This document shows, in pieces, positions 1-64,000 of a DNA stretch of 64,000 nucleotides (the first letter of the stretch is position 1; each line of letters opens with the position of its first letter). The translations under genes and the position numbers were made by a program. The notes under the pieces are model-generated. The model worked only from the letters and a program-made list of their open reading frames with translations, did not search any database and was not told where the DNA came from. The stretch spans positions 2,728,001 to 2,792,000 of the forward strand of contig NZ_CP107009.1 of assembly GCF_025725665.1 (NCBI RefSeq), in the 5' to 3' direction. The stretch comes from Halomonas sp. LR3S48. Its GTDB lineage: Bacteria > Pseudomonadota > Gammaproteobacteria > Pseudomonadales > Halomonadaceae.

Positions 1-560
1 ATGATGTCGTTGACCCGCTGCGAGGCCGCCACCACTTCGGCCATCGCGCTCTCGGCACGCTGCACCTGGCTGGCCCCTTCGTGGATTTCGCTGGCCGAGC
101 CGTCGATCAGCTGGCGGATCTCCTTGGCGGCGTCCGCACTGCGTCCGGCCAGGTTGCGCACCTCGCCGGCCACCACGGCGAAGCCGCGGCCCTGCTCGCC
201 CGCCCGCGCCGCCTCCACCGAGGCGTTCAGCGCCAGGATGTTGGTCTGGAACGCGATCGAGTCGATCACGTTGATGATGTCCTTCATCTTCTCGGCGCCG
301 GCCGTGATGCGGGCCATCGTCTGCACCACGCCATGCATCAGCTCGCCGGTATCGCGCACGCGGCCGGCGTTGTCCAGCGCCAGCCCGCTGGCCTGGCGGG
401 CGTTGTCGGTGTTCTGCTGCACCGTGGTGGTCATCTCCTCCATGCTGGAGGCGGTTTCCTGCAGCGAGGCGGCCTGCTGCTCGGTGCGCGCCGAGAGATC
501 CTCGTTGCCGCGGGCGATGGAGCGTGACGCCGGGGTCACGACGTCGATGCCCTGCTGCAC
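1..560 (-). repeat. Direct repeat, copy A (signalling domain of the first Aer-type receptor)
   Basis: This stretch matches 2239-2798 at a fixed offset of 2238 bp. About 430 bp in the middle (near 100-530) show no difference that I can find; a few differences appear at the edges. The repeat may continue left of the window. Confidence 0.9.
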
Positions 561-1829
561 GCTGCGGGTGGTGCTGTAGAGGCTCTTGCGCATGGTGTTC
601 AGCGCACCGAGCAACAAGCCGATCTCGTCGCGCGTACGATCCGGCGAGCGCACCGCCAGGTTGCCCGAGGCGATCTGCAAGGTGAAATCCACGGCGCGGC
701 GCAGCGGCCGGGTAATCGCCCGCATGGTCCAGACCCCCAGCAGGATCAGGAACAGGATGCCGATCGACAGCGCCGCAATCTGGCCCGTAAGCATCACGAC
801 CTGACCGCGCTGGGCTTCTTCAGCCAGTTGATTGGCATAGTCGAGCTTGCCCTCGACCAGTACGTTGATGCTCTCGCTGATGGCATCAACTTCCGGTCGC
901 AGCACATCGTTGTAGGCCTCGTAGGCGGCAAAGCCGCTGCCGTCGATCAGCGCTTGCAGCGTCGGGCGGATGCCGTCGGCGATGGCGACGCCAAGTTGGG
1001 CGTCGAGGGCAGCCACTTCTCCACGCGCGGTATCCTCGCCGTCGAGGAAGCTCTCCCAGGAGGCATCGATTCGCTCGACGACACCTTCGGATTGATTGGC
1101 CAGCTCCTGGATCTGCTCCAGACGCAACGCCCTGGGGTTGCGCACCGGGCGCTCCAGGTCGGTCATCAACTGGCTCAGCAATTGGTCGATACGCTGCAGG
1201 TCGGCGATATCCTGCACACCGTTGTCGTTGAGGTAGGCAACGCGGTCTCCCGATACCTTGAGGCCATAGAGCCCCACGGCGCCGCTGAGCATGAGCAGCA
1301 GCACCGGAATCAGGGTCAGGGTAACCAGCTTGGCCCGAATGGTATGGACGTTGAGCCGCGAGAGCGCACCCAGCAGCCCGCGGCGCACCAGTTGGCCCTG
1401 TTTGACTGACAGTTTCCGGCTCCCTTTACGAAGCTGGGCATAGGCGCGAGCCGCCGCCTCGGCGACGGCCGGCTCAACCGGAGCCCGTACCGAGGTGTAG
1501 CCTTGGCACTTGCCGTCCTCGAGAATCGGCGTGACCGTCGCCTGCACCCAGTAATGGTCGCCATCCTTGCGCCGATTCTTGACGACCCCTTGCCAGGTAT
1601 TCCCTTTCTTGATGGTCTTCCACAGGTCATCGAAGGCCTCAGGCGGCATGTCGGGATGGCGAATCAAGTTATGGGGTGCCCCGATCATCTCTTCGTGAGA
1701 ATAACCACTGACCTCGACGAACGCGGAGTTGGCGTAGGTAATCCGCCCTTCCAGGTCCGTTCGACTGATGAGCAGATGCTCATCACTCAACTTGTATTCC
1801 CGCTGTGTTACCGGCTGATTGTCACGCAT
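1..1829 (-). CDS. Aer-PAS methyl-accepting chemotaxis protein, C-terminus cut by window edge
   Basis: This is a membrane chemoreceptor, probably for energy or redox taxis, that signals to CheA through CheW. About 609 codons are visible from the ATG at 1827-1829; the end lies left of the window. Residues 1-120 are a PAS domain of the E. coli Aer type (RHPDMP, then WQGVVKNR and GDHYW near residues 58-94), which in Aer binds FAD. A transmembrane helix follows near 165-190, then a helical periplasmic stretch, a second helix, HAMP and the conserved signalling hairpin ([19 protein letters not shown]). It lies 48 bp downstream of a close paralogue at 1878-4067. The signalling part, positions 1-560, is almost identical in DNA to 2239-2798, while the sensor halves have diverged. 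The MCP identity is certain; the stimulus is inferred. Confidence 0.93.
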
Positions 1830-1877
1830 CGTTATTATCCTTTGCAGCCTCGTGTGAGTGAGTCCCCTGCCATACCC

Positions 1878-4067
1878 TTAAAACGTCTCCCACTCCTCAT
1901 CGGATGCCGTCTGGCGCGCCTTGGCCTGCACCCGCTTGGCGGGCAGCGGATCCTGCTGCGAGACTGGTGTGCTCGTCGGCTTCCTCGACGTGCCGGCTGA
2001 GCGAAGCTCTTCGTTTTCCTGCGAACCGGGCACCTTCTCGGGGCCGGCCCCCTGCAGGCGATAGACGCGAATGGCTTGGGCCAGTTGCTCCGCCTGATGC
2101 TGCAGGTCGCTTGCCGCCCGCGCGCTCTGCTGCACGCGCTCGGCATTCTGCTGGGTCACCTGGTCCATCTCAGTGATGGCCTGGTTGATCTGGCCGATGC
2201 CGCTGCTCTGCTCCTCGGACGCCGCCGTGATCTCGCCCATGATGTCGTTGACCCGCTGCGAGGCCGCCACCACTTCGGCCATCGCGCTCTCGGCACGCTG
2301 CACCTGGCTGGCTCCTTCGTGGATCTCGCTGGCCGAGCCGTCGATCAGCTGGCGGATCTCCTTGGCGGCGTCCGCACTGCGTCCGGCCAGGTTGCGCACC
2401 TCGCCGGCCACCACGGCGAAGCCGCGGCCCTGCTCGCCCGCCCGCGCCGCCTCCACCGAGGCGTTCAGCGCCAGGATGTTGGTCTGGAACGCGATCGAGT
2501 CGATCACGTTGATGATGTCCTTCATCTTCTCGGCGCCGGCCGTGATGCGGGCCATCGTCTGCACCACGCCATGCATCAGCTCGCCGGTATCGCGCACGCG
2601 GCCGGCGTTGTCCAGCGCCAGCCCGCTGGCCTGGCGGGCGTTGTCGGTGTTCTGCTGCACCGTGGTGGTCATCTCCTCCATGCTGGAGGCGGTTTCCTGC
2701 AGCGAGGCGGCCTGCTGCTCGGTGCGCGCCGAGAGATCCTCGTTGCCGCGGGCGATGGAGCGCGACGCCGGGGTCACGACATCGATGCCCTGCTGTACGC
2801 TCGCGGTAGTGCTGTAGAGGCTCTTGCGCATGGTATCGAGCGAGCCCAGCAGCGCACCGATCTCGTCACGGGTCTGCTTCGGCGTCGCCACCGCCAGGTT
2901 GCCCGAGGCGATCTGCAGGGTGAAATCAGCCGCGCGGCGCACCGGCCGGGTAATCGCCCGCATGATCCATACGCTGATGATGATCAGCAGCACGAAGCCG
3001 AGTGCCATGAAGCCCAGTTGGCCAACCAGCATCTGCTGCTGCCCCTGCTCAGCGTCCTCGGCCATGCCCAGCGCCGCCAGGCGTTGCTGTTCGATCAATT
3101 GGTTGATCTGAACAGTCAAGGCTTCCGCACTTTCACGCAGCGGCGCCGTCTGGTTGTTCAGCGCCATCATGGCATCAAAGGCTTCTTCTCCACCCAGCGC
3201 ATCGGCTATGGAGGCCAAGCCATCATCGAGGAAGCTCGCCAACGAGGCATCGAACTCCATCGCCACCGGCGTTCGGTTGACGTCACGATCCAGGTACTCG
3301 TCCCACAGCGCCGAAAGCTGCCCGGCGATGCGAGAGAGTTCCTCGGCGCGCTGGTGCCGCTCGCTCAGTATGTCCATGCGCTGTTCGGCAGTGAGCCCCT
3401 GCGGCCCCTCGTTGACGAGCTGGCCGAGCTGCTGAAGCCGAATCACGTCCTGCAAGCCGTCACGGTTCAGTTCCGCCAGGCGTTGCCCTGATGCCTCCAG
3501 GCCGTAGAGCCCCACACCGCCACTGAAGGCGAGCAGCAGCAGCGCCGCAATGGTGAGCATGGAGAGGCGTGCACGGATCGAATGAAAATTGATACGCGCC
3601 AGCCAGCCCAGCGGGCCGCGACGCACCACCTGCCCTTGGCGAACGGCAAAGCCAGAGCGCCCTTCGCGAAGACGCGCATAGACACGCTCAACCGTCGCGA
3701 CGACGCCAGGCTCGACTACCGTGCGCACGGAGGTGTATCCCAGACACTGGCCATTCTCGACGATCGGCGTAACCGTGGCCTTCACCCAGTAGTGATCGCC
3801 GTTCTTGCACCGGTTCTTGACCACCCCTTGCCAAGTGTCACCACGCTTGATCGTTTGCCACAGATCGGCGAAGGCCGCCGACGGCATGTCGGGGTGGCGA
3901 ATCAGGTTATGCGGCGAGCCAAGCAATTCATCACGGCTATAGCCGCTCACCTCGACGAAAGCGTCGTTGGCGTAGGTGATCTGCCCCTTGAGATTGGTGC
4001 GGGTGATCAGCAGTTGCCGATCGTCCAACTTGTATTCCCGCTGTGTCACCGGCTGGTTGTTGCGCAT
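1878..4067 (-). CDS. Aer-PAS methyl-accepting chemotaxis protein with periplasmic helical sensor
   Basis: This 729-residue chemoreceptor is complete. Residues 10-125 form an Aer-type PAS domain: N34, RHPDMP at 57-62, W79 in DTWQG and GDHYW at 90-94 match the FAD-pocket region of E. coli Aer. Unlike Aer, which has no periplasmic domain, this protein has a helix near 165-190, about 150 periplasmic residues that look like a four-helix-bundle sensor, a second helix near 347-372, HAMP and the signalling hairpin. It ends in EWETF, matching the NWETF-type pentapeptide that tethers CheR and CheB in E. coli Tar and Tsr. The start is the ATG at 4065-4067. No FliA-type promoter is visible in the 103 bp in front, so it may be read with the upstream receptor, CheW and CheA genes. 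It may therefore sense both redox state and a small ligand. Confidence 0.95.
2239..2798 (-). repeat. Direct repeat, copy B (signalling domain of the second Aer-type receptor)
   Basis: This is the partner of 1-560. Similarity drops sharply beyond about 2831, where the HAMP and sensor parts begin. Confidence 0.9.
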
Positions 4068-4170
4068 TGTAGTTTCCTTGCCGACTCGGCTCGATCAGAG
4101 GCGGAACGGAGCTGGCATGACGCCGTCCCTGCATGACAATGGGTACCTCGATTCAAACGGTGCTGTGACC

Positions 4171-5508
4171 CTAGAATGAAGCCCACTCTTCTTCTTGCGA
4201 CTGTTCGCCCTGGCGATGCTTCACGTTCTGATGACGCTTGGCGGGCAAGGGATCCTGCTGCCGTGGCAGTTGCCTGGCCACGCCGGCCTGGTTCTTGCGC
4301 GACGCCGGGGCCGGTTCGCCCTGCTGCCCGGCCAGCCGGAAGCGCAGCACGGCCTCGCGCAGGCGAGCGGCTTCGGCCTCGAGCTGGGTCGCCGCCGTGG
4401 CGGCCTGCTGCACCAGCGCCGCGTTCTGCTGGGTCACCTGGTCCATCTGGGTCACGGCCTGGTTGACCTGGCCGATACCGTTGCTCTGCTCCAGGGAGGC
4501 CGAGGCGATCTCGTCCATGATGTCGCTGACCCGCTGGACGGCCGCGACGATCTCGCCCATGGTCTGGCCGGCCTGGTCCACTCGGGCGGTACCGACGTCA
4601 ACCTTCTCGAGCGAGGCCTTGATCAGTACCCGGATCTCACCCGCGGCTGAGGCGCTACGCCCCGCCAGGTTGCGTACCTCCTGGGCCACCACGGCAAAGC
4701 CGCGCCCGTGCTCGCCGGCACGTGCCGCTTCGACCGAGGCGTTCAACGCCAGAATGTTGGTCTGGAAGGCGATGGTGTCGATGACGCTGATGATGTCGGA
4801 CATCTTGTGCGAGCTTTCGCTGATGTCGTGCATGGTCGAGACGACTTCGCCAACCACCTCGCCCCCCTGGGCGGCGGTGCGGGATGCCTCGGCGGCCAGT
4901 TGACTGGCCTGACGCGCATTGTCGGCATTCTGCTCAACGGTGGAAGCGAGTTCCTCCATGCTGGAAGCGGTCTCGGCCAGCGAGGCGGCCTGCTGCTCGG
5001 TGCGGGACGACAGCTCGCCATTGCCCTCGGCGATGTCCTGGGCACCGACATAGATGCCCTCGCTGCTGCTGCGCACCGTCCCGACGGTTTCAGAGAGTCC
5101 GTCCTGCATGTGCTTCAGCGAGATGAAGAGGCGCCCAATCTCGTTGTTGCCGCGGCTCTCCACCGGCTGGGAGAGATTGCCCTGCGCCAAGCCCTCGAAG
5201 TACCCGACCAGGCGGGCGAGCGGCCGCAGCACGTTGACGCTGATACCCCATACCACGATGCCCATGACCGCTGCCGATCCCGCCAGCACGATGACGATCG
5301 CCAGGCGCATCAGGTCGGCCGTAGCGGCGAACGAGGCCTGATAGGCCGCGCCCGACTCCCCCGCATGCGGCGCCATGGCGGCAACGGCGGTACTGCCTTG
5401 CTGTAGCGCATGAAGGCCCAGGAAGCTCAGCACGACGAGCATCGCGCCGAAGAACAGCAGCACCAGAAACCAGCTGGCCCGGACTGTCAGGTTGTCGAGA
5501 TACTTCAC
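4171..5508 (-). CDS. Methyl-accepting chemotaxis protein with very short periplasmic loop
   Basis: This is a 445-residue chemoreceptor. Helix 1 is at about 11-33, the periplasmic loop has only about 33 residues, and helix 2 is at about 68-92. HAMP follows, then a full signalling hairpin ([19 protein letters not shown]). With almost no ligand domain it may sense a membrane or cytoplasmic cue, or work through neighbouring receptors. It ends in EWASF, an xWxxF tail suited to CheR tethering. The start is a GTG at 5506-5508 with GGGGA just upstream; the overlapping ATG at 5511-5513 runs into a stop after two codons. A strong FliA-type promoter lies 48 bp upstream (5556-5582), so this receptor can be expressed as a late gene separately from cheW. 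Confidence 0.94.
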
Positions 5509-5555
5509 GTCATCCCCTTAATGAGCGGCGTACGGAAAGGCCGCCTTCCCTACGG

Positions 5556-5582
5556 ACATCGGCAAGGGCGAGGCGAACTTTA
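5556..5582 (-). promoter_or_regulatory. FliA (sigma-28) promoter for the short-loop receptor
   Basis: On the minus strand the -35 element TAAAGTTC and the -10 element GCCGATGT are separated by 11 bases. This matches the enterobacterial FliA consensus TAAAGTTT-N11-GCCGATAA closely. It faces the GTG start at 5508. Confidence 0.85.
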
Positions 5583-5595
5583 GTTCAGCCTCGTT

Positions 5596-6090
5596 TCACT
5601 CAGCCACACGTTCGACCAGTTCCATCTCGTCACTGGTCAACAGCTTGTCGATATCGACGATCACCAGCATGCGGTCCTCGAGACTACCCAGCCCGCTAAG
5701 GAAGTCCGACGACAGGGTCACGCCGAACTCAGGAGCCGGCTTGATCTGATCGGGCGAGAGAGTCATCACGTCGGACACGCCATCAACGACGATACCGACG
5801 ACCCTGTCCTCGACATTGACCACGATGACCACCGTCTGGCCGCCATATTCCACCTTGTCGAGATGGAACTTGATGCGCAGATCGACGATGGGCACGATCA
5901 CTCCGCGCAGGTTGGTCACGCCCTTGATGAAGTCCGGCGCGTTGGCGATTCGCGTGACGTTCTCGTAGCCACGGATCTCCTGCACCTTGAGGATGTCGAC
6001 GGCGTACTCCTCGTCACCCAGCGAGAACACCAGGAACTCACGGTTGTGGGCTTCGGCTGCGGCCAATGTTGCATCTTTCAACTGGTTCAT
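5596..6090 (-). CDS. cheW: Chemotaxis coupling protein CheW
   Basis: CheW links the receptors to the CheA kinase in the chemoreceptor array. The 164-residue product has the normal length and the SH3-like beta fold is recognisable: [21 protein letters not shown] at about 20-40, the [13 protein letters not shown] core near 64-76, and [11 protein letters not shown] near 98-108. It follows cheA by 2 bp and is probably translated with it. Receptor genes come next, the usual arrangement around cheA-cheW in flagellated gammaproteobacteria. The identification is secure. Confidence 0.97.
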
Positions 6091-6092
6091 GA

Positions 6093-8468
6093 TCAGATCT
6101 CCAGCGCTTTGTCGGTAAGAGCTTCGAGTGATTGCAGTTCGCGCTCGGGTCGGCGCTTTTCCTTCTTGGCACGGCTGAGGCGATGCAAGCCTGTGATATC
6201 GAGGATCAGCGCCACGCTGCCATCACCGAGGATGGTCGCGGCCGAGACTCCCGGCACCTTGCGGTAGTTCGTTTCCAGATTCTTTACCACCACCTGCTGC
6301 TGGCCGACCAGGTCGTCCACGAGCAGGGCATAGCGACGCCCTTCACCCTGCACGATCACGGCGATGGTTTCGGTGAGCTTGGTCTTGGCGTTCGGTACGT
6401 CCAGCGCCTCGTGCACCGCCACGACCGGCAGGTACTCGTCGCGGACCTTGAGCACCACGTCGTCACCGGCCATGGCGTACAGATCCTCCTTGGCCGGCTG
6501 CAGCGACTCGAGTACGGCGGACAGCGGCAGGATGAACATCTCGTGGCCGACCTTGATCGACATGCCGTCGAGAATCGCCAACGTCAGCGGCAGCACGATA
6601 CGAATGGTGGTGCCTTCGCCTGGCCTGGACATGATCAACACGTGACCGCCCATGCCCTGGATATTGCGCTTGACCACGTCCATGCCGACACCGCGGCCCG
6701 AGACGTCTGTCACTTCCTTCGCCGTAGAGAAGCCAGGGGCGAAGATGAGCTGCCACACCTCGTCGTCGCTCATGGTGTCGGATACGGGCAGGCCGTTCTC
6801 GCGCGCCTTGGCCAGCAGTCTGTCGCGGTTGAGGCCGGCGCCATCATCGATCACCTCAATGATGATGTTGCCACCCTGGTGCTTGGCCGACAGCACCAGC
6901 TTGCCGGTGCGGGGCTTGCCAGCCGCCTCACGCACGTCGGGCGGCTCGATGCCGTGGTCGAGGCTGTTGCGCACCAGGTGGGTCAGCGGGTCGATGATGC
7001 GCTCGGTCAGGCTCTTGTCGAGCTCGGTGGATTCACCTTCGGTGGTAAGCTCGATCTCCTTGCCCAACTTTCCGGCGGTCTCGCGCACTACCCGAGGGAA
7101 GCGGCTGAAGACGAAATCCATCGGGATCATGCGGATCGACATCACCGATTCCTGCAGGTCCCGAGCATTGCGCTGCAACAGACTCATGCCATTGAGCAGC
7201 GCGCTGTCGGCGACTCCGTCAATTTCGCTGACGGTCTGGTCGAGCATCGACTGGGTAATGATCAGCTCGCCCACCAGGTTGATGATCTGGTCGACCTTGT
7301 CGACGGATACACGAATGGAAGAGCTTTCGGGCCCTTTTGTCTTGGCCTTGCCGCGTGCAGGCTTCGAAGCGTCATCGTTGGTCGCTTTCGGGGTCGACCG
7401 ACCTACTGACTTATCGGCAGGCTTGGGCGTGTCAGCCACCTTGACGGTATCCGTCGATGCCGGCATTACGGCTGTTTTTTCCACAGTTGCCGTTTCAATG
7501 GCGGCACCGGCGGAGCTGATCTGCAACTGATCGGCATCGATAATGAAGCCCATCACCGCCTCGATATCGTCATTGCTGACTGAGGAGGCCAGTACAACCT
7601 CATAGCGGGCTTCGTCACCCTGCTGTGAAACCACCTCCCCCAGTTGACCCAGCTCCTCGACGAGAAGCTGACGATCCTTTTCCCCCACGTTCAATAGTGT
7701 GACGACTCGCTCCCCTTCACCGGCGACGAGAGGCGTGTCGGCTGCCTCCTCGGGCTGACCGGAGGCGGCAGGCTTGATCTGAAACTGATCGCCATCAATG
7801 ATGAAGCACATCACGGCTTCAATATCGTCGTCGCTATCGCTGGAGACGAGCACAACTTCGTAGCGCTGCTCGTCGCCCTGGTGTGAGACCACCTCTCCCA
7901 ACTGACCCAGTTCCTCAACGAGCAACTGACGATCCTTCTCACCCACGTTCAGCAGCGTCACGATACGCTGCTCGCCACCGGCAGGGTTAACCGCTTCAGG
8001 CAGGTTGTCAGGGACTGCCTCGGCAACAGGCTCGGCCTTCGGTGGCGGTGTCGCCGCGGCACCGCCATCCAGATCCTGGCCGATCTCCTCCAGCGCCAGC
8101 CGCTGCAACGTCTCGCAGATGCGCTCGAAGGCCTCCTGATCGGGCTCGTCGCTGTTGCGATAGGCGTTTAGCTGATCACTGAGCATATCCTTGGTTTCCA
8201 GAAAGATATCGACGATATCCCGACGCAGCTTGAGCTCGCCCTTGCGGGTATGGTCGAGAAGGTTCTCGAACAGGTGCGTGGTTCGCTGGAGCACGTCGAA
8301 ACCGAACGTGCCGGCACCGCCCTTGATCGAATGGGCCGCACGAAAGATGGCGTTGAGCTGCTCGGTATCCGGCTCGTCGACATCGAGCTCCAGGAGGTAG
8401 CGCTCCATGTCGGCCAGCAGCTCTTCGGCTTCTTCGAAGAAAGTGTCATAGAAATCTGTGATATCCAT
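6093..8468 (-). CDS. cheA: Chemotaxis histidine kinase CheA with two P2 domains
   Basis: CheA autophosphorylates under receptor control and passes phosphate to CheY and CheB. Numbered from the ATG at 8466-8468 it has 791 residues, longer than E. coli CheA (654). P1 holds the phosphorylated His at residue 46 ([13 protein letters not shown]). Two copies of the CheY-binding P2 domain follow in tandem at 167-232 and 253-319, both with [21 protein letters not shown] basic linker, the P3 dimer domain from about 380, the P4 ATPase ([12 protein letters not shown] near 498, [15 protein letters not shown]) and the CheW-like P5 complete it. A GTG 12 bp upstream (8480) is possible, but AGGTGG sits 8 bases before the ATG and the protein then begins [10 protein letters not shown], as in E. 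coli. It follows motAB by 54 bp. Confidence 0.97.
7512..7970 (-). repeat. In-frame tandem duplication of the CheA P2 segment
   Basis: Two P2-coding units, 7773-7970 and 7512-7712, lie 258 bp (86 codons) apart. The proteins agree over most of their length, while the DNA differs at many third positions. The duplication is therefore not recent and both copies look maintained. Confidence 0.85.
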
Positions 8469-8522
8469 GCGCTTCACCACCTGGTGTCAAATTGATTTTG
8501 TCTGCGCCTGTCTGTCTCTTCC

Positions 8523-9470
8523 CTACTCGGGAATGAGAGTCCGACGCAGGCCTTCAGTAAACTGTTGCACGGGCGCCAGATCGACTTCGCTATCTGAGCG
8601 CGTACTCATCGGGCTCGGCACGCCCGGGCCGTTCAGGATGTTCGGTCGACGGATGTATTCCGCCACCTCCGGCAGCAGCACCAGCAGCTCGATCCGACGG
8701 TTGTCTGCATCGAACGGATCGGTATCGGGCAGCAGCACGCGATCGGCGAAGCCGGATACCCGCAGCAGCTTGTCCGAATCGAACCCACCTGCAACCAGCT
8801 CGCGGCGGGAGGCATTGGCCCGGTCGTTGGATAGCTCCCAGTTGCTGTAGCCCCGATATCCACCCGCATAGGGACGACTGTCGGTGTGACCGCCGATGCT
8901 CAGGTCGTTGGGCAGGTCGTTGAGCAGTGGCGCGATAGTCCGTAACAGATTGCGCATGTAGGGCTCGACGCGGTCACTGCCGATGGCGAACATGGGCCGC
9001 TGCTCGGTATCGAGCAGTTGGATACGCAGCCCCTCGGGCGTGAGATCGAAGCGCATCTGCTGGCGCAGTTCACGCAACTCGGGGTCGGCTTCGATCACTG
9101 TCTCGATACGCCGCTGCAGATCCATGAAGAAGCGACGCTGTTGCTCGCTCGGGCGCGAGAACTCCCGTGTGTCGATTCTGGCCCGCTCTCCTTCGCTGTG
9201 AGCCGGGTCGGGGCCGCCACCGGGAATGACCTTGGTGCTGCCGGCACGATCTCCCCCTGTGACGGCACTGGCCAGTGGCGCGCTGAAGTATTCCGCTACG
9301 CCCTCGCGCTGCTCCTCGCTCGACACCGAGAGAATCCACATCACCAGGAACAGCGCCATCAGGGCCGTCATGAAGTCGGCCAGGGCGATCTTCCAGCTTC
9401 CACCATGGTGAGCGTGGACTACCTTCTTGCGCCGAATGATGATCGGGCGCTTGTCGCCGCCTGCGCTCAT
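8523..9470 (-). CDS. motB: Flagellar motor stator protein MotB
   Basis: MotB forms the proton-conducting stator with MotA and anchors it to peptidoglycan. The 315-residue protein has a basic cytoplasmic N-terminus and one transmembrane helix near 27-48 carrying the essential Asp32 (ADFMTALMALFLVMW). A plug/linker and a C-terminal OmpA-like peptidoglycan-binding domain (IGGHTDSRPYAGG, WELSNDRANASRR) follow. It overlaps the end of motA by four bases, so the two are translationally coupled. The channel motif is of the proton-type MotB kind, although sodium use cannot be excluded from sequence alone. Confidence 0.96.
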   Translation of the reverse strand: MSAGGDKRPIIIRRKKVVHAHHGGSWKIALADFMTALMALFLVMWILSVSSEEQREGVAEYFSAPLASAVTGGDRAGSTKVIPGGGPDPAHSEGERARIDTREFSRPSEQQRRFFMDLQRRIETVIEADPELRELRQQMRFDLTPEGLRIQLLDTEQRPMFAIGSDRVEPYMRNLLRTIAPLLNDLPNDLSIGGHTDSRPYAGGYRGYSNWELSNDRANASRRELVAGGFDSDKLLRVSGFADRVLLPDTDPFDADNRRIELLVLLPEVAEYIRRPNILNGPGVPSPMSTRSDSEVDLAPVQQFTEGLRRTLIPE

Positions 9471-10339
9471 TCTGCTGCCGCACCCGACTTGGCGTTACGC
9501 ACGTAGGTCTCGAGTTCGGTAAACCCGGGGCGTTCGGCGGTATGCAGGGCCTTGCGGCCGAACTCGACCGCCAACTGCGGCGCATAGCCATGCAGGCTCG
9601 CCAATAAGGTGATGCGGATGCACTGGAACATTTTTTCCGCTTCCTTGATCTGGCGCTCGATGCTGCTGGCCACCGGGTTGATGAAGCCGTAACCCATCAG
9701 GATGCCGAGGAAAGTACCGACCAGGGCGTGAGCAATCATCTGCCCCATCTGCTCGGGGCCGGCATCGGCATAGGTCAACGCTTTCACCACTCCCATGACG
9801 GCCGCGACGATACCGAAGGCAGGCATGGCATCGCCCACCTTGGCAATGGCATCCGCCGGGATGTGCGCCTCCTGTTCGAAGGTTTCGATCTCGTGGAGCA
9901 TCAACTCGTCGATCTCCATGGGATCCATGCCGCCGGCCACCATCAGGCGCAGATAGTCGGTCAGGAAGTTCATGATCATTGGATCGGCCAGCACCTTGGG
10001 GTGCTCCTGGAACAGCGCGCTCTCCTGGGGGCTGTCGATGTCACGCTCGATGCCGAGCATGCCTTCGCGGCGAACCTTGCTCAGCAGCTTGAACTGCACC
10101 GCCAACAGCTCCATGTACAACTCCTTGTTGTACTTCTTGGTGCGCCGCAGCTTGGGGATGATCTTGAAGGTCGCCTTGATCGCCTTGCCATTGTTGGCGG
10201 CGATGAAGGCACCGACCCCGGCCCCACCGATCATCAGCAGCTCGGTCGGCTGATAGAGCGGTCCAAGGAAGCCGCCGGCCAGCACAAAGCCGCCGAAGAC
10301 GCACAACATAACTACGAGGTAACCCAGCAGAATCAGCAC
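9467..10339 (-). CDS. motA: Flagellar motor stator protein MotA
   Basis: MotA is the torque-generating half of the stator. At 290 residues it is the E. coli length. It has four hydrophobic helices, a large cytoplasmic loop with charged residues that contact FliG (VRREGMLGIERD), and the conserved MPAFGIVAAVMGVVKAL segment with the functionally important Pro. The start is a GTG at 10337-10339, with AGGG about nine bases upstream. It is the first gene of a motA-motB-cheA-cheW run and has a FliA-type promoter at 10381-10407. Confidence 0.97.
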   Translation of the reverse strand: MLILLGYLVVMLCVFGGFVLAGGFLGPLYQPTELLMIGGAGVGAFIAANNGKAIKATFKIIPKLRRTKKYNKELYMELLAVQFKLLSKVRREGMLGIERDIDSPQESALFQEHPKVLADPMIMNFLTDYLRLMVAGGMDPMEIDELMLHEIETFEQEAHIPADAIAKVGDAMPAFGIVAAVMGVVKALTYADAGPEQMGQMIAHALVGTFLGILMGYGFINPVASSIERQIKEAEKMFQCIRITLLASLHGYAPQLAVEFGRKALHTAERPGFTELETYVRNAKSGAAAE

Positions 10340-10380
10340 AACCGATACCCTTTATTGGTGTAAGCCGTCGTTATCACTGC

Positions 10381-10407
10381 ATATCGGCCAAGCGTGGCCA
10401 CACTTGA
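10381..10407 (-). promoter_or_regulatory. FliA (sigma-28) promoter for motA-motB-cheA-cheW
   Basis: TCAAGTGT, 11 bases, then GCCGATAT on the minus strand. The -10 is near consensus and the -35 is one of the weaker matches in the window. It lies 42 bp before the motA GTG. Confidence 0.7.
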
Positions 10408-10468
10408 GGCCTGGCAGCCAAAAAGAGAGCGTCCTCTCGCAAGTGCACCAGCAGCTACGCCCATACGA

Positions 10469-10496
10469 CAAGACGCCGCCCGAAGGCGGCGTCTTG
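10469..10496 (-). terminator. Terminator hairpin after flhDC
   Basis: A perfect 12-bp stem closes on four bases that read TTCG on the minus strand, the stable UUCG tetraloop. It lies 35 bp beyond the flhC stop and separates flhDC from the motA promoter. No long T run follows. Confidence 0.75.
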
Positions 10497-10530
10497 CTAA
10501 GCAGGCATGATGCGGTGAAAGCGCTGGTGG

Positions 10531-11106
10531 TCAACCGACTCGCTTGAGCGATACCTCACGGCTGATAGCCTCCTCCGCTTCACGCTCACGGCGCTTGCGG
10601 GTCTTGCCGGCACGCGAGGGCGGCATGCAGATTCCGCAGACGTAGTCATGGTCCGGCGTGTGCGCATGGGCGACGAAGTGACCACTACAGTGGGTACAGG
10701 TAGACAGCTGCAACAGGTCACTCTCGAAGAACCTGACCAGGGTCCAGGCGCGGGTCAGGCCCAGCACCGGTTCGGCCTGATCGATGCTGACCTGTTCGTT
10801 GTACAGCCGGTAGGCCGTGACGAACGCCTGCATCCGCTCGCACTTCTGCCCCACGACCAGGCTGCGATAGACGTTATAGAACAGCGAAGCGTGAACGTTC
10901 GGCAGCCAGGTAATGAACCAGTCGGTGGAGAAAGGCAGCATCCCCTTGGGCGGAGACATGCCACGCACTTCCTTGAAAAGGCGAATCAGGCGGGCACGAC
11001 TCAGGTCGGTCTCGGTTTCCAGCACCTGGAGGCGTGCCCCCAGCTCGATCAGCTCAATGGCCAGTTGAACCTGCTGCATCTCCTCGACGAGGCTTTTCTG
11101 TGACAT
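10531..11106 (-). CDS. flhC: Flagellar master regulator subunit FlhC
   Basis: FlhC forms the FlhD4C2 complex that activates class II flagellar promoters with sigma-70 RNA polymerase. The 191-residue protein matches FlhC in length and core sequence (GMLPFSTDWFITW). Cys137, Cys140, Cys157 and Cys160 form the zinc site of the family. Its ATG lies 3 bp after the flhD stop, so the two are co-translated. FlhDC at the top of the cascade implies peritrichous-type control rather than FleQ/sigma-54 control. No fleQ-like gene is visible in the window. Confidence 0.97.
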   Translation of the reverse strand: MSQKSLVEEMQQVQLAIELIELGARLQVLETETDLSRARLIRLFKEVRGMSPPKGMLPFSTDWFITWLPNVHASLFYNVYRSLVVGQKCERMQAFVTAYRLYNEQVSIDQAEPVLGLTRAWTLVRFFESDLLQLSTCTHCSGHFVAHAHTPDHDYVCGICMPPSRAGKTRKRREREAEEAISREVSLKRVG

Positions 11107-11109
11107 CGC

Positions 11110-11436
11110 TCACACCCCCCGTGACATGGATACGGTTCCACGGCCTGCCATCAGCAGCGAGGCGTGGAACTGCGACAATCCATTGTCACGGGGGTTATCG
11201 ATCACTTGGCGCAGCTGCTCGGCGCCATCGAAACCGAAGTGGCAGAGCAGTTGATTGGTACGCGCCAGGCGGGTCAGTTGGGCAGCGCCAAGCGACACGA
11301 GCAGATCGGCGGTTTCGTCATCGATCTTGAGGCGAAACATGGCCGCCGCGCGATCGTCGTTGAGCAGACGTTGTGCCAGCAACAGATAGGCAAGATTCAG
11401 CTCCTGGATTTCATCCAGGTGATTCGTGTTTGTCAT
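11110..11436 (-). CDS. flhD: Flagellar master regulator subunit FlhD
   Basis: FlhD is the partner of FlhC in the class I activator. The start chosen is the ATG at 11434-11436, giving 108 residues (MTNTNHLDEIQELNLAYLLL), because homology to E. coli FlhD begins there and AGGGA lies about eight bases upstream. The open frame continues 23 codons further upstream without family similarity. The AMFRL segment and TNQLLCHFGFD match FlhD well. The 343 bp upstream are AT-rich and noncoding, as expected for a heavily regulated promoter. Confidence 0.95.
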   Translation of the reverse strand: MTNTNHLDEIQELNLAYLLLAQRLLNDDRAAAMFRLKIDDETADLLVSLGAAQLTRLARTNQLLCHFGFDGAEQLRQVIDNPRDNGLSQFHASLLMAGRGTVSMSRGV

Positions 11437-11779
11437 TTCAGTTTCCCTGCACGCTATTGATTCGCGTGTCCTTTGTTTTTTTGTAACGCACTTATTCAGG
11501 ATCACGGCCTAGAGATACGTCGTGTAACGAAACGAGTCGACCAGGCAGCACCTGATTAAGGACATATCTCACACACATGCATTGTGACCACTGTTTTGAT
11601 ACCTGCCAACCTCTCTCAACGCAAGAGCCACTCAGACTAAAAGGTGAGTCAGCTAAGCCTTTCCAACTATTTTGTTAACGCATTGTGTGCGAACATAAAA
11701 AAATACACATACATATCTTGACAAAACTCACACACTGCGCATTGATTTACAAAAAATTACAAAATAAACCCCTACTCTT
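11437..11779 (-). promoter_or_regulatory. flhDC promoter region, AT-rich, no gene seen
   Basis: This 343-bp stretch between the flhD start and the end of the FlhB-like gene is clearly AT-rich against the rest of the window, with A and T runs around 11660-11770. It should hold the flhDC promoter and regulator sites. On the minus strand one half-site of a CRP-like box (TGTGA, six bases, TCA) can be seen around 11720-11735, but the other half is poor. No individual site is firmly supported. Confidence 0.6.
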
Positions 11780-12061
11780 TCAACGCAGCTCTTGCGCTTC
11801 GGCAATCTCATACACCCATACGAGCAGTTCGGCGATCACCTGATACAGCATCGGAGGGATCCGCTCATCCAGATCCAGCCCCATCAACAGCGATACCAGC
11901 TCAGGTGCATCGTGTACGTAGATCCCCTGCCGCTTGGCCTCGGCCAGAATCCGCTCCGCCATGTCGCCGTAGCCCTTTGCCAGCACCCGTGGGGCATCGT
12001 CGCCATCACGATAGGCCAATGCCACCGCCTGCCGGCGCCGCTCAGGCTTCGATTCCGTCAT
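11780..12061 (-). CDS. Stand-alone FlhB C-terminal-domain protein
   Basis: This 93-residue protein resembles only the cytoplasmic C-terminal domain of the export switch FlhB: AYRDGDDAPRVLAKGYGDMA, then a helix and IPPMLYQVIAELLVWVYEI. It has no membrane part and no NPTH autocleavage motif. Such proteins (COG2257 type) occur beside FliK-domain proteins in many bacteria and can partly replace the FlhB domain in substrate switching. The ATG at 12059-12061 overlaps the end of the FliK-like gene by 20 bp; an in-frame ATG at 12103 is possible but the added residues do not align. True flhB and flhA are not in the window. Confidence 0.85.
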   Translation of the reverse strand: MTESKPERRRQAVALAYRDGDDAPRVLAKGYGDMAERILAEAKRQGIYVHDAPELVSLLMGLDLDERIPPMLYQVIAELLVWVYEIAEAQELR

Positions 12062-13349
12062 CCCCCCCCCCTCTCTCACTATCCGTGTCCCAAGGGCGCG
12101 CATCGATCAGTACCGTCGACAGCCCAGCATCCCGCAGTCGCTGCTCCAACTGCGGCACTCCCCTCTCAAGGGTCTGCAGGGTAGCGTCATCCCTGGCCAG
12201 CAGCTGCAGGCGCACGTGCTTATCCTGCAGCCACATCGCCACGCGAATCTCGCCCAAGCTTGGCACGGTGAGCTGGAGTTCGGAGTGCCAGGCCTCTTGC
12301 TGCGAATCCTGTTCCTCCTGTGCCGCGCCCTCCTGTTCATGCCTAGCGCCGGCCGGAAGCTGGATCATCAGCGCCATGAAGATGCCGGACCAGACATCCC
12401 CCTCCCAGCGCAAAACCGGCGTCACCAGCATCTCGAGCTGATGCCGCACCAGCCCCTGGAGGTTATCGTGCACCGGCTCTCCCCCAACGAAGCGCGCTCG
12501 TGCAAGCTGCTCGGTGGCCTCTCGCCCGGTCAGTTCTGGTCCTTCGCCACGCAGCGCACCCGCCGCGACCGTATCGCGCAACTGGCCCGTTGCCGAGGCC
12601 GGCATCTCGCTTCCAGCCCTCTCGCCACGAGCAGCCGCGGAATACAACGCTTCGGTGGCGATATAGGTATTGGCGGCCGAAGCCGCCTGCCCCGGCAACG
12701 CCTGTCCGGGCACGGGCGGAGCCGGCGGGGCCTGCCCGGTTTGCGGCAATGGCTGCGCACCTGTCGCTGGTGCAGTAGCAACGTTCGGTGCCGGCGCAGG
12801 AGCATTTCCCGGCGTTGCCGGAGCCGGCGTGAAGCGCAGCGTACGCAACATTTGCGGCTCGCCTTCCAACTGCTGGCGGCTCATCTCGCCGCGATACCAG
12901 CGCGAGAGATGCGATTCGTAGAACAATCCGCTGTCGCGCACACCGGTTTGCAATCGGTCGGCCAGGGTCGTGGCATTCGGTGCCTCACCCGCTGCCATCA
13001 GCGGTGAACTCGTGCTCAGCACCGATGGCGGGGCAGGAAAACGTACCAGCAGGTCGGCGATGGTACGTGCCGAGGGGCTGAAATGGGTCTGGGAGGAAGC
13101 GGGAGGTTGGGCAGGATCACTGCGCGGCGCCAAGGCATCGCCACGCTGGGCTGGCATACCGGTACCCTGCAACGGCGCCATGCCCGGACGGCGCCCCTCC
13201 AGGCGCGAGTCGCTGTGCAGCGCCCGCGGCCCCTCGCCCGGATCGACCGGCCGAACCGGCTCGGTCAGATCACGCGCCGGGGCCGTATCGACACGCTTGC
13301 CCAACACCTGGTGAAGCAGCGTATCGAGCAGTGGCGTGATGCCACTCAC
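12042..13349 (-). CDS. FliK-like hook-length-control-domain protein
   Basis: This 435-residue protein has a long low-complexity middle rich in Ala, Pro and Gly (around 175-240) and a C-terminal Flg_hook-like domain. In that domain ELQLTVPSLGEIRVAMWLQD and LEQRLRDAGL parallel the FliK C-domain that contacts FlhB. A full fliK sits elsewhere (44844-46106), so this is a second, divergent member. It overlaps fliT by four bases upstream and the FlhB-C gene downstream, so it is in one operon with fliS and fliT. A role in export-switch tuning or in secreting filament proteins is inferred. Confidence 0.8.
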   Translation of the reverse strand: MSGITPLLDTLLHQVLGKRVDTAPARDLTEPVRPVDPGEGPRALHSDSRLEGRRPGMAPLQGTGMPAQRGDALAPRSDPAQPPASSQTHFSPSARTIADLLVRFPAPPSVLSTSSPLMAAGEAPNATTLADRLQTGVRDSGLFYESHLSRWYRGEMSRQQLEGEPQMLRTLRFTPAPATPGNAPAPAPNVATAPATGAQPLPQTGQAPPAPPVPGQALPGQAASAANTYIATEALYSAAARGERAGSEMPASATGQLRDTVAAGALRGEGPELTGREATEQLARARFVGGEPVHDNLQGLVRHQLEMLVTPVLRWEGDVWSGIFMALMIQLPAGARHEQEGAAQEEQDSQQEAWHSELQLTVPSLGEIRVAMWLQDKHVRLQLLARDDATLQTLERGVPQLEQRLRDAGLSTVLIDARPWDTDSERGGGDDGIEA

Positions 13350-13729
13350 GACGTCCCCGGGCCAAACTTGTCGGAAGCATCGACCACGGATGCCGCCTGT
13401 TTGCCATAACTGCGATGCAAGTCGCGCTGGCGCCGGCTGCTATCCATGAGTTGACCGAGCTCACTGCGTCGCGCCATCAGTTTCTCGCGAATTTCCAGAT
13501 CATCGGCAAGAATGGCTTCCAGCAGTGCGGCCTTGCACTGTCTGCCGTCCTCGTCGAGTACGGCTTCCTTGTCGAGCTGCCTGAGATGGTCGGCAAGCTG
13601 CAGATAGCCGGACTGGCGTTCGATGAGCGCGTCCCACTCGCCGGCCCGAGCCAGCTCGAGCATGATGGCAACCTGTTGCCTGAGCCGGGCATAGCCGTCC
13701 AGAACGGCACGAGTGGTCGACATGGCCAT
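13346..13729 (-). CDS. fliT: Flagellar export chaperone FliT-like
   Basis: This 127-residue, wholly helical protein directly follows fliS. Position, length and pattern (LIERQSGYLQLADHLRQLD, then a charged helix) fit FliT, which chaperones the filament cap FliD and in enterobacteria also inhibits FlhDC. FliT sequences diverge strongly, so the call rests on context as much as on sequence. The start at 13727-13729 has AAGG at a good distance; an ATG two codons later is less well placed. Two FliD proteins are encoded in this window, so this chaperone may have two clients. Confidence 0.82.
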   Translation of the reverse strand: MAMSTTRAVLDGYARLRQQVAIMLELARAGEWDALIERQSGYLQLADHLRQLDKEAVLDEDGRQCKAALLEAILADDLEIREKLMARRSELGQLMDSSRRQRDLHRSYGKQAASVVDASDKFGPGTS

Positions 13730-13730
13730 A

Positions 13731-14150
13731 TCAGCCTTGTCCTCCTGTGCCGCCTATTTCTCGCCATGCCGAGGCAATGTCGTCCAGCAGTTTTTCGGCC
13801 TGGTCGAGGCTCTCCTGGTCACTGTGCAGGTTGGCAGCCAACAGCAGCCTTCCGATGTAGTCGTACAGCGAACCCAAGCGCTCGGCAATTTCGCCACCTT
13901 TCTCGATGTCCAATGCCGCCATGAGCCCATTGTTAACGATATCGAGCGCTTTGGTGATGGCCTTGCCCTTTTCCAGGGAATTGCCCGCCTGCATATGGAT
14001 GCGCGCCGCACGGATAGCGCTCTGGGCGCCATCGAACAGCATCACGATCAGTTGATGCGGGCTGGCCGACATCACGGCACTTTCGACACCGACCCGCGCA
14101 TAGGCTCCGGCACCACGGCCGTATGCAGCTGCTCCTCGCATGGTACTCAT
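13731..14150 (-). CDS. fliS: Flagellin export chaperone FliS
   Basis: FliS binds flagellin in the cytoplasm and delivers it to the export gate. The 139-residue helical protein shows the family pattern: repeated Tyr/Gly near the N-terminus (AAYGRGAGAYARV), SASPHQLIVMLFDGAQSAI, and the DIVNNGLMAALDIEKGGEIA segment. It leads a four-gene operon (fliS, fliT, FliK-like, FlhB-C) with 1-bp or overlapping junctions. A near-perfect FliA promoter lies 129 bp upstream, so it is expressed together with flagellin. Confidence 0.96.
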   Translation of the reverse strand: MSTMRGAAAYGRGAGAYARVGVESAVMSASPHQLIVMLFDGAQSAIRAARIHMQAGNSLEKGKAITKALDIVNNGLMAALDIEKGGEIAERLGSLYDYIGRLLLAANLHSDQESLDQAEKLLDDIASAWREIGGTGGQG

Positions 14151-14278
14151 GGATCGTTCTCCGAAAATATCGTGGCTACGAAACGGTCACGATTTGAACA
14201 TGTCATTTTACGGACAGTGTGGCAGGCTTCGCGCCAACGATTCCGGCGAAAAGCCCGCGACCATGGGGTTATTTCGTA

Positions 14279-14305
14279 TTATCGGCTCAAAATGCGCCAA
14301 CTTTA
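14279..14305 (-). promoter_or_regulatory. FliA (sigma-28) promoter for the fliS operon
   Basis: TAAAGTTG, 11 bases, then GCCGATAA on the minus strand, a near-perfect consensus. It lies between the c-di-GMP effector gene and fliS. Confidence 0.88.
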
Positions 14306-14343
14306 GATATGCCAGCCCCTCTCTGGCGCCGATTCCGGCCCGC

Positions 14344-16029
14344 TCATGTCGAGACGGGAACCTCCTCGACCATCTCGCCCAAGCGCGCCGTGACATCCCC
14401 ACGTAGCACCTCGCCCAACCCTTCGCCGGGAGGAGCGATCTCCTGGGTCAACTGCACCTGGAAGGGCTTACCCTGTTGATCGAGCCGTTGGATCCAGGCC
14501 AGCGCGCCACTGGAAAAGCGCACCAGCGACCCCACCGGGCGCAGCCCGAAACGCTCAAGGTAACGCTTCACCCAGCGCGGGTCGAATTGGTGGGGCGACT
14601 TGAGCAGATGCCGGTAAGCTGCATCGATGCGCCAGGCAGGACGATCAGGGCGATTGCGCCGCATGGCATCCACCGCGTCCACCACCGCACTCATGCGTGC
14701 CAGCTCGGTCAGGCCATCGCTCGTTGCCCCGGTCGGATAGCCGCTCCCATCGAGCCGCTCATTGATACCGGACACGACCGAATTCATGACCTCCACGGCC
14801 AGCCACTGGCAACTACCCAGGCGCTGCTGCAGCAATGCCACGTGCTCCCTGAGACGCTCGCGCCCCTCGGGACCCAGCGACTCTGTCGCCAGCAAGCCGG
14901 GAGGAAGGAGCCCCTTGCCAAGGTCATGCACCATGGCGCTGGCAGCCAATGCCTTGCGTACATCCCGCGGCACCGAACCGCTACCGGCCAGCGCCAGCAG
15001 GTGCACGGCGACGCCCAGCCCATGACGGACCAGCAGCGGCTCCTGCCCCAGGCAGCGAGTGGCGAAGAGCAACGCCTCAATGTCCTCCTCGGCCAGTTGG
15101 AGCAACATGTCGGCATGGCGTGACAGCTGAACGGAGTCGACCTCGTCGCCCTGCTGCAACTCGAGCAATTGAGCATCGAGGTAACCTGCCACCCGCGCCA
15201 GCCGGCGTGCCATCGGCGTGGGATAGGCCTGCAGGTTGCGCCGGCCGACTGGGGCAACAGCGCCAGCCGAGTGGCTCTGGAACAGCATCGACGGCAAGCG
15301 GCCGACATCGGCATCGTCGCCGTAGCGCGACGACTCACGCTCGATCTCGCGAACGAAGAACCACAGCTTGCGTTCCTGCTCGGCGGTACAGTTCTCGAAC
15401 TGAAACCCCACCTTCAGGGCCTGGCGATCGTTATCCGCCACCGTGTGACGTGCTACCGCTTGAACCGTGAAGCGCGTATCGTTGGGAAAGCAGAACTCGA
15501 CCTCGACCACGACGGCCTCGGCAAGCAGCGTGGCAGCGGAGGAAGGCAACTCCAATTGACAGCCCTGCTGGGACAGATCCTTGAGATCCCCCTGCACAGC
15601 AGTCTCGCCCTCGGTGCCGCGCACGATGGCACCCACCTCCATGCCCAGGCGCAAGCGGGCACGGAAGGCCTCGCGCCGCTGCAGCTCCTCGAGGTAATGC
15701 GGGTATTCGCACTGGCATTGAACCCTTCCGCCCGCCGTATCGACCTGCAGCGACTTCAGTACCGGTGTGCGAATCATCTTGCCTTGCACTTGGCCCAGCA
15801 GGCGAAATCCGATACCGCGCTTCAGCTCGCCGACGATCTCCCGCACGGCGGTGATGTCGAGCAGCAGCGACTGCGCCGGTGACTGCTCCATCATTACCAC
15901 CGGCATGGGTGTACTGCCGGGCCTATCTAGCATCAGCGAAGCTCCGCCCGGCTGAATCAACCGCTCCAGCAGCGCCTCGATCTCGCTCGGACTTCCCACT
16001 CGAAGAAACTCATCCTGAACCTGCGCCAT
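14344..16029 (-). CDS. YcgR/PilZ c-di-GMP effector fused to a degenerate HD-GYP domain
   Basis: Residues 1-110 resemble the YcgR N-domain of the flagellar brake. Residues 115-230 are a PilZ domain with the c-di-GMP motif RREAFR (118-123) and DLSQQG (151-156). About 300-510 is an HD-GYP-type domain: HD at 368-369, His396 and GSGYP at 428-432 are kept, but the usual HHE metal ligands before the GYP loop are replaced by Ile-Asn-Glu (422-424). The protein should bind c-di-GMP through PilZ and act on the motor; hydrolysis by the HD-GYP part looks impaired. YcgR is about 240 residues, so this 561-residue fusion is unusual. It follows the LOV GGDEF/EAL gene by 25 bp, suggesting co-transcription. Confidence 0.85.
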   Translation of the reverse strand: MAQVQDEFLRVGSPSEIEALLERLIQPGGASLMLDRPGSTPMPVVMMEQSPAQSLLLDITAVREIVGELKRGIGFRLLGQVQGKMIRTPVLKSLQVDTAGGRVQCQCEYPHYLEELQRREAFRARLRLGMEVGAIVRGTEGETAVQGDLKDLSQQGCQLELPSSAATLLAEAVVVEVEFCFPNDTRFTVQAVARHTVADNDRQALKVGFQFENCTAEQERKLWFFVREIERESSRYGDDADVGRLPSMLFQSHSAGAVAPVGRRNLQAYPTPMARRLARVAGYLDAQLLELQQGDEVDSVQLSRHADMLLQLAEEDIEALLFATRCLGQEPLLVRHGLGVAVHLLALAGSGSVPRDVRKALAASAMVHDLGKGLLPPGLLATESLGPEGRERLREHVALLQQRLGSCQWLAVEVMNSVVSGINERLDGSGYPTGATSDGLTELARMSAVVDAVDAMRRNRPDRPAWRIDAAYRHLLKSPHQFDPRWVKRYLERFGLRPVGSLVRFSSGALAWIQRLDQQGKPFQVQLTQEIAPPGEGLGEVLRGDVTARLGEMVEEVPVST

Positions 16030-16054
16030 CCTCGCTATCCTGCCCCTTCAACTG

Positions 16055-19000
16055 TTATTTATGGTTATCGTCCGGTAACGACTGGGCGCCCGACATCAGC
16101 GCCTCGTTCTCGGCCTGCACAGTCATGTTGCCGTGCTGCCCGGCGACATCGGCCCGCTCCTTCAGATAGTCGCGCAATTTTCCGAGCGGCATGGGACGCG
16201 CAAAGAAGAAGCCCTGTAAGACGTCGCAACCATGAGCCGCCAGGAAGTCACGCTGCGGTGCTTCCTCGATACCCTCGGCCACCACTATCAACCCCAGGTG
16301 ATGCGCCATGGAGATAATGCCCTGGACGATGGCACTGTCATGGCGGTTGGTAGTGACATCGCGCACGAAACTACGGTCTATCTTGATCTTGCCGATCGGC
16401 AACTGCTTCAAATAGCTCAAGCTCGAGAATCCGGTACCGAAGTCGTCGATGGAAACCTCCACCCCCATGTCGCGCAAGCGATGCAGGGTCTCGATGGCCG
16501 CCGCGGTATCGGTCATCAGAATACCTTCGGTGAGTTCCAGCTCGAGATAATCCGCCGACAGGCCGGTTTCCCGTAGCGCCTGCTGCAAGTTGCACAGAAA
16601 GTTGGCGCGGCGGAACTGAAGCGGCGAGAGATTGACCGATACGCGATAGCGGCCGTATCCCTCCGCGGCCAGGCGGCACATGTCGCGGCACGCCTGTCGT
16701 AGCACCCACTCGCTGATCGGCGCGATCTGGCCTGTATCCTCGGCCAACGGAATGAAGAGCGCCGGGGAGAGATACCCTTTGACCGGATGCTTCCAGCGCA
16801 CCAGCGCCTCGAAGCCGACCACATTCCCGCTCCTGGCGCCTAGCAGGGGCTGGTAGTGCAACTCGAAGCTTTCTGCCTCGATCGCCTCCTGGAGGTCGTT
16901 GCGCAGCGCCATGCGCTCATTCACTTCGTCGTTGATGTCGCTGGTGAAGCACTCCCAGGCGTTGCGCCCCTTCTGCTTGGCACGGTACATCGCCATGTCG
17001 GCCTGCTGAATCAGTTCGACGGGGCTCTCCAGCGCCTCTCGCAGGAAGGCAATGCCCACGCTGGCGCCGATGTAGAGCTCGTGTTCGCCGACCCGATAAG
17101 GACGGCGAACGCAGACGAGCAGCCGCTCGACCAAGCGAATGGCCTCTTCCTCGCGTTCCAGTTCCGGCAGCAGAATGACGAATTCGTCGCTGCCGAAACG
17201 AGCCAGTGTATCGCCCGGATTCAGTTCCTCACCCAGGCGCTGGGCGGCCTGGATCAAGACCTGATCGCCCACTTCGTGCCCAAGGCTGTCGTTGATCGGC
17301 TTGAAGTCATCCAGGTCGAGGAACAGTACCGCCAGGTGGCAGCCGTGCCGCTGGGCGAGCAGCACATCGTGCACCAAGTGGTCCTCGAACAGCGAACGGT
17401 TGGCCAGGCCCGTCAGCGCATCGTGGCTGGCATGGTACGACAGCTTCGCCTCGTAGGACTTGCGTTCGGAAATGTCGTGCTGGATACCGATGAAATGGGT
17501 AGCGATGCCCTTGTCGTCCTTCACGGGTGCCAGGTAGAGATTGTTCCAGAACGGCGTGCCATCCTTGCGGTAGTTGCACAGGGTGACGTTGAGCTCTCGC
17601 TGCCCGGCAATCGCCTGCCTCAGCTGCGCCATGGCTTCCGCGTCGGTCTCACTGCCTTGCAGGAAACGACAGTTGTGCCCTAGCACCTCGTCACGTCCGT
17701 AGCCGGTAATGCGCTCAAAGGCCTCATTGACGTAGATGATGGGGTTATCGGGCTGCCGGGCATCGGTAATGACAATGCCGTTGATGCTGGCTTCTACGCT
17801 GCGTTGCAGTATGCGAAGCTCCGTCTCGCGTCGATGCCGCTCTGTCATGTCCTTGGCGATACCGTAGAAACCGATCACCCGGTCATTGACCACGATGGGC
17901 AGGTTGGTCACGTCGAGATAGACGCTGCGTTCCTCGCGGTGGCGGATGGTGGCCGTATAACGGAACGCCTCGCCCTTGTCGGCATTCAGATAGAGCGCCT
18001 CGATGCGCTCCCGATCGTTCGGCTGTAGCAGTTTCGAGAAATGCAAGCCGAGCAGTTGTTCGAGTGGATAGCCGGTTACGGTACTGCAGGCGGCGTTGGC
18101 CGTGGTGAAATTTCCCTCCAGATCGAGGGAGAAAACGGCATCGGGATGGTAAGTGAACATCGAGCGATAGCGCTGTTCGTTTTCCACCAACGCCTGGCGG
18201 TTGCGCTCCCGCTCCACCGCCAGCGATACCAGTTCGGCGGCCTCGATCACGCGCCGGCGATCGCTGCGCGTGGGCTCGCCCGGCTGGTGATAATAGATGG
18301 CAAAGGTACCCAGCACTCGAGCACTGCTGCTCGTCACCGGGTAGGACCAGCAAGCCTGGAGGCCATGGCTTGCCGCCAACTCGTGGTACCCATTCCAGCG
18401 CGGGTCGCGGGCGATGTCGGCGCATATGACGAAATCGCGAATATAGGCCGCGCGGCCGCAGGCACCGTTCTCGGGGCCTATTGCCACCCCCTCGATCGCA
18501 TCACCATAGGATTGCGGCAAGCTCACGCTGTAGAGACGTACCAGGTGCAAGCCGGATTCGTCGCAGAGCATGATGGAAGCGATTCCCCCCGGCACCTGGG
18601 CCTCGACGATCCGGCAGATCGCCTTGAGGGTATCCTCCAGGGGCTGGTCCCGCGCAATCAACGTCTGCACGCGCTGTTGCGCTCGCAAGTGACGCTGGGT
18701 GCGCGCCAAGGCCATCGAGCGGCGGCGGCTCAGGCCGGCCATCCCGAGGCTGAAGGCCAGCAGATAACTCATCACCAGCCCGCCCACGGCAACGCCCAGC
18801 GGCATCAGTCCAATCAGGCTGGCCATCAGCGGCCCAGCATCATGGATGCGCATCTCCATGGCAGCCCCACCGGGCAGCATCACCAGCCCCCGACGCAGCT
18901 CCACACCCTCTTCGGCATCGTTCAGGTGGTTGATCGCCAACAGGTTCACATCACGCTGCAAGGAGAGACGCAGCGGCGTGACCAAGGCATTCACCTCTTC

Positions 19001-20092
19001 GCGAAACAGACGCGTGAGGTCGAGCACGGCAATCAACTTGCCATGCGCAGGCAGCGACAATGGCACGGACACCAGGGCGAGCTCCGGGCGCTGCTCGTCC
19101 GGCAGTACCCAGCGTGGGTATGGGCCGCCTACTGCCAGCCAATCCAGCAGCCAGTCATATTTCTCCACCCAACCCGATAGAAGGAAATCGTCCCTCTCCT
19201 GCCCCCAGCGAAACTGTTCATCCAGCCCAGACTGCCAATGAAGCGCAACCAGGCTCGGCATGTCACGGAAGAAGCCCTCGACTTCCACCTCCCGATAACG
19301 TTGCGGCGGCAAACCGCCAAATTCCACCCAGCGCTCCGCCATGCGCTGGATCTCGCGCTGCTTGTCGTCCACCACCCGCTCGGCGCTTATCTTGAACGTG
19401 AAGAACAGCTCCGTGGCATGCCGCTGCCGGGCGTCATACTGTTGCCAGGTCAGCGCATACCAGGCAATGCCGCTGGCAAACACGCCACCAATCAACGCCA
19501 GGATCATCGCGCGATTCAGCGCGGGGGCTACGGTCGGATGGCGCGCCATCAGCATCATGGCGGTGCCGCACAGTAGCGCCGGCAAGGCCGTGAAGGGCGT
19601 GGCGAAGGCGGTACCCCATGGGGTAGTGACAACCAGATCAGGTCGCAGCCCCGCCGCAACGCTCACTCCCCCAACCAGGAAGAGCGCGACACCGCCCAGC
19701 CACCAGAACAGGCGAGCACGTACAGAGCGGTTGCTTGCCATCAGGCAGGCCGCGGCGATCAGCACCGCGATGCTGGTAGCCGGGGTAAGCGGTTCCTGCC
19801 CAAACGGAAAGATCTCAGCCACCTCAGAGGGTAGCCATGCCACCAGCGGTGCGTACAGACCGATCGGCAACAGCAGCGCCCCACAGAGCTGCGCCATTGG
19901 CACCCGGCCCAGAAGCGTTGCCAACAGCCCGCCGCCAACCAGCATCATGATGGGCAGGCTGATTCCTGGCGGCTGCCATTCGACTGGCAGTCGCCAGGTG
20001 GCAAGACCGTTGACGATACCCATGACCAGCAGCAATACCGGCACCAGCACCAGCCAGGTATGGAGCGCCACTTGCTGTGAATTGTTGGGCAT
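16055..20092 (-). CDS. Membrane CHASE-like, GAF, PAS, LOV, GGDEF, EAL protein
   Basis: This 1345-residue protein starts with several membrane helices (about 10-215) and a periplasmic CHASE-like segment, then another helix near 430-455. GAF (about 480-630), PAS (about 640-765), LOV (about 775-885), GGDEF (895-1060) and EAL (1070-1325) follow. The LOV part has the flavin-adduct motif GHNCRFLQ with Cys808, plus NYRKDG, FWNN and GIQHD, all diagnostic of blue-light sensors. The GGDEF signature is GSDEF (Ser968), so cyclase activity is doubtful. The EAL part is intact (EAL at 1095, DDFGTG, KIDRSF, QGFFF). The likely net activity is c-di-GMP hydrolysis. The start at 20090-20092 is preferred over one 26 codons upstream, which lacks a ribosome site. 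Confidence 0.88.
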   Translation of the reverse strand: MPNNSQQVALHTWLVLVPVLLLVMGIVNGLATWRLPVEWQPPGISLPIMMLVGGGLLATLLGRVPMAQLCGALLLPIGLYAPLVAWLPSEVAEIFPFGQEPLTPATSIAVLIAAACLMASNRSVRARLFWWLGGVALFLVGGVSVAAGLRPDLVVTTPWGTAFATPFTALPALLCGTAMMLMARHPTVAPALNRAMILALIGGVFASGIAWYALTWQQYDARQRHATELFFTFKISAERVVDDKQREIQRMAERWVEFGGLPPQRYREVEVEGFFRDMPSLVALHWQSGLDEQFRWGQERDDFLLSGWVEKYDWLLDWLAVGGPYPRWVLPDEQRPELALVSVPLSLPAHGKLIAVLDLTRLFREEVNALVTPLRLSLQRDVNLLAINHLNDAEEGVELRRGLVMLPGGAAMEMRIHDAGPLMASLIGLMPLGVAVGGLVMSYLLAFSLGMAGLSRRRSMALARTQRHLRAQQRVQTLIARDQPLEDTLKAICRIVEAQVPGGIASIMLCDESGLHLVRLYSVSLPQSYGDAIEGVAIGPENGACGRAAYIRDFVICADIARDPRWNGYHELAASHGLQACWSYPVTSSSARVLGTFAIYYHQPGEPTRSDRRRVIEAAELVSLAVERERNRQALVENEQRYRSMFTYHPDAVFSLDLEGNFTTANAACSTVTGYPLEQLLGLHFSKLLQPNDRERIEALYLNADKGEAFRYTATIRHREERSVYLDVTNLPIVVNDRVIGFYGIAKDMTERHRRETELRILQRSVEASINGIVITDARQPDNPIIYVNEAFERITGYGRDEVLGHNCRFLQGSETDAEAMAQLRQAIAGQRELNVTLCNYRKDGTPFWNNLYLAPVKDDKGIATHFIGIQHDISERKSYEAKLSYHASHDALTGLANRSLFEDHLVHDVLLAQRHGCHLAVLFLDLDDFKPINDSLGHEVGDQVLIQAAQRLGEELNPGDTLARFGSDEFVILLPELEREEEAIRLVERLLVCVRRPYRVGEHELYIGASVGIAFLREALESPVELIQQADMAMYRAKQKGRNAWECFTSDINDEVNERMALRNDLQEAIEAESFELHYQPLLGARSGNVVGFEALVRWKHPVKGYLSPALFIPLAEDTGQIAPISEWVLRQACRDMCRLAAEGYGRYRVSVNLSPLQFRRANFLCNLQQALRETGLSADYLELELTEGILMTDTAAAIETLHRLRDMGVEVSIDDFGTGFSSLSYLKQLPIGKIKIDRSFVRDVTTNRHDSAIVQGIISMAHHLGLIVVAEGIEEAPQRDFLAAHGCDVLQGFFFARPMPLGKLRDYLKERADVAGQHGNMTVQAENEALMSGAQSLPDDNHK

Positions 20093-20234
20093 GCAATCCC
20101 CGCTCGCTAATTCTTCTGAGTTTCTTATCGGCAGCGAGCCGCAGGACTTGAGGAACTCGGCAGGGAACATGTGGCTCGAAGCGCCGCAGAGATCGGCTGC
20201 CTCGAAGGAGTCTTATGGGGATGCAGGCGATTCG

Positions 20235-21476
20235 CTATTGGGGGGTTCGTGCGTCTTCGGGCGCCGTCGGGGCCAGGGCCGCCACCACCTGGTTGCGCCC
20301 CTCGCGCTTGGCCCGATAGAGCGCTTCGTCGGCACGCTTGAGCGCTTCCTGTGCCGGCTCGTCCTGTTCCAGCCGGGTCACGCCGATGCTGGTCGTGACC
20401 GGAATGGGCTCGTCAGCATGGCCGCTGAATTCGGTCTTCTCCACGGCATACCGAATGCGTTCGGCGACTTCCAGCGCCCTGGCCTGGCCGCTGCCGACCA
20501 GAATGATGACGAACTCCTCTCCGCCATAACGCGCGACACAATCATGCCGACGCGTCTGACTCACCAGCAGCTCGGCAAACTGGCACAACACGCTATCGCC
20601 GACCGAGTGGCCGTAGCTGTCGTTGATACGCTTGAAGTGGTCGAGATCGATCATCAGCAACGAACAGGGCACGCTGCCAAGGCTGTCCTGACCTTCGGTG
20701 TCGCGCTGCCAGGCCTGGACTTTCTCCAGATGCACCTCCAGCGCGCCGCGGTTGAAGAGCCCCGTCAGGGGGTCATGCGTGGCCTGGCGATAGAGCCGTA
20801 GCAGCAGGCTGAGCTGAAAATGGTTGGCCGCCAGGGAAACGACCAGCAGACTGGAGAGCAGCCAGACGCTTTCCAGGCCGCGACCGGTCAGCCAGCTGCC
20901 ATCGATCACCTGCGAGTACGCCAGCAGCCCAAGCATGGCAAGACCGGCCGCGATCGATTCCAACAAGGTGAAGGGAAAGACGCTCAATGCCGCCACCAGC
21001 AGGAAGGGAATGAAACCATATCCCACCAGGTGGCGTACCTGCTCCACTGGCAACATGACCAAAACGAAGAGATAGAACCCTGCCGGCAACGCAAGCAGCA
21101 TACCGGCGCTGAAGCGGATACGACGTATCCGCTCATGGCTGAAGTACGCCAGCGCCAGCACACCCACCAGCCCCAGCAATAGCCCCACCCTTCCCGCCAG
21201 GGTGTAGCGCAGGAGCTCGCTCGGCAGCACCAGGGAGTCCACCACGATCCACAGCGGTGAAAGCAGCGCGAAGATCAGCCCAAGGGCCAGTACACGGCTG
21301 CGCAGATAGCGCGCATGAGCGAACGCGAAGTCGCGCGAATGATGTCGGCTGCTCAGGGTATCGCGCAGGGCGCTCAAGCCGACGAACAGTTCATGCCCCA
21401 CCTCGGGTGGCTCGGCCAGCGCATCCAGGCGGCGATTCTGGTAATCGGTGGGTTCATTCGACTTGCTGAAGAGCAT
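20235..21476 (-). CDS. Membrane-bound diguanylate cyclase
   Basis: This 413-residue protein makes c-di-GMP from two GTP. Six or so hydrophobic helices fill residues 60-230, followed by a GGDEF domain (about 240-400) with an active GGEEF signature at 318-322. An inhibitory I-site RRHD at 309-312 is exactly five residues before it, so product feedback is expected. HDPLTGLFNR marks the domain start. It lies 143 bp upstream of the LOV GGDEF/EAL gene, pairing a synthase with a probable hydrolase. No known ligand domain can be assigned to the membrane part. Confidence 0.92.
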   Translation of the reverse strand: MLFSKSNEPTDYQNRRLDALAEPPEVGHELFVGLSALRDTLSSRHHSRDFAFAHARYLRSRVLALGLIFALLSPLWIVVDSLVLPSELLRYTLAGRVGLLLGLVGVLALAYFSHERIRRIRFSAGMLLALPAGFYLFVLVMLPVEQVRHLVGYGFIPFLLVAALSVFPFTLLESIAAGLAMLGLLAYSQVIDGSWLTGRGLESVWLLSSLLVVSLAANHFQLSLLLRLYRQATHDPLTGLFNRGALEVHLEKVQAWQRDTEGQDSLGSVPCSLLMIDLDHFKRINDSYGHSVGDSVLCQFAELLVSQTRRHDCVARYGGEEFVIILVGSGQARALEVAERIRYAVEKTEFSGHADEPIPVTTSIGVTRLEQDEPAQEALKRADEALYRAKREGRNQVVAALAPTAPEDARTPQ

Positions 21477-21647
21477 GGCCTGGCCTTGTAGAGTGGCCGC
21501 ACATCGAAATGGCCGGTAACGGAAACGCTGCGCAATACCTGAACGAAAGGGTAACCGTGCCGATTCGTCGTCCTATCAAAGCAAGCTCAACGTAACGGGA
21601 CTCCCGGGTTCGGCATACGACAAACATCGCGCCATTTCAGCGCCATT

Positions 21648-21878
21648 TCAAACGTCTCGTTGCAAGGGTGCTATCGACTGGAAGCGCCCCTCCGGCGTAA
21701 AGAAGAGACGAAAGGTGCCATGAACGCCATCCCGGGCCACCACCCGGCGCAGCGCTTCGGCCGGAAACATCACGCGCCGGCCATCCAGGCTATACGCCAT
21801 TACCTGCCCGACTCGCCCCTCGTAATGGGCGAGGCAGGCCTCGACGGAGAGATCCAGCACGACATCAATACTCGGCAT
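21648..21878 (-). CDS. DUF2835 family protein
   Basis: This small 76-residue protein matches the DUF2835 pattern as I recall it: LDLSVEACLAHYEGRV, then DGRRVMFPAEALRRVV and a C-terminal FTPEGRF. The family has no assigned function. It is read away from the secreted protein gene at 22030. No link to motility is evident and it may be an unrelated housekeeping gene at the cluster's edge. Confidence 0.75.
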   Translation of the reverse strand: MPSIDVVLDLSVEACLAHYEGRVGQVMAYSLDGRRVMFPAEALRRVVARDGVHGTFRLFFTPEGRFQSIAPLQRDV

Positions 21879-22029
21879 GCGTTTCGAGCGGTCCCCGTGA
21901 TTTACGTCCCATGATAGCGGCCATGCAGGGTTGAATCAGCGACTTCTCATTGATGGCCATCGGTTTTATTCTACGTTTCGCCAACACCAACGATAAGAGC
22001 CCAGCGCTCATTCACGCAGGAACATCTCC

Positions 22030-22530
22030 TTGAACACATACTCTCTCTACCGTGCCACCAAGATGGTTGGCGCCTCTATGATGAGCTTGGCCTTGACCCT
22101 AGGCATGGCCCAGGCCCAGGAACCGGACTGGAGCGCCGAGCCCAGCTACGGCAGTGTACATCTTCAGGCCGGCTTCACTCCCGACCCCTGGACCCAGAGC
22201 CTGCAGGCCGGTGGCTCCAATCAAGTCAGCGCGAAGCTGGGCCCCAACTGCACCGGATACATCATGGCCAGCGCTCCGGACGTCGATCTGCACTATACCG
22301 CCGGCAGCATGCCGCTCTATGTCACCGCTACATCAGGCAGCGACACCACGCTGGTGATCAACGCCCCTGACGGCCGCTGGTATTGCAACGATGACTTCAA
22401 CGGCCTCGACCCCGTAGTCATGTTCCAGAACCCGCCCAGTGGCATGTACAACATCTGGGTGGGCGTCCACGGCAACAACCAGATGCAGTCGGCAACCCTG
22501 AAGATTACCGAGCTGAACCCGACTAACTGA
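22030..22530 (+). CDS. Secreted PPC-like beta-sandwich protein
   Basis: This 166-residue protein has a signal peptide ending AQA (27-29), so the mature part begins near Gln30. The mature part resembles a bacterial pre-peptidase C-terminal (PPC)-type domain: DVDLHYTAG, DTTLVINAPDGRWYCNDDFN and MYNIWVGVHG. Cys74 and Cys119 could form a disulphide. The start is a TTG at 22030-22032 with AGGA about nine bases before it; this gives a proper basic n-region, whereas the first ATG (22063) would cut it short. No partner protease is next to it. It is convergent with the gene following the second flagellin. A function in the periplasm or outside the cell is inferred. Confidence 0.75.
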   Translation: MNTYSLYRATKMVGASMMSLALTLGMAQAQEPDWSAEPSYGSVHLQAGFTPDPWTQSLQAGGSNQVSAKLGPNCTGYIMASAPDVDLHYTAGSMPLYVTATSGSDTTLVINAPDGRWYCNDDFNGLDPVVMFQNPPSGMYNIWVGVHGNNQMQSATLKITELNPTN

Positions 22531-22552
22531 TTGAAGGGAAAGCAGCTTGAAT

Positions 22553-22580
22553 AAGCAGCCCGGCATGAGCCGGGCTGCTT
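22553..22580. terminator. Bidirectional terminator hairpin
   Basis: A perfect 12-bp stem with a four-base loop (ATGA) lies between the convergent secreted-protein gene and the helical-protein gene. T-rich flanks are modest on both sides. Confidence 0.7.
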
Positions 22581-22689
22581 GCATCACACCTCGCTGCGAG
22601 GCTCGCGACACAGCGACCCGAGCGGCCCGGCAGATGCTGTGCAACCTTGCCGAACACCTCCCGTCGTTCCGCTTCGGCCATGCGCCGTT

Positions 22690-23052
22690 TCATGCCGTGT
22701 CGGTCTGCAGCTCATGGGAGCGTGCGTAAAGCTTTCGGATGCTTTCAATTGCCACCGCCTCATGCTCGTCCAGTGTCAGAAGGGCATCTCCCTTCCCTTC
22801 CGGATCGTCCATGGTATCGACCAGTTGGTCGGCATGGCGCTGCAACAGACGTCTGAGGTTCAGCTGGATCATGGTGATCTCCAGCTCGAACTCGGCCTTT
22901 AGATCCTGAAGTCGCTGCGTTTCCCTGGGGTCTAGCTCGGACTCGAGCTTGGCCGCTAGCGTATCGTTCAGGAACTGCTCGGTTGCCTTGAGCTTCGGCA
23001 GAAGTTCTTCCAACAGCTCCCTTGACGATAGGCTCGAATCGAATTCAGGCAT
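22690..23052 (-). CDS. Unknown helical protein downstream of flagellin 2
   Basis: I do not recognise this 120-residue protein. It is acidic and predicted almost wholly alpha-helical, with heptad-like leucines (LLEELLPKLKATEQFL, then LQDLKAEFELEITMIQLNLRRLL). It has no Cys, signal peptide or membrane segment. It starts at an ATG with AGAGG four bases upstream, 59 bp after the second flagellin and with no strong terminator between, so it is probably on the same FliA-driven transcript. Size, fold and position would suit a dedicated flagellin chaperone or export partner, but this is inference only. Confidence 0.7.
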   Translation of the reverse strand: MPEFDSSLSSRELLEELLPKLKATEQFLNDTLAAKLESELDPRETQRLQDLKAEFELEITMIQLNLRRLLQRHADQLVDTMDDPEGKGDALLTLDEHEAVAIESIRKLYARSHELQTDTA

Positions 23053-23111
23053 TTACCTCTCTCAACCAGCAATGGAATGAAGTCCTGTCCACCTTTCAGG
23101 AAGGCGCTCTC

Positions 23112-24572
23112 TCAAGCCAGCAGCGACATGATTTCCTGCGGCGCCTGGTTGGCCTGGGCCAGCATCGCGGAACCGGCCTGCTGAAAAATGTTCGCCTTGA
23201 TCATGTCTGACATCTCCTTGGCGAAGTCGGCATCGGCGATTCGGGATCTGGCAGCCCCAAGGCTCACCTGCTCCTGCTCCAAGGTGCCGATGACGGATTC
23301 GAAGCGGTTGTGCAACGCTCCATATTGGCTGCGGTAGCCATCCACCTGCCCCATCGCCTGCTGCAATTTCTGCATGGCCTCGAGAGCTTTCTCCCTCGGG
23401 TCCAGCGCAACGTCATCGAGCCCCAGCGAATGGCTGTCGGCTGGTGTCGGTCCGACGGTGATCTTATCCACTCCCTGACCAAAACCGGCACTGACCGGTA
23501 TATCGGTCGGGGTACTGACGGGGCCCATCGGCGGCTCGGGGTCCTCATACTCGATTGGCATCTCGTCCCAGGACGCCCGGGCATTGAATGCTCCCTCCCC
23601 GATGACGAAAACCAACAGGCTCTCCGTTACCTTGTCGAACGTCACCCGCTCCAGCATGTTGTTCGCCAATCGGCCATCGTTGAACTCCGTACTGTCTTCG
23701 TCGGCAGTGTCCAGCGCCAGCCGATCGCCATCCCCGCTGTAGGCGATCCGCATGCCGTTGTAATCCAGCACGATGGGCGGTGAATCCGGATCATGGGAGC
23801 CTGCACTGTCCTGCAGAAGACTGGCGTCATAGGCAGCATCCGCATCGAATCCATTGGCGTTGGTAATCAGCATGGCATCGGCCGAAGTGGCATCACTGAC
23901 GTTGCGGTATTGCCAGACATAGTCAGAATGATCACCTTCGACTGGCGTGCCGATGAGGTGCTTCCCGTCTGTCGTGAAAATCTGGATATCGTCGTCGAAG
24001 CTCAACGAATCGATCTCCAACATGACATTGGTGGCACCTGCCGGTATGTAAGCCAGGGATCGGGTACCGGAAGAGAACCGATTGAAGCTTGGCTCGAGAA
24101 GTTCGGTAATGTGCGGCGCGCTTCCCACCTTGACCGGCAATGGACGAGGCTCCGCGGGGGCAAGCGGAGTCTTGCCGAACGCTTCGGTGCCAAACGCTAT
24201 CCGATCGATTTCCTTGGCAAGCTGCTGGTATTCGGCATCGATCGAGGCACGGTCGGCATTCGAGAGCGTACCGTTGGCCGCCTGAATGGCCAACTCGCGG
24301 GAACGATGCAGAATATCGTTTATCCCATTCAATCCCCCGTCGGCGGTTTGCATCAGCGAAATGCCATCGTTGATGCCCCGGGTCAGGGTGGTGCCCGCCC
24401 TCAGGGTGGCTTCCATGCGGCTGGCAATAGCCTGGCCTGCGGCATCATCCTTGGCGCTGTTCACGCGCAGACCGGTGGCAAGCCGCTCCATGGAAGCCGC
24501 CAGCTGCGACTGACTGCGGGAAAGATGGCTCTGCCCCTTGAGCGATAGCAGGTTGGTAGTGATGACCGTCAT
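23112..24572 (-). CDS. Second flagellin with a large inserted surface domain
   Basis: This flagellin has 486 residues from the ATG at 24570-24572 (MTVITTNLLSLKGQ). The N-terminal D0/D1 part (1-135) and C-terminal part (about 386-486, ending ANQAPQEIMSLLA) are typical. Between them lie about 250 residues of acidic beta-rich sequence with Asp clusters (DSLSFDDDIQIF, YSGDGDRLALDTADEDS) and a Pro-rich hinge near 340-360. That part would face outward on the filament. The main flagellin at 28347 has only 272 residues. Its own FliA promoter is at 24602-24628. Thirteen extra in-frame codons upstream have no flagellin similarity and fall in the leader. Confidence 0.92.
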   Translation of the reverse strand: MTVITTNLLSLKGQSHLSRSQSQLAASMERLATGLRVNSAKDDAAGQAIASRMEATLRAGTTLTRGINDGISLMQTADGGLNGINDILHRSRELAIQAANGTLSNADRASIDAEYQQLAKEIDRIAFGTEAFGKTPLAPAEPRPLPVKVGSAPHITELLEPSFNRFSSGTRSLAYIPAGATNVMLEIDSLSFDDDIQIFTTDGKHLIGTPVEGDHSDYVWQYRNVSDATSADAMLITNANGFDADAAYDASLLQDSAGSHDPDSPPIVLDYNGMRIAYSGDGDRLALDTADEDSTEFNDGRLANNMLERVTFDKVTESLLVFVIGEGAFNARASWDEMPIEYEDPEPPMGPVSTPTDIPVSAGFGQGVDKITVGPTPADSHSLGLDDVALDPREKALEAMQKLQQAMGQVDGYRSQYGALHNRFESVIGTLEQEQVSLGAARSRIADADFAKEMSDMIKANIFQQAGSAMLAQANQAPQEIMSLLA

Positions 24573-24601
24573 AGCAGCTCTGCCTGCAGGTATTACTATT
24601 A

Positions 24602-24628
24602 ACTTCGGCAAAAGCTAAGTGAACTTTA
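24602..24628 (-). promoter_or_regulatory. FliA (sigma-28) promoter for flagellin 2
   Basis: TAAAGTTC, 11 bases, then GCCGAAGT on the minus strand. It lies 30 bp before the flagellin ATG. Confidence 0.82.
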
Positions 24629-24731
24629 GTTCAACGAAAGGAACTTAAGCGAATGAGTCATACTGGTCTCATCACAACGTCAGAGCGTGAGCGTACATGG
24701 CCTGAGGGGTGACCTGTTACCGGAAAGGTCA

Positions 24732-24759
24732 GGGGGAGGTCCTGAATACACCCTCCCCC
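24732..24759 (-). terminator. Likely terminator after the glycosyltransferase gene
   Basis: A GGGGGAGG arm pairs with CCCTCCCCC across about ten loop bases, with one bulge. It lies just after the stop of the OGT-like gene and before the flagellin 2 promoter. No clear T run follows. Confidence 0.5.
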
Positions 24760-24775
24760 AGGGATATAGCTCGTC

Positions 24776-27700
24776 CTATTGCGGCTGCTTTGCGTACTGC
24801 TCCCACATAGCGGCCACGCTCTCTTGTCGCACCCCACTCTTTACTCTGAAGAGGCCGGCCGACTCGGCTTTCTCTTCAACCTCCAAGAACTCAAGCACTA
24901 CGTGGTAGTTGGGACGATTCCAGAAATCATGAATGAAGATTCGCGCCCCTTGCGGATCCTCGGAGTTCGCTAGAATATGCTGGATGGCTGCCATCGTACA
25001 GGCAACGCGGAAACGCCCATCCACCAGGATAAGGTCAAAAGACTGTTCTTGAAGATGAATTGCTTGACTATAGGCCGGGAATTTTTCTGAGCTCTCCATT
25101 GTCACCGGAAAGCCCCATTCCTTGGTCGGACCAATGTCGACGGCCTCGACTTGACACATCTCCCCAAGCTTCCGTTTTAGCGCGCCCACCCACTTTGCAT
25201 CGCTTTCAACACCATGAACAGTCAAGCCCTCCTGAACTGCCCACACACTAGATCCACCTGAGCCGAATTCAAAATAACGGCTGGATTGGCGAAGCGCCTT
25301 CTTGAACAGGTCGCGCTCCGGCTCCGACATAAACGGCGCCTCGGGTACGGAAAATCCACCATCCGCGGGAGCCTCTTCCTTCTGTTCGTCAACTTCTGAA
25401 GGTGAAGCTGAGGCTCTATCTGCCAACAAATATGCTTCAGCCTTCTTTACATCCACATCGGACAGCAGCGAATACGCCATATCTTTTACGTTGTATAAAG
25501 CGTGCAACAGGAACGCCAGTTTCACACGTTGCGCTTCCGGCATTTCTTTCAAACGCTCGCCGCTCGGCAGGAATAGCGCATCGGCGCTTGACAACTCAGT
25601 CGCCTGCCACTCGTCCACCGGCATACTATCCGGCAAGCGGCTACGGTGATCCATGTTATTGAAGCGATAGAATCTGAAACCATACTGATTTGCCCATTCA
25701 GCGATCGTGCCAAACTCAGACTTCCCGGAAGGGGCTGGATTGAATATGACACGCACTTCGAGCAACAAAGTGTTTTTCAGGTTATCGCTGCCGTGCTGCA
25801 GGATCGTAAGGTTATCGTGGCTGTCACTCAGACAAAGTAGATCGATATTTGGCAGACCCTCGATAGCATTAAGGGCCACACTGGGAATCTGCTCAGTACC
25901 TGCATTCACCACTGGCTGGCCATTACCAAGGCTGGTGCCGGGAAAGTGTTGAATCTCTCCGTATTGGGCCAAATGTTCCGCGTTTTGCAATCTACTATCA
26001 GGATCAAAGCTCAGCATAGCGATACGTCCACTTCCGAGCAGCTCCCTTGCATCTGGACGTGAGGCGAGAACGGCGCCATTATCCACGGCGAGAACCGGGC
26101 TCTCCAATTGCCAATCGAAGCCATCCTCAGGCTGAGCCAGAACCAGTTTGGCTGGCTCATCTTCGCCAACGAATTGGGCCACACCGCTCTTGCTGAACGT
26201 CAGCGCCTCCGGCGCTTTACCTTCGCAATGACGCTGCCAGATGGCACGTAATGCGGCAGTCAGGTGGTTGGCGAAGCGAGGGCCATCACAAATGGGGGAA
26301 TCCGTGAGAATGGTACGCAGGGCGGCGCGAATGACGGCAAGATTGGGCAAGTCAGAGGCCAGTTCCTTGGCACGCTGACGGAAATCATCCCAGTTCTCGG
26401 TAACCAGCTCCGGGAGCCCAGCATTGACCAAGTGACTAGCACTATGCCGCCCAGCAAAGGTGGGGCCGACATGGGTAACCACCGGCACTCCCATCATCAG
26501 GGCCTCGCAGGTAGTCAGGCCGCCGGAATACGGCCAAGTGTCTAGTGCGATATCGATACGCTGATAAGTGGCCATGAACTCCTGGTGCTGTGCCGGCCCC
26601 TCCAGCAAGAGGCGGTCCGCAGCCACACCGTGCTCTACAAAAATACTGATTATCTTTTCACAATAGCGTGCGCTTTCGAACTGAATGCCGCGGAGCAACA
26701 GCTTGCCATCAGGGATTTCCTTCAGCAGCTTAGCCCACTCGGCCAACATGGGGGGCGACAGCTTGGCGGGATTATTCAGGCAGCCGAAGGTAATATAACC
26801 ATTGCTAAGCGCAGGGAGCGCATTGCATGAAGGAGCATGCTCAGGAATATGGTAGCAGATATAATCATCGGGAAGACGAATCAGCTTCTCCACATAGAGT
26901 TCATCGACTCCCTCGGGTGTCTCGATGCTATCGCTCAGCAGGTAATCGAAACAACTTAGCCCCGTAGTACTGATCAGGCTTCCCACCCACTTGACGATCA
27001 GCGGCGCTGGCTCGCGGGTCAGGGTATCATAGCGGGTCCCCTCCCCTGCACCATTCATGTCGATCAGGATGTCGATATTGTCATCGCGGATTTTTTGGTC
27101 CAGTTGCCCAGCGCCTAAACCCTCGACCACGTCCCAATGGTGCACAACACCTAGGATCTGCTGAGTCAGTTTATCCACGATCTGGCTAGTACTGTAGGCA
27201 AATAATTCGAACTGCTGGCGAGACAAATGCTGCAATGCTGGCAAAATCATCTGACCCACCGGGTGTACCCTTAAGCCACCGGATAGCAGACCAATACGCA
27301 ACCTTTTCTTGACGTCCCTCTGGGTAGCAGCCCGCCCCAAAGAGGAGCGCCGAGAAAAGCGCCGATCCCACTCAATAGCCTTGAGAAAAATCTCTTCGGC
27401 ACTATAAACAGGATTATAATGCGCGGCAACCAAGAGATTGGAGTACACCTTACCGTTCTCCGGAGTCAGCTCCAACTCCTTGGCATACAGCGCTTCCGCT
27501 TTGTGGTAATCCCCCTCTTTTACAAATAGAGTCGCCATATGGTTGTTCAAGCCAATGCGCTTTGGATTGACCTTCAGCAGAGTTTCCAAAGTTCGCATGC
27601 AGTCATCATGAAGCTTGAGTTGGTCAAGTATACGTGACCGCCATAGCAACGCTTCTTCATGATATGAGTCCAACAACATGGCTCTATCATTTATTTCAAG

Positions 27701-28132
27701 TGCTTTGCCATTATCACCCAGTTGATGGTAGGCACGACTCAACCAAGCCAGCGCCATAATATGGTCAGGCTGTTTTTTGAGAACCTCATCCAGATTTTTC
27801 AATGCATCCTTCGCCCTACCCGCCAATACTTGATACTGCGCTAGCTTGAGATACTGACTTGTATCGGGTGCTGATGCCAACTCAACAACTTTTCCCATAG
27901 CATCACAGGCTTCATCCAGCCGTTCCAACCGTCCCAAGGCGTTGGTTTTGAGCTCCCAGGCCTGCAAATGATGCGGATGCCGCTCAAGCATGGCTTCGGC
28001 CAACCGCAGGGCTTTGCTGTAGTCGCCAGCGTAAAACGCCGTCTCGAATGCAGTCACCTGAGCCACTGGTAGCGGAGAAATCGCTTGGGAAGTGCGAGGT
28101 GCTGAACCTCGGCGAGCTTGTTTGTTGGACAT
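24776..28132 (-). CDS. TPR / O-GlcNAc-transferase-like / FkbM-like / methyltransferase fusion
   Basis: This 1118-residue cytoplasmic protein lies between two flagellin genes. Residues 30-235 are TPR repeats. Residues 277-636 match bacterial OGT-type (GT41) enzymes: LRIGLLSGGLRVHPVG with His290, DILIDMNGAGEGTR, ITFGCLNNPAKLSP and DTWPYSGGLTTCEALMMGVP. About 640-880 looks like a reduced FkbM-type domain. From 935 to the end is a class I methyltransferase-like domain (YFEFGSGGSS, FDLILVDGRFRVA). It probably glycosylates, and perhaps methylates, flagellin Ser/Thr before export. The start at 28130-28132 has AAGGTG upstream; 24 further in-frame codons look like leader. By eye it is more AT-rich than its neighbours, suggesting transfer. 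Confidence 0.82.
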   Translation of the reverse strand: MSNKQARRGSAPRTSQAISPLPVAQVTAFETAFYAGDYSKALRLAEAMLERHPHHLQAWELKTNALGRLERLDEACDAMGKVVELASAPDTSQYLKLAQYQVLAGRAKDALKNLDEVLKKQPDHIMALAWLSRAYHQLGDNGKALEINDRAMLLDSYHEEALLWRSRILDQLKLHDDCMRTLETLLKVNPKRIGLNNHMATLFVKEGDYHKAEALYAKELELTPENGKVYSNLLVAAHYNPVYSAEEIFLKAIEWDRRFSRRSSLGRAATQRDVKKRLRIGLLSGGLRVHPVGQMILPALQHLSRQQFELFAYSTSQIVDKLTQQILGVVHHWDVVEGLGAGQLDQKIRDDNIDILIDMNGAGEGTRYDTLTREPAPLIVKWVGSLISTTGLSCFDYLLSDSIETPEGVDELYVEKLIRLPDDYICYHIPEHAPSCNALPALSNGYITFGCLNNPAKLSPPMLAEWAKLLKEIPDGKLLLRGIQFESARYCEKIISIFVEHGVAADRLLLEGPAQHQEFMATYQRIDIALDTWPYSGGLTTCEALMMGVPVVTHVGPTFAGRHSASHLVNAGLPELVTENWDDFRQRAKELASDLPNLAVIRAALRTILTDSPICDGPRFANHLTAALRAIWQRHCEGKAPEALTFSKSGVAQFVGEDEPAKLVLAQPEDGFDWQLESPVLAVDNGAVLASRPDARELLGSGRIAMLSFDPDSRLQNAEHLAQYGEIQHFPGTSLGNGQPVVNAGTEQIPSVALNAIEGLPNIDLLCLSDSHDNLTILQHGSDNLKNTLLLEVRVIFNPAPSGKSEFGTIAEWANQYGFRFYRFNNMDHRSRLPDSMPVDEWQATELSSADALFLPSGERLKEMPEAQRVKLAFLLHALYNVKDMAYSLLSDVDVKKAEAYLLADRASASPSEVDEQKEEAPADGGFSVPEAPFMSEPERDLFKKALRQSSRYFEFGSGGSSVWAVQEGLTVHGVESDAKWVGALKRKLGEMCQVEAVDIGPTKEWGFPVTMESSEKFPAYSQAIHLQEQSFDLILVDGRFRVACTMAAIQHILANSEDPQGARIFIHDFWNRPNYHVVLEFLEVEEKAESAGLFRVKSGVRQESVAAMWEQYAKQPQ

Positions 28133-28278
28133 GGTCAGGACACCTTGGCAGTTGAAGCGATGGTTGGTGATAGGGTAGCTCTCCGGGCACGACGGGATAT
28201 GCACGATAAAAGCACGCCCCTATGCCCTTTTTTCCCCTTAAACAGCTCCGCTCTTGATCAATGGCGCTCGAAACGAAG

Positions 28279-28304
28279 CGAGGCTGGCCATTCGGCCAGC
28301 CTCG
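28279..28304 (-). terminator. Terminator after the main flagellin
   Basis: An 11-bp perfect stem with a four-base loop lies 43 bp after the fliC stop, followed on the minus strand by a T-containing stretch. Confidence 0.7.
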
Positions 28305-28346
28305 AGAGGCAGGATTGCAAGGTGCAATCCGGTACCAGCAGTGCGA

Positions 28347-29165
28347 TTAGCCCAGCAGGGAGAGTACGCTCTGCGGGGTCTGGTTGGCCTGGGCCAGCAT
28401 CGATGTACCTGCCTGCTGCAGGATGTTGGCACGGGTCATGTTGGAGACCTCGACCGCGTAGTCGGCATCCTCGATACGCGAGCGGGCTTCAGTCAGGTTG
28501 GTGATGTTGGTGGTCAGGTTCTCGATCACCGAGTCGAAGCGGTTCAGGGTCGCACCCAAGGTCGCACGCTGATCATCGATCTGCTGCAGAGCATCATCGA
28601 TAGCATCGATGGCAGTTTGTGCAGACGCAAAGGAGCTGACGCTGAGAGCTTCAACACTAAGATCGGTAGCCGTCATCGTCACGGTATCGACTTCGATAGC
28701 ATCCGCATCTTCGGTGTTGGCGCCCACCTGGATGTTCAGCGTAGTTGCATTGCTGAGCAGTGCGGTACCGTTGAAGGTAGTCGCCTCGGCGATTCGAGTA
28801 ATTTCTTCGACACGCTCGTCGATTTCAAGCTGGATGGAGGAACGATCTTCTGCAGAGAGGGTATCGTTGGCGCCCTGCACCGCCAGCTCACGGATACGCT
28901 GCAGGTTGTCGCTGATCTGGTTCAGGCCGCCTTCCATGGTCTGCACCATAGAGATACCGTCGTTGGCGTTACGCTGCGCCTGGCCCATGCCCTTGATCTG
29001 GGCGGTCATGCGGTTGGCGATGGCCTGGCCGGCGGCATCGTCGGCGGCGCTGTTGATGCGCAGACCGGAGGAGAGACGCTCTTGCGCCTTGGCCAGCATG
29101 GCCTGGGAGCTCTTGAGGTTGTTCTGGCCGATCAGGGCGGTGATGTTGGTGTTGATCACTGACAT
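28347..29165 (-). CDS. fliC: Flagellin FliC (main, short form)
   Basis: This is the filament subunit, 272 residues. Both conserved ends are complete: MSVINTNITALIGQNNLKSS, SSGLRINSAADDAAGQAIANRM and NANDGISMVQTMEGG at the start, and SRIEDADYAVEVSNMTRANI with NQTPQSVLSLLG at the end. The variable middle (about 140-195) is very short, so the filament should have almost no D2/D3 domains. It has a strong ribosome site (AAGGA, seven bases) and a near-consensus FliA promoter at 29276-29302 with a leader of about 100 nt. Confidence 0.97.
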   Translation of the reverse strand: MSVINTNITALIGQNNLKSSQAMLAKAQERLSSGLRINSAADDAAGQAIANRMTAQIKGMGQAQRNANDGISMVQTMEGGLNQISDNLQRIRELAVQGANDTLSAEDRSSIQLEIDERVEEITRIAEATTFNGTALLSNATTLNIQVGANTEDADAIEVDTVTMTATDLSVEALSVSSFASAQTAIDAIDDALQQIDDQRATLGATLNRFDSVIENLTTNITNLTEARSRIEDADYAVEVSNMTRANILQQAGTSMLAQANQTPQSVLSLLG

Positions 29166-29275
29166 GGTGTCATTCCTTCTCTATGTTGAGGGCTCCATTG
29201 ACGGGCCCACTGAACCTTTGCTGCGGCCCAGCATTCTCGGGCCTGTCTCAACGGCGCCGTTGGCCGTTACCCTAA

Positions 29276-29302
29276 TTAACGGCTCCGGGAGAAAAACCTT
29301 TA
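29276..29302 (-). promoter_or_regulatory. FliA (sigma-28) promoter for fliC
   Basis: TAAAGGTT, 11 bases, then GCCGTTAA on the minus strand, located 111 bp before the fliC ATG. Confidence 0.85.
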
Positions 29303-29380
29303 GGGCCGAATGGAATTTTTTTTGCTTTTTTTGAAGGATTGGCCAACTTGCCAAGTGAGTTACCGATGGGGTAAAGAAAC

Positions 29381-29402
29381 GGGCCCGGCAATTGCCGGGC
29401 CC
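29381..29402 (-). terminator. Terminator after the first fliD
   Basis: A 22-bp perfect palindrome (GGGCCCGGCAA and its complement) lies 70 bp after the fliD stop and is followed on the minus strand by GTTTCTTT. Confidence 0.75.
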
Positions 29403-29471
29403 GCGCTCTTTCACTGTCGACCTATAAACTTGGCGCCACTATCGCTCAAGGCATTGAACGACGGGCTCCAC

Positions 29472-30833
29472 TTATTTCTTGCTCGGACTCATCTGCCTGT
29501 TCAACATATCGAGCTGTTGCATCAAGTAGGAGCCGGTGGAGTTCATCCGAGCGAGCATGACGTCGAGTTGACCGAACTGCTTGCGGTAACGCTCGATGGT
29601 CCGCTCGATGCTGGTCTCCATGCGCTCATAGCGATCGTTCAGGCTATCTACCTTCGTTTCGGAACTCTTGATCGAGCTCTTCACCAAGCCATCATCGCCG
29701 AGCACCTGTTTCAGAGTACCGCTGAGCCGACCCGCCATACCGGCTTCTTTACTGTCGCCTGCGAAGAAGTCCGACACGGCCTGGGGATTGTTGGCGATGG
29801 CGTCATCGAGCTTGGCCCCGTCCAGCTCCAGCCGGCCGTTGGGTTTCAGGGAGATACCGAGCTGGGACATCATCTGAAACTCGCCGCCGGTGACGAGATC
29901 GCCCAGGTTACGGCTCAGCCGCGTCTCGATGGTGCGCACGGCACGGTCCCCCACCAGGTCGCCCGCCTTGTCGCCCTCGCCGGTCACCTGTGTCATGCGA
30001 CCGATGGTCGACTTCATCTCGTTGTAGGCAGTAACGAAGCCGGTCACGGCTTCCTTGAGGGCCTCGGTGTCACGCTCCACCACGATGGTCGATGTCTTGC
30101 CCGCCGCTGCGGCGTCCAGTTCGAGCGTCACACCCTGGATCGCCCCTTCCACCCGGTTGGAGCTGCTGGTGATGGTGATGTTGTTGACCAGGAGCTCGGC
30201 ATCTCTCCCTGCCACCTTGACCGCCGTATCTTCGGTCAGTGCTGTATTGGCGAAGGACATGCCCGTCACACTTTCCGCGAGCCCTGTCTCCTTGGAGTTC
30301 ACGACCAGGCGATAACCATTGCCATCGTTGATGATAGAGGCCGAGACACCGGCATCGGCATCCGCATTGATGGCATCGCGGACATCCTGGAGGGTTCCTC
30401 CCTCGGCGAGATCGACCGTGACGTCTGCCTTGCCCTGAAAACTGAGTGTAAGCGTATCGCCACCGGCCCCCACCAGCGCATCGGTCGCGCTTGCGACACC
30501 CTGGCTGGCGATACTGCCCGCCTTGGCAATTTGGTTCACGGTGACTTCATAACGCCCCGGGCTCGCTTCCGCTCCAGCCGTCGCGGAGACGCCCTCGCCC
30601 AGTGTCTTTGTCGTCAGGCTCTGGTAGAGCTTGGCGTCATTGAGCTTGGCCACGGCGTCCTGAAACTTGGTCAAGCCAGACTGAAGCCGGCCGTACGCGG
30701 AGATCTTGGCCTGCTCCTGCGTCCGCTGAGCCGTGATCGGCTGGAGCTTCTGCCGTTCGGCCGCATTCAGTTGATTCAGCAGGCCGGTGAGATCGAGGCC
30801 GGAGCCAACGCCAAGTGAGGAGATCGATGCCAT
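29472..30833 (-). CDS. fliD: Flagellar filament cap protein FliD, copy 1
   Basis: FliD forms the cap at the filament tip where flagellin folds. From the ATG at 30831-30833 it has 453 residues and begins MASISSLGVGSGLDLTGLL, the FliD_N signature. FliD_C and a C-terminal coiled coil ending in a Met-rich helix (LDVMLARMNSTGSYLMQQ) are present. An ATG five codons upstream (30848) lacks a ribosome site, and the paralogue next door begins at the equivalent of the chosen Met. It has its own FliA promoter and terminator. A second fliD lies 115 bp upstream with roughly half its residues identical in the N-terminal part. Confidence 0.95.
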   Translation of the reverse strand: MASISSLGVGSGLDLTGLLNQLNAAERQKLQPITAQRTQEQAKISAYGRLQSGLTKFQDAVAKLNDAKLYQSLTTKTLGEGVSATAGAEASPGRYEVTVNQIAKAGSIASQGVASATDALVGAGGDTLTLSFQGKADVTVDLAEGGTLQDVRDAINADADAGVSASIINDGNGYRLVVNSKETGLAESVTGMSFANTALTEDTAVKVAGRDAELLVNNITITSSSNRVEGAIQGVTLELDAAAAGKTSTIVVERDTEALKEAVTGFVTAYNEMKSTIGRMTQVTGEGDKAGDLVGDRAVRTIETRLSRNLGDLVTGGEFQMMSQLGISLKPNGRLELDGAKLDDAIANNPQAVSDFFAGDSKEAGMAGRLSGTLKQVLGDDGLVKSSIKSSETKVDSLNDRYERMETSIERTIERYRKQFGQLDVMLARMNSTGSYLMQQLDMLNRQMSPSKK

Positions 30834-30875
30834 GTTGTTCGCTTCCATGGTGGCAGAGATATGAAGTTAGTACCG

Positions 30876-30902
30876 CTATCGGCTGCGATACAAAAAACTT
30901 TA
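30876..30902 (-). promoter_or_regulatory. FliA (sigma-28) promoter for fliD copy 1
   Basis: TAAAGTTT, 11 bases, then GCCGATAG on the minus strand: a full -35 match and one mismatch in the -10. Confidence 0.88.
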
Positions 30903-30947
30903 GGGCACAACATGAGATCGATTGCCGCCCAAGTCTCCCCTTGGATG

Positions 30948-32306
30948 CTATTCGCCACCCATCTGCGCATCGAGCATGCCGAGCTGCTGCGTCAGGTAGG
31001 CACTTGTCTGGTTCATCTGGGCCAGCAGGCCGTCGAGTTGACCGAACTGCGTCTGATAGCGCGCAATGGTGGTATCGATACTCTGCTCGGTACGGATATA
31101 GCGATCTTGCAAGCTATCGATACGGTTCTCCGCCCCACCGATAGCCCCCTCCAGCGCACCGTTGGTATCCAGCAGTTGCTCGAGAGTAGTGTCGAGCCGC
31201 CCCGCCATGCCATCCTCTGCGGCCTCCCCGGCGAAAAAGGTGCCGACCTCACCCAGATCTTCCGCGAGAGCCGTCTCCAGCGTCGCTTCATCGAGCTCTA
31301 GCGTACCATCGACACGGAGCGTAATGCCCAGGTCGGCAAGCATCGCGTACTCGTCGCCTTCGGCAACCCCACTCGCCAGGTCGCTACGCAAGCGGGACTC
31401 GATGCCACGCACGGCGCTATCCCCGATCAGTTCGCCGGCCTGCCCGTCTTCGCCATTGTAGGCAGTCAGCTTGCCGGCCGTTCCCTTGAGTTCATTGTAG
31501 GTTTCGACGAAATCGACGACGGCCTGTTGAACGGCTTCGTTATCCTGTTCCACCGTCAAGGTGGTGCTGCCCGTCCCCTGCAGGTTGAGTGCGACCCCCT
31601 CGATGGCATCGTCCACCTGATTGTCGGCACTCGATATGGCGATGCCGTTCACTTCGAACCTGGCATCCTGGCCTTCCTGCAGCACCGCTTCGTCCGCCAG
31701 CGTTGCTTGTGTTGCCAGTGCCGCAAAGTTGGCACCGACGATGGCTGCCTGCTCTCCGGTCTCCTGCGACATCACGGCCAACCGATAGCCCTCACCATCG
31801 TTCACGATCGAGGCCGTGACAGCCGCATCGGGATCGGTATTGATGGCGTCGCGCACGTCCTCGAGGGTGCTGTCGGCGGCGATGGCCACGCCGTGGTCGA
31901 GGCTGTCATCCACGAAGGTGAGATCGAGCGAGGCGTCGGCATCGTTGAGCACGGTGTCGAGGCTGTCCACCCGCTGTGTGGCGAGGCTGCCGGCGGTGGC
32001 CAATTGCTCTACATCAATAGCATATTGTCCCGGGGAAGCCTCCGGCCCCGCGGCAGCCTGCACGGCATTACCGCTGACAGAAGTGGAAAGACTCTGGTAG
32101 AGCGAGGCATCGTTGAGCGTATCGGTGGCGGTCTGGAAACTGGAGAGCGCGCCCTTCAGTTCGCCGTAGGCGGAGATCTTGACTTGCTGGGTCTCGATCT
32201 GTTGCTTGATGGGCTCGAGCTTGCTGCGCTCGGCTTCGTTGAGTTGATTAAGCAATCCGTTGAGGTCAAGCCCCGAGCCGATGCCAAGGGAAGAAATGCT
32301 GGCCAT
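30948..32306 (-). CDS. fliD: Flagellar filament cap protein FliD, copy 2
   Basis: This is a 452-residue paralogue of the downstream cap protein. It has the same frame: MASISSLGIGSGLDLNGLL at the start, ASPGQYAIDVEQLA near 100 and a C-terminal LDGLLAQMNQTSAYLTQQLG. The middle is more acidic (VDSLDTVLNDADASLDLTF) than in copy 1. Having two caps alongside two flagellins suggests cap-flagellin pairing or alternative filaments, which is inference. It has a separate FliA promoter at 32381-32407. No clear terminator separates it from the promoter of copy 1. Confidence 0.94.
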   Translation of the reverse strand: MASISSLGIGSGLDLNGLLNQLNEAERSKLEPIKQQIETQQVKISAYGELKGALSSFQTATDTLNDASLYQSLSTSVSGNAVQAAAGPEASPGQYAIDVEQLATAGSLATQRVDSLDTVLNDADASLDLTFVDDSLDHGVAIAADSTLEDVRDAINTDPDAAVTASIVNDGEGYRLAVMSQETGEQAAIVGANFAALATQATLADEAVLQEGQDARFEVNGIAISSADNQVDDAIEGVALNLQGTGSTTLTVEQDNEAVQQAVVDFVETYNELKGTAGKLTAYNGEDGQAGELIGDSAVRGIESRLRSDLASGVAEGDEYAMLADLGITLRVDGTLELDEATLETALAEDLGEVGTFFAGEAAEDGMAGRLDTTLEQLLDTNGALEGAIGGAENRIDSLQDRYIRTEQSIDTTIARYQTQFGQLDGLLAQMNQTSAYLTQQLGMLDAQMGGE

Positions 32307-32380
32307 GGGAAACTGCCTTTAGCCGATGAATTCGGGCACCGAGGAATACTTGTATCCTCGGTACCTTCCTTGTCTCTCTG

Positions 32381-32407
32381 TTGTCGGCGTCGGCGCGATG
32401 AACTTTA
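32381..32407 (-). promoter_or_regulatory. FliA (sigma-28) promoter for fliD copy 2
   Basis: TAAAGTTC, 11 bases, then GCCGACAA on the minus strand, 75 bp before the ATG. Confidence 0.83.
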
Positions 32408-32546
32408 GGCCCCTCCAGGTATTTTTCTAACAAGAGGAGCGTTCGCGACCCACGGTAGCCGGGCGCCGAACCTCCACTGACCCGGCTGCCCAGTCAGGTC
32501 GTCAGTTTGACTCGACCAGGTCACGCTGCGGCGCCAGTGCCCCCGG

Positions 32547-34391
32547 CTAATGGCGTGTCGACGTGGTAGCCGGCAGGCGGTGGCCACGCTCGCTAAGCTT
32601 GAAGCCCCCCACGGCCTCGGCCAGGCGATCGGCCTGATCCTTGAGCTGCTCGGCAGCGACGGTAGATTCTTCCACCAGCGCTGCGTTCTGCTGGGTCATG
32701 CGGTCGAGTTCGGCCACCGCCACATTGACCTGGCCAATCCCGTCGCTCTGCTCGCCCGCCGCCACGCTGATCTCGCCCAGCACCTTGGCCACCCGGTTCA
32801 CGCCCGCCACCAGTTCCTCCATCGTGGAGCCCGCGCGACGAACCAGCTCGGTACCCGAAGCGACCTTCTGTCCCGAGGCATCGATCAGGCCACGGATCTC
32901 TCGCGATGCCTCGGCGCTACGCGTTGCCAGTTGGCGCACCTCGCCCGCCACCACGGCGAAGCCTCTACCCTGCTCGCCGGCCCGGGCCGCTTCAACCGAG
33001 GCATTGAGCGCCAGCAGGTTGGTCTGGAAAGCGATGCCGTCCATCACCTTGACGATATTGCCGATGCGCTCGGAAGAGGCGGTGATCTCTTCCATGGTGG
33101 TTACGACCTGGCCCACCACTTCGCCACCACGGGTCGCCACCTCGGATGCCGACTGCGACAGCTCGCTGGCATGGCGGGCCGAATCCGCAGTGTGCTCGAC
33201 GGTACTGGTTATCTCTTCGATCGAGGCCGAGCTCTGCTGCAGGCTCGATGCGGCGTTCTCGGTACGTCGGGAGAGATCCTGGCCGCCGGTGGCAATTTCG
33301 CCGGCCGCCACAGTGACCGATTCACTGGCGTCTCGAATGGTCAGCATGACGTTCTCGATGCGCGATACGAACTGGTTGAAGGCGCCTGCGATCTGCGCCA
33401 CTTCATCGCGGCCGTTCTCGGGCAAGCGCCGCGTGAGATCGCCATCGCCACTGGCAATGTCAGCCATGGCATCGCGTACCGCCTGCAGCCGTCGAAACAT
33501 CAGCTTGAGGAGTGTGCCAAGCACCAGAGCGGCACCCAACACCACCAGCACCAGGGTGACCAAGGAGGTTCCCAATGCCGCACGCAGGCCGGCCGTGGCT
33601 TCGCGCTCGTCCAGTGCCACGACCAGTTGCCAGTCGGTACCCTGGATGGGCACGCTACGCAGCCACTTGTTGCGCCCGTCAAGGGCAAGTCGCACGGGCT
33701 GCTCGATGCCGATCGGAGAGGAGAAATAACCGGCATCGAAGGCTGCGGACAGTCGCGACGCCGGTTCCAACGTCATCTCGGGATCGGGATGCGCCACCAA
33801 CGTGCCGTCGGCAGTGACGAGAAAGGCGAAGCTTTCCGGTGTTGGCGCGATGGCGCCCACGTTGGCCACGATAGTGTCGATGGAAATGTCCCCACCGCCA
33901 ACCGCAACCAGTTGACCATCGGCTTGGAAGGGCGTGGCGATGGTGACGATCAAACCGCCGGTACTGGCATCTACATAGGGCTGGGTAATGATGGTATCAC
34001 CGGCCTCGACGGCCTGGAGATACCATGGGCGCTGGCGCGGGTCATAGTCGGCCGGCGGATTCCAGCCATCGGAGAAGATCCCACGGCCATCCGCCGGGTT
34101 TGCCAGGTAGGTGGACATGAAGCCGCCCGAGACTTCGAGCTGCAGCAGTGCGTCAAGAGGGTCTTCGCTCCGTGCAGCCGGCGCGAGGGCTTCCAGCATG
34201 CCAGCACGGGCATCGACCCACTCGCCGATGGCCAGCCCATTGCCCTGGGCAACGGCCGCCAGGTTGCGCGCCACCTGCTGGTCGTTATGGCGCTGGAGAG
34301 TGAAGTAATTGATAGCGGCATTGACGAGCAACGACACGGCAATGACGGCAGCCGTGGCCAACAGCAGGCGCAGTCGCAGAGAGGTAAGCAT
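32547..34391 (-). CDS. dCache chemoreceptor, predicted amino-acid sensor
   Basis: This 614-residue chemoreceptor has a first helix at about 8-30, a periplasmic double-Cache domain (about 35-275), a second helix near 280-300, HAMP and the signalling hairpin ([19 protein letters not shown]). In the ligand pocket Tyr116, Arg121, Trp123, Tyr124, Tyr139, Asp141 and Asp168 fall at the same spacing as the amino-acid-binding residues of Pseudomonas PctA-type receptors (recalled from the literature, constant offset of five). It ends LPATTSTRH with no CheR-tethering xWxxF tail, unlike the other complete receptors here. It has its own FliA promoter and is separate from the main che operon. Confidence 0.95.
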
Positions 34392-34454
34392 GAATAAAGT
34401 CTCGCTTGTAACGGGATGCGGTGCCGGACACGTCCATGCGCCGGAGCTATCCGC

Positions 34455-34481
34455 ATATCGGCTGCGAGAGGCTAGACTTTA
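34455..34481 (-). promoter_or_regulatory. FliA (sigma-28) promoter for the dCache receptor
   Basis: TAAAGTCT, 11 bases, then GCCGATAT on the minus strand, 63 bp before the ATG and just after the end of the orphan motB-like gene. Confidence 0.83.
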
Positions 34482-34489
34482 GGCGGATT

Positions 34490-35488
34490 TCAGCGCGCGT
34501 GAATGATCACCTCGACGCGACGATTCTGGGCACGCCCTTCTCCCGTCTCGTTGCTCGCCAAGGGGCGAGTGTCAGCCAGGCCCACCGCGCGCAGGCGCTG
34601 CGATTCGACGCCCGACCGCTCCAGGGCATGAACGATGGCGATCGCCCTGGCGCTGGAGAGCACCCAGTTGGAGGGGAACTCTTCGGTTTGAATCGACCGA
34701 CTGTCGGTATGCCCCTCCACGGCGACTTCTCCGTCGTGGCGCTGAATCACTTCCATCAGGCGTTGTACGAGAGCCTCGCCGTCATCGGTCAGCTCGGCCG
34801 TCGCAGTGGGGAACAGCAGCCGATCCTCCACGCGCAGTTTGATGCCTTCGGCCACCCGCGAAACTTCCACTCCCTCGAGATCGGCCAGATAAGGGGCATC
34901 GTCAAGACGATCCCTCATCGCCCCTTGCAGCGCTTCAGTCGCGGCCATGGCTTGCGGGTCGATTTCTTGGGCGCCGTTCGGAGGTCGATCGGTCAGCACC
35001 AGTGCAAAATCGGCCGGGGACATCGGCAGCGTGCCGTTTGCCATCAGCATCGGCCGCGGCAGCACGAGTGGCGATGGCTCACGCTTCGCCAGCAGGGCCA
35101 ACGGAGCGGGCGGAGCCGTAAAGGCCACCCTTTCGCTTGGTGCCGGCCGCGGTAGCCCAGCCACGCCCAGCGCCGCCGCGATGGCGGATTGGCTCAGTTG
35201 GCCGCTAGCCGGACGAGGTACGATCGGCTCAGGCAGCGCCTGGGTCATTTCACTGGGCAGCGGTATCGCAAAGGGGACGTGCGTGGTGAGCGGAGTTGCC
35301 TCGTCGTCAGGCTCCCCGAAGCTGGAAAGCGTAAAGATGAGCACCATCAGCGCCACCAGCAGGGTCATGATATCCAGGTAGCCGATCATCCAGGTGCTGT
35401 CCTGGTCGTGATCGTGGTGGGTCGGCATCAGCGACTCGTGGCGCATGGGACCACGATGATCGCCACCGCTGGCATGGAGGGAACTCAT
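34490..35488 (-). CDS. Orphan MotB/OmpA-like membrane protein
   Basis: This 332-residue protein has one transmembrane helix near 33-57 with Asp39 placed as in the MotB channel (YLDIMTLLVALMVLIF). A Pro/Ala-rich periplasmic linker (about 60-190) and a C-terminal OmpA-like peptidoglycan-binding domain (EGHTDSRS, NWVLSSARAIAI, GRAQNRRVEVII) follow. There is no motA-like partner next to it, and a complete motAB pair lies at 8.5-10.3 kb. It could be a second stator half using the same MotA, a stator modulator, or an unrelated cell-wall anchor. Its N-terminus is His-rich (THHDHDQD). Upstream signals are weak and the start at 35488 is not certain. Confidence 0.8.
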   Translation of the reverse strand: MSSLHASGGDHRGPMRHESLMPTHHDHDQDSTWMIGYLDIMTLLVALMVLIFTLSSFGEPDDEATPLTTHVPFAIPLPSEMTQALPEPIVPRPASGQLSQSAIAAALGVAGLPRPAPSERVAFTAPPAPLALLAKREPSPLVLPRPMLMANGTLPMSPADFALVLTDRPPNGAQEIDPQAMAATEALQGAMRDRLDDAPYLADLEGVEVSRVAEGIKLRVEDRLLFPTATAELTDDGEALVQRLMEVIQRHDGEVAVEGHTDSRSIQTEEFPSNWVLSSARAIAIVHALERSGVESQRLRAVGLADTRPLASNETGEGRAQNRRVEVIIHAR

Positions 35489-35619
35489 CGAAACGGCAGT
35501 TGACCTGGGAGCATGGGATGATGGACGCGGAAAGATGCCTAGCCTAACGGGTCACGGCGGCGGGTGAAACCGTAAAAAGCGCCCGTCGAGGCTGTCTCCT
35601 TGCTGCCAGGCCGCTGACT

Positions 35620-38142
35620 TCAGGCGTCCTGTGGTGTCACCCCACTTTGGGAGACCAGATAGCGCTTGGCGAAGAGGTCGGCCGGTACCGGCTGACCGGT
35701 GAGATAACCCTGGATCAGTTCGACGCCATGCCGTGCCAGGGCTTCGCGCTGGCTGTCGGTCTCGACTCCGACGGCGGCGAGGCACAGCTCCATCTCGCGG
35801 GCCAGCCCGGCCACTGCGGCCACGATCGCCGCACTGCCTCGCTGCCCGCTGTCCAGGCGCTGCACGAAACGACGGTCGATCTTGAGCATGCTGATCGGCA
35901 GCTCCTGGAGATAACCGAACGAGGCATAGCCAGTACCGAAATCGTTGATGGCGACCTCTCCACCAAGCCGCCGCAGTCGCTTGAGCACAATGGCCGCCTG
36001 GTGGGGCTTTTCCAGTAGGGTACGCTCGGCGATCTCGAAGCCCACCAAGCCCGGTTGCAGCTTGTGCTCGTTGAGCTTGGTGGCCACCCGCACGGGCAGG
36101 TCATGCTGCCAGAACTGGCGTGCTGACAGATTGATGCTGACGGGAACCGGCCTGGCCCCCAGGGCACTCCAGGCAGCCAGTTGCGTGCAGATCTGCTCGA
36201 GAATGTACTCTTCCAACTGCGGCAGCAGCGCTGCCCGCTCGGCCAAGGTGACGACGCTGGTCGGCGGCACGGTGCCGAGCAGGGGGTGATGCCAGCGCAA
36301 GAGTGCCTCGGCGCTATGCAGATTACCACTTACCCGCTCGAAAATGGGTTGGTAGTGCAGTTGCAGGCCTTCCCCCGACACGAACGCCTCACGCAGGGCG
36401 GATTCCAGCGCACGCTGGCGGTCATCCTGCAGGTTCATCTCGTTGCGGTAGAGGCGGTAGCCGTTGCGCCCTTCCTGCTTGGCACGATACATCGCGGCAT
36501 CGGCACTGTGCACCAGCGACTCCGCCGTCGAAGCATCGTCGGGGTAGAGGCTGATGCCCAGGCTGCAGCCGACGCGAAACTCCTGTCCCTCGATCACGCA
36601 GGGCTCTCGCACGGCTTCCACCAGGCGCTGGGCCACCCGGGCCACTTCGTCCACCTCTTCCAGATCGGGAAGCAGCACGAGGAATTCATCCCCCCCGAGC
36701 CTGGCTAGCGTATCGTCCTCACGCAGGCGCAGCTGCAGCCTCTCGGCCATCATCACCAGCAGTTCATCACCGAAAGCATGGCCCAGCGCATCGTTGACCT
36801 CCTTGAAGTGGTCCAGGTCGACGAAGATCACCGCCAGCCGGCTCTGGTTGCGATGGGCATGCCGTATTGCCAGCTCCAGCCGGTCTTCCAGCAGGCGGCG
36901 ATTGGGCAGCCCGGTGAGGGCGTCGTAGTAGGCCAGCTTGCGAATACGCTCTTCATTGTCGCGCAAGTGGGTGATGTCGCTGAACAGCGCAGCGTAATGG
37001 GTAGCGGCACCGCTGTCGTCGGTGATTGCCGTGATCGTCAGAAGCTCGAGGTAGAGTTCGCCGTTCTTGCGGCGGTTCCAGATCTCGCCACGCCAGTAGC
37101 CGCTGCGCTGAAGGGCATCCCACATCTGGCGATAGAAAGCGGCATCATGACGCCCAGAAGCCAGGAATGCCGGGGTCTTGCCGATCACCTCTTCGGAGGT
37201 GTAGCCGGTCATGTGGGTAAAGGCGCGATTGACGAATTCGATACGGTTGCTGGCATCGGTGATGATTATGCCTTCCAGGGAGGAATCGATTACCCGCTCG
37301 GCCAGCTGTAGATTCTCCCGCGATTGAGCGAGGGCACGATCGCGCTGTTCCAGCGCATTGCGCAGATCCTGCATGTAGAGGTGTTCGGCGCCGGCCAGCA
37401 AATCGCGAAACCCCAGCAGCCCCACCACCTCCTCGGCCTCGTCCAGCACTGCCAGGTGGCGCACGCGATGGTTCATCAGCAGGTCCCGCGCGGCAATCAG
37501 GGTATCGTTCTGGTGCACCGTGAGCAGAGGGCGACTGGCCAGGGAATCGATTGGCGTGTTCCCCGGGTGGCGCGCCACGAACCGAACCAGGTCACGCTCG
37601 GTGAGAATGCCCAGCTCACCGTCCGCGCACTTGACCACCACTGCATCGCACTCGGAGAGCCGCATCGAGCGTGCCGCCTGGGCCAGACGCTGCCCCCCTT
37701 CCAGCACCAGCGCTCGCTGGCGCATGGCCGCCTGGACTTCGCGCAACCGCAGGTAGGGCTCGAGCCCCTGGTTCAGGGCAACGTCTGTCTGCGACAGAAT
37801 GCCCACCGGAGCTCCACCGTCATCCACCACGAGGAAATGACGACGCCGCTCGGCATTGAAGCGCAACGCGGCTTCGCTGATCGGGGTCGAACGATTCAGG
37901 CTCGCGACCGGCTGGTTCATGACTTGGGAAATCGGCAGGCGAACGGCATCGGGGTCGGCGAAATTGACCGCAAGTGCATCGCGTTCCGTCCAGATGCCCA
38001 GGGGTTGCCCCGCCTTGACCACGATGATCGAGCTGCACTGGCGTGCCGCCATGCGCTCGGCGGCCATCCACAGCGGCGTCTCGGGTTCGCAGGTCAGAAG
38101 CCCGGACTGCATGATGCGTTCGATAGGTAACTCTTGGCTCAT
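35620..38142 (-). CDS. Four-CBS, PAS, GGDEF, EAL c-di-GMP protein
   Basis: This soluble protein has 840 residues from the ATG at 38140-38142 (MSQELPIERIMQSG), which has GAGG five bases upstream; 50 further in-frame codons upstream lack support. Two pairs of CBS motifs fill about 8-255 and usually bind adenine nucleotides. PAS (about 275-395), GGDEF (400-560) and EAL (575-830) follow. The GGDEF is intact (GGDEF 483-487) with an I-site RxxD five residues before it. The EAL domain keeps EAL but has Asn733 in place of the first metal-binding Asp of DDFGTG, so it is probably a weak phosphodiesterase or a c-di-GMP sensor. Net cyclase activity tuned by adenylate charge is inferred. Confidence 0.88.
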   Translation of the reverse strand: MSQELPIERIMQSGLLTCEPETPLWMAAERMAARQCSSIIVVKAGQPLGIWTERDALAVNFADPDAVRLPISQVMNQPVASLNRSTPISEAALRFNAERRRHFLVVDDGGAPVGILSQTDVALNQGLEPYLRLREVQAAMRQRALVLEGGQRLAQAARSMRLSECDAVVVKCADGELGILTERDLVRFVARHPGNTPIDSLASRPLLTVHQNDTLIAARDLLMNHRVRHLAVLDEAEEVVGLLGFRDLLAGAEHLYMQDLRNALEQRDRALAQSRENLQLAERVIDSSLEGIIITDASNRIEFVNRAFTHMTGYTSEEVIGKTPAFLASGRHDAAFYRQMWDALQRSGYWRGEIWNRRKNGELYLELLTITAITDDSGAATHYAALFSDITHLRDNEERIRKLAYYDALTGLPNRRLLEDRLELAIRHAHRNQSRLAVIFVDLDHFKEVNDALGHAFGDELLVMMAERLQLRLREDDTLARLGGDEFLVLLPDLEEVDEVARVAQRLVEAVREPCVIEGQEFRVGCSLGISLYPDDASTAESLVHSADAAMYRAKQEGRNGYRLYRNEMNLQDDRQRALESALREAFVSGEGLQLHYQPIFERVSGNLHSAEALLRWHHPLLGTVPPTSVVTLAERAALLPQLEEYILEQICTQLAAWSALGARPVPVSINLSARQFWQHDLPVRVATKLNEHKLQPGLVGFEIAERTLLEKPHQAAIVLKRLRRLGGEVAINDFGTGYASFGYLQELPISMLKIDRRFVQRLDSGQRGSAAIVAAVAGLAREMELCLAAVGVETDSQREALARHGVELIQGYLTGQPVPADLFAKRYLVSQSGVTPQDA

Positions 38143-38496
38143 GGCGCCTCGCTGGCTGGATATTGCCGCTTGAGTCTTCGTCAATCTCGTACCCAAGAGC
38201 AACCTGCACGCTTCCCTGACCTGTTCGCGATCCCTGCCTATTGGAACTGAAATACTCGGAATGTAGCCAATCCGTAACTGCATTTTATCCACTTGGCCCC
38301 ACTTTGCATCAACGAAGGCAAAAAAAGACCAACGCTCCGCAATATAAACGTAAAAAAATGCACCAAGATCTAAAGTTGTCGTCGGAACGGCCGATAGTGC
38401 TTATGGGAGAGGCTGTCTGTCAGGCGGCCTTGGGGAGGATGCTGAAAGAAGGCTTGAAGAAAGCTTCAGCAAGGGCATACATAAGGAAAACACGAC
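38143..38496. other. Intergenic region before flaG
   Basis: These 354 bp hold the divergent starts of the CBS-GGDEF-EAL gene and flaG, including the flaG FliA promoter at 38371-38397 and a leader of about 90 nt. No further gene is convincing. Confidence 0.7.
38371..38397 (+). promoter_or_regulatory. FliA (sigma-28) promoter for flaG
   Basis: TAAAGTTG, 11 bases, then GCCGATAG on the plus strand, near consensus. Confidence 0.87.
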
Positions 38497-38862
38497 ATGT
38501 CTTCGCCACTGACCGATGCCACAAACGCCTTGAGCACGTCGGCACTGCACGACCTGACACCGCGCCAGCGCAAGGAAACCGTGCTCGCCACACTACCTTC
38601 GGCCGGCACCATGCTGGCCCAGGCCGCGAGCCACGGCCAATCGCCTAGCCCAGCCGACCTGGTCGAGCCGATACAACGCATCAACGAAGTGCTTCGCCAG
38701 TACGGCGTGGAGTTCGAACTCAACGACACGTCACGGGTCATCACCCGCATCGTTGACCGTGAAACGGGCGATGTACTGCGCCAGATTCCTTCGGAGGAAG
38801 TGCTGGCCGTCGCCGAACGGCTGGAAGAGTTGCAGGGGAACTTGATCAGCCTGAAGGTGTAA
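38497..38862 (+). CDS. flaG: Flagellar protein FlaG
   Basis: This 121-residue protein has the FlaG C-domain pattern: LRQYGVEFELNDTSRVITRIVDRETGDVLRQIPSEEVL. FlaG limits filament length in some polar-flagellated species; its mechanism is unsettled. It usually lies between fliC and fliD but here stands beside fliE, 2 bp from the end of that convergent gene. It has its own late promoter. Confidence 0.93.
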   Translation: MSSPLTDATNALSTSALHDLTPRQRKETVLATLPSAGTMLAQAASHGQSPSPADLVEPIQRINEVLRQYGVEFELNDTSRVITRIVDRETGDVLRQIPSEEVLAVAERLEELQGNLISLKV

Positions 38863-38872
38863 GTTCACACCT
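38855..38872. terminator. Small hairpin across the convergent flaG and fliE stop codons
   Basis: AGGTGT, six bases, then ACACCT spans both stop codons. The stem is only six base pairs, so this is a weak candidate for a shared terminator. Confidence 0.35.
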
Positions 38873-39194
38873 GCATGTTCATGACGTCCTTATAGGCCGT
38901 CACCAGGCGGTTACGAACCTGCAGCCCCATCTGGAATGCCACGCTGGCTTTCTGCATATCGACCATGACGTCGTTTAGCTCGACATTGGGATCGCCAGCC
39001 TGAAACGCCATGCTCTTGGCCGCGGACGCCTGCTGCAGGCGGTTGATACGTTGTATCGATGCTTGCAGCTCGCCGGCGAAGCCGCCTTGTCCCACCTGAG
39101 TGGAAACCTGCTGCCCCTTGCCAACCTGACTGCCGGCCTGGGCCGCCAGGGTCTGCATCTGTGCCAGCGCCGATTGGATGGCCGGTGAACTCAT
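38865..39194 (-). CDS. fliE: Flagellar hook-basal body protein FliE
   Basis: FliE joins the MS ring to the proximal rod and is one of the first exported substrates. The 109-residue protein has the family length and C-terminal pattern (DVMVDMQKASVAFQMGLQVRNRLVTAY). It is divergent from fliF across a 291-bp region, the standard arrangement in FlhDC-controlled bacteria. Confidence 0.96.
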   Translation of the reverse strand: MSSPAIQSALAQMQTLAAQAGSQVGKGQQVSTQVGQGGFAGELQASIQRINRLQQASAAKSMAFQAGDPNVELNDVMVDMQKASVAFQMGLQVRNRLVTAYKDVMNMQV

Positions 39195-39485
39195 GATCCG
39201 CGCCCTCTTTCGCCATTGAGTGTCTGCTACCGCCTTTGGCCGCTGAATCCGACCCTCGGCGAATGTAGAGCAAGGCTAACAGCTTACGAAAACTAACCAA
39301 ACTGCCAAATGGCAGGTAAAAAAGGGGCTTTTCCCGCCTTTGGACTGGAAGGCGGCTCGCATAATAGCTTCCATCACAGTTGCGCCCCTTGTGGGGCAGC
39401 CAGAACGCGGTGAACGGATGCAGTCGATGCCATCTTCCAGCAACATTTTAAAAGCAGCCGATGGCGTTCTCCTTCGGGGGGGCGC
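39195..39485. promoter_or_regulatory. Divergent fliE / fliF promoter region
   Basis: This 291-bp divergent region should carry the class II promoters for fliE and the fliF-R operon. No FliA-type match is present. An AATAGC element near 39362 resembles half of an FlhDC box, but no full site is convincing. Confidence 0.5.
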
Positions 39486-41225
39486 ATGAGTAACGGTGCC
39501 ACGACGCAGGAGCGTCAGAACTCCTCGGCCAGCGTGTCTTCCACTGCGCTGCTGGAGCGACTTCAGCAACAGCTTCGCGGAAACCCGCTGATCGCCGTTC
39601 TGATCGGCGGCGCCGCCATGATTGCCATCGTGGTGGCCCTGCTGATGTGGGCACGTGAGCCAGAGTATCGCGTCCTTTACAGCAACCTCACCGAGGCCGA
39701 CGGCGGACGCATCATCAGCGAACTCGAAAGCCGCGGTGTTCCCTATCGCTTCAACGAGGGCGGTACCGCCCTGCTGGTCCCGGGCGACTCCGTACACGGC
39801 CTGCGCCTGCAGCTTGCCGAGCAAGGGCTGCCGCGCGGTGGCAATGTCGGCTTCGAACTGATGGACGGCCAGGCCTTCGGTGTCAGCCAGTTTGCCGAGC
39901 AGGTCAACTTCCAGCGCGGCCTCGAGGGCGAACTGTCGCGCTCGATCGAATCCCTCGGGCCGGTTTCACGCGCCCGCGTTCATCTGGCCATGGCTCGCTC
40001 TTCCGTTTTCGTACGCGATCGCGAACCCGCCAAGGCTTCGATCATCGTGACCCTGGAGCCAGGCCGAGTCATGGGCGATGGCCAAGTGAGCGCCATCGTT
40101 CACATGGTATCGAGCAGCGTGCCGGACCTTGCCGCCGAGAACGTCACCGTGGTCGACCAGAACGGCCGCATGTTGTCGACGCCGAACAGCCAGGGCCGTG
40201 GCCTCGACGCAACCCAGCTCGACTACATCGCCGAAGTGGAACGCACCTTCCAGCAGCGCATCGAGAACATCCTGGCACCGATCCTCGGTCGTGAGAGCAT
40301 CAGTGCTCAGGTTGCCGCTCAGATCGATTTCTCGCGTCGCGAGGAAACCAGCGAACGCTATGGCCCCAACCAGCCGCCCAACGAAGCCGCGGTGCGCAGC
40401 CGTCAATCCAGTCTCTCCTATAACGGCGGCGACGGCGTGGCGCTGGGCATTCCCGGTGCACTGAGCAACACACCGCCGGGCGTCGCTCCCTCCCCCATCG
40501 AAGAACTTCCCACCGATGAGGATGGAGAGCTCACCGAAGAGGCTCAGCAGGGCCTCCAGGCACTGAGCAACTTGAATCAGGACGACGTCATCAACTATGA
40601 AGTCGACCGCAACATTCAGCATATTCAGCACCGCCAGGGCCAGGTGACTCGCCTGAGCGCCGCCGTGGTAGTGGACTACCGGGAAGAGCGCAACGAAGAA
40701 GGCGAGTGGCACCGTGTGGCACTCAGCGAAGCCGAGATCGCTCAGATCGAGCGCCTGGTGCGCCAGGCCATCGGCTTCTCCCAAGCCCGCGGCGACGCCA
40801 TCGAGGTGGTCAACAGCCCGTTCAGCCGTATCGTCGAGGAGAGCGAGGAACTCGAATGGTGGCAGTCGCCCGAAGTGCATGCGCTGGCGCTCACCATTGG
40901 TCGTTACCTGCTGGTGGCACTGGGCATCCTGCTGGGCTACCTGCTGATCCTGCGCCCGCTGATCAAGCGTCATACCGAGAGACCCGTTCTGGCCACTGCC
41001 CCGGGATCCGGCCTGCAGGTTCGCGTGGGTGACGATTCGGAAGCCAGCGAAGGCGAGCTCGAAACGGCCAGGGAAGACGACGACGAACTGCGCCCCTACC
41101 AGAAGCCGAAGCGCAAGCGCCGCTCCTCGGCCTATGAGGACCACCTGGCCGAACTCCGTGAACTCGCCCAGGAGGATCCACGCATGATCGCCATGATCGT
41201 ACGCAGCTGGATGAATAAAGAATGA
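39486..41225 (+). CDS. fliF: Flagellar MS-ring protein FliF
   Basis: FliF forms the MS ring in the inner membrane, on which the rest of the basal body is built. The 579-residue protein has two transmembrane helices (about 37-57 and 475-495), YscJ-type ring-building domains between them (YRVLYSNLTEADGGRIISEL, SRARVHLAMARSSVFVRDRE) and a cytoplasmic tail that binds FliG. It heads a 13-gene run read in one direction to fliR. The start ATG follows a GGGGGG run within ten bases. Confidence 0.97.
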   Translation: MSNGATTQERQNSSASVSSTALLERLQQQLRGNPLIAVLIGGAAMIAIVVALLMWAREPEYRVLYSNLTEADGGRIISELESRGVPYRFNEGGTALLVPGDSVHGLRLQLAEQGLPRGGNVGFELMDGQAFGVSQFAEQVNFQRGLEGELSRSIESLGPVSRARVHLAMARSSVFVRDREPAKASIIVTLEPGRVMGDGQVSAIVHMVSSSVPDLAAENVTVVDQNGRMLSTPNSQGRGLDATQLDYIAEVERTFQQRIENILAPILGRESISAQVAAQIDFSRREETSERYGPNQPPNEAAVRSRQSSLSYNGGDGVALGIPGALSNTPPGVAPSPIEELPTDEDGELTEEAQQGLQALSNLNQDDVINYEVDRNIQHIQHRQGQVTRLSAAVVVDYREERNEEGEWHRVALSEAEIAQIERLVRQAIGFSQARGDAIEVVNSPFSRIVEESEELEWWQSPEVHALALTIGRYLLVALGILLGYLLILRPLIKRHTERPVLATAPGSGLQVRVGDDSEASEGELETAREDDDELRPYQKPKRKRRSSAYEDHLAELRELAQEDPRMIAMIVRSWMNKE

Positions 41226-42226
41226 GCAGTACCAAGACCATGAGCGGCGTACGCCGCAGCGCCATCCTGATGCTGGCTCTCGATGAGGACAGTGCCGCGG
41301 AGGTATTCAAGTACCTCGCGCCCAAGGAGATTCAGCAGCTCAGCATGGAAATGGCGGAGATGGACCAGGTCTCCCACGAGGACATGCAGCAGGTCATGAT
41401 GGAGTTCCATCGCGAGACCGAGGAGTTCATCGCGCTGAACCTCAACTCCAGCGAGCACATCCGCTCGGTGCTGACCAAGGCGCTCGGCAGCGAACGTGCC
41501 ACCAGCCTGATCGAGGACATCCTGGAGTCCACCGGCACCAGCAGCGGTATCGACTCGCTGAACCTGATGGAAGCCTCCATGGTGGCCGAGCTGATCCGCG
41601 ACGAACATCCGCAGATCATCGCCACCATCCTGGTTCACCTGGAGCGTCATCAGGCCGCCGACGTGCTCGAGCTGTTCGACGACAAGCTGCGCAACGACGT
41701 GGTCCTGCGCATCGCCACCTTCAGTGGCGTCCAGCCGGCCGCCCTGCAGGAGCTCACCGAGGTGCTCTCCGGCATGCTCGACGGCCAGAACCTCAAGCGC
41801 AGCAAGATGGGCGGCGTGAGGACCGCGGCCGAGATCCTCAACCTGATGAACTCTTCGCTGGAAGAGACCGCGATCGAAACGGTACGTGCCCACAGCGAGG
41901 ACCTGGCCCAGAAGATCATCGACGAGATGTTCCTGTTCGAGAACCTCATGGACCTGGACGACCGCAGCATTCAGCTGGTGCTCAAGGAGATCGATACCAA
42001 CTCGCTGGTGGTGGCGCTCAAGGGCGCCCCCGAAGCCCTCATGGAGAAATTCCTGCGCAACATGTCGCGGCGTGCCGCCGACCTCCTGCGCGAGGACATG
42101 GAGGCGCGTGGGCCGATTCGCGTCTCCCAGGTGGAAGCCGAGCAGAAATCCGTTCTTCAGGTGGTGCGCCGCCTGGCGGATTCCGGCGAGATCGTACTGA
42201 GCGGTGGGGACGACACCTATGTCTGA
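41222..42226 (+). CDS. fliG: Flagellar motor switch protein FliG
   Basis: FliG is the rotor part of the C ring that meets MotA. The 334-residue protein has the EHPQ motif (DEHPQIIATILVHL near 125), the MGGVRTAAEILN hinge and the C-terminal charged torque helix (DLDDRSIQLVLKEID). It overlaps fliF by four bases (ATGA), which keeps the two in equal amounts. Confidence 0.97.
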   Translation: MSSTKTMSGVRRSAILMLALDEDSAAEVFKYLAPKEIQQLSMEMAEMDQVSHEDMQQVMMEFHRETEEFIALNLNSSEHIRSVLTKALGSERATSLIEDILESTGTSSGIDSLNLMEASMVAELIRDEHPQIIATILVHLERHQAADVLELFDDKLRNDVVLRIATFSGVQPAALQELTEVLSGMLDGQNLKRSKMGGVRTAAEILNLMNSSLEETAIETVRAHSEDLAQKIIDEMFLFENLMDLDDRSIQLVLKEIDTNSLVVALKGAPEALMEKFLRNMSRRAADLLREDMEARGPIRVSQVEAEQKSVLQVVRRLADSGEIVLSGGDDTYV

Positions 42227-42962
42227 GCGGGCGCCCTCCTCTTCCGAACGCCATGCGCCCTGGCAGCGCTGGCAGATGGGCGAGCTGCACGCCGAGAGTG
42301 TGGACGAGCAACCTGGCCAGGAGCTGGACCCGGCCGAGCAGGCCAGGCGCCGTGCCGCCTTCCAGCGCCAGGCCGAGCTGAAGGCGTTGCGCGACAAGGT
42401 CATGCAGGAAGCGCGCGATGAAGGCTATCAGGCAGGCCTGGAAGCGGGGCGCAGCGAAGGCCATGCACAAGGCTTGAAGGAAGGACGCCAGGAAGCACAG
42501 CGTGAGCTCAAGCAAAGCCTTCATGAAGTCGTGACACCGCTCAAGCCACTGGCTGAACAGTTCGCGGACGCGCTCGAGCAGCTCGATGAAGTGATCGCCA
42601 ACGACCTGGTCGAACTGGCCATGGCGACAGCTCATCAGCTGGCCGGCGAAGCGCTCAAGGCGCGCCCCAAGCAAGTGCTGGAGTTGATCAAGGCCCTGCT
42701 GCACACCGACCCCCCGCTGGTCGGCCAGCAACGCCTGTGGCTGAACCCCCAGGACCTGAAGCTGGTCGAGGAGCACCTGGGCAACGAACTGGTCGCGGCA
42801 GGCTGGAAGCTGCAGCCCGACGCCCAACTGACCCGCGGCGGCTGCCGTGTCACCAGTGCCAACGGCGAGCTCGACGCCACCTGGGAGAGCCGCTGGGAAG
42901 CCGTCAAGGCGCAAGTCAGGCGGCGGCGCTCGGCGACCTCCGCCGACGATAACGATGAGTAA
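42219..42962 (+). CDS. fliH: Flagellar export regulator FliH
   Basis: FliH binds the export ATPase FliI and links it to the C ring. From the ATG at 42219 the protein has 247 residues and overlaps the fliG end by eight bases. The family mark is the GxxxG stretch GYQAGLEAGRSEGHAQGLKEG at about 70-90, followed by a coiled coil and the C-terminal FliI-binding domain. Confidence 0.94.
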   Translation: MSERAPSSSERHAPWQRWQMGELHAESVDEQPGQELDPAEQARRRAAFQRQAELKALRDKVMQEARDEGYQAGLEAGRSEGHAQGLKEGRQEAQRELKQSLHEVVTPLKPLAEQFADALEQLDEVIANDLVELAMATAHQLAGEALKARPKQVLELIKALLHTDPPLVGQQRLWLNPQDLKLVEEHLGNELVAAGWKLQPDAQLTRGGCRVTSANGELDATWESRWEAVKAQVRRRRSATSADDNDE

Positions 42963-42974
42963 TAGAGGCAGGAC

Positions 42975-44372
42975 ATGAGCGAAGCTGCGACACCAACCAA
43001 CACGCATCAGGCACGCTGGCAGCAGACGCTGCAGCATGTCCGCGCGCGCGTGGAAACGGTGCCCGGCTATCGCGCCAGCGGACGGGTGCTTCGCGCCACC
43101 GGCATGGTCATCGAAGCCGTCGGTCTGCGCGTTGCCCTGGGCAACGCCTGTCGTATCGAGCTGCTCTCGTCCGGCGGCAGCGAACAGCCCCGTTTCGCCG
43201 AGGCCGAAGTCGTCGGCTTCAACGGCGAGCGCCTTCTGCTGATGCCGCTCACGGAGATTGCCGGCTTGATGCCTGGCGCCCGCGTTTTCCCGCTGGGCGA
43301 TGGCCCGGATCATGCCGCCCGCCGCTTTCCGCTCGGCGAATCGCTGCTGGGTCGTGTCGTCGACGGCAATGGTGAACCGCTGGATGGCCTCGGCCCGCTG
43401 GACGACGCCCCTCGCGCCCCGCTCTCCACGCCGCCGCTCAACCCGCTGAAGCGAGCCCCGATCAATGAACAGATCGACGTTGGCATTCGCGCCATCAATG
43501 CCCTGCTCAGCGTCGGTCGCGGGCAGCGCATGGGGCTGTTCGCCGGCTCTGGCGTAGGTAAGTCGGTGCTGCTCGGCATGATGGCCCGCTATACCGGGGC
43601 CGACGTCATCGTGGTGGGGCTGATCGGCGAGCGTGGCCGTGAGGTGCAGGACTTCATCGACAATATTCTCGGCCTCGAGGGGCGTCGCCGTGCCGTGGTG
43701 GTAGCGGCACCCGCCGATACTTCTCCGCTGCAGCGCTTGCAGGGCGCCGCCTATGCCACGCGATTGGCGGAAGGCTATCGCGACCAGGGCAAGAACGTAC
43801 TGCTGATCATGGATTCACTGACTCGCTACGCCATGGCCCAGCGCGAAATCGCCCTCGCCATCGGCGAGCCTCCGGCAACCAAGGGCTATCCACCCTCGGT
43901 ATTCGCCAAGATTCCCAGCCTGGTGGAACGTGCCGGCAATGCCGAACGTGGCCGTGGCTCGATCACCGCCTTCTATACCGTACTCACCGAAGGCGACGAC
44001 CAGCAGGACCCGATTGCCGACTCGGCACGCGCCATTCTCGATGGTCACATCGTGCTCTCGCGCAATCTGGCCGAAGCCGGCCACTATCCGGCCATCGACA
44101 TCGAGGCTTCAATCAGCCGCGTGATGACCCACATCATCGACGACCAGCAGTTGTCGATGACCCAGGCGTTCAAGCGGCTCTTCTCGCGCTATCAGCGCAA
44201 CCGAGACCTGATCAGCGTCGGTGCCTACAGCCCCGGTCACGATCCCCAGCTGGACGAAGCCGTTCAGCGCTACCCGCAGTTGGAGCACTTCCTCCAACAG
44301 GGCATGAATGAAAACGCCTCGATCGAGGCTTCTCGACAGGTTCTGGCTGAAACCCTAGGAGTCAGACAATGA
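42975..44372 (+). CDS. fliI: Flagellar export ATPase FliI
   Basis: FliI is the hexameric ATPase of the flagellar type III export apparatus. The 465-residue protein shows Walker A GSGVGKS at 191-197, Walker [21 protein letters not shown] and the conserved [18 protein letters not shown]. Its ATG follows an AGGCAGG ribosome site. Confidence 0.98.
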
Positions 44373-44824
44373 GTGCATCGTCTCAACTCGCCATGCTGAG
44401 TGATCTGGCCCGCGATGCCCGCGATCAGGCGGGCCAACTGCTGGCCGGCGAACGTCAGAGCGAACGTCAGGTGGCCTCCCAACTGGAGTCGCTCAACCGT
44501 TATCGGCTCGAATATGCCGAGCGCCTGCAGCAAGCCATGCGCGAAGGCATCGACCCGGCCAGCATGCACAACTACCAGCAGTTCCTGGCTTCGCTGGACA
44601 TGGCGCTTCAGCGGGCCAGGCAGGCTCTCGATGCCCAGCAGCAACGGGTCCAGCAGAGCCAGCAGCAGTGGCAGCAGGAACAGAAGCGGCTCTCGGCCTA
44701 CGATACCTTGGTGTCGCGCCGGGACGTCGAGCGGCAGCGCCAGGAGGAGCGCCGCGAACAACGTACCAGTGACGAGATGGCAGCCGGACGGCTATTGCGC
44801 CTGAATGCCGGATACGCATCGTGA
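44369..44824 (+). CDS. fliJ: Flagellar export chaperone FliJ
   Basis: FliJ is the coiled-coil stalk in the centre of the FliI ring. The 151-residue protein is one long helical hairpin rich in Gln, Arg and Glu ([20 protein letters not shown]). Its ATGA start overlaps the fliI stop. Sequence is poorly conserved in this family; length and position decide the call. Confidence 0.93.
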
Positions 44825-44843
44825 TTCGGCAAAGGAGATAACC

Positions 44844-46106
44844 ATGAATATCCAAATGATCCTGTCTGCCCTGCCGACGCCACTCTCCGGCAAGCCGGAA
44901 CCCGGCGCTGGCGATGGCCAGTTCGCCCTGGCGCTCAACCAAGCCGCTCAGAACACTCCCGGTCAGGCCGGCAGCACCACGTTCCCGGCCGCCTTCAGCG
45001 CCACTTCGGTCGAGGGCCTGCCGCCGCCGACCATGGCGGCACAGCAGGCACTGCTTCAGGCACTGAATGCTCACGCCGGCCAGCAGCTCGATGGCGAGGC
45101 CGGGCCTGCCCTGCCTGACGCCGGGTTGAGCGAGATCATGGCACGGCTCGCGCTGATCGAAGGCAGCCATCAGGAGCCGGCCATGGCCGACTTGCCGCCA
45201 TTACCCGGCCAGCAACCGGCTCCACCCGCTGACGAGATGGCCGTCGAGCTGAGCGAACTGCCCCAGGCTGCCGCCCTGGTGGCGACCGCCGCAGCCGAGA
45301 CTCAGCGCCCGAGCGCTGCCATTTCCGGCCTGCGCGCCGGAGGAGAGAGCGCCGCACGTCCCGACATGCCCGCCGTGCCCAACCAGGCTGTCCCTGGCAA
45401 CCCATTGACGGCTCAGTTGGCTGCGTCGGCTACGGCCGCCACCCAGCAAGCCAGTGACGACGCCACCGCGACCGCACGCCCCATGGATTTCACGACGGCC
45501 CTCGCCAAGGTTTCCACGCCACAGACCGGTGGCGAGCTGAGAGGAACGTCAACCGACGCTCCGCGTGGCAGCTTCGTGCCGGAATCCGCACCGATGGCAC
45601 CGTCCTCTGCCAGCACGACAGCGCCGGCCAATGCACCAGCCCAGCCTCCGCTCGCCCAGGCCAGTCTAGCCGCGCCGCTCCAGAGCCCGGCCTGGCCCGG
45701 CCAGTTGGGCCAGCAGCTGGTGCAGTTCGCTCGTCAAGGCGGTGAACAACAGGTCGAGATGCGTTTGAACCCAGCCGAACTTGGACCGCTTTCCGTCACC
45801 CTCAAGATGACCGAACAGGGGGCTCAGGCCCAGTTCCTGTCTGCCCATGCGCAGGTACGTCAAGTGCTCGAGCAAGCCATTCCGCAACTTCGCGAGGCGT
45901 TGGCCGAGCAGGGCATCAGCCTGGGCGAGACCTCCGTGGGAGAGCAGCGTCGGCAGGACGCCCAGGAATTCGCCGGCAATGACGGACAGCGTCGCCAGGG
46001 AGCGCAGGCACTGGCCGAAGACGAACTGGCCCAGGCGGGAGATGACATGGGCGTAGTCTCCTCCTCCACGCTTTCGCTGGATGGCCGCGTGAACCTCTAC
46101 GCTTGA
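44844..46106 (+). CDS. fliK: Flagellar hook-length control protein FliK
   Basis: FliK measures the hook and switches export from hook to filament proteins. From the ATG at 44844, with AGGAGAT seven bases upstream, it has 420 residues. The middle is a long Ala/Pro/Gln-rich ruler. The C-terminal Flg_hook domain (about 295-375) contains VEMRLNPAELGPLSVTL and LREALAEQGISLGETSVG. A second FliK-like gene lies at 12042-13349; this one is in the canonical position. Confidence 0.95.
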   Translation: MNIQMILSALPTPLSGKPEPGAGDGQFALALNQAAQNTPGQAGSTTFPAAFSATSVEGLPPPTMAAQQALLQALNAHAGQQLDGEAGPALPDAGLSEIMARLALIEGSHQEPAMADLPPLPGQQPAPPADEMAVELSELPQAAALVATAAAETQRPSAAISGLRAGGESAARPDMPAVPNQAVPGNPLTAQLAASATAATQQASDDATATARPMDFTTALAKVSTPQTGGELRGTSTDAPRGSFVPESAPMAPSSASTTAPANAPAQPPLAQASLAAPLQSPAWPGQLGQQLVQFARQGGEQQVEMRLNPAELGPLSVTLKMTEQGAQAQFLSAHAQVRQVLEQAIPQLREALAEQGISLGETSVGEQRRQDAQEFAGNDGQRRQGAQALAEDELAQAGDDMGVVSSSTLSLDGRVNLYA

Positions 46107-46217
46107 GACAAAAAGCCAAGATAAGCCCTTTCGCGCGGCTTGTTCCTGTCATCAGGGGCCGCGCGCCTTCGGCATACTCTCCTCAACGGCTAGACCAACA
46201 CTGATAAAGGCAAGGCA

Positions 46218-46694
46218 ATGGCGAAATCGACGGGTGGCTCCTCCAAGCTCCTGTGGCTGATGATACTGCTGGTACTGCTCTCCACGGCAGCTGCCGGAGC
46301 GGCCATCTACATGGTCATGAACGATCGCAACGGCGACGACGAGGGTAACCTCCAGACCCAGCAAGTCGAGCGACAGGCGCCGATCTTCGTCAAGATCGAC
46401 CCGTTCACGGTCAATCTCGCCGACGACAATTTCGGCTCGCGCCTGCTCTATGCCGGCATTTCGCTGAAGGTAGGCAACGACGAGACTCGTGAAATTCTCA
46501 ATGAGCACATGCCACAGGTCCGTAGCCGGCTGCTGATGTTGTTCTCAGGTAAGCAGGCCAGCGAGTTGACTACGCCGAATGGCAAGCGCCACTTGAGCCA
46601 AGAAGTCATCGCCATGCTTTCAGAGCCATTGACCGAGCCCCAGCCGTCCCTGGAGATCCAGGACGTGCTGTTCACCGAGTTCATCGTGCAATAA
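46218..46694 (+). CDS. fliL: Flagellar basal body-associated protein FliL
   Basis: FliL is a single-span inner-membrane protein that sits around the stator. The 158-residue product has a helix at about 12-36 and a periplasmic domain with FVKIDPFTVNLAD and LLYAGISLKVGND, ending LFTEFIVQ. The 111-bp gap after fliK is the largest in this half of the operon and could hold an internal promoter, but none is evident. Confidence 0.94.
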   Translation: MAKSTGGSSKLLWLMILLVLLSTAAAGAAIYMVMNDRNGDDEGNLQTQQVERQAPIFVKIDPFTVNLADDNFGSRLLYAGISLKVGNDETREILNEHMPQVRSRLLMLFSGKQASELTTPNGKRHLSQEVIAMLSEPLTEPQPSLEIQDVLFTEFIVQ

Positions 46695-46711
46695 ACGGGG
46701 CCCTGGCCACC

Positions 46712-47758
46712 ATGTCCCAAGACGACCTGCTGTCACAGGATGAGATCGACGCCCTGCTCAAGGGCGTCAGCGGCGACGACGAGCCCGTTGCGCGAAGCGA
46801 CGGTGACTCTCGCGTACGCCCTTATGACCCGGCAACTCAGCATCGTGTCATTCGCGAGCGCCTGCAGGCGCTGGATATCATCAACGAACGCTTCGCGCGG
46901 CATTTCCGCATGGGGCTGTTCAACCTGCTGCGCCGTAGTGCCGATATCACCGTCGACTCGGTACGCTACCTGAGCTACAGCGAGTTTTCTCGCAACGTGC
47001 CGGTACCGACCAACATCAACATCATCGGCATGAAGCCGCTGCGCGGGTCGGCCCTGATCGTGTTCCCGCCCAACCTGGTATTCATGGTGGTGGATAACCT
47101 GTTCGGCGGCGACGGACGCTTCCTGACCAAGTCGGAAGGACGGGAGTTCACCAACACCGAGCAGCGCATCATCCAGCGCCTGCTGCAGTTGGCCATCGAC
47201 GCCTACGAGGAGTCGTGGAAATCGGTTTACCCGCTGCAGATCAGCTACCTGCGCTCGGAAATGCAGTCGAAGTTCGCCAACATCACCAACTCGCCCAACG
47301 AGATCGTGGTAAACACGAACTTCAACATCGAGGTCGGCAATCTTTCCAGCAGCTTCCAGATCTGCATTCCCTACTTGATGGTCGAGCCCCTGCGGGATCT
47401 GCTGGCCAACCCGTTGAACGATGGCCATCACGATCAGGATGGTTCCTGGACCAAGCGCATGGCGGGCGAACTGCGTCGCTCCGAAGTGGAGCTGGTCGCC
47501 AACTTTGCCGACGTCCCCACCCGGATTGCCCATGTCATGGCGCTCAAGGTGGGCGACGTCCTCCCTCTCGAGCTACCCGAGACGGTCACCGCCAGCGTCG
47601 ACGGCGTGCCGGTGATGGAGTGCGACTACGGTAGCCAGCACGAGCAACGCGCGCTGCGTGTCATCCGCATCATCGACCATGGTGCACAGAATCCGGTGTC
47701 AAAAGACGCCTTCATCAAGGGCGCAGCGCCTCAAGCCAAGGACTTCAAGCATGACTGA
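46712..47758 (+). CDS. fliM: Flagellar motor switch protein FliM
   Basis: FliM is the C-ring protein that receives phospho-CheY. The N-terminal CheY-binding motif LSQDEIDALLKGV is at about 6-18. The FliG-binding middle domain (GMKPLRGSALIVFPPNLVF, with VDNLFGGDG) and the FliN-like C-terminal domain follow. The length of 348 residues is slightly above E. coli. It overlaps fliN by eight bases. Confidence 0.97.
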   Translation: MSQDDLLSQDEIDALLKGVSGDDEPVARSDGDSRVRPYDPATQHRVIRERLQALDIINERFARHFRMGLFNLLRRSADITVDSVRYLSYSEFSRNVPVPTNINIIGMKPLRGSALIVFPPNLVFMVVDNLFGGDGRFLTKSEGREFTNTEQRIIQRLLQLAIDAYEESWKSVYPLQISYLRSEMQSKFANITNSPNEIVVNTNFNIEVGNLSSSFQICIPYLMVEPLRDLLANPLNDGHHDQDGSWTKRMAGELRRSEVELVANFADVPTRIAHVMALKVGDVLPLELPETVTASVDGVPVMECDYGSQHEQRALRVIRIIDHGAQNPVSKDAFIKGAAPQAKDFKHD

Positions 47759-48317
47759 TCCCAAGAAACCCGATCAGAACGTTTCCGACGACGACTGGGC
47801 CTCGGCCATGTCCGAGCAGCATGACAACGAACCTGCGGCCGACGACGACCCCTGGGCCGAAGCCATGGCCGAGCAGGAAGCGGCCGAATCCGCTCCCAGC
47901 GCCGAGGACGATCCCTGGGCCGAAGCCCTGGCCGAGCAGGAAGCCGTTGAAGCCGCGGCCGACGAGCCCACGGCAAGCGCGCCCGCCCCTGCGCCCCAAT
48001 CGGCCGGCGATCGCGTGTTCCGCCCGCTCGACAAGGGCAAGGAAGGCGGTACCGCCCGCGATCTCGAAATGATCATGGACATCCCGGTCAAGCTGACCGT
48101 AGAGCTGGGCCGGACCAAGCTGACCATCAAGCAGTTGCTGGAGCTGACCCAGGGCTCCGTCGTCGAACTCGACGGCCTGGCCGGCGAACCGATGGACATC
48201 CTGATCAACGGCTACCTGATCGCCCAGGGAGAAGTCGTCGTCGTCGACGACAAGTACGGAATCCGCATCACCGAGATCATCACCCCCTCCGAGCGGGTGC
48301 AGAAACTCAACCGATGA
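47751..48317 (+). CDS. fliN: Flagellar motor switch protein FliN with repeated acidic N-terminus
   Basis: FliN builds the base of the C ring and binds FliH. From the ATG at 47751 it has 188 residues, against 137 in E. coli. The C-terminal 80 residues are the standard domain (MDIPVKLTVELGRTKLTIKQ, GEPMDILINGYLIAQGEVVV). The extra length is an acidic N-terminal region with DDPWAEA(M/L)AEQEA repeated twice at a 21-residue period, preceded by a degenerate copy (DDDWASAMSEQ). Confidence 0.96.
   Translation: MTDPKKPDQNVSDDDWASAMSEQHDNEPAADDDPWAEAMAEQEAAESAPSAEDDPWAEALAEQEAVEAAADEPTASAPAPAPQSAGDRVFRPLDKGKEGGTARDLEMIMDIPVKLTVELGRTKLTIKQLLELTQGSVVELDGLAGEPMDILINGYLIAQGEVVVVDDKYGIRITEIITPSERVQKLNR
47841..47963 (+). 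repeat. 63-bp tandem repeat in fliN
   Basis: Two in-frame units with a 63-bp period code for the acidic Trp-containing repeat, and a partial third lies just before them. Confidence 0.75.
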
Positions 48318-48751
48318 GCAATACCGCTTCTTCCGAAACCGCTTCGGGGCTCGAGTCGCTCGCCGTCGGTGGCGATGCCCTGGTGGGCATGGCCACCCTC
48401 GGCAAGACCGCCGCGGCCCTGGCGCTGGTCATCGCCATCATCTTTGTCTGCACGGCGCTTCTGCGACGCTGGAACCCCCAGAAGCGCGCGGCTGGCGGCC
48501 ATCTGCAGGTCATCGGCAGCGCCGCCTTGGGCAACCGCGAGCGGGTGGTGATCGTCGAGGTCGAAGGCACCTGGTTGGTGCTGGGTGTCGGCGGCGGCCA
48601 GGTCAACAAGCTGCACGAACTAAAAGCCCCCGTCGAGTCAGGAGAGAATGCTCCGCACTCGGCACCCGAGGGTGAGCGATTCGCGGCTCGCTTCGCACGT
48701 GCACTCAAGCAGAATGCCGGCCTGGGCGGTCGCGGGCGGGGAGATGCATGA
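48314..48751 (+). CDS. fliO: Flagellar export gate assembly protein FliO
   Basis: FliO helps assemble the FliP-FliR export gate. The 145-residue protein has one helix (about 36-54, [15 protein letters not shown]) and a short cytoplasmic FliO domain ([24 protein letters not shown]). It overlaps both fliN and fliP by four bases. Confidence 0.93.
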
Positions 48752-49509
48752 TCGATTCCGCTCGCTCGCTGCGCCTGCTCGCCCTGCTTGTCGCGCTGGT
48801 TCTTGCCCTGCTGCCACTGGGTGCCCATGCCCAGCAGATTCCCGGCATCGTCAGCCAGCCCCTGGAGGACGGTGGACAGCAGTGGTCGATCCAGCTGCAA
48901 ACCCTGCTGCTGCTGAGCTCGCTGGCTTTCCTGCCGGCGGCGCTGCTGATGATGACCAGCTTCACTCGCATCATCATCGTACTCAGCCTGCTGCGTACCG
49001 CCCTTGGTACCCAGGCCACGCCGCCCAACCAAGTACTGCTGGGCCTGGCCCTGTTCCTGACCTTCTTCGTGATGTCGCCGGTTATCGGCATGGTCTACGA
49101 ATCCGCCTGGGTACCGCTGACCGCCGACGAGATCAACTTCGACGAGTTCCTGCAACTGGCCCAGCAGCCCTTCCGCGAGTTCATGCTGGCCCAGACCCGC
49201 GAACCCGACCTGGCGCTGTTTGCGCGCCTGGCCGAGGTCGGTCCCATGCAGGGCCCCGAGGATGTGCCACTGCGCATCCTGGTGCCCTCCTTCGTCACCA
49301 GTGAACTGAAGACGGCGTTCCAGATCGGTTTCACCATCTTCATTCCGTTCCTGATCATCGACCTCGTGGTAGCCAGTACGCTGATGTCGCTGGGCATGAT
49401 GATGGTGCCGCCGGCGACGATCTCACTGCCGTTCAAGCTGATGCTGTTCGTGCTGGTGGACGGCTGGCAGCTGATCATCGGCTCGCTGGCGGAAAGTTTC
49501 TTCATCTAG
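48748..49509 (+). CDS. fliP: Flagellar export gate protein FliP
   Basis: FliP forms the pentameric core of the export gate. The 253-residue protein begins with a cleavable signal peptide (LPLGAHAQ) and has four hydrophobic segments. Conserved stretches include [29 protein letters not shown] and the C-terminal [20 protein letters not shown]. Confidence 0.98.
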
Positions 49510-49551
49510 GCCGACGTAACAAGACCGAGCCAGGCTCGGCGAGGAGTCGAT

Positions 49552-49821
49552 ATGACACCGGAAATGGTCATGAGCATTGCCTACCAGGGCATGCGCGTCA
49601 CGCTGTTCCTGGCCGGTCCGCTGCTGATCACCGCGCTGCTGACCGGCCTGATCGTGAGCCTGTTCCAGGCCGCCACCCAGATCAACGAGATGACGCTTTC
49701 CTTCATCCCCAAGATCCTCGGTGTATTCACCGTACTGGTTCTCGCCGGCCCGTGGTTGATCGGCCTGATCGTCGACTTCACCCGCAACCTCTTCACCAGC
49801 ATACCCAGCATGTTGATGTGA
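49552..49821 (+). CDS. fliQ: Flagellar export gate protein FliQ
   Basis: FliQ has 89 residues, two transmembrane hairpin helices, and the conserved LFQAATQINEMTLSFIPKI between them. Four copies surround FliP-FliR in the gate. Confidence 0.97.
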   Translation: MTPEMVMSIAYQGMRVTLFLAGPLLITALLTGLIVSLFQAATQINEMTLSFIPKILGVFTVLVLAGPWLIGLIVDFTRNLFTSIPSMLM

Positions 49822-49846
49822 GCCACACTCTTGAGGTGAGCTACGC

Positions 49847-50638
49847 ATGGTCGAGGTGACCTTCGCCCAGCTTCACGGCTGGCTGGTAGTGCTGCTGTGG
49901 CCCTTCGTGCGGCTGCTTGCCTTCTTTTCCGCCGCCCCGCTGTGGGGCCACTCCAGCGTACCCAGGCAGGCCAAGATCGGGCTGGCGTTCCTCATTACCG
50001 TTGTCATCGCGCCGGTGCTGCCGCCCATGCCCGACGTGCCGATCATGTCCTGGGCAGGGTTCGGCATCATGGTGGAGCAGATGCTGATCGGCATCGCCAT
50101 GGGCTTGGTGATGCATGTGACCTTCGCCGTGGTGCAGGCTGCGGGCGAGTTCATCGGCCTGCAGATGGGCCTGGCCTTCGCCACGTTCTTCGACTCCGGC
50201 AGTGGCACCAATACCATGATCCTCTCTCGGGTGTTCTACATGATCACCCTGCTACTGTTCCTCGCCCTGGGCGGACACCTGATGGTGCTGGAAGCGTTGG
50301 TCACGAGCTTCCATGGCTTGCCTATCGGCATTGGCTCCTTCAACCCTGAGGCCTTCGAGATGCTGGTGCGCTACGGCGGCACCATCTTCGTGGCGGGCAT
50401 GTCGCTGGCATTACCGCTGGTGGGCTCGCTCTTGATCATCAACCTGGCGATGGGCATCCTCAATCGCTCGGCCCCACAGTTGACGGTCTTCAACATCGGT
50501 TTCCCCATGACCCTTACCATCGGCCTCGTGCTGCTGATGGTACTGATGACCGACATGTCACGTTTCCTGCAACGGTTGTTCAGCAACGGCATTCAGTTCC
50601 TCTTCTCTCTCATCGAGGCGCTGGCCCCTCTTACCTGA
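49847..50638 (+). CDS. fliR: Flagellar export gate protein FliR
   Basis: FliR completes the FliPQR gate. The 263-residue protein is nearly all membrane helices, with the conserved AAPLWGHSSVPRQAKIGLAF and GEFIGLQMGLAFATFFD segments. It is the last gene of the fliF-R operon; flhB and flhA, which often follow elsewhere, are not here. Confidence 0.97.
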   Translation: MVEVTFAQLHGWLVVLLWPFVRLLAFFSAAPLWGHSSVPRQAKIGLAFLITVVIAPVLPPMPDVPIMSWAGFGIMVEQMLIGIAMGLVMHVTFAVVQAAGEFIGLQMGLAFATFFDSGSGTNTMILSRVFYMITLLLFLALGGHLMVLEALVTSFHGLPIGIGSFNPEAFEMLVRYGGTIFVAGMSLALPLVGSLLIINLAMGILNRSAPQLTVFNIGFPMTLTIGLVLLMVLMTDMSRFLQRLFSNGIQFLFSLIEALAPLT

Positions 50639-50648
50639 GGCAAAAAAA

Positions 50649-50672
50649 GCCGCTCCGGCAAGCCGGAACGGC
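50649..50672 (-). terminator. Intrinsic terminator after flgKL, between fliR and flgL
   Basis: An 11-bp stem with one mismatch and a two-base loop is followed on the minus strand by a run of seven T. This is the strongest terminator in the window. It may also stop fliR read-through on the plus strand. Confidence 0.85.
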
Positions 50673-50755
50673 GAAAGAGACCCCATGGGTTTTGCACCTA
50701 TGAGGTCTGCAGGGAAACGTCAAACTTCAGGAGCGCGGCATCCCTGCCGATGAGC

Positions 50756-52018
50756 TCACAGATAATTGAACAGCGACAACCCCTTGACGTCGACGAAGGC
50801 CTTCTGCGCTGCCTGCAGCCCCACCTGACGCAGGCTGTACTCGGCGATTGCCTCGCTGTAATCGAGGTCGACCAGGTCGGAAAGGGTCTGCTCGTAGTTC
50901 GTCATGCGGTTGCCGCCGACGGCATCGATGACCTCCAGCTCATTGAGGCGCGCGCCCATGGAGGCACGTACGGTCAGGACGTTGTCGAGGCTGTTGTCGA
51001 GCTCACGCATGGCGGTGCGGAACGTATTGCGAAGCTCGGCCTTCTCGGCCGGAGTAGCGGCCGGGTTCTCGAGTACGTTGAGCGCCTTTTCCAATGTCTT
51101 GAAGAGGTCGTGGTTCATCTCGTCGGCAGTCGCAAACCTGACGCCATCACCATCTTCCGGTATGCCCTGCAGTTCGAGCCGTAACCCCCCGACGTTAATC
51201 GCCTGCCCGGCCGGGTCATAAGCCTCGTCGTTCTGGGCCGGCACCGTATCGACCCAGTCGCCATTGTCGTCCTGCATCTTCACGGTATACGTATGCGTGA
51301 CGCCATCGCTGGAGAAATCAACGCGAAACGCACGGCCATGATCCGGGTCGGAGTTATTGACCACTTGCGGACCGGAGAAGGTGACACTGCCCCCGTTTTT
51401 CCCGCCGATCACGCCATTCGCATCGAGCTTTCCTGCTTCGGCCAAGTAACCGGCACCACTCGCGACACTATTGAAGATACGGGCTCCATTGTCCGTAATC
51501 TTCATCTCGCGTGAGGCGTCGACACGCTGAGCTCGCGCATTGGTGTCGCCTACGTAGTTGACACCGTTACCGTCACGTACAAAGGGAGAACTCGAATCCT
51601 GATAGCCGCCAAACAGGTAGCGCCCGTTGCCATCGGTGGCATTGGCCTGACCGAGCAGTGTCTCGTAGATACCGCGCAGCTCCGATGCCACGGACTGCCG
51701 GTCGGCATCGTTCAGGGTGTCGCTCGATGCCTGTACCAGCAGCGTCTTGGCGCTGGTGATACCGTCGCTGACGCTGTTGATCACGCTCTCGGCCTGGGCC
51801 AGCGAGTTGCGCGCCGACACCCGTGCATCGGCGAACTGCTGGGTCACCGCCTTGGCTTGTGAGACGCCGACCGCCCGCGAGGCCGCCTGCGGGTCGTCGG
51901 AGGGATTCACCACGCGTCGACCGCTGGCGAGTTGCTGCCCAACCTTGAGGAAGTCGCTCTGTTGGCGGTTCATGGATGCCACGCTCTGATCGAACATGGT
52001 CACGGTGCTGATACGCAT
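50756..52018 (-). CDS. flgL: Hook-filament junction protein FlgL
   Basis: FlgL is the second junction protein between hook and filament. The 420-residue protein has flagellin-like ends (MRISTVTMFDQSVASMNRQQ, SLRQVGLQAAQKAFVDVKGLSLFNYL). It is 20 bp after flgK and is expected to be on the same FliA-driven transcript. It is longer than E. coli FlgL (317) through the variable middle. Confidence 0.96.
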   Translation of the reverse strand: MRISTVTMFDQSVASMNRQQSDFLKVGQQLASGRRVVNPSDDPQAASRAVGVSQAKAVTQQFADARVSARNSLAQAESVINSVSDGITSAKTLLVQASSDTLNDADRQSVASELRGIYETLLGQANATDGNGRYLFGGYQDSSSPFVRDGNGVNYVGDTNARAQRVDASREMKITDNGARIFNSVASGAGYLAEAGKLDANGVIGGKNGGSVTFSGPQVVNNSDPDHGRAFRVDFSSDGVTHTYTVKMQDDNGDWVDTVPAQNDEAYDPAGQAINVGGLRLELQGIPEDGDGVRFATADEMNHDLFKTLEKALNVLENPAATPAEKAELRNTFRTAMRELDNSLDNVLTVRASMGARLNELEVIDAVGGNRMTNYEQTLSDLVDLDYSEAIAEYSLRQVGLQAAQKAFVDVKGLSLFNYL

Positions 52019-52038
52019 CGTACTGGACTCCCTGAAGA

Positions 52039-53949
52039 TCAGTTACGCAAGCCGAGGATGGTGTCGAATACCGTGGAAGCGGTATCGATGACCCGGGCGT
52101 TGGCCATGTAAAATTGCTGGTAGCGAATCAGATTGGCCGCTTCCTCGTCCAGATTGACGCCGGATTCGGATTGCTGAACAGCCTTGAGCTGATCGGTGAG
52201 CCCCTGGCGGGCATCGAGATTGACCTTGACGATGTTGGTGCGGTTGCCCACGTCGCTGACCATGCCGGCATAGGCCTGGCTGAACGAAGAGCGACCGGCC
52301 ACCAATGCCTCGCTCTGCAGGTTCTGCAGGGCCAGGGCATTACGGTTGTCGCCGGTACCGGAAGCAGCGACCGAGAGCGAAAGGCTCGCATCCTGCCCCT
52401 CCGCCGGCACCTCTTTCACCACGAACTCGATACCATCGATGGCGATACGATCCCCGGCCACGACTCCGACGGCAGGATCGTACGCTTCGCCGTTGACCGT
52501 GAAATCATTCGGGTCCGCCGGGGCGGAGACGGTCGTCAGGCCCGCTGCGGTGGATAGAGTGAAGGTATGGGCATTGGCGTCGGTAAAAGCGCCCGACTCG
52601 GCTCTCAGGCCGGAAACGCTGAGATTTCCCGATGAGGCGACGAAGCTGCCCGCCGCTATCTTGTCCAGATCGTTGATCCGGGATTCGAAACTGGCCCCTG
52701 CGCGACGCACCGGCTGCACTTCGAAGCGGTCGCCGTTGGCTGGCTGGCCGCTGAACTCCAGCGTAATACCACCGAAACTCAGCACACTGCCTTCCCAACT
52801 GACCTCATCGGCCGGCACCGCCTGTCCATTGTCCTTGCGAATCACCTGGGGGGGGTCGCCCGGGTTGCCAAAGCGCACCGTATAGTCGGTCGCACGCAGC
52901 TTGTCGATATTCACCACGTCGAAGCTCGTACCAACGATCTCCTGGCCTCCGGTGTTACGCGCTAGAGAGTAGGCCTGGGGCTGGCCGATGGAGAAAAAGT
53001 CCGCGCCTTGGTTGCCATCGAGATCCTGTCCCAGGCGATGCTGCTCGTTGAAACCGATCGTCAACGATACGGCCAGTTGACCGATCTGGTTCTGGGTCTT
53101 GTCCAGCGTTTCCGCACGGAAGGTCATCAGACCGCCAAGGGTGCCGCCCTTGACAGTATTCTCCGGCAACGCCACCAGGTTGCCACCGGAATCACGATAG
53201 CCCAGCACGGTACGCTGCGGATCATTGGGGGCATCCATCGCCTCCAGGCGATAGTGATTGGTGCCGGAAACCAGCGGCTGGCCGTTGGGCAAGCTGATGT
53301 TGTAGCTCTTGCCGTCCTGGATATCGAGGCGAATGTCCATACGCTCGCTGAGTTCGGCCACCAATTTGTCGCGCTGGTTGAGCAGGCTGTTGGGCGCCTC
53401 ACCGCTGCGTGCACGAGCCAAGGCAATCTCGCGATTGAGGGTCGCGAGTTGCTCGGTCATGTTGTTGACCTGGGTGACTTCATCCTTGATCTGACCATTG
53501 ATGCCCTCCTGCATGTCCTGCAGGTAGCTGTCGAAGGCACGGAACTGGGCGGTCATGGTATCGGCGGTGCCGAGTACGCCCTGACGGGCCGCCGGGTCGG
53601 AAGGCGCACCGGCGAGGTCTTCCAGCGACGAGAAGAATTTCTGCATCAGCGGCGACAGGCCCGCGTCACGGTCGGCCAGCAGATTGTCGATCTGACTGAT
53701 CTGGTTCTCGTAGGTCTTCAGCGCACTGGAGGAACTGGTCGCGGCGTTTAGCTGCGCGGCCACGTACTGGTTGAACTGGCGCTGAATGTCATTGACCTGT
53801 ACGCCGGCATCGGCGCGGCTTTGGCCGAGAATCGTCAGTTCCCGATTGTAGCCGGGCGTATAGACGTTACTGATGTTGTTGCTGGTGGTGTTCAGCGCGT
53901 TCTGCGCGGCATTCAAGCCACTCAGGCCGACGGAAAAAATGGTACTCAT
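52039..53949 (-). CDS. flgK: Hook-filament junction protein FlgK
   Basis: FlgK (HAP1) is the first junction protein. From the ATG at 53947-53949 it has 636 residues, beginning MSTIFSVGLSGLNAAQNALN with NNISNVYTPGYNR, and ends DTASTVFDTILGLRN. An upstream in-frame start seven codons earlier lies inside the leader. Its FliA promoter at 53979-54005 sits directly beyond the flgJ stop, so it can be expressed late and separately from flgB-J. Confidence 0.97.
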   Translation of the reverse strand: MSTIFSVGLSGLNAAQNALNTTSNNISNVYTPGYNRELTILGQSRADAGVQVNDIQRQFNQYVAAQLNAATSSSSALKTYENQISQIDNLLADRDAGLSPLMQKFFSSLEDLAGAPSDPAARQGVLGTADTMTAQFRAFDSYLQDMQEGINGQIKDEVTQVNNMTEQLATLNREIALARARSGEAPNSLLNQRDKLVAELSERMDIRLDIQDGKSYNISLPNGQPLVSGTNHYRLEAMDAPNDPQRTVLGYRDSGGNLVALPENTVKGGTLGGLMTFRAETLDKTQNQIGQLAVSLTIGFNEQHRLGQDLDGNQGADFFSIGQPQAYSLARNTGGQEIVGTSFDVVNIDKLRATDYTVRFGNPGDPPQVIRKDNGQAVPADEVSWEGSVLSFGGITLEFSGQPANGDRFEVQPVRRAGASFESRINDLDKIAAGSFVASSGNLSVSGLRAESGAFTDANAHTFTLSTAAGLTTVSAPADPNDFTVNGEAYDPAVGVVAGDRIAIDGIEFVVKEVPAEGQDASLSLSVAASGTGDNRNALALQNLQSEALVAGRSSFSQAYAGMVSDVGNRTNIVKVNLDARQGLTDQLKAVQQSESGVNLDEEAANLIRYQQFYMANARVIDTASTVFDTILGLRN

Positions 53950-53978
53950 CGTGTCGTTTCCTTTCGCCAATGCCTTTG

Positions 53979-54005
53979 ATATCGGCCCGTCAGGTCAGAA
54001 CTTTA
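53979..54005 (-). promoter_or_regulatory. FliA (sigma-28) promoter for flgKL
   Basis: TAAAGTTC, 11 bases, then GCCGATAT on the minus strand, just 5 bp beyond the flgJ stop codon. Confidence 0.86.
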
Positions 54006-54010
54006 ATCAT

Positions 54011-55135
54011 TCAATAGCTGAAAAAGACCAGCGAATCTCCGCGCTGCTGCATCGGTCCCATGCTGTTCATGACCGCAATCAGCTTGTCGGCGTAAGCCGG
54101 GTCGGTGGCGTAGCCACCCGTCTGTAGCGCCCTGGCAGCCTGCTCGGCATTGCCCGCGGTCGTGACTGCCGCGTAACGGGGATTGTTGCCGATCAACCGC
54201 GCATAGTCGGTGAAGGCTTCTTCGAAGGAGCCGTAGGCGCGGAAGGTATCGACCACTCGTGTGCGCTGGCCATTGATGTACTCATGGGTGACCACGTCGG
54301 TAGTGCGTCCCTGCCAGTTGCTTCCCGCCTTGATGCCGAACAGGTTGTAGCTGTTGCCACCGTCAGCAGTGGCGATCTCGTGGCGCCCCCAGCCGGTTTC
54401 CAGCGCCGCCTGGGCCAGGATCAGTTCGGCCGGCACACCGGTTTTGCGGCTGGCGGCCTGGGCAGGTGCCGAGAGGCGTTCCATGAAGCGCTGCACGTGC
54501 TCGCCTGCGGCTGCATTCGTGCGAGACGCCTGGGGAGCCGCGAGGTTGCCCTGGGCCGACATCGCTGCCTGTGCGGCAGGTGCTGCGTCGGGCAACACGG
54601 CATCGAGCGCCGACATGAAGCCGCCACGCACCGCCTCGAGTTCCTCGAGGAAGCTGGCTGGCGTCGTTATCGCTTCGGCCTCACGCCCAGTCGTATCGTG
54701 CTCATCACCATGCGTTTCCTCTTCGCTCGCCGGTTGCAGGGCATCCTGAAGCACCCTGGGCGTACCGCGAGGAATACCGGCGATGAGTTCGCCGAGTTCC
54801 CGGTCGGCCACACCGGACCGGGAAGGCGAAATGCCCATCTGCCCTTCCAACTGCGCGACGAGATGGTCAGCCAGGCCGATGCCACGCCCGGCCATGGTCT
54901 GAGCCCATTGCTGGTCGAGCATCGACTGGTAGAACTCGCCCTGCTGGCTGTCGAGCAGGCCACCGTCGGGAATGGTGTCGCGCATGCTCTTGAGCATCAT
55001 CTGCAGGAACAGCGCCTCGAACTGCTGGGCGGCGCCGCGCAGGCCGGCCGCGCTATCCTGACGCGCGGTGTGCTTGAGCCGCTCGAGCCCTTGTACATCG
55101 AGGGCGAACTGGCCGGTGGCGTCCTGGATGCTCAT
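54011..55135 (-). CDS. flgJ: Rod cap and peptidoglycan hydrolase FlgJ
   Basis: FlgJ caps the growing rod and opens the cell wall for it. The N-terminal rod-cap domain (about 25-110, QFEALFLQMMLKSMRDTIPDGG) and the C-terminal glucosaminidase-type domain (about 212-370) are joined by an acidic linker. Glu246 in AALETGWGR is at the catalytic position, and NLFGIKAGSNW and ALQTGGYATDP are conserved. The 374-residue length is above E. coli (313). Its start overlaps the flgI stop by one base. Confidence 0.96.
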   Translation of the reverse strand: MSIQDATGQFALDVQGLERLKHTARQDSAAGLRGAAQQFEALFLQMMLKSMRDTIPDGGLLDSQQGEFYQSMLDQQWAQTMAGRGIGLADHLVAQLEGQMGISPSRSGVADRELGELIAGIPRGTPRVLQDALQPASEEETHGDEHDTTGREAEAITTPASFLEELEAVRGGFMSALDAVLPDAAPAAQAAMSAQGNLAAPQASRTNAAAGEHVQRFMERLSAPAQAASRKTGVPAELILAQAALETGWGRHEIATADGGNSYNLFGIKAGSNWQGRTTDVVTHEYINGQRTRVVDTFRAYGSFEEAFTDYARLIGNNPRYAAVTTAGNAEQAARALQTGGYATDPAYADKLIAVMNSMGPMQQRGDSLVFFSY

Positions 55136-56274
55136 CAGATGATCTCCAGGTCGGCGCGCAGCGAGCCGGACGCCTTGAGCGCCTCGAGTATCGCCATCAG
55201 GTCAGAGGGCGTGGCACCAAGCGCATTGAGCGCATTGACGACATCCACCAGGTCGGCCCCCTCGACCACTCGCAGATAAGCGTCCTGCTCCTGAATCTCG
55301 ATTTCGGTATCGGGTACCACCACCGTCTCCCCTTGGCCGAAGGGAGCTGGCTGGCTGACCAGGAAGCGCGGGTCGATCACGATGGAGAGATTGCCATGGG
55401 CGACTGCCGCGCGATGCAGCTTGACCGCACTGTTCATGACCACCGAGCCCGTGCGGGCGTTGAAAATCACCTTGGCCGATGCTTCCGTAGGCGTGACCTG
55501 GATATTTTCCACCTGGGCCATGAAGTTGACACGAGAGTTGGCATTCATCGGCCCGTCGAGTGCGATGACGCGACCGTTCATCGCTGCCGCCACTGGCCGG
55601 CCGAATTCGTTGTTGATGGCATTGACCACGCGCTGCACAGTGCCGAAATCGGACTCCTTCAACTCCAGCTCGAGCAGCCCGCCATTGCTGCCGAGGTCGA
55701 GCGGCACCTCACGCTCGACCATGGCACCACCGGCAATGCGTCCACCTGCCAGCTGGTTGACCTGTACCGAAGCACCTCCCGCCGCCGCCCCGGCCCCCCC
55801 GACCAGAAGATTGCCCTGGGCGATGGCGTAGGTATCGCCGTCGGCGCCTTTCAGCGGCGTCATCAGCAACGTGCCGCCACGCAGGCTGCGAGCGTTACCG
55901 ATCGAGGAGACGTTGACGTCCAGACGCTGCCCCGGACGCGAGAACGGTGGGAGGTCGGCGGTTACCATCACCGCGGCCACGTTGCGCAGCTGCATGTTGG
56001 TGCCCGGCGGCACGGTGATGCCGAGCTGCGAGAGCATATTGGTCAGGCTCTGTCCGGTGAAGGGAGCCTGCATGGTCTGGTCGCCAGTACCGTCGAGACC
56101 GACCACCAGGCCGTAGCCAACCAGTTGGTTGTCGCGTACGCCGGCGAAGCTGGCGATTTCTCGTATCCGCTCGGCCTGTACCGGCAGCGCCAGCATGAAG
56201 AGCCCCAACAGCAGCAGCACTCTCGCCAACACGGTCATATGCCTCATATCCCGGTTCATCCCGATCTGCTTCAT
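55135..56274 (-). CDS. flgI: Flagellar P-ring protein FlgI
   Basis: FlgI forms the periplasmic P ring around the rod. The 379-residue precursor has a signal peptide ending VQA and continues [20 protein letters not shown], with [13 protein letters not shown]. The end, [20 protein letters not shown], is typical. Start codons at 56259 and 56247 are also possible and would shorten the n-region only. Confidence 0.96.
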
Positions 56275-56296
56275 TGTTCGCCCCCGTGCGCTTCCA

Positions 56297-56989
56297 TCAG
56301 AAAGGCGAAATGTTCAGGAAGAAGCGCTGCATCCAGCCCATGTACTGCGCCTCGTTGATGTAACCATTGCCAACGTACTCGATACGGGCGTCGGCCACGG
56401 CCGTGGAGGGCACCGTATTCTGGCCGGTGATGGTGCGCGGGTTGACCACACCGGAGAAGCGGATGAATTCGACGCCCTGGTTGATCGCGATCTGCTTCTC
56501 GCCACGCACGCGCAGGTTGCCGTTGTGCATCACCTCGAGTACCGAGACGGTAATGGTGCCAGTGAAGCTGTTGTTGGCCTGGGAGCCGCCACCGCCCGAG
56601 AAGTCGCTCTCGCCCGAGAGCTCGAAACCGTACTCGGCCAGGCGCTCCAGGGCATCGGGCATTCCGGCCAGATCGAGGCCGGCCGACCCATTGCGATCCA
56701 TGTTCGAACGCGCGTTCTTACTGGCACTGACCTGTTCATCGAGCACGATGGTCAGGATATCGCCGACCATGCGCGGGCGGCGGTCCTCGAACAGCGGCTG
56801 GACCCCGCGATGCGCCTGGTAGATGGAGCCATTGGCCATCCGCGGCGGCGGCTCGACGATGTTGATCTGCTCCTGCTCACCCACCACCGAGGCACGCGGC
56901 ACCTGGGCACAACCGCCCAGAGCCAGCATTACGATAGCTAGGATCGCCGTGATCACTCTCCACCCCGAGTTAAAACCCGTACCTTTCAT
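56297..56989 (-). CDS. flgH: Flagellar L-ring lipoprotein FlgH
   Basis: FlgH makes the L ring in the outer membrane. The 230-residue precursor has a lipobox LALGGC, with Cys27 as the lipidation site. Conserved parts include [18 protein letters not shown] and the C-terminal [20 protein letters not shown]. It lies between flgG and flgI as usual. Confidence 0.97.
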
Positions 56990-57043
56990 TCTTACTCGCT
57001 TCCGGCCGAACGCTTCAGGCCAAGATGTTTCATTGAACGTCGA

Positions 57044-57826
57044 TCACAGCTGGCTCAGGCGCGCCAGCATCTCGTCACTGGTCTGCACGGCACGGCTGTT
57101 GATCTCATAGGCCCGCTGGGTCTGGATCATGCTGACCATCTCCTCCACCACGTTGACGTTGGAGGTTTCCACATAACCCTGGAAGAGCCTGCCGGCGCCA
57201 TTCATGCCCGGCATGGCCTCGTTACGCGGACCGGAAGAGGTGGTTTCCCGGTAGAGGTTGCCACCGATACTCTCCAGTCCTGTCGCGTTGACGAAGGTCG
57301 AGACGGTGATCTGCCCCACTTCCAGCGCCTGGTTGACGCCGGGCTGGGTCACCGAGACGATGCCGTCCTCACCGATGGAGATCGACAGTGCGTTGTCGGG
57401 GATGATGATGGCCGGCTCGAGCGGATAGCCGTTGGCGTTCACCATCTGGCCATTCTCGTTGAGCTGGAAGCTGCCATCGCGGGTGTAGGCAGTGGAACCG
57501 TCCGGCATCAGCACCTGGAAGAAGCCGTTACCGTTGATTGCCAGGTCACGCGAGTTCTCGGTCTGCTCGAGCCCACCCTGGCTGTGCAGGCGCTCGGTGG
57601 CTACCGGGCGCACGCCGGTGCCGACCTGCATGCCCGAAGGCAGCCGGTTCTGCACGTCGTTCTGCGCGCCGGGCTGACGCAGGTTCTGATAGAGAAGATC
57701 CTCGAACACCGCGCGCGAGCGCTTGAAACCATTGGTACTGACGTTGGCCAGGTTGTTGGAGATGACATCCAGCTTGACCTGCTGGGATTCCAGACCGGTC
57801 TTGGCCGTCCATAGTGACTTGATCAT
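57044..57826 (-). CDS. flgG: Distal rod protein FlgG
   Basis: FlgG builds the distal rod. At 260 residues it has the exact family length, with [24 protein letters not shown] near the start and [20 protein letters not shown] at the end. The gene follows flgF by 28 bp. Confidence 0.98.
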
Positions 57827-57854
57827 GATACTTTTTCCTCGACCCTACGGGCCA

Positions 57855-58610
57855 TCAGCCCTGGATGGAAAGCAGGTTGTTGGCCCGCTGGGCATTTTCG
57901 TCGGCGGTGCTGATCGCTTTCATCTGCATTTCGTAACGCCTGGCCACGTCGATCATGGCGACCATGGCCTCCACCGCGCTGACGTTGCTGCCTTCCAGCG
58001 AACCACTGACAAGACGGGCTTCGTCGTCGCCTTCCAGCGCCGCGATTTCGCCCTCGGCATTGGGTGGCATACGGAACAGGCCGTCCTCACCGCGCAGCAG
58101 GTTCCGCTCTGGCGAGACCAGCTTGAGGCGGCCCACGTCGACCAAGGCCTCGGGGCCCTCCCCTTCGCCAATGGCGCTGAGGGTTCCGTCGGCACCGATG
58201 GAGACGCTCGAGCCAAGCGGCACGACGATGGGACCGCCGTCGCCGATGACAGGGCGACCCACCACGGTGACCAGGCCGTTGCCGTCTACCTGGAGATCAC
58301 CGCGGCGAGTATAGGCCTCGGTCCCGTCGTCCGCCTGCACGGCGAGCCAGGCGTCGCCTTCCAGCGCCACGTCCAGCTCGCGTCCGGTATGGGTGATCGG
58401 CCCCGGGCTGAAGTCGCTACCCGGGGTGGTCGCCGCGACTGAAACGCGGGTTGGTAGCATACCGTCGCCCTGTACCGGCACGGCGCGCATGGCATGCAAC
58501 TGGGCACGAAAGCCGCTGGTTGAGACGTTGGCCAGGTTGTGGCTGACCACCGACTGCTGGTCCATGCTCTGCTTGGCCCCGCTCATGGCGGTATAAAGGA
58601 TGCGGTCCAT
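57855..58610 (-). CDS. flgF: Proximal rod protein FlgF
   Basis: FlgF is a 251-residue proximal rod subunit. It starts MDRILYTAMSGAKQSMDQQ with NLANVSTSGFRAQ, and ends VEAMVAMIDVARRYEMQMKA. It is the expected neighbour of flgE and flgG. Confidence 0.97.
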   Translation of the reverse strand: MDRILYTAMSGAKQSMDQQSVVSHNLANVSTSGFRAQLHAMRAVPVQGDGMLPTRVSVAATTPGSDFSPGPITHTGRELDVALEGDAWLAVQADDGTEAYTRRGDLQVDGNGLVTVVGRPVIGDGGPIVVPLGSSVSIGADGTLSAIGEGEGPEALVDVGRLKLVSPERNLLRGEDGLFRMPPNAEGEIAALEGDDEARLVSGSLEGSNVSAVEAMVAMIDVARRYEMQMKAISTADENAQRANNLLSIQG

Positions 58611-58624
58611 GACTCGGCTCCCCT

Positions 58625-58643
58625 AGCGCTTGGTATAAGCGCT
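58625..58643. other. Intercistronic hairpin between flgE and flgF
   Basis: A perfect 7-bp stem (AGCGCTT/AAGCGCT) with a five-base loop abuts the flgE stop codon. No T run follows, so it is more likely an mRNA-stabilising or attenuating element than a full terminator. Confidence 0.5.
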
Positions 58644-59875
58644 TAGCGCAGGTTGATCGCGGTTTGCAGGAGTTCGTCCTGGGTCTTGATAGTCTGCGAG
58701 TTGGCCTGGTAGGCCCGCTGCGCCACGATCATGCTGACCAGCTCACGCGCCATGTCGACGTTGGAGGTCTCGACCGCACCGGAGACGACTCCGCCCAGCA
58801 AGCCGGTACCCGGAGCACCGATCAGTTCCTGGCCCGATTCGTTGGAAGCCCGCCAGACGTTGTCGCCGGCCGGCGTCAAGCCCTCGGGATTGCGGAAGCT
58901 GGCCAGGGCGATTTGACCGGCGGGGCGCGACTCCTCGTTGGAGTAGTTGCGCATGATGGTGCCATCGTCGTTGATGGTAATGCCCACCAAGGTGCCGGAG
59001 GTGTAGCCGTTCTGGGTCAGGCTACTGACGGTAGAGGTATTGCCGAACTGAGTGGTGCCGGCCAGATTGAGATCGAAGGTCAGATCATCCGGCCCGCCAC
59101 CGAGATAAGTTGCCGAGTCGAACGTGACCCCCAAGGTACCGTTCGCAGGAGTGATCAACTGACCGTTGGCATTGAACTCGAGATTGAACTCTTCGGGGTT
59201 GGCGCCATTCATCAGGGCCTGGCCATCCAGAGTCATCTTGGCAGTCCACTGGTTGGCACCGGCCTTCTCGTAATAGACGGTGATATTGCGCGGGTTACCC
59301 AGTGAATCGTAGATAGTGAAGTTGTTGGAGTAGTGGTAGTCGATCATGTCACCACCTGCGGTCTCGACCGTGCTGAGGTCATCACCGATTACCTTGCGCG
59401 CGTCCAGGTTGATGGTGGTGCCGACACGAGTAGTAGCACTCGCAGCCAGTTCCTCAGCCGAGACGTTCAGCGGCACCGGCTGGCCACCCACCTGCACCTG
59501 GCCGGCGGCATTGAGGCCGTAGCCCATGATCCGGAAGCCCTGAGCATTGATCAGGTTGCCGTCGGAGGTCATCGAGAGCTGGCCGTTGCGCGAGTAGACC
59601 ACCTCACCGCTGCTGTCCATGAAGCGGAAGAAGCCGTTACCGGCTACCGCCAGGTCCAGGTTACGGTTGGTGGATTCGATATTGCCCTCGCTGAAGTTCT
59701 GCAGCACGGCGGATACCCGCGTGCCCAGCCCCACCTTTGAGTTGGCGAACACGTCGGAGAATTGGACGTTGGAGCCCTTGAACCCTACGGTCTGGGAGTT
59801 GGCAATGTTGTTGCCGATCGCGCCCAGCTTTTGAGCCTGGGAGTTCAGGCCGCTCAATGCTTGTGAAAAACTCAT
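58643..59875 (-). CDS. flgE: Flagellar hook protein FlgE
   Basis: FlgE is the hook subunit. The 410-residue protein starts MSFSQALSGLNSQAQKLGAI with NNIANSQTVGFKGS, and ends ELVSMIVAQRAYQANSQTIK. The length fits the family. It follows flgD by 82 bp. Confidence 0.98.
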   Translation of the reverse strand: MSFSQALSGLNSQAQKLGAIGNNIANSQTVGFKGSNVQFSDVFANSKVGLGTRVSAVLQNFSEGNIESTNRNLDLAVAGNGFFRFMDSSGEVVYSRNGQLSMTSDGNLINAQGFRIMGYGLNAAGQVQVGGQPVPLNVSAEELAASATTRVGTTINLDARKVIGDDLSTVETAGGDMIDYHYSNNFTIYDSLGNPRNITVYYEKAGANQWTAKMTLDGQALMNGANPEEFNLEFNANGQLITPANGTLGVTFDSATYLGGGPDDLTFDLNLAGTTQFGNTSTVSSLTQNGYTSGTLVGITINDDGTIMRNYSNEESRPAGQIALASFRNPEGLTPAGDNVWRASNESGQELIGAPGTGLLGGVVSGAVETSNVDMARELVSMIVAQRAYQANSQTIKTQDELLQTAINLR

Positions 59876-59957
59876 TTTTCGTTCCTCTGCCTACCGCTGA
59901 AAGTGCCGCTATGCGCGGTTCTTTTATGCTGCGTATGCTGTATCAATGGATGAAGAG

Positions 59958-60650
59958 TCAAAGAATCTGTTTGACCTGATCGAGGCCGACCTGGCCATAG
60001 ACGGCACCCAGGTCCAGCTTCACTCCCCCGTTCTGGCCCGGGGGCGTTACCCCACCGACCACGGCGTAGTTGAGCGTGGTGCCATTCACCGTCTTGTCGC
60101 CACTGGTGGCTTCGACGCGCACGCGATAGGAGCCCGAGGCGGCTGCCTCGCCCTCGCTGGTACGGCCATCCCAGGTGAACGACTCCACTCCCGCCTTGGC
60201 CGGCCCAATGTCGTAGCGGTTGATCACCTGCCCACTGGCATTGGTGATCACTACTCTCACGTTGTCGGCCGACTGGGGCAGCTCGATGCCGAACGGTGTA
60301 GTGTGCAGCTCACCCTCCTCGCCATGCTCTAGCAGCACTCGATCTCCAGGGACCAGCACCCCCTTGCCGATCAAGCCGGTGGCCTGCAGTGTCTGGCCAG
60401 CATTCATCTGGTCGGTGATGCCGCTCAAGGTCTTGTTGAGATCCTCGATGCCGCTGACGGTATTGATCTGCGCCAGCTGGCTGGTCATCTCATGGTTGTC
60501 CATGGGCTCGAGGGGATCCTGATGCTTCATCTGGGCAATCAACAGGGTCATGAAGTTGTTGCGCAAGTCAGCGGACTGGCTGGCATCGCGAGCGGCTGGG
60601 CCACCCTGGTTCAGGCGCGTGACGACATTCGCATCGATGGTATTGGACAT
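59958..60650 (-). CDS. flgD: Hook assembly protein FlgD
   Basis: FlgD is the cap on the growing hook. The 230-residue protein has the conserved NNFMTLLIAQMKHQDPLEPM with the MTSQLAQINTV segment, then the FlgD Ig-like/Tudor region (YDIGPAKAGVESFTWDGRTS). It is followed closely by flgE and preceded by flgC with 5 bp between. Confidence 0.97.
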   Translation of the reverse strand: MSNTIDANVVTRLNQGGPAARDASQSADLRNNFMTLLIAQMKHQDPLEPMDNHEMTSQLAQINTVSGIEDLNKTLSGITDQMNAGQTLQATGLIGKGVLVPGDRVLLEHGEEGELHTTPFGIELPQSADNVRVVITNASGQVINRYDIGPAKAGVESFTWDGRTSEGEAAASGSYRVRVEATSGDKTVNGTTLNYAVVGGVTPPGQNGGVKLDLGAVYGQVGLDQVKQIL

Positions 60651-60655
60651 GACGA

Positions 60656-61063
60656 TCAGCCCTCGCCCAGCGTGAGTGTCTTGAGCATCATCTGCTTGCT
60701 CGTGTTCATGACCTCGACGTTGGCCTGGTAGGAGCGCGAGGCAGAAATCATGTTGACCATTTCATGCACCGGCTCGACGTTGGGCATCGACACATAGCCT
60801 TCTTCGTTGGCCAGCGGATGCTCGGGGCGGTACTCCATGCGCAGTGGCGAGGGGTCCTCGACCACTTCACGCACGCCGACACCGCCAATGCCTTGCCCAC
60901 CTTGCAGGCGCGACTCGAACACAACTTGTTTGGCCCGGTAGGCCTCGCCGTCAGGCCCGGCAACGCTGTCGGCGTTGGCCAGGTTGCTGGCGGTGACGTT
61001 CATACGCTGCGACTGGGCGCTCATGGCCGAGCCGGCGATATCGAACACGGAAAACATCGACAT
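60656..61063 (-). CDS. flgC: Proximal rod protein FlgC
   Basis: FlgC, 135 residues, is a proximal rod subunit. It begins [20 protein letters not shown] with ASNLANADS, and ends [20 protein letters not shown]. Confidence 0.97.
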
Positions 61064-61094
61064 GGTAAGATCTCTCTTCGTCTGATCCGGTCTG

Positions 61095-61508
61095 TTATTC
61101 CGGCTGCATGGCGTTCTTCAGCCCCTGGATGCGGCTGTTCATGAGGGTCAGGGCCGCCTGGTAGCGCACCGTGTTATCGGCGAACTGGGTCCGCTCGCGG
61201 TCCATGTCCACGGTATTGCCATCCAGACTCGGCTGGTCGGGAATGCGATAGAGCAGCTCGTGCCTGGGCGTCGCCACGGCACGGCCCGACAGGTGCCCTT
61301 CGGCGGTGCGCGCCAGCGACAGACCACCGCCCGCCGAACGCCCCTGTTCGACCGCCTTCTTCAGTTCACTGGCGAAATCGATGTCGCGCGCCTTGTAGTT
61401 CGGCGTATCGGCGTTGGCGATATTGCTCGCCAGGACCTGGTGGCGCTGCTGACGCAGGCCCAGCGCCTGCTGATGGTAATTAAAGGCGGCCTCGAGCTGG
61501 TCGATCAT
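61095..61508 (-). CDS. flgB: Proximal rod protein FlgB
   Basis: FlgB, 137 residues from the ATG at 61506-61508 ([17 protein letters not shown]), has [20 protein letters not shown] and ends [14 protein letters not shown]. The frame stays open 38 codons further upstream, but those have no family similarity and would run into the shared flgA promoter region. It leads the flgB-J operon. Confidence 0.96.
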
Positions 61509-61692
61509 GCCGGCACTCCCCCGTACGAACCCAGTGGATGACATGCGGAACTTCTTGAGGTTGAAGAATAGCCACGCCACTGTCATTTCAATGGCAGGAA
61601 CAGGCCCGTTTTCCTCGTTCATTTCCGCTGTTTCACTCCGGAGGAGCCAGCTAGAATCCAGCCATTACTCTCATGCCGGACGGCCTTGCCCC
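61509..61692. promoter_or_regulatory. Divergent flgB / flgA promoter region
   Basis: This 184-bp divergent region should hold the class II promoters of flgB-J and flgA. It has no FliA-type match. An AATAGC element near 61567 is like the one in the fliE/fliF region and resembles half an FlhDC box, but the evidence is thin. Confidence 0.45.
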
Positions 61693-62382
61693 ATGCGCCT
61701 GACCCGCTTTGCCCTGCTGCTCTCGCTATCGATGCTCGGTTTCATGACGATCGCGACAGCCTCGGCCGACGACACCGAACTACTGCAGACAGTGCACGGC
61801 TTCCTGCATGAGGAAGCTCGGGCCTTGGGCGACGAACTCGTCATCGAACTGCACCCGCCCTCCGCCAGGTTACCGGCCTGTGAATTCCCCGAGCCGTTCC
61901 TCACGCGCCCGGGAGAAGTCCCTCTGGGGCGTGTTTCCGTGGGCGTACGCTGCGGCACCGACGGCCGCCAGGTACGTTACCTGCAAGCAGAAGTTGGCGT
62001 GGTGGGTGAATATCCGGTGCTCGCCGCCCCGCTGTCGACGGGTGAGGCCGTACGCCGCGACCACCTGGAGATGCGATCGGGAAATCTTGCCGACTTGCCG
62101 AACCGCACCTTGCTCGATATCGATGAGATCGTCGGTCAGGTGGCGACACGCCCACTCGCTCCCGGCCAGCCTCTGCAGGCCCACCAGTTTCGCAGCCTGC
62201 CGCTGGTGGAGAGAAACCAGCGTGTCGTGGTCGAAGCCAGAGGGTCGTCGTTCCGTGTATCCCGTGAGGGTCAGGCCCTGGAGCCTGGGGCCTTGGGCGA
62301 CCGCATAAGGGTTCGCTTCGATAGCCGCGAGGTTGTGACCGCCGAGGTAGTCGGAGAGGGCACCCTTGCCGTAGACTTCTGA
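61693..62382 (+). CDS. flgA: P-ring assembly chaperone FlgA
   Basis: FlgA is the periplasmic chaperone for FlgI. From the ATG at 61693 it has 229 residues with a signal peptide ending ATASA (about residue 25). Two conserved Cys (PACEF, VRCGTD) and a C-terminal SAF domain (VLAAPLSTGEAVRRDHLEMR, ERNQRVVVEARGSSFRVSREG) follow. An open frame upstream without family similarity was discarded. Confidence 0.95.
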   Translation: MRLTRFALLLSLSMLGFMTIATASADDTELLQTVHGFLHEEARALGDELVIELHPPSARLPACEFPEPFLTRPGEVPLGRVSVGVRCGTDGRQVRYLQAEVGVVGEYPVLAAPLSTGEAVRRDHLEMRSGNLADLPNRTLLDIDEIVGQVATRPLAPGQPLQAHQFRSLPLVERNQRVVVEARGSSFRVSREGQALEPGALGDRIRVRFDSREVVTAEVVGEGTLAVDF

Positions 62383-62461
62383 AACCGACCGCAACAAGCT
62401 GACGAGTGCGTCCGACAAGCAAAGGCATGTCCGCCCGGGAAACTTATGCCGAAAAAAGGCC

Positions 62462-62488
62462 TAAAGTTATCCAGCGCGTTGCCGATAG
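62462..62488 (+). promoter_or_regulatory. FliA (sigma-28) promoter for flgMN
   Basis: TAAAGTTA, 11 bases, then GCCGATAG on the plus strand. It gives FliA control of its own anti-sigma factor, as in Salmonella. Confidence 0.88.
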
Positions 62489-62521
62489 CAGAGGAAAGCA
62501 TTCGGTCATGAGGCCATTATC

Positions 62522-62803
62522 GTGAAAATCAACAACCAGAACCCCCTGACTCGCCCGGCCCAGACGACGCCGCGCGAGGAGACTCAGCCAGTCAAGGGCG
62601 CCTCTCCTGCGGGACAGCAGGAGCCCGGCCCGTCGGCCGCCACCCATCTCAGCCAGAAGGCTGCCGATACCTCACGTGACGTCGACATGGCGCGGGTCGA
62701 GGAGATTCGCGAGGCCATTCGCGATGGGCGGCTGGAAATTCGTGCCGACCGCATCGCCGACGCCCTGATCGAATCCCTGGCAGCGGAGAGCCGCGGGGAA
62801 TGA
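62522..62803 (+). CDS. flgM: Anti-sigma-28 factor FlgM
   Basis: FlgM holds FliA inactive until it is exported through the finished hook. The 93-residue protein has the usual disordered N-terminal half and C-terminal FliA-binding helices (RVEEIREAIRDGRLEIRADR, IADALIESL). The start is a GTG at 62522. It overlaps flgN by four bases. Confidence 0.96.
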   Translation: MKINNQNPLTRPAQTTPREETQPVKGASPAGQQEPGPSAATHLSQKAADTSRDVDMARVEEIREAIRDGRLEIRADRIADALIESLAAESRGE

Positions 62804-63249
62804 GCCTGACGAAGCTTCTTCAGGAACAGCAGCAGCGCCTGGGCGGCGTCATTGAACTGCTTCAGCAGGAACGCTCCGTGCTGGCCGAGGCACGAATCGA
62901 CGGCAACGCGCTCGGCGAGATCGCCGAACGCAAACAGACGCTGCTGGCGAAGCTCGAGGCCAGCGAAACGCTGCGCCAAGGCGTACAGCAGCGTCTGGGC
63001 TATGCCAATGGGGCGGAAGGCGCTCGCCAGGCGGCAGCCGATGCCGGCTGCGAGCGCGCCTGGACACACACGCTGGAGCTGACCCGTGAAGCCCAGCGCC
63101 TCAATACGCTGAACGGAAAACTGGTGGAACTGCGCATGGAGCAGAACACCCGCCTTCTGACGTTCATGCATCAGGCCGCCGAGAAGACCGTATATCGCGC
63201 CAGTGGGCGTGTTGCCGCCCAATCGGGACGCATCAACGCTTCTGTCTAG
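62800..63249 (+). CDS. flgN: FlgK/FlgL export chaperone FlgN
   Basis: FlgN, 149 residues, is a helical chaperone for the junction proteins FlgK and FlgL. ERSVLAEARIDGNALGEIAERKQ and LNTLNGKLVELRMEQNTRLL fit the family. Its ATGA start overlaps the flgM stop. Confidence 0.94.
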   Translation: MSLTKLLQEQQQRLGGVIELLQQERSVLAEARIDGNALGEIAERKQTLLAKLEASETLRQGVQQRLGYANGAEGARQAAADAGCERAWTHTLELTREAQRLNTLNGKLVELRMEQNTRLLTFMHQAAEKTVYRASGRVAAQSGRINASV

Positions 63250-63424
63250 TACCGCCCCCAGCACTCCGCCTCTTCTCTTGTTTTTTCGCTTCCCTGTCTA
63301 TCGGGCGGGAAATCAACGCCTCTGGCCTTTGCACATCGCTGGCGGTAATTTTCACGCCGTGTGCCGATCGCTCAAGCTCCCCTGCTGCAACCAGAAACTC
63401 CTCGTATAGTAGCTTGCCATTCAT
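63233..63424 (-). CDS. Possible small protein of unknown function
   Basis: This 63-residue frame begins MNGKLLYEEFLVAAGELERS and ends in a very basic tail (REAKKQEKRR). The first half reads like a real protein, but I do not recognise it. It has no clear ribosome site, overlaps the 3' end of flgN on the opposite strand by 17 bp, and could be chance. It would lie downstream of the diguanylate cyclase gene on the same strand. Confidence 0.3.
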   Translation of the reverse strand: MNGKLLYEEFLVAAGELERSAHGVKITASDVQRPEALISRPIDREAKKQEKRRSAGGGTRQKR

Positions 63425-63458
63425 CTAGGCAAGCGCAATATCGACTGACTGTGAGCCT

Positions 63459-64000
63459 CTACCAGAGGCTGTCGATCAGATCATCGTCGAAGGTTGTAAT
63501 CACCACGGTATTGCGCCCATCTGCCTTGGCTTGGTAGCTCGCCTCGTCGGCGCGGGCAAGCACGACCTCCGCCGATTCATCCCCCTCTTGCAGCGCCGTG
63601 ACCCCCATGCTGAGCGTGATGCTGTAGGTCTTCTCCTCATTGGTCACGGTGACTTCGGATACGGCACGCCGTAAGGACTCTGCAATTTCGCCGGCCTGCT
63701 TGAGCGTACAGCTGGGCAACAGGACGGCGAACTCATCCCCACCCTGACGGGCAACATGGTCGCTGCGTCGCACTTCCCAGGCCACAACCTGGGCGACTCG
63801 CCGCAACATTTCGTCACCCAGGGCGTGTCCACCCTCATCGTTGATCGGCTTGAAGTGGTCGAGGTCGAACAGGATCAGCACCGAGGGAGTGCCGGTCTTG
63901 GAATACTCCGCCAACGCCTCCTCGAGGCGTCGCTCGAAACCACGCCGGTTGAGGAGCCCGGTCAAGGGGTCGTGTTCGGCTTCCCAGCGCTGCAGCGCCT
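63459..64000 (-). CDS. Diguanylate cyclase, C-terminal GGDEF domain, N-terminus beyond window
   Basis: About 180 residues are visible, all GGDEF domain: HDPLTGLLNRRGFERRLEEA, FDLDHFKPINDEGGHALGD, an I-site RRSD five residues before an intact GGDEF, and ADEASYQAKADGRN near the end. The sensor part lies right of the window and the start is not seen. It is convergent with flgMN. An active, feedback-inhibited cyclase is likely. Confidence 0.93.
   Translation of the reverse strand, partial: ALQRWEAEHDPLTGLLNRRGFERRLEEALAEYSKTGTPSVLILFDLDHFKPINDEGGHALGDEMLRRVAQVVAWEVRRSDHVARQGGDEFAVLLPSCTLKQAGEIAESLRRAVSEVTVTNEEKTYSITLSMGVTALQEGDESAEVVLARADEASYQAKADGRNTVVITTFDDDLIDSLW

Follow-up and report, generated by a model that had tools for sequence, protein, structure and literature searches.

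Does a LOV domain in a c-di-GMP phosphodiesterase encoded among flagellar genes place swimming under the influence of blue light? The question is raised by a gene at positions 16055-20092 of a 64,000-nucleotide stretch of Halomonas DNA (hereafter the window). The host genome is a single contig of 4.69 Mb whose closest named relatives are Billgrantia species of the Halomonadaceae. An original prediction that left the strand unnamed assigned a LOV domain and a role as a c-di-GMP protein to this gene; the sequence features behind it are borne out, and the gene lies on the minus strand. The product has GAF, two PAS, GGDEF, and EAL domains according to Pfam, and the second PAS is the LOV domain. 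The features needed to follow the argument are these:

13731..14150, minus strand: FliS, the first flagellar gene downstream
14344..16029, minus strand: PilZ protein, P. putida PP4397-like (FlgZ/YcgR type), with an HD-GYP-like domain
16055..20092, minus strand: LOV phosphodiesterase gene (TM/extracytoplasmic region-GAF-PAS-LOV-GGDEF-EAL)
16193..16903, minus strand: EAL domain, carrying all eight catalytic/metal residues that were checked
16961..17431, minus strand: GGDEF domain, with the motif GSDEF and with NPGD where the RxxD inhibitory site is usual
17435..17821, minus strand: LOV domain plus its N- and C-terminal helices, spanning residues 784-912 in the 1371-aa reading
17669..17671, minus strand: TGT codon of the putative adduct-forming cysteine, read from 17671 to 17669
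20125..20151, minus strand: sigma-28 (FliA)-type promoter TCAAGTCC-N11-GCCGATAA, 32 nt upstream of the ATG at 20092
20235..21476, minus strand: membrane diguanylate cyclase directly upstream, with GGEEF and an RxxD site

The LOV phosphodiesterase and its functional sites

Two ATG codons are candidates for the start of the gene, one at 20092 and one upstream at 20170, the latter giving the 1371-aa reading. The start at 20092 fits better, and that at 20170 is judged less likely, because invariant columns begin at Met27 in an alignment of 16 orthologs and because the conserved promoter sits between the two codons. The adduct cysteine is C808 when counted from 20092 and C834 when counted from 20170.

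The four motifs named in the original prediction (GHNCRFLQ, NYRKDG, FWNN, and GIQHD) are all present in the translation, and the cysteine that it singled out, Cys808, is encoded by the TGT codon listed above and aligns with the adduct cysteine of solved LOV domains. In profile and sequence searches the second PAS domain matches LOV families and LOV structures. With residues 780-912 as query and a limit of E<=1e-6, phmmer matches 150 distinct PDB sequences, and the best among the matches listed is the Meiothermus LOV structure 9vf7 (3.6e-39). The cysteine motif is aligned free of gaps in the five phmmer alignments inspected, four of which have the cysteine, while the other has the engineered-type Cys-less sequence NARFLQ. 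Two NCBIfam families, YtvA_fam (residues 788-913) and a LOV histidine-kinase family (residues 791-907), also match, each below its whole-protein cut-off and with a different architecture.

The structural check called for by the original prediction gives a LOV fold as well. An AlphaFold model of the domain, built with 50 orthologs, has a mean pLDDT of 89.7, and its helices and strands follow one another as in LOV domains, with the cysteine opening a short helix; alignment was used to judge where this residue lies with respect to FMN. The best 50 PDB structure matches of the model are all LOV or LOV-derived, with an rmsd of 0.6-1.5 A in 36 of them. The ten canonical LOV residues, the set used in the accessible text of Yee 2015 (PMC4682037), are complete: C834 together with G831, N833, R835, F836, L837, Q838, N866, N876, and Q897. 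By its sequence and predicted fold, the second PAS of the flagellar phosphodiesterase is a canonical LOV domain with a complete photosite.

Among the 8 PAS domains read of the 11 in the genome, the LOV signature occurs only in this domain and in a 144-aa short LOV protein, and a search of the genome for BLUF domains found none. A CBS-PAS-GGDEF-EAL protein at 35620-38292 of the window has a PAS domain that lacks the LOV cysteine motif.

The EAL domain is intact, as had been claimed, and carries E1121, N1180, E1215, D1242, D1243, K1263, E1299, and Q1319, which we take to be its catalytic and metal-binding residues. None of the eight varies in any of three clades, which comprise 23, 17, and 21 rows. 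The GSDEF noted in the original prediction is also present and departs from the GG(D/E)EF active-site motif of cyclases, although this domain might retain some diguanylate cyclase activity. GSDEF is no fixed trait of the clade, because the variable residue is Ser in 16 and Gly in 7 of its 23 orthologs. A link between an intact LOV domain and GSDEF was considered and is unsupported, since the raw association (9/9 versus 7/14, p 0.019) shrinks to p 0.5 when independent pairs are compared, about 2 of 5 of which differ.

The flagellar locus and its FliA-type promoter

The cyclase, the LOV phosphodiesterase, and the PilZ gene adjoin one another, so that a writer, an eraser, and a reader of c-di-GMP lie in one row. 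The PilZ gene begins 25 nt downstream of the phosphodiesterase gene, and its predicted identity holds up: residues 35-239 match the PP4397 structures 2gjg and 3kyf, and the protein has the YcgR-type N-domain and PilZ domain of the YcgR/FlgZ group with both PilZ motifs intact (REAFR for RxxxR and DLSQQG for DxSxxG). Residues 312-491 match an HD-GYP enzyme. The usual HD-GYP motif is HHExxDGxGYP, and this part of the protein reads INERLDGSGYP, without the HH pair. The fusion is possibly a motor effector with a dead phosphodiesterase domain. Fusions of this type are found in 51 of 90 genus genomes and 188 of 250 family-sample genomes (E<=1e-40), counts that may include paralogs.

The flagellar surroundings reported earlier are likewise confirmed, with FliT, FliK, FlhD, FlhC, and MotA downstream and flagellin upstream. 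Among 60 loci examined, the order cyclase-LOV phosphodiesterase-PilZ-FliS is kept in all 23 retrieved loci of the Billgrantia clade (L039-L061), and a PilZ gene is nearby in 7 of the 37 beyond it. When 77 named loci are considered, all four genes occur in 19 and all but the cyclase in 3 more. One genome has a PilZ gene of 72% identity (G060:C13:35942-37618) and a best phosphodiesterase match of only 4.9e-120, and the phosphodiesterase partner may be missing there. Elsewhere in the window, two adjacent fliD-type genes (29472-30848 and 30948-32306) each have a sigma-28-like site, and a 1142-aa TPR protein with an O-GlcNAc-transferase-like (GT41) domain (24776-28204) adjoins flagellin and is perhaps a flagellin glycosyltransferase.

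The sigma-28 consensus is TAAAGTTT-N11-GCCGATAA, and a scan with this pattern reveals ten minus-strand sites scoring >=15 within the window. Leaving aside the site of the phosphodiesterase, eight of the other nine precede genes for FliS, FliD (two), FlgK, MotA, flagellin, and MCPs (two); the ninth, a strong sigma-28-like site at 29276-29302, was not assigned to a gene. The phosphodiesterase promoter scores 15.6, a value reached by 19 of 2000 random 173-nt pieces of the window. A sequence of the form T(C/A)AAG...-N11-G(C/A)CGATA is located 30-45 nt before the conserved Met in 23 of 23 clade orthologs, and the DNA around these sites is otherwise hardly alignable. Some of the clade promoters score 13.4-15.4, which falls under the 15.6 behind the 19/2000 null, and a cruder anchor than the conserved Met places 22 of 23 rows above 13.4. 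Outside the clade, a score of 15.4 is reached in 6 of 61 rows, against 17 of 1000 null pieces, each 330 nt long. The genome also has a FliA gene that matches above the family cut-off. Judged by its sequence, the LOV phosphodiesterase gene carries the sigma-28 promoter of a FliA-dependent (class III) flagellar gene.

Photosite changes among orthologs

The complete set of ten LOV residues is kept in 9 of the 23 Billgrantia-clade orthologs, the adduct Cys is replaced by Gly in three, and the LOV domain is missing in one. This last case is B. endophytica (L057/L159), where a GGDEF-EAL protein occupies the same place and the parts flanking the domain are kept. On a maximum-likelihood tree of 84 orthologs, from which the LOV columns were excluded and rows L058, L154, and L160 left out, the presence or absence of the Cys switches at least four times. 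Gly replaces it in B. zhangzhouensis, in B. antri together with genome G083, and in Onishia, and Ala or Pro does so in four Halomonas rows. The motif reads GRF in B. zhangzhouensis and GNF in B. antri, and it is intact in B. bachuensis. Parsimony alone cannot decide the direction of change, and loss is likelier than gain because the outgroups and early branches have the Cys.

The Billgrantia clade (23 rows, tree length 3.80) has 18 changes at the ten residues, compared with 4 for a Halomonas clade (17 rows, 3.58) and 3 for a clade containing Vreelandella (21 rows, 4.84); the latter two have complete sets in 12 of 17 and 19 of 21 rows. The Billgrantia excess gives binomial p values of 1.0e-4 and 0.0033 against equal rates. 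Within this clade, N833-F836 take 15 of the 18 changes, and G831, L837, Q838, and N876 are invariant. The ten columns also change more than 49 equally conserved LOV columns (mean 1.8 versus 0.80, one-sided p 0.036, or 0.050 with a stricter choice of columns), and it should be kept in mind that the erosion tests were picked after the pattern was seen.

The eroded domains fall into two classes. In the first, only the Cys is gone, and both Arg and the Asn/Asn/Gln set are kept (L039, L100, L118, L149, and L076); by analogy, these orthologs could bind flavin without forming an adduct. In the second, phosphate-binding Arg is lost (L099, L101, L102, and L104), and L111 and L117 lose one. A Gln to Leu change is present in L103, L104, and L119.

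Several other relatives depart from the typical protein. Two near relatives without the LOV domain (L062 and L063) keep the flanking parts and lie outside the flagellar locus. The orthologs L059 and L061, like L148 and L170, are about 120-150 residues shorter (1207-1224 aa) and keep the LOV domain; their matches leave out window residues 663-783, which would fit an absent or diverged first PAS. L060 (1348 aa) has the same gap in its match and yet is not shorter. In L058 (G084), whose LOV Cys is Gly, the phosphodiesterase and PilZ frames are both broken, possibly through sequencing errors.

In the lineage of the window, the LOV core (residues 784-847) is identical at 64 of 64 positions in the window protein, L110, and L042. 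Pairwise dS among these three closely related sequences, from which the conservation of this lineage is drawn, is 0.64, 0.59, and 0.30. Since identity is complete despite a dS of about 0.6, strong purifying selection appears to act here on the full photosite, which looks functional. Restoration of the photosite by recombination was rejected: between the window and L110, segment 816-847 has 100% protein identity, and only 55% of its synonymous codons agree, which argues for selection rather than a recent copy. Another intact pair, L109-L112, has a core dN of 0.076. For seven pairs in which both members are eroded, core dN/dS is 0.13-0.22; dS is saturated in several of all the pairs compared. 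Such values suggest that the eroded domains are still constrained and not dead.

The short LOV protein serves as a control. This protein (L095:9814-10248; 144 aa, with DCRFLQ) is highly conserved in the clade and is present in 71 of 90 genus genomes. Eight residues shared with the flagellar LOV domain are all kept in the short protein in 20 of 20 clade genomes and in the flagellar domain in 9 of the same 20 (Fisher 1.5e-4, a test that treats genomes as independent, which they are not; 20 of the 21 matching clade genomes were read). The ten-residue count for the flagellar domain is 8 of 20, two of the ten residues being absent from the short family. The short LOV protein resembles PpSB1-LOV and PpSB2-LOV in type and shares the LOV fold and the genomes of the flagellar LOV domain, but differs in that it has no effector domain and keeps its photosite in all sequences read.

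Two causes of the erosion were considered and set aside. A general loss of light sensing is opposed by the short LOV photosite kept in 20 of 20 genomes. A trigger role for the FliA promoter is unsupported, as the Cys-less Halomonas rows L118, L149, L117, and L076 have no such site. No short LOV match was found at E<=1e-50 in 3 of 24 clade genomes (G024, G052, and G089). Because the LOV-deleted lineage and one Cys-less lineage are both among these three, general light sensing may be gone in those two.

Candidate functions of the LOV domain

With moderate confidence, we propose that the gene encodes a FliA-dependent flagellar phosphodiesterase gated by a photoactive LOV domain. The domain would bind FMN, and blue light would form a Cys834-C4a adduct. 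The resulting change would travel along a helix to the GGDEF-EAL part and alter c-di-GMP hydrolysis. Blue light most likely raises hydrolysis, as in the SL2 protein described below, although this direction is a guess. The PilZ protein would then free the motor, as in a YhjH-YcgR-like set with a light input added. The protein has further sensory inputs in its GAF, PAS, and extracytoplasmic regions. The photo-input would be an optional layer, with sister species having dropped it several times while retaining the enzyme, and light cannot be essential to the operon, because the full LOV set is found in only 9 of 23 orthologs. Of the original prediction, the canonical LOV domain, the intact EAL site with its degenerate GGDEF, and the link to the flagellar regulon are supported, the last more firmly than before through the promoter and the conserved gene order; light control of hydrolysis and of swimming stays putative. 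Light control as the main job of the gene is disfavored, since the enzyme site is kept where LOV sets are incomplete, where Gly replaces Cys, and where the domain is absent.

Other readings of the same data deserve consideration. The LOV domain might be mainly a sensor of flavin redox state (or oxygen), a role proposed for RmcA, with the Cys and adduct dispensable, which would explain why relatives lose the Cys and keep the pocket. Five rows (L039, L100, and the Halomonas rows L118, L149, and L076) lack only the Cys and keep their flavin contacts, and the seven eroded pairs still evolve under purifying selection. According to accessible parts of the literature, Cys-less LOV proteins can signal through flavin photoreduction (PMC4682037), and the Cys-less LOV-like PAS of RmcA responds to phenazines and light (PMC8846402). 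However, neither the Cys nor any other core residue differs among the window, L110, and L042, and the loss of one or both phosphate-binding Arg in L099, L101, L102, and L104 ill suits a kept flavin, so we consider this reading rather unlikely. We find it slightly less likely still that the LOV domain acts as a structural PAS relay in which the cofactor has lost its importance, with other inputs driving the enzyme and the window residues simply not yet lost. The excess of changes at the ten residues over the comparison clades and the LOV-less GGDEF-EAL protein of B. endophytica favor such a relay, but zero amino-acid changes in 64 core codons of three species at dS values up to 0.64 are unlike idling, and N876, L837, Q838, and G831 are unchanged across the clade.

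It seems highly improbable that the protein is a light-controlled cyclase or a bifunctional enzyme instead of a phosphodiesterase. LOV-activated cyclases do exist (8c05), a LOV-GGDEF-EAL protein of Mesorhizobium yielded a LOV-GGDEF fragment with light-repressed cyclase activity according to the available portion of one report (PMC9098866), and the GGDEF motif is canonical in 7 of the 23 orthologs of the clade. Against this, the window protein has GSDEF and lacks the RxxD site, and the eight EAL residues are invariant in three clades.

The preferred reading, a light-gated flagellar phosphodiesterase, has precedents in its parts. As described in the accessible text of two papers (PMC8846402, PMC5812497), the LOV-GGDEF-EAL protein SL2 of Synechococcus elongatus has phosphodiesterase activity induced by blue light. 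Both proteins have a LOV domain fused to GGDEF-EAL with an intact EAL, whereas the window protein adds a membrane/extracytoplasmic part, a GAF domain, and a second PAS, and its gene lies in a flagellar operon with a FliA-type promoter and has a photosite that is eroding among orthologs (SL2 is compared by description only). In E. coli, YhjH (PdeH) is FliA-dependent and relieves YcgR, as stated in the available text of PMC3634460 and PMC4866697. By analogy, the cyclase/LOV phosphodiesterase/PilZ set resembles a light-gated YhjH-YcgR pair, with a FliA-type phosphodiesterase, a PilZ protein at the motor, and the same writer/eraser/reader logic. It differs in that eraser and reader adjoin, the eraser has LOV/GAF/PAS inputs, and the reader has an HD-GYP-like domain.

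Precedents for the eroded orthologs exist as well. RmcA of P. aeruginosa, in the part of PMC8846402 available to us, is a multi-PAS GGDEF-EAL phosphodiesterase whose LOV-like PAS lacks the Cys, as do the Cys-less orthologs of the window gene, whereas the window protein retains it. About 70 natural Cys-less LOV proteins have been catalogued (PMC4682037), and Gln to Leu need not abolish LOV signalling (PMC9098866), again as given in accessible sections. The residues whose natural absence is the subject of Yee 2015 and of the 2022 Gln study are also lost in single orthologs here (Cys to Gly/Ala/Pro, Gln to Leu); those studies drew on database-wide sets, whereas here the losses recur in one syntenic ortholog group with intact sisters.

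LOV proteins with GGDEF or GGDEF+EAL account for about 18% of the bacterial LOV proteins, according to the available text of one survey (PMC4844311), and a LOV-GGDEF-EAL phosphodiesterase is an already known enzyme type. Neither its FliA-promoter setting nor a photosite lost repeatedly within a single syntenic gene was found described in a search that left most subscription journals outside. By title and abstract, the papers found on Halomonas with LOV domains and blue light, and on Billgrantia and light, do not treat a flagellar LOV phosphodiesterase, and what was found on loss of the photoactive cysteine among LOV homologs concerns another protein.

A further and more tentative possibility, which we regard as doubtful, is that after joining the FliA regulon beside its PilZ reader the photoreceptor has been turning, lineage by lineage, into redox-gated or constitutive motor control. 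If true, a single syntenic enzyme would have switched its sensory modality repeatedly and at dated points, by way of Cys to Gly changes and the loss of phosphate-binding Arg, of Gln, or of the whole domain, while the unrelated short LOV protein of the same cells is untouched. If the window protein is photoactive, the locus would link blue light to the flagellar motor compactly, through a cyclase, a light-gated phosphodiesterase, and an adjoining PilZ reader under flagellar control, in an organism for which phototaxis is not known. The orthologs of this one syntenic gene, ranging from intact through Cys to Gly, Arg lost, and Gln lost to domain absent, would provide a natural test of the role of the Cys in vivo and of the route from photoreceptor to dark or redox sensor, a question already raised for Cys-less LOV proteins and RmcA.
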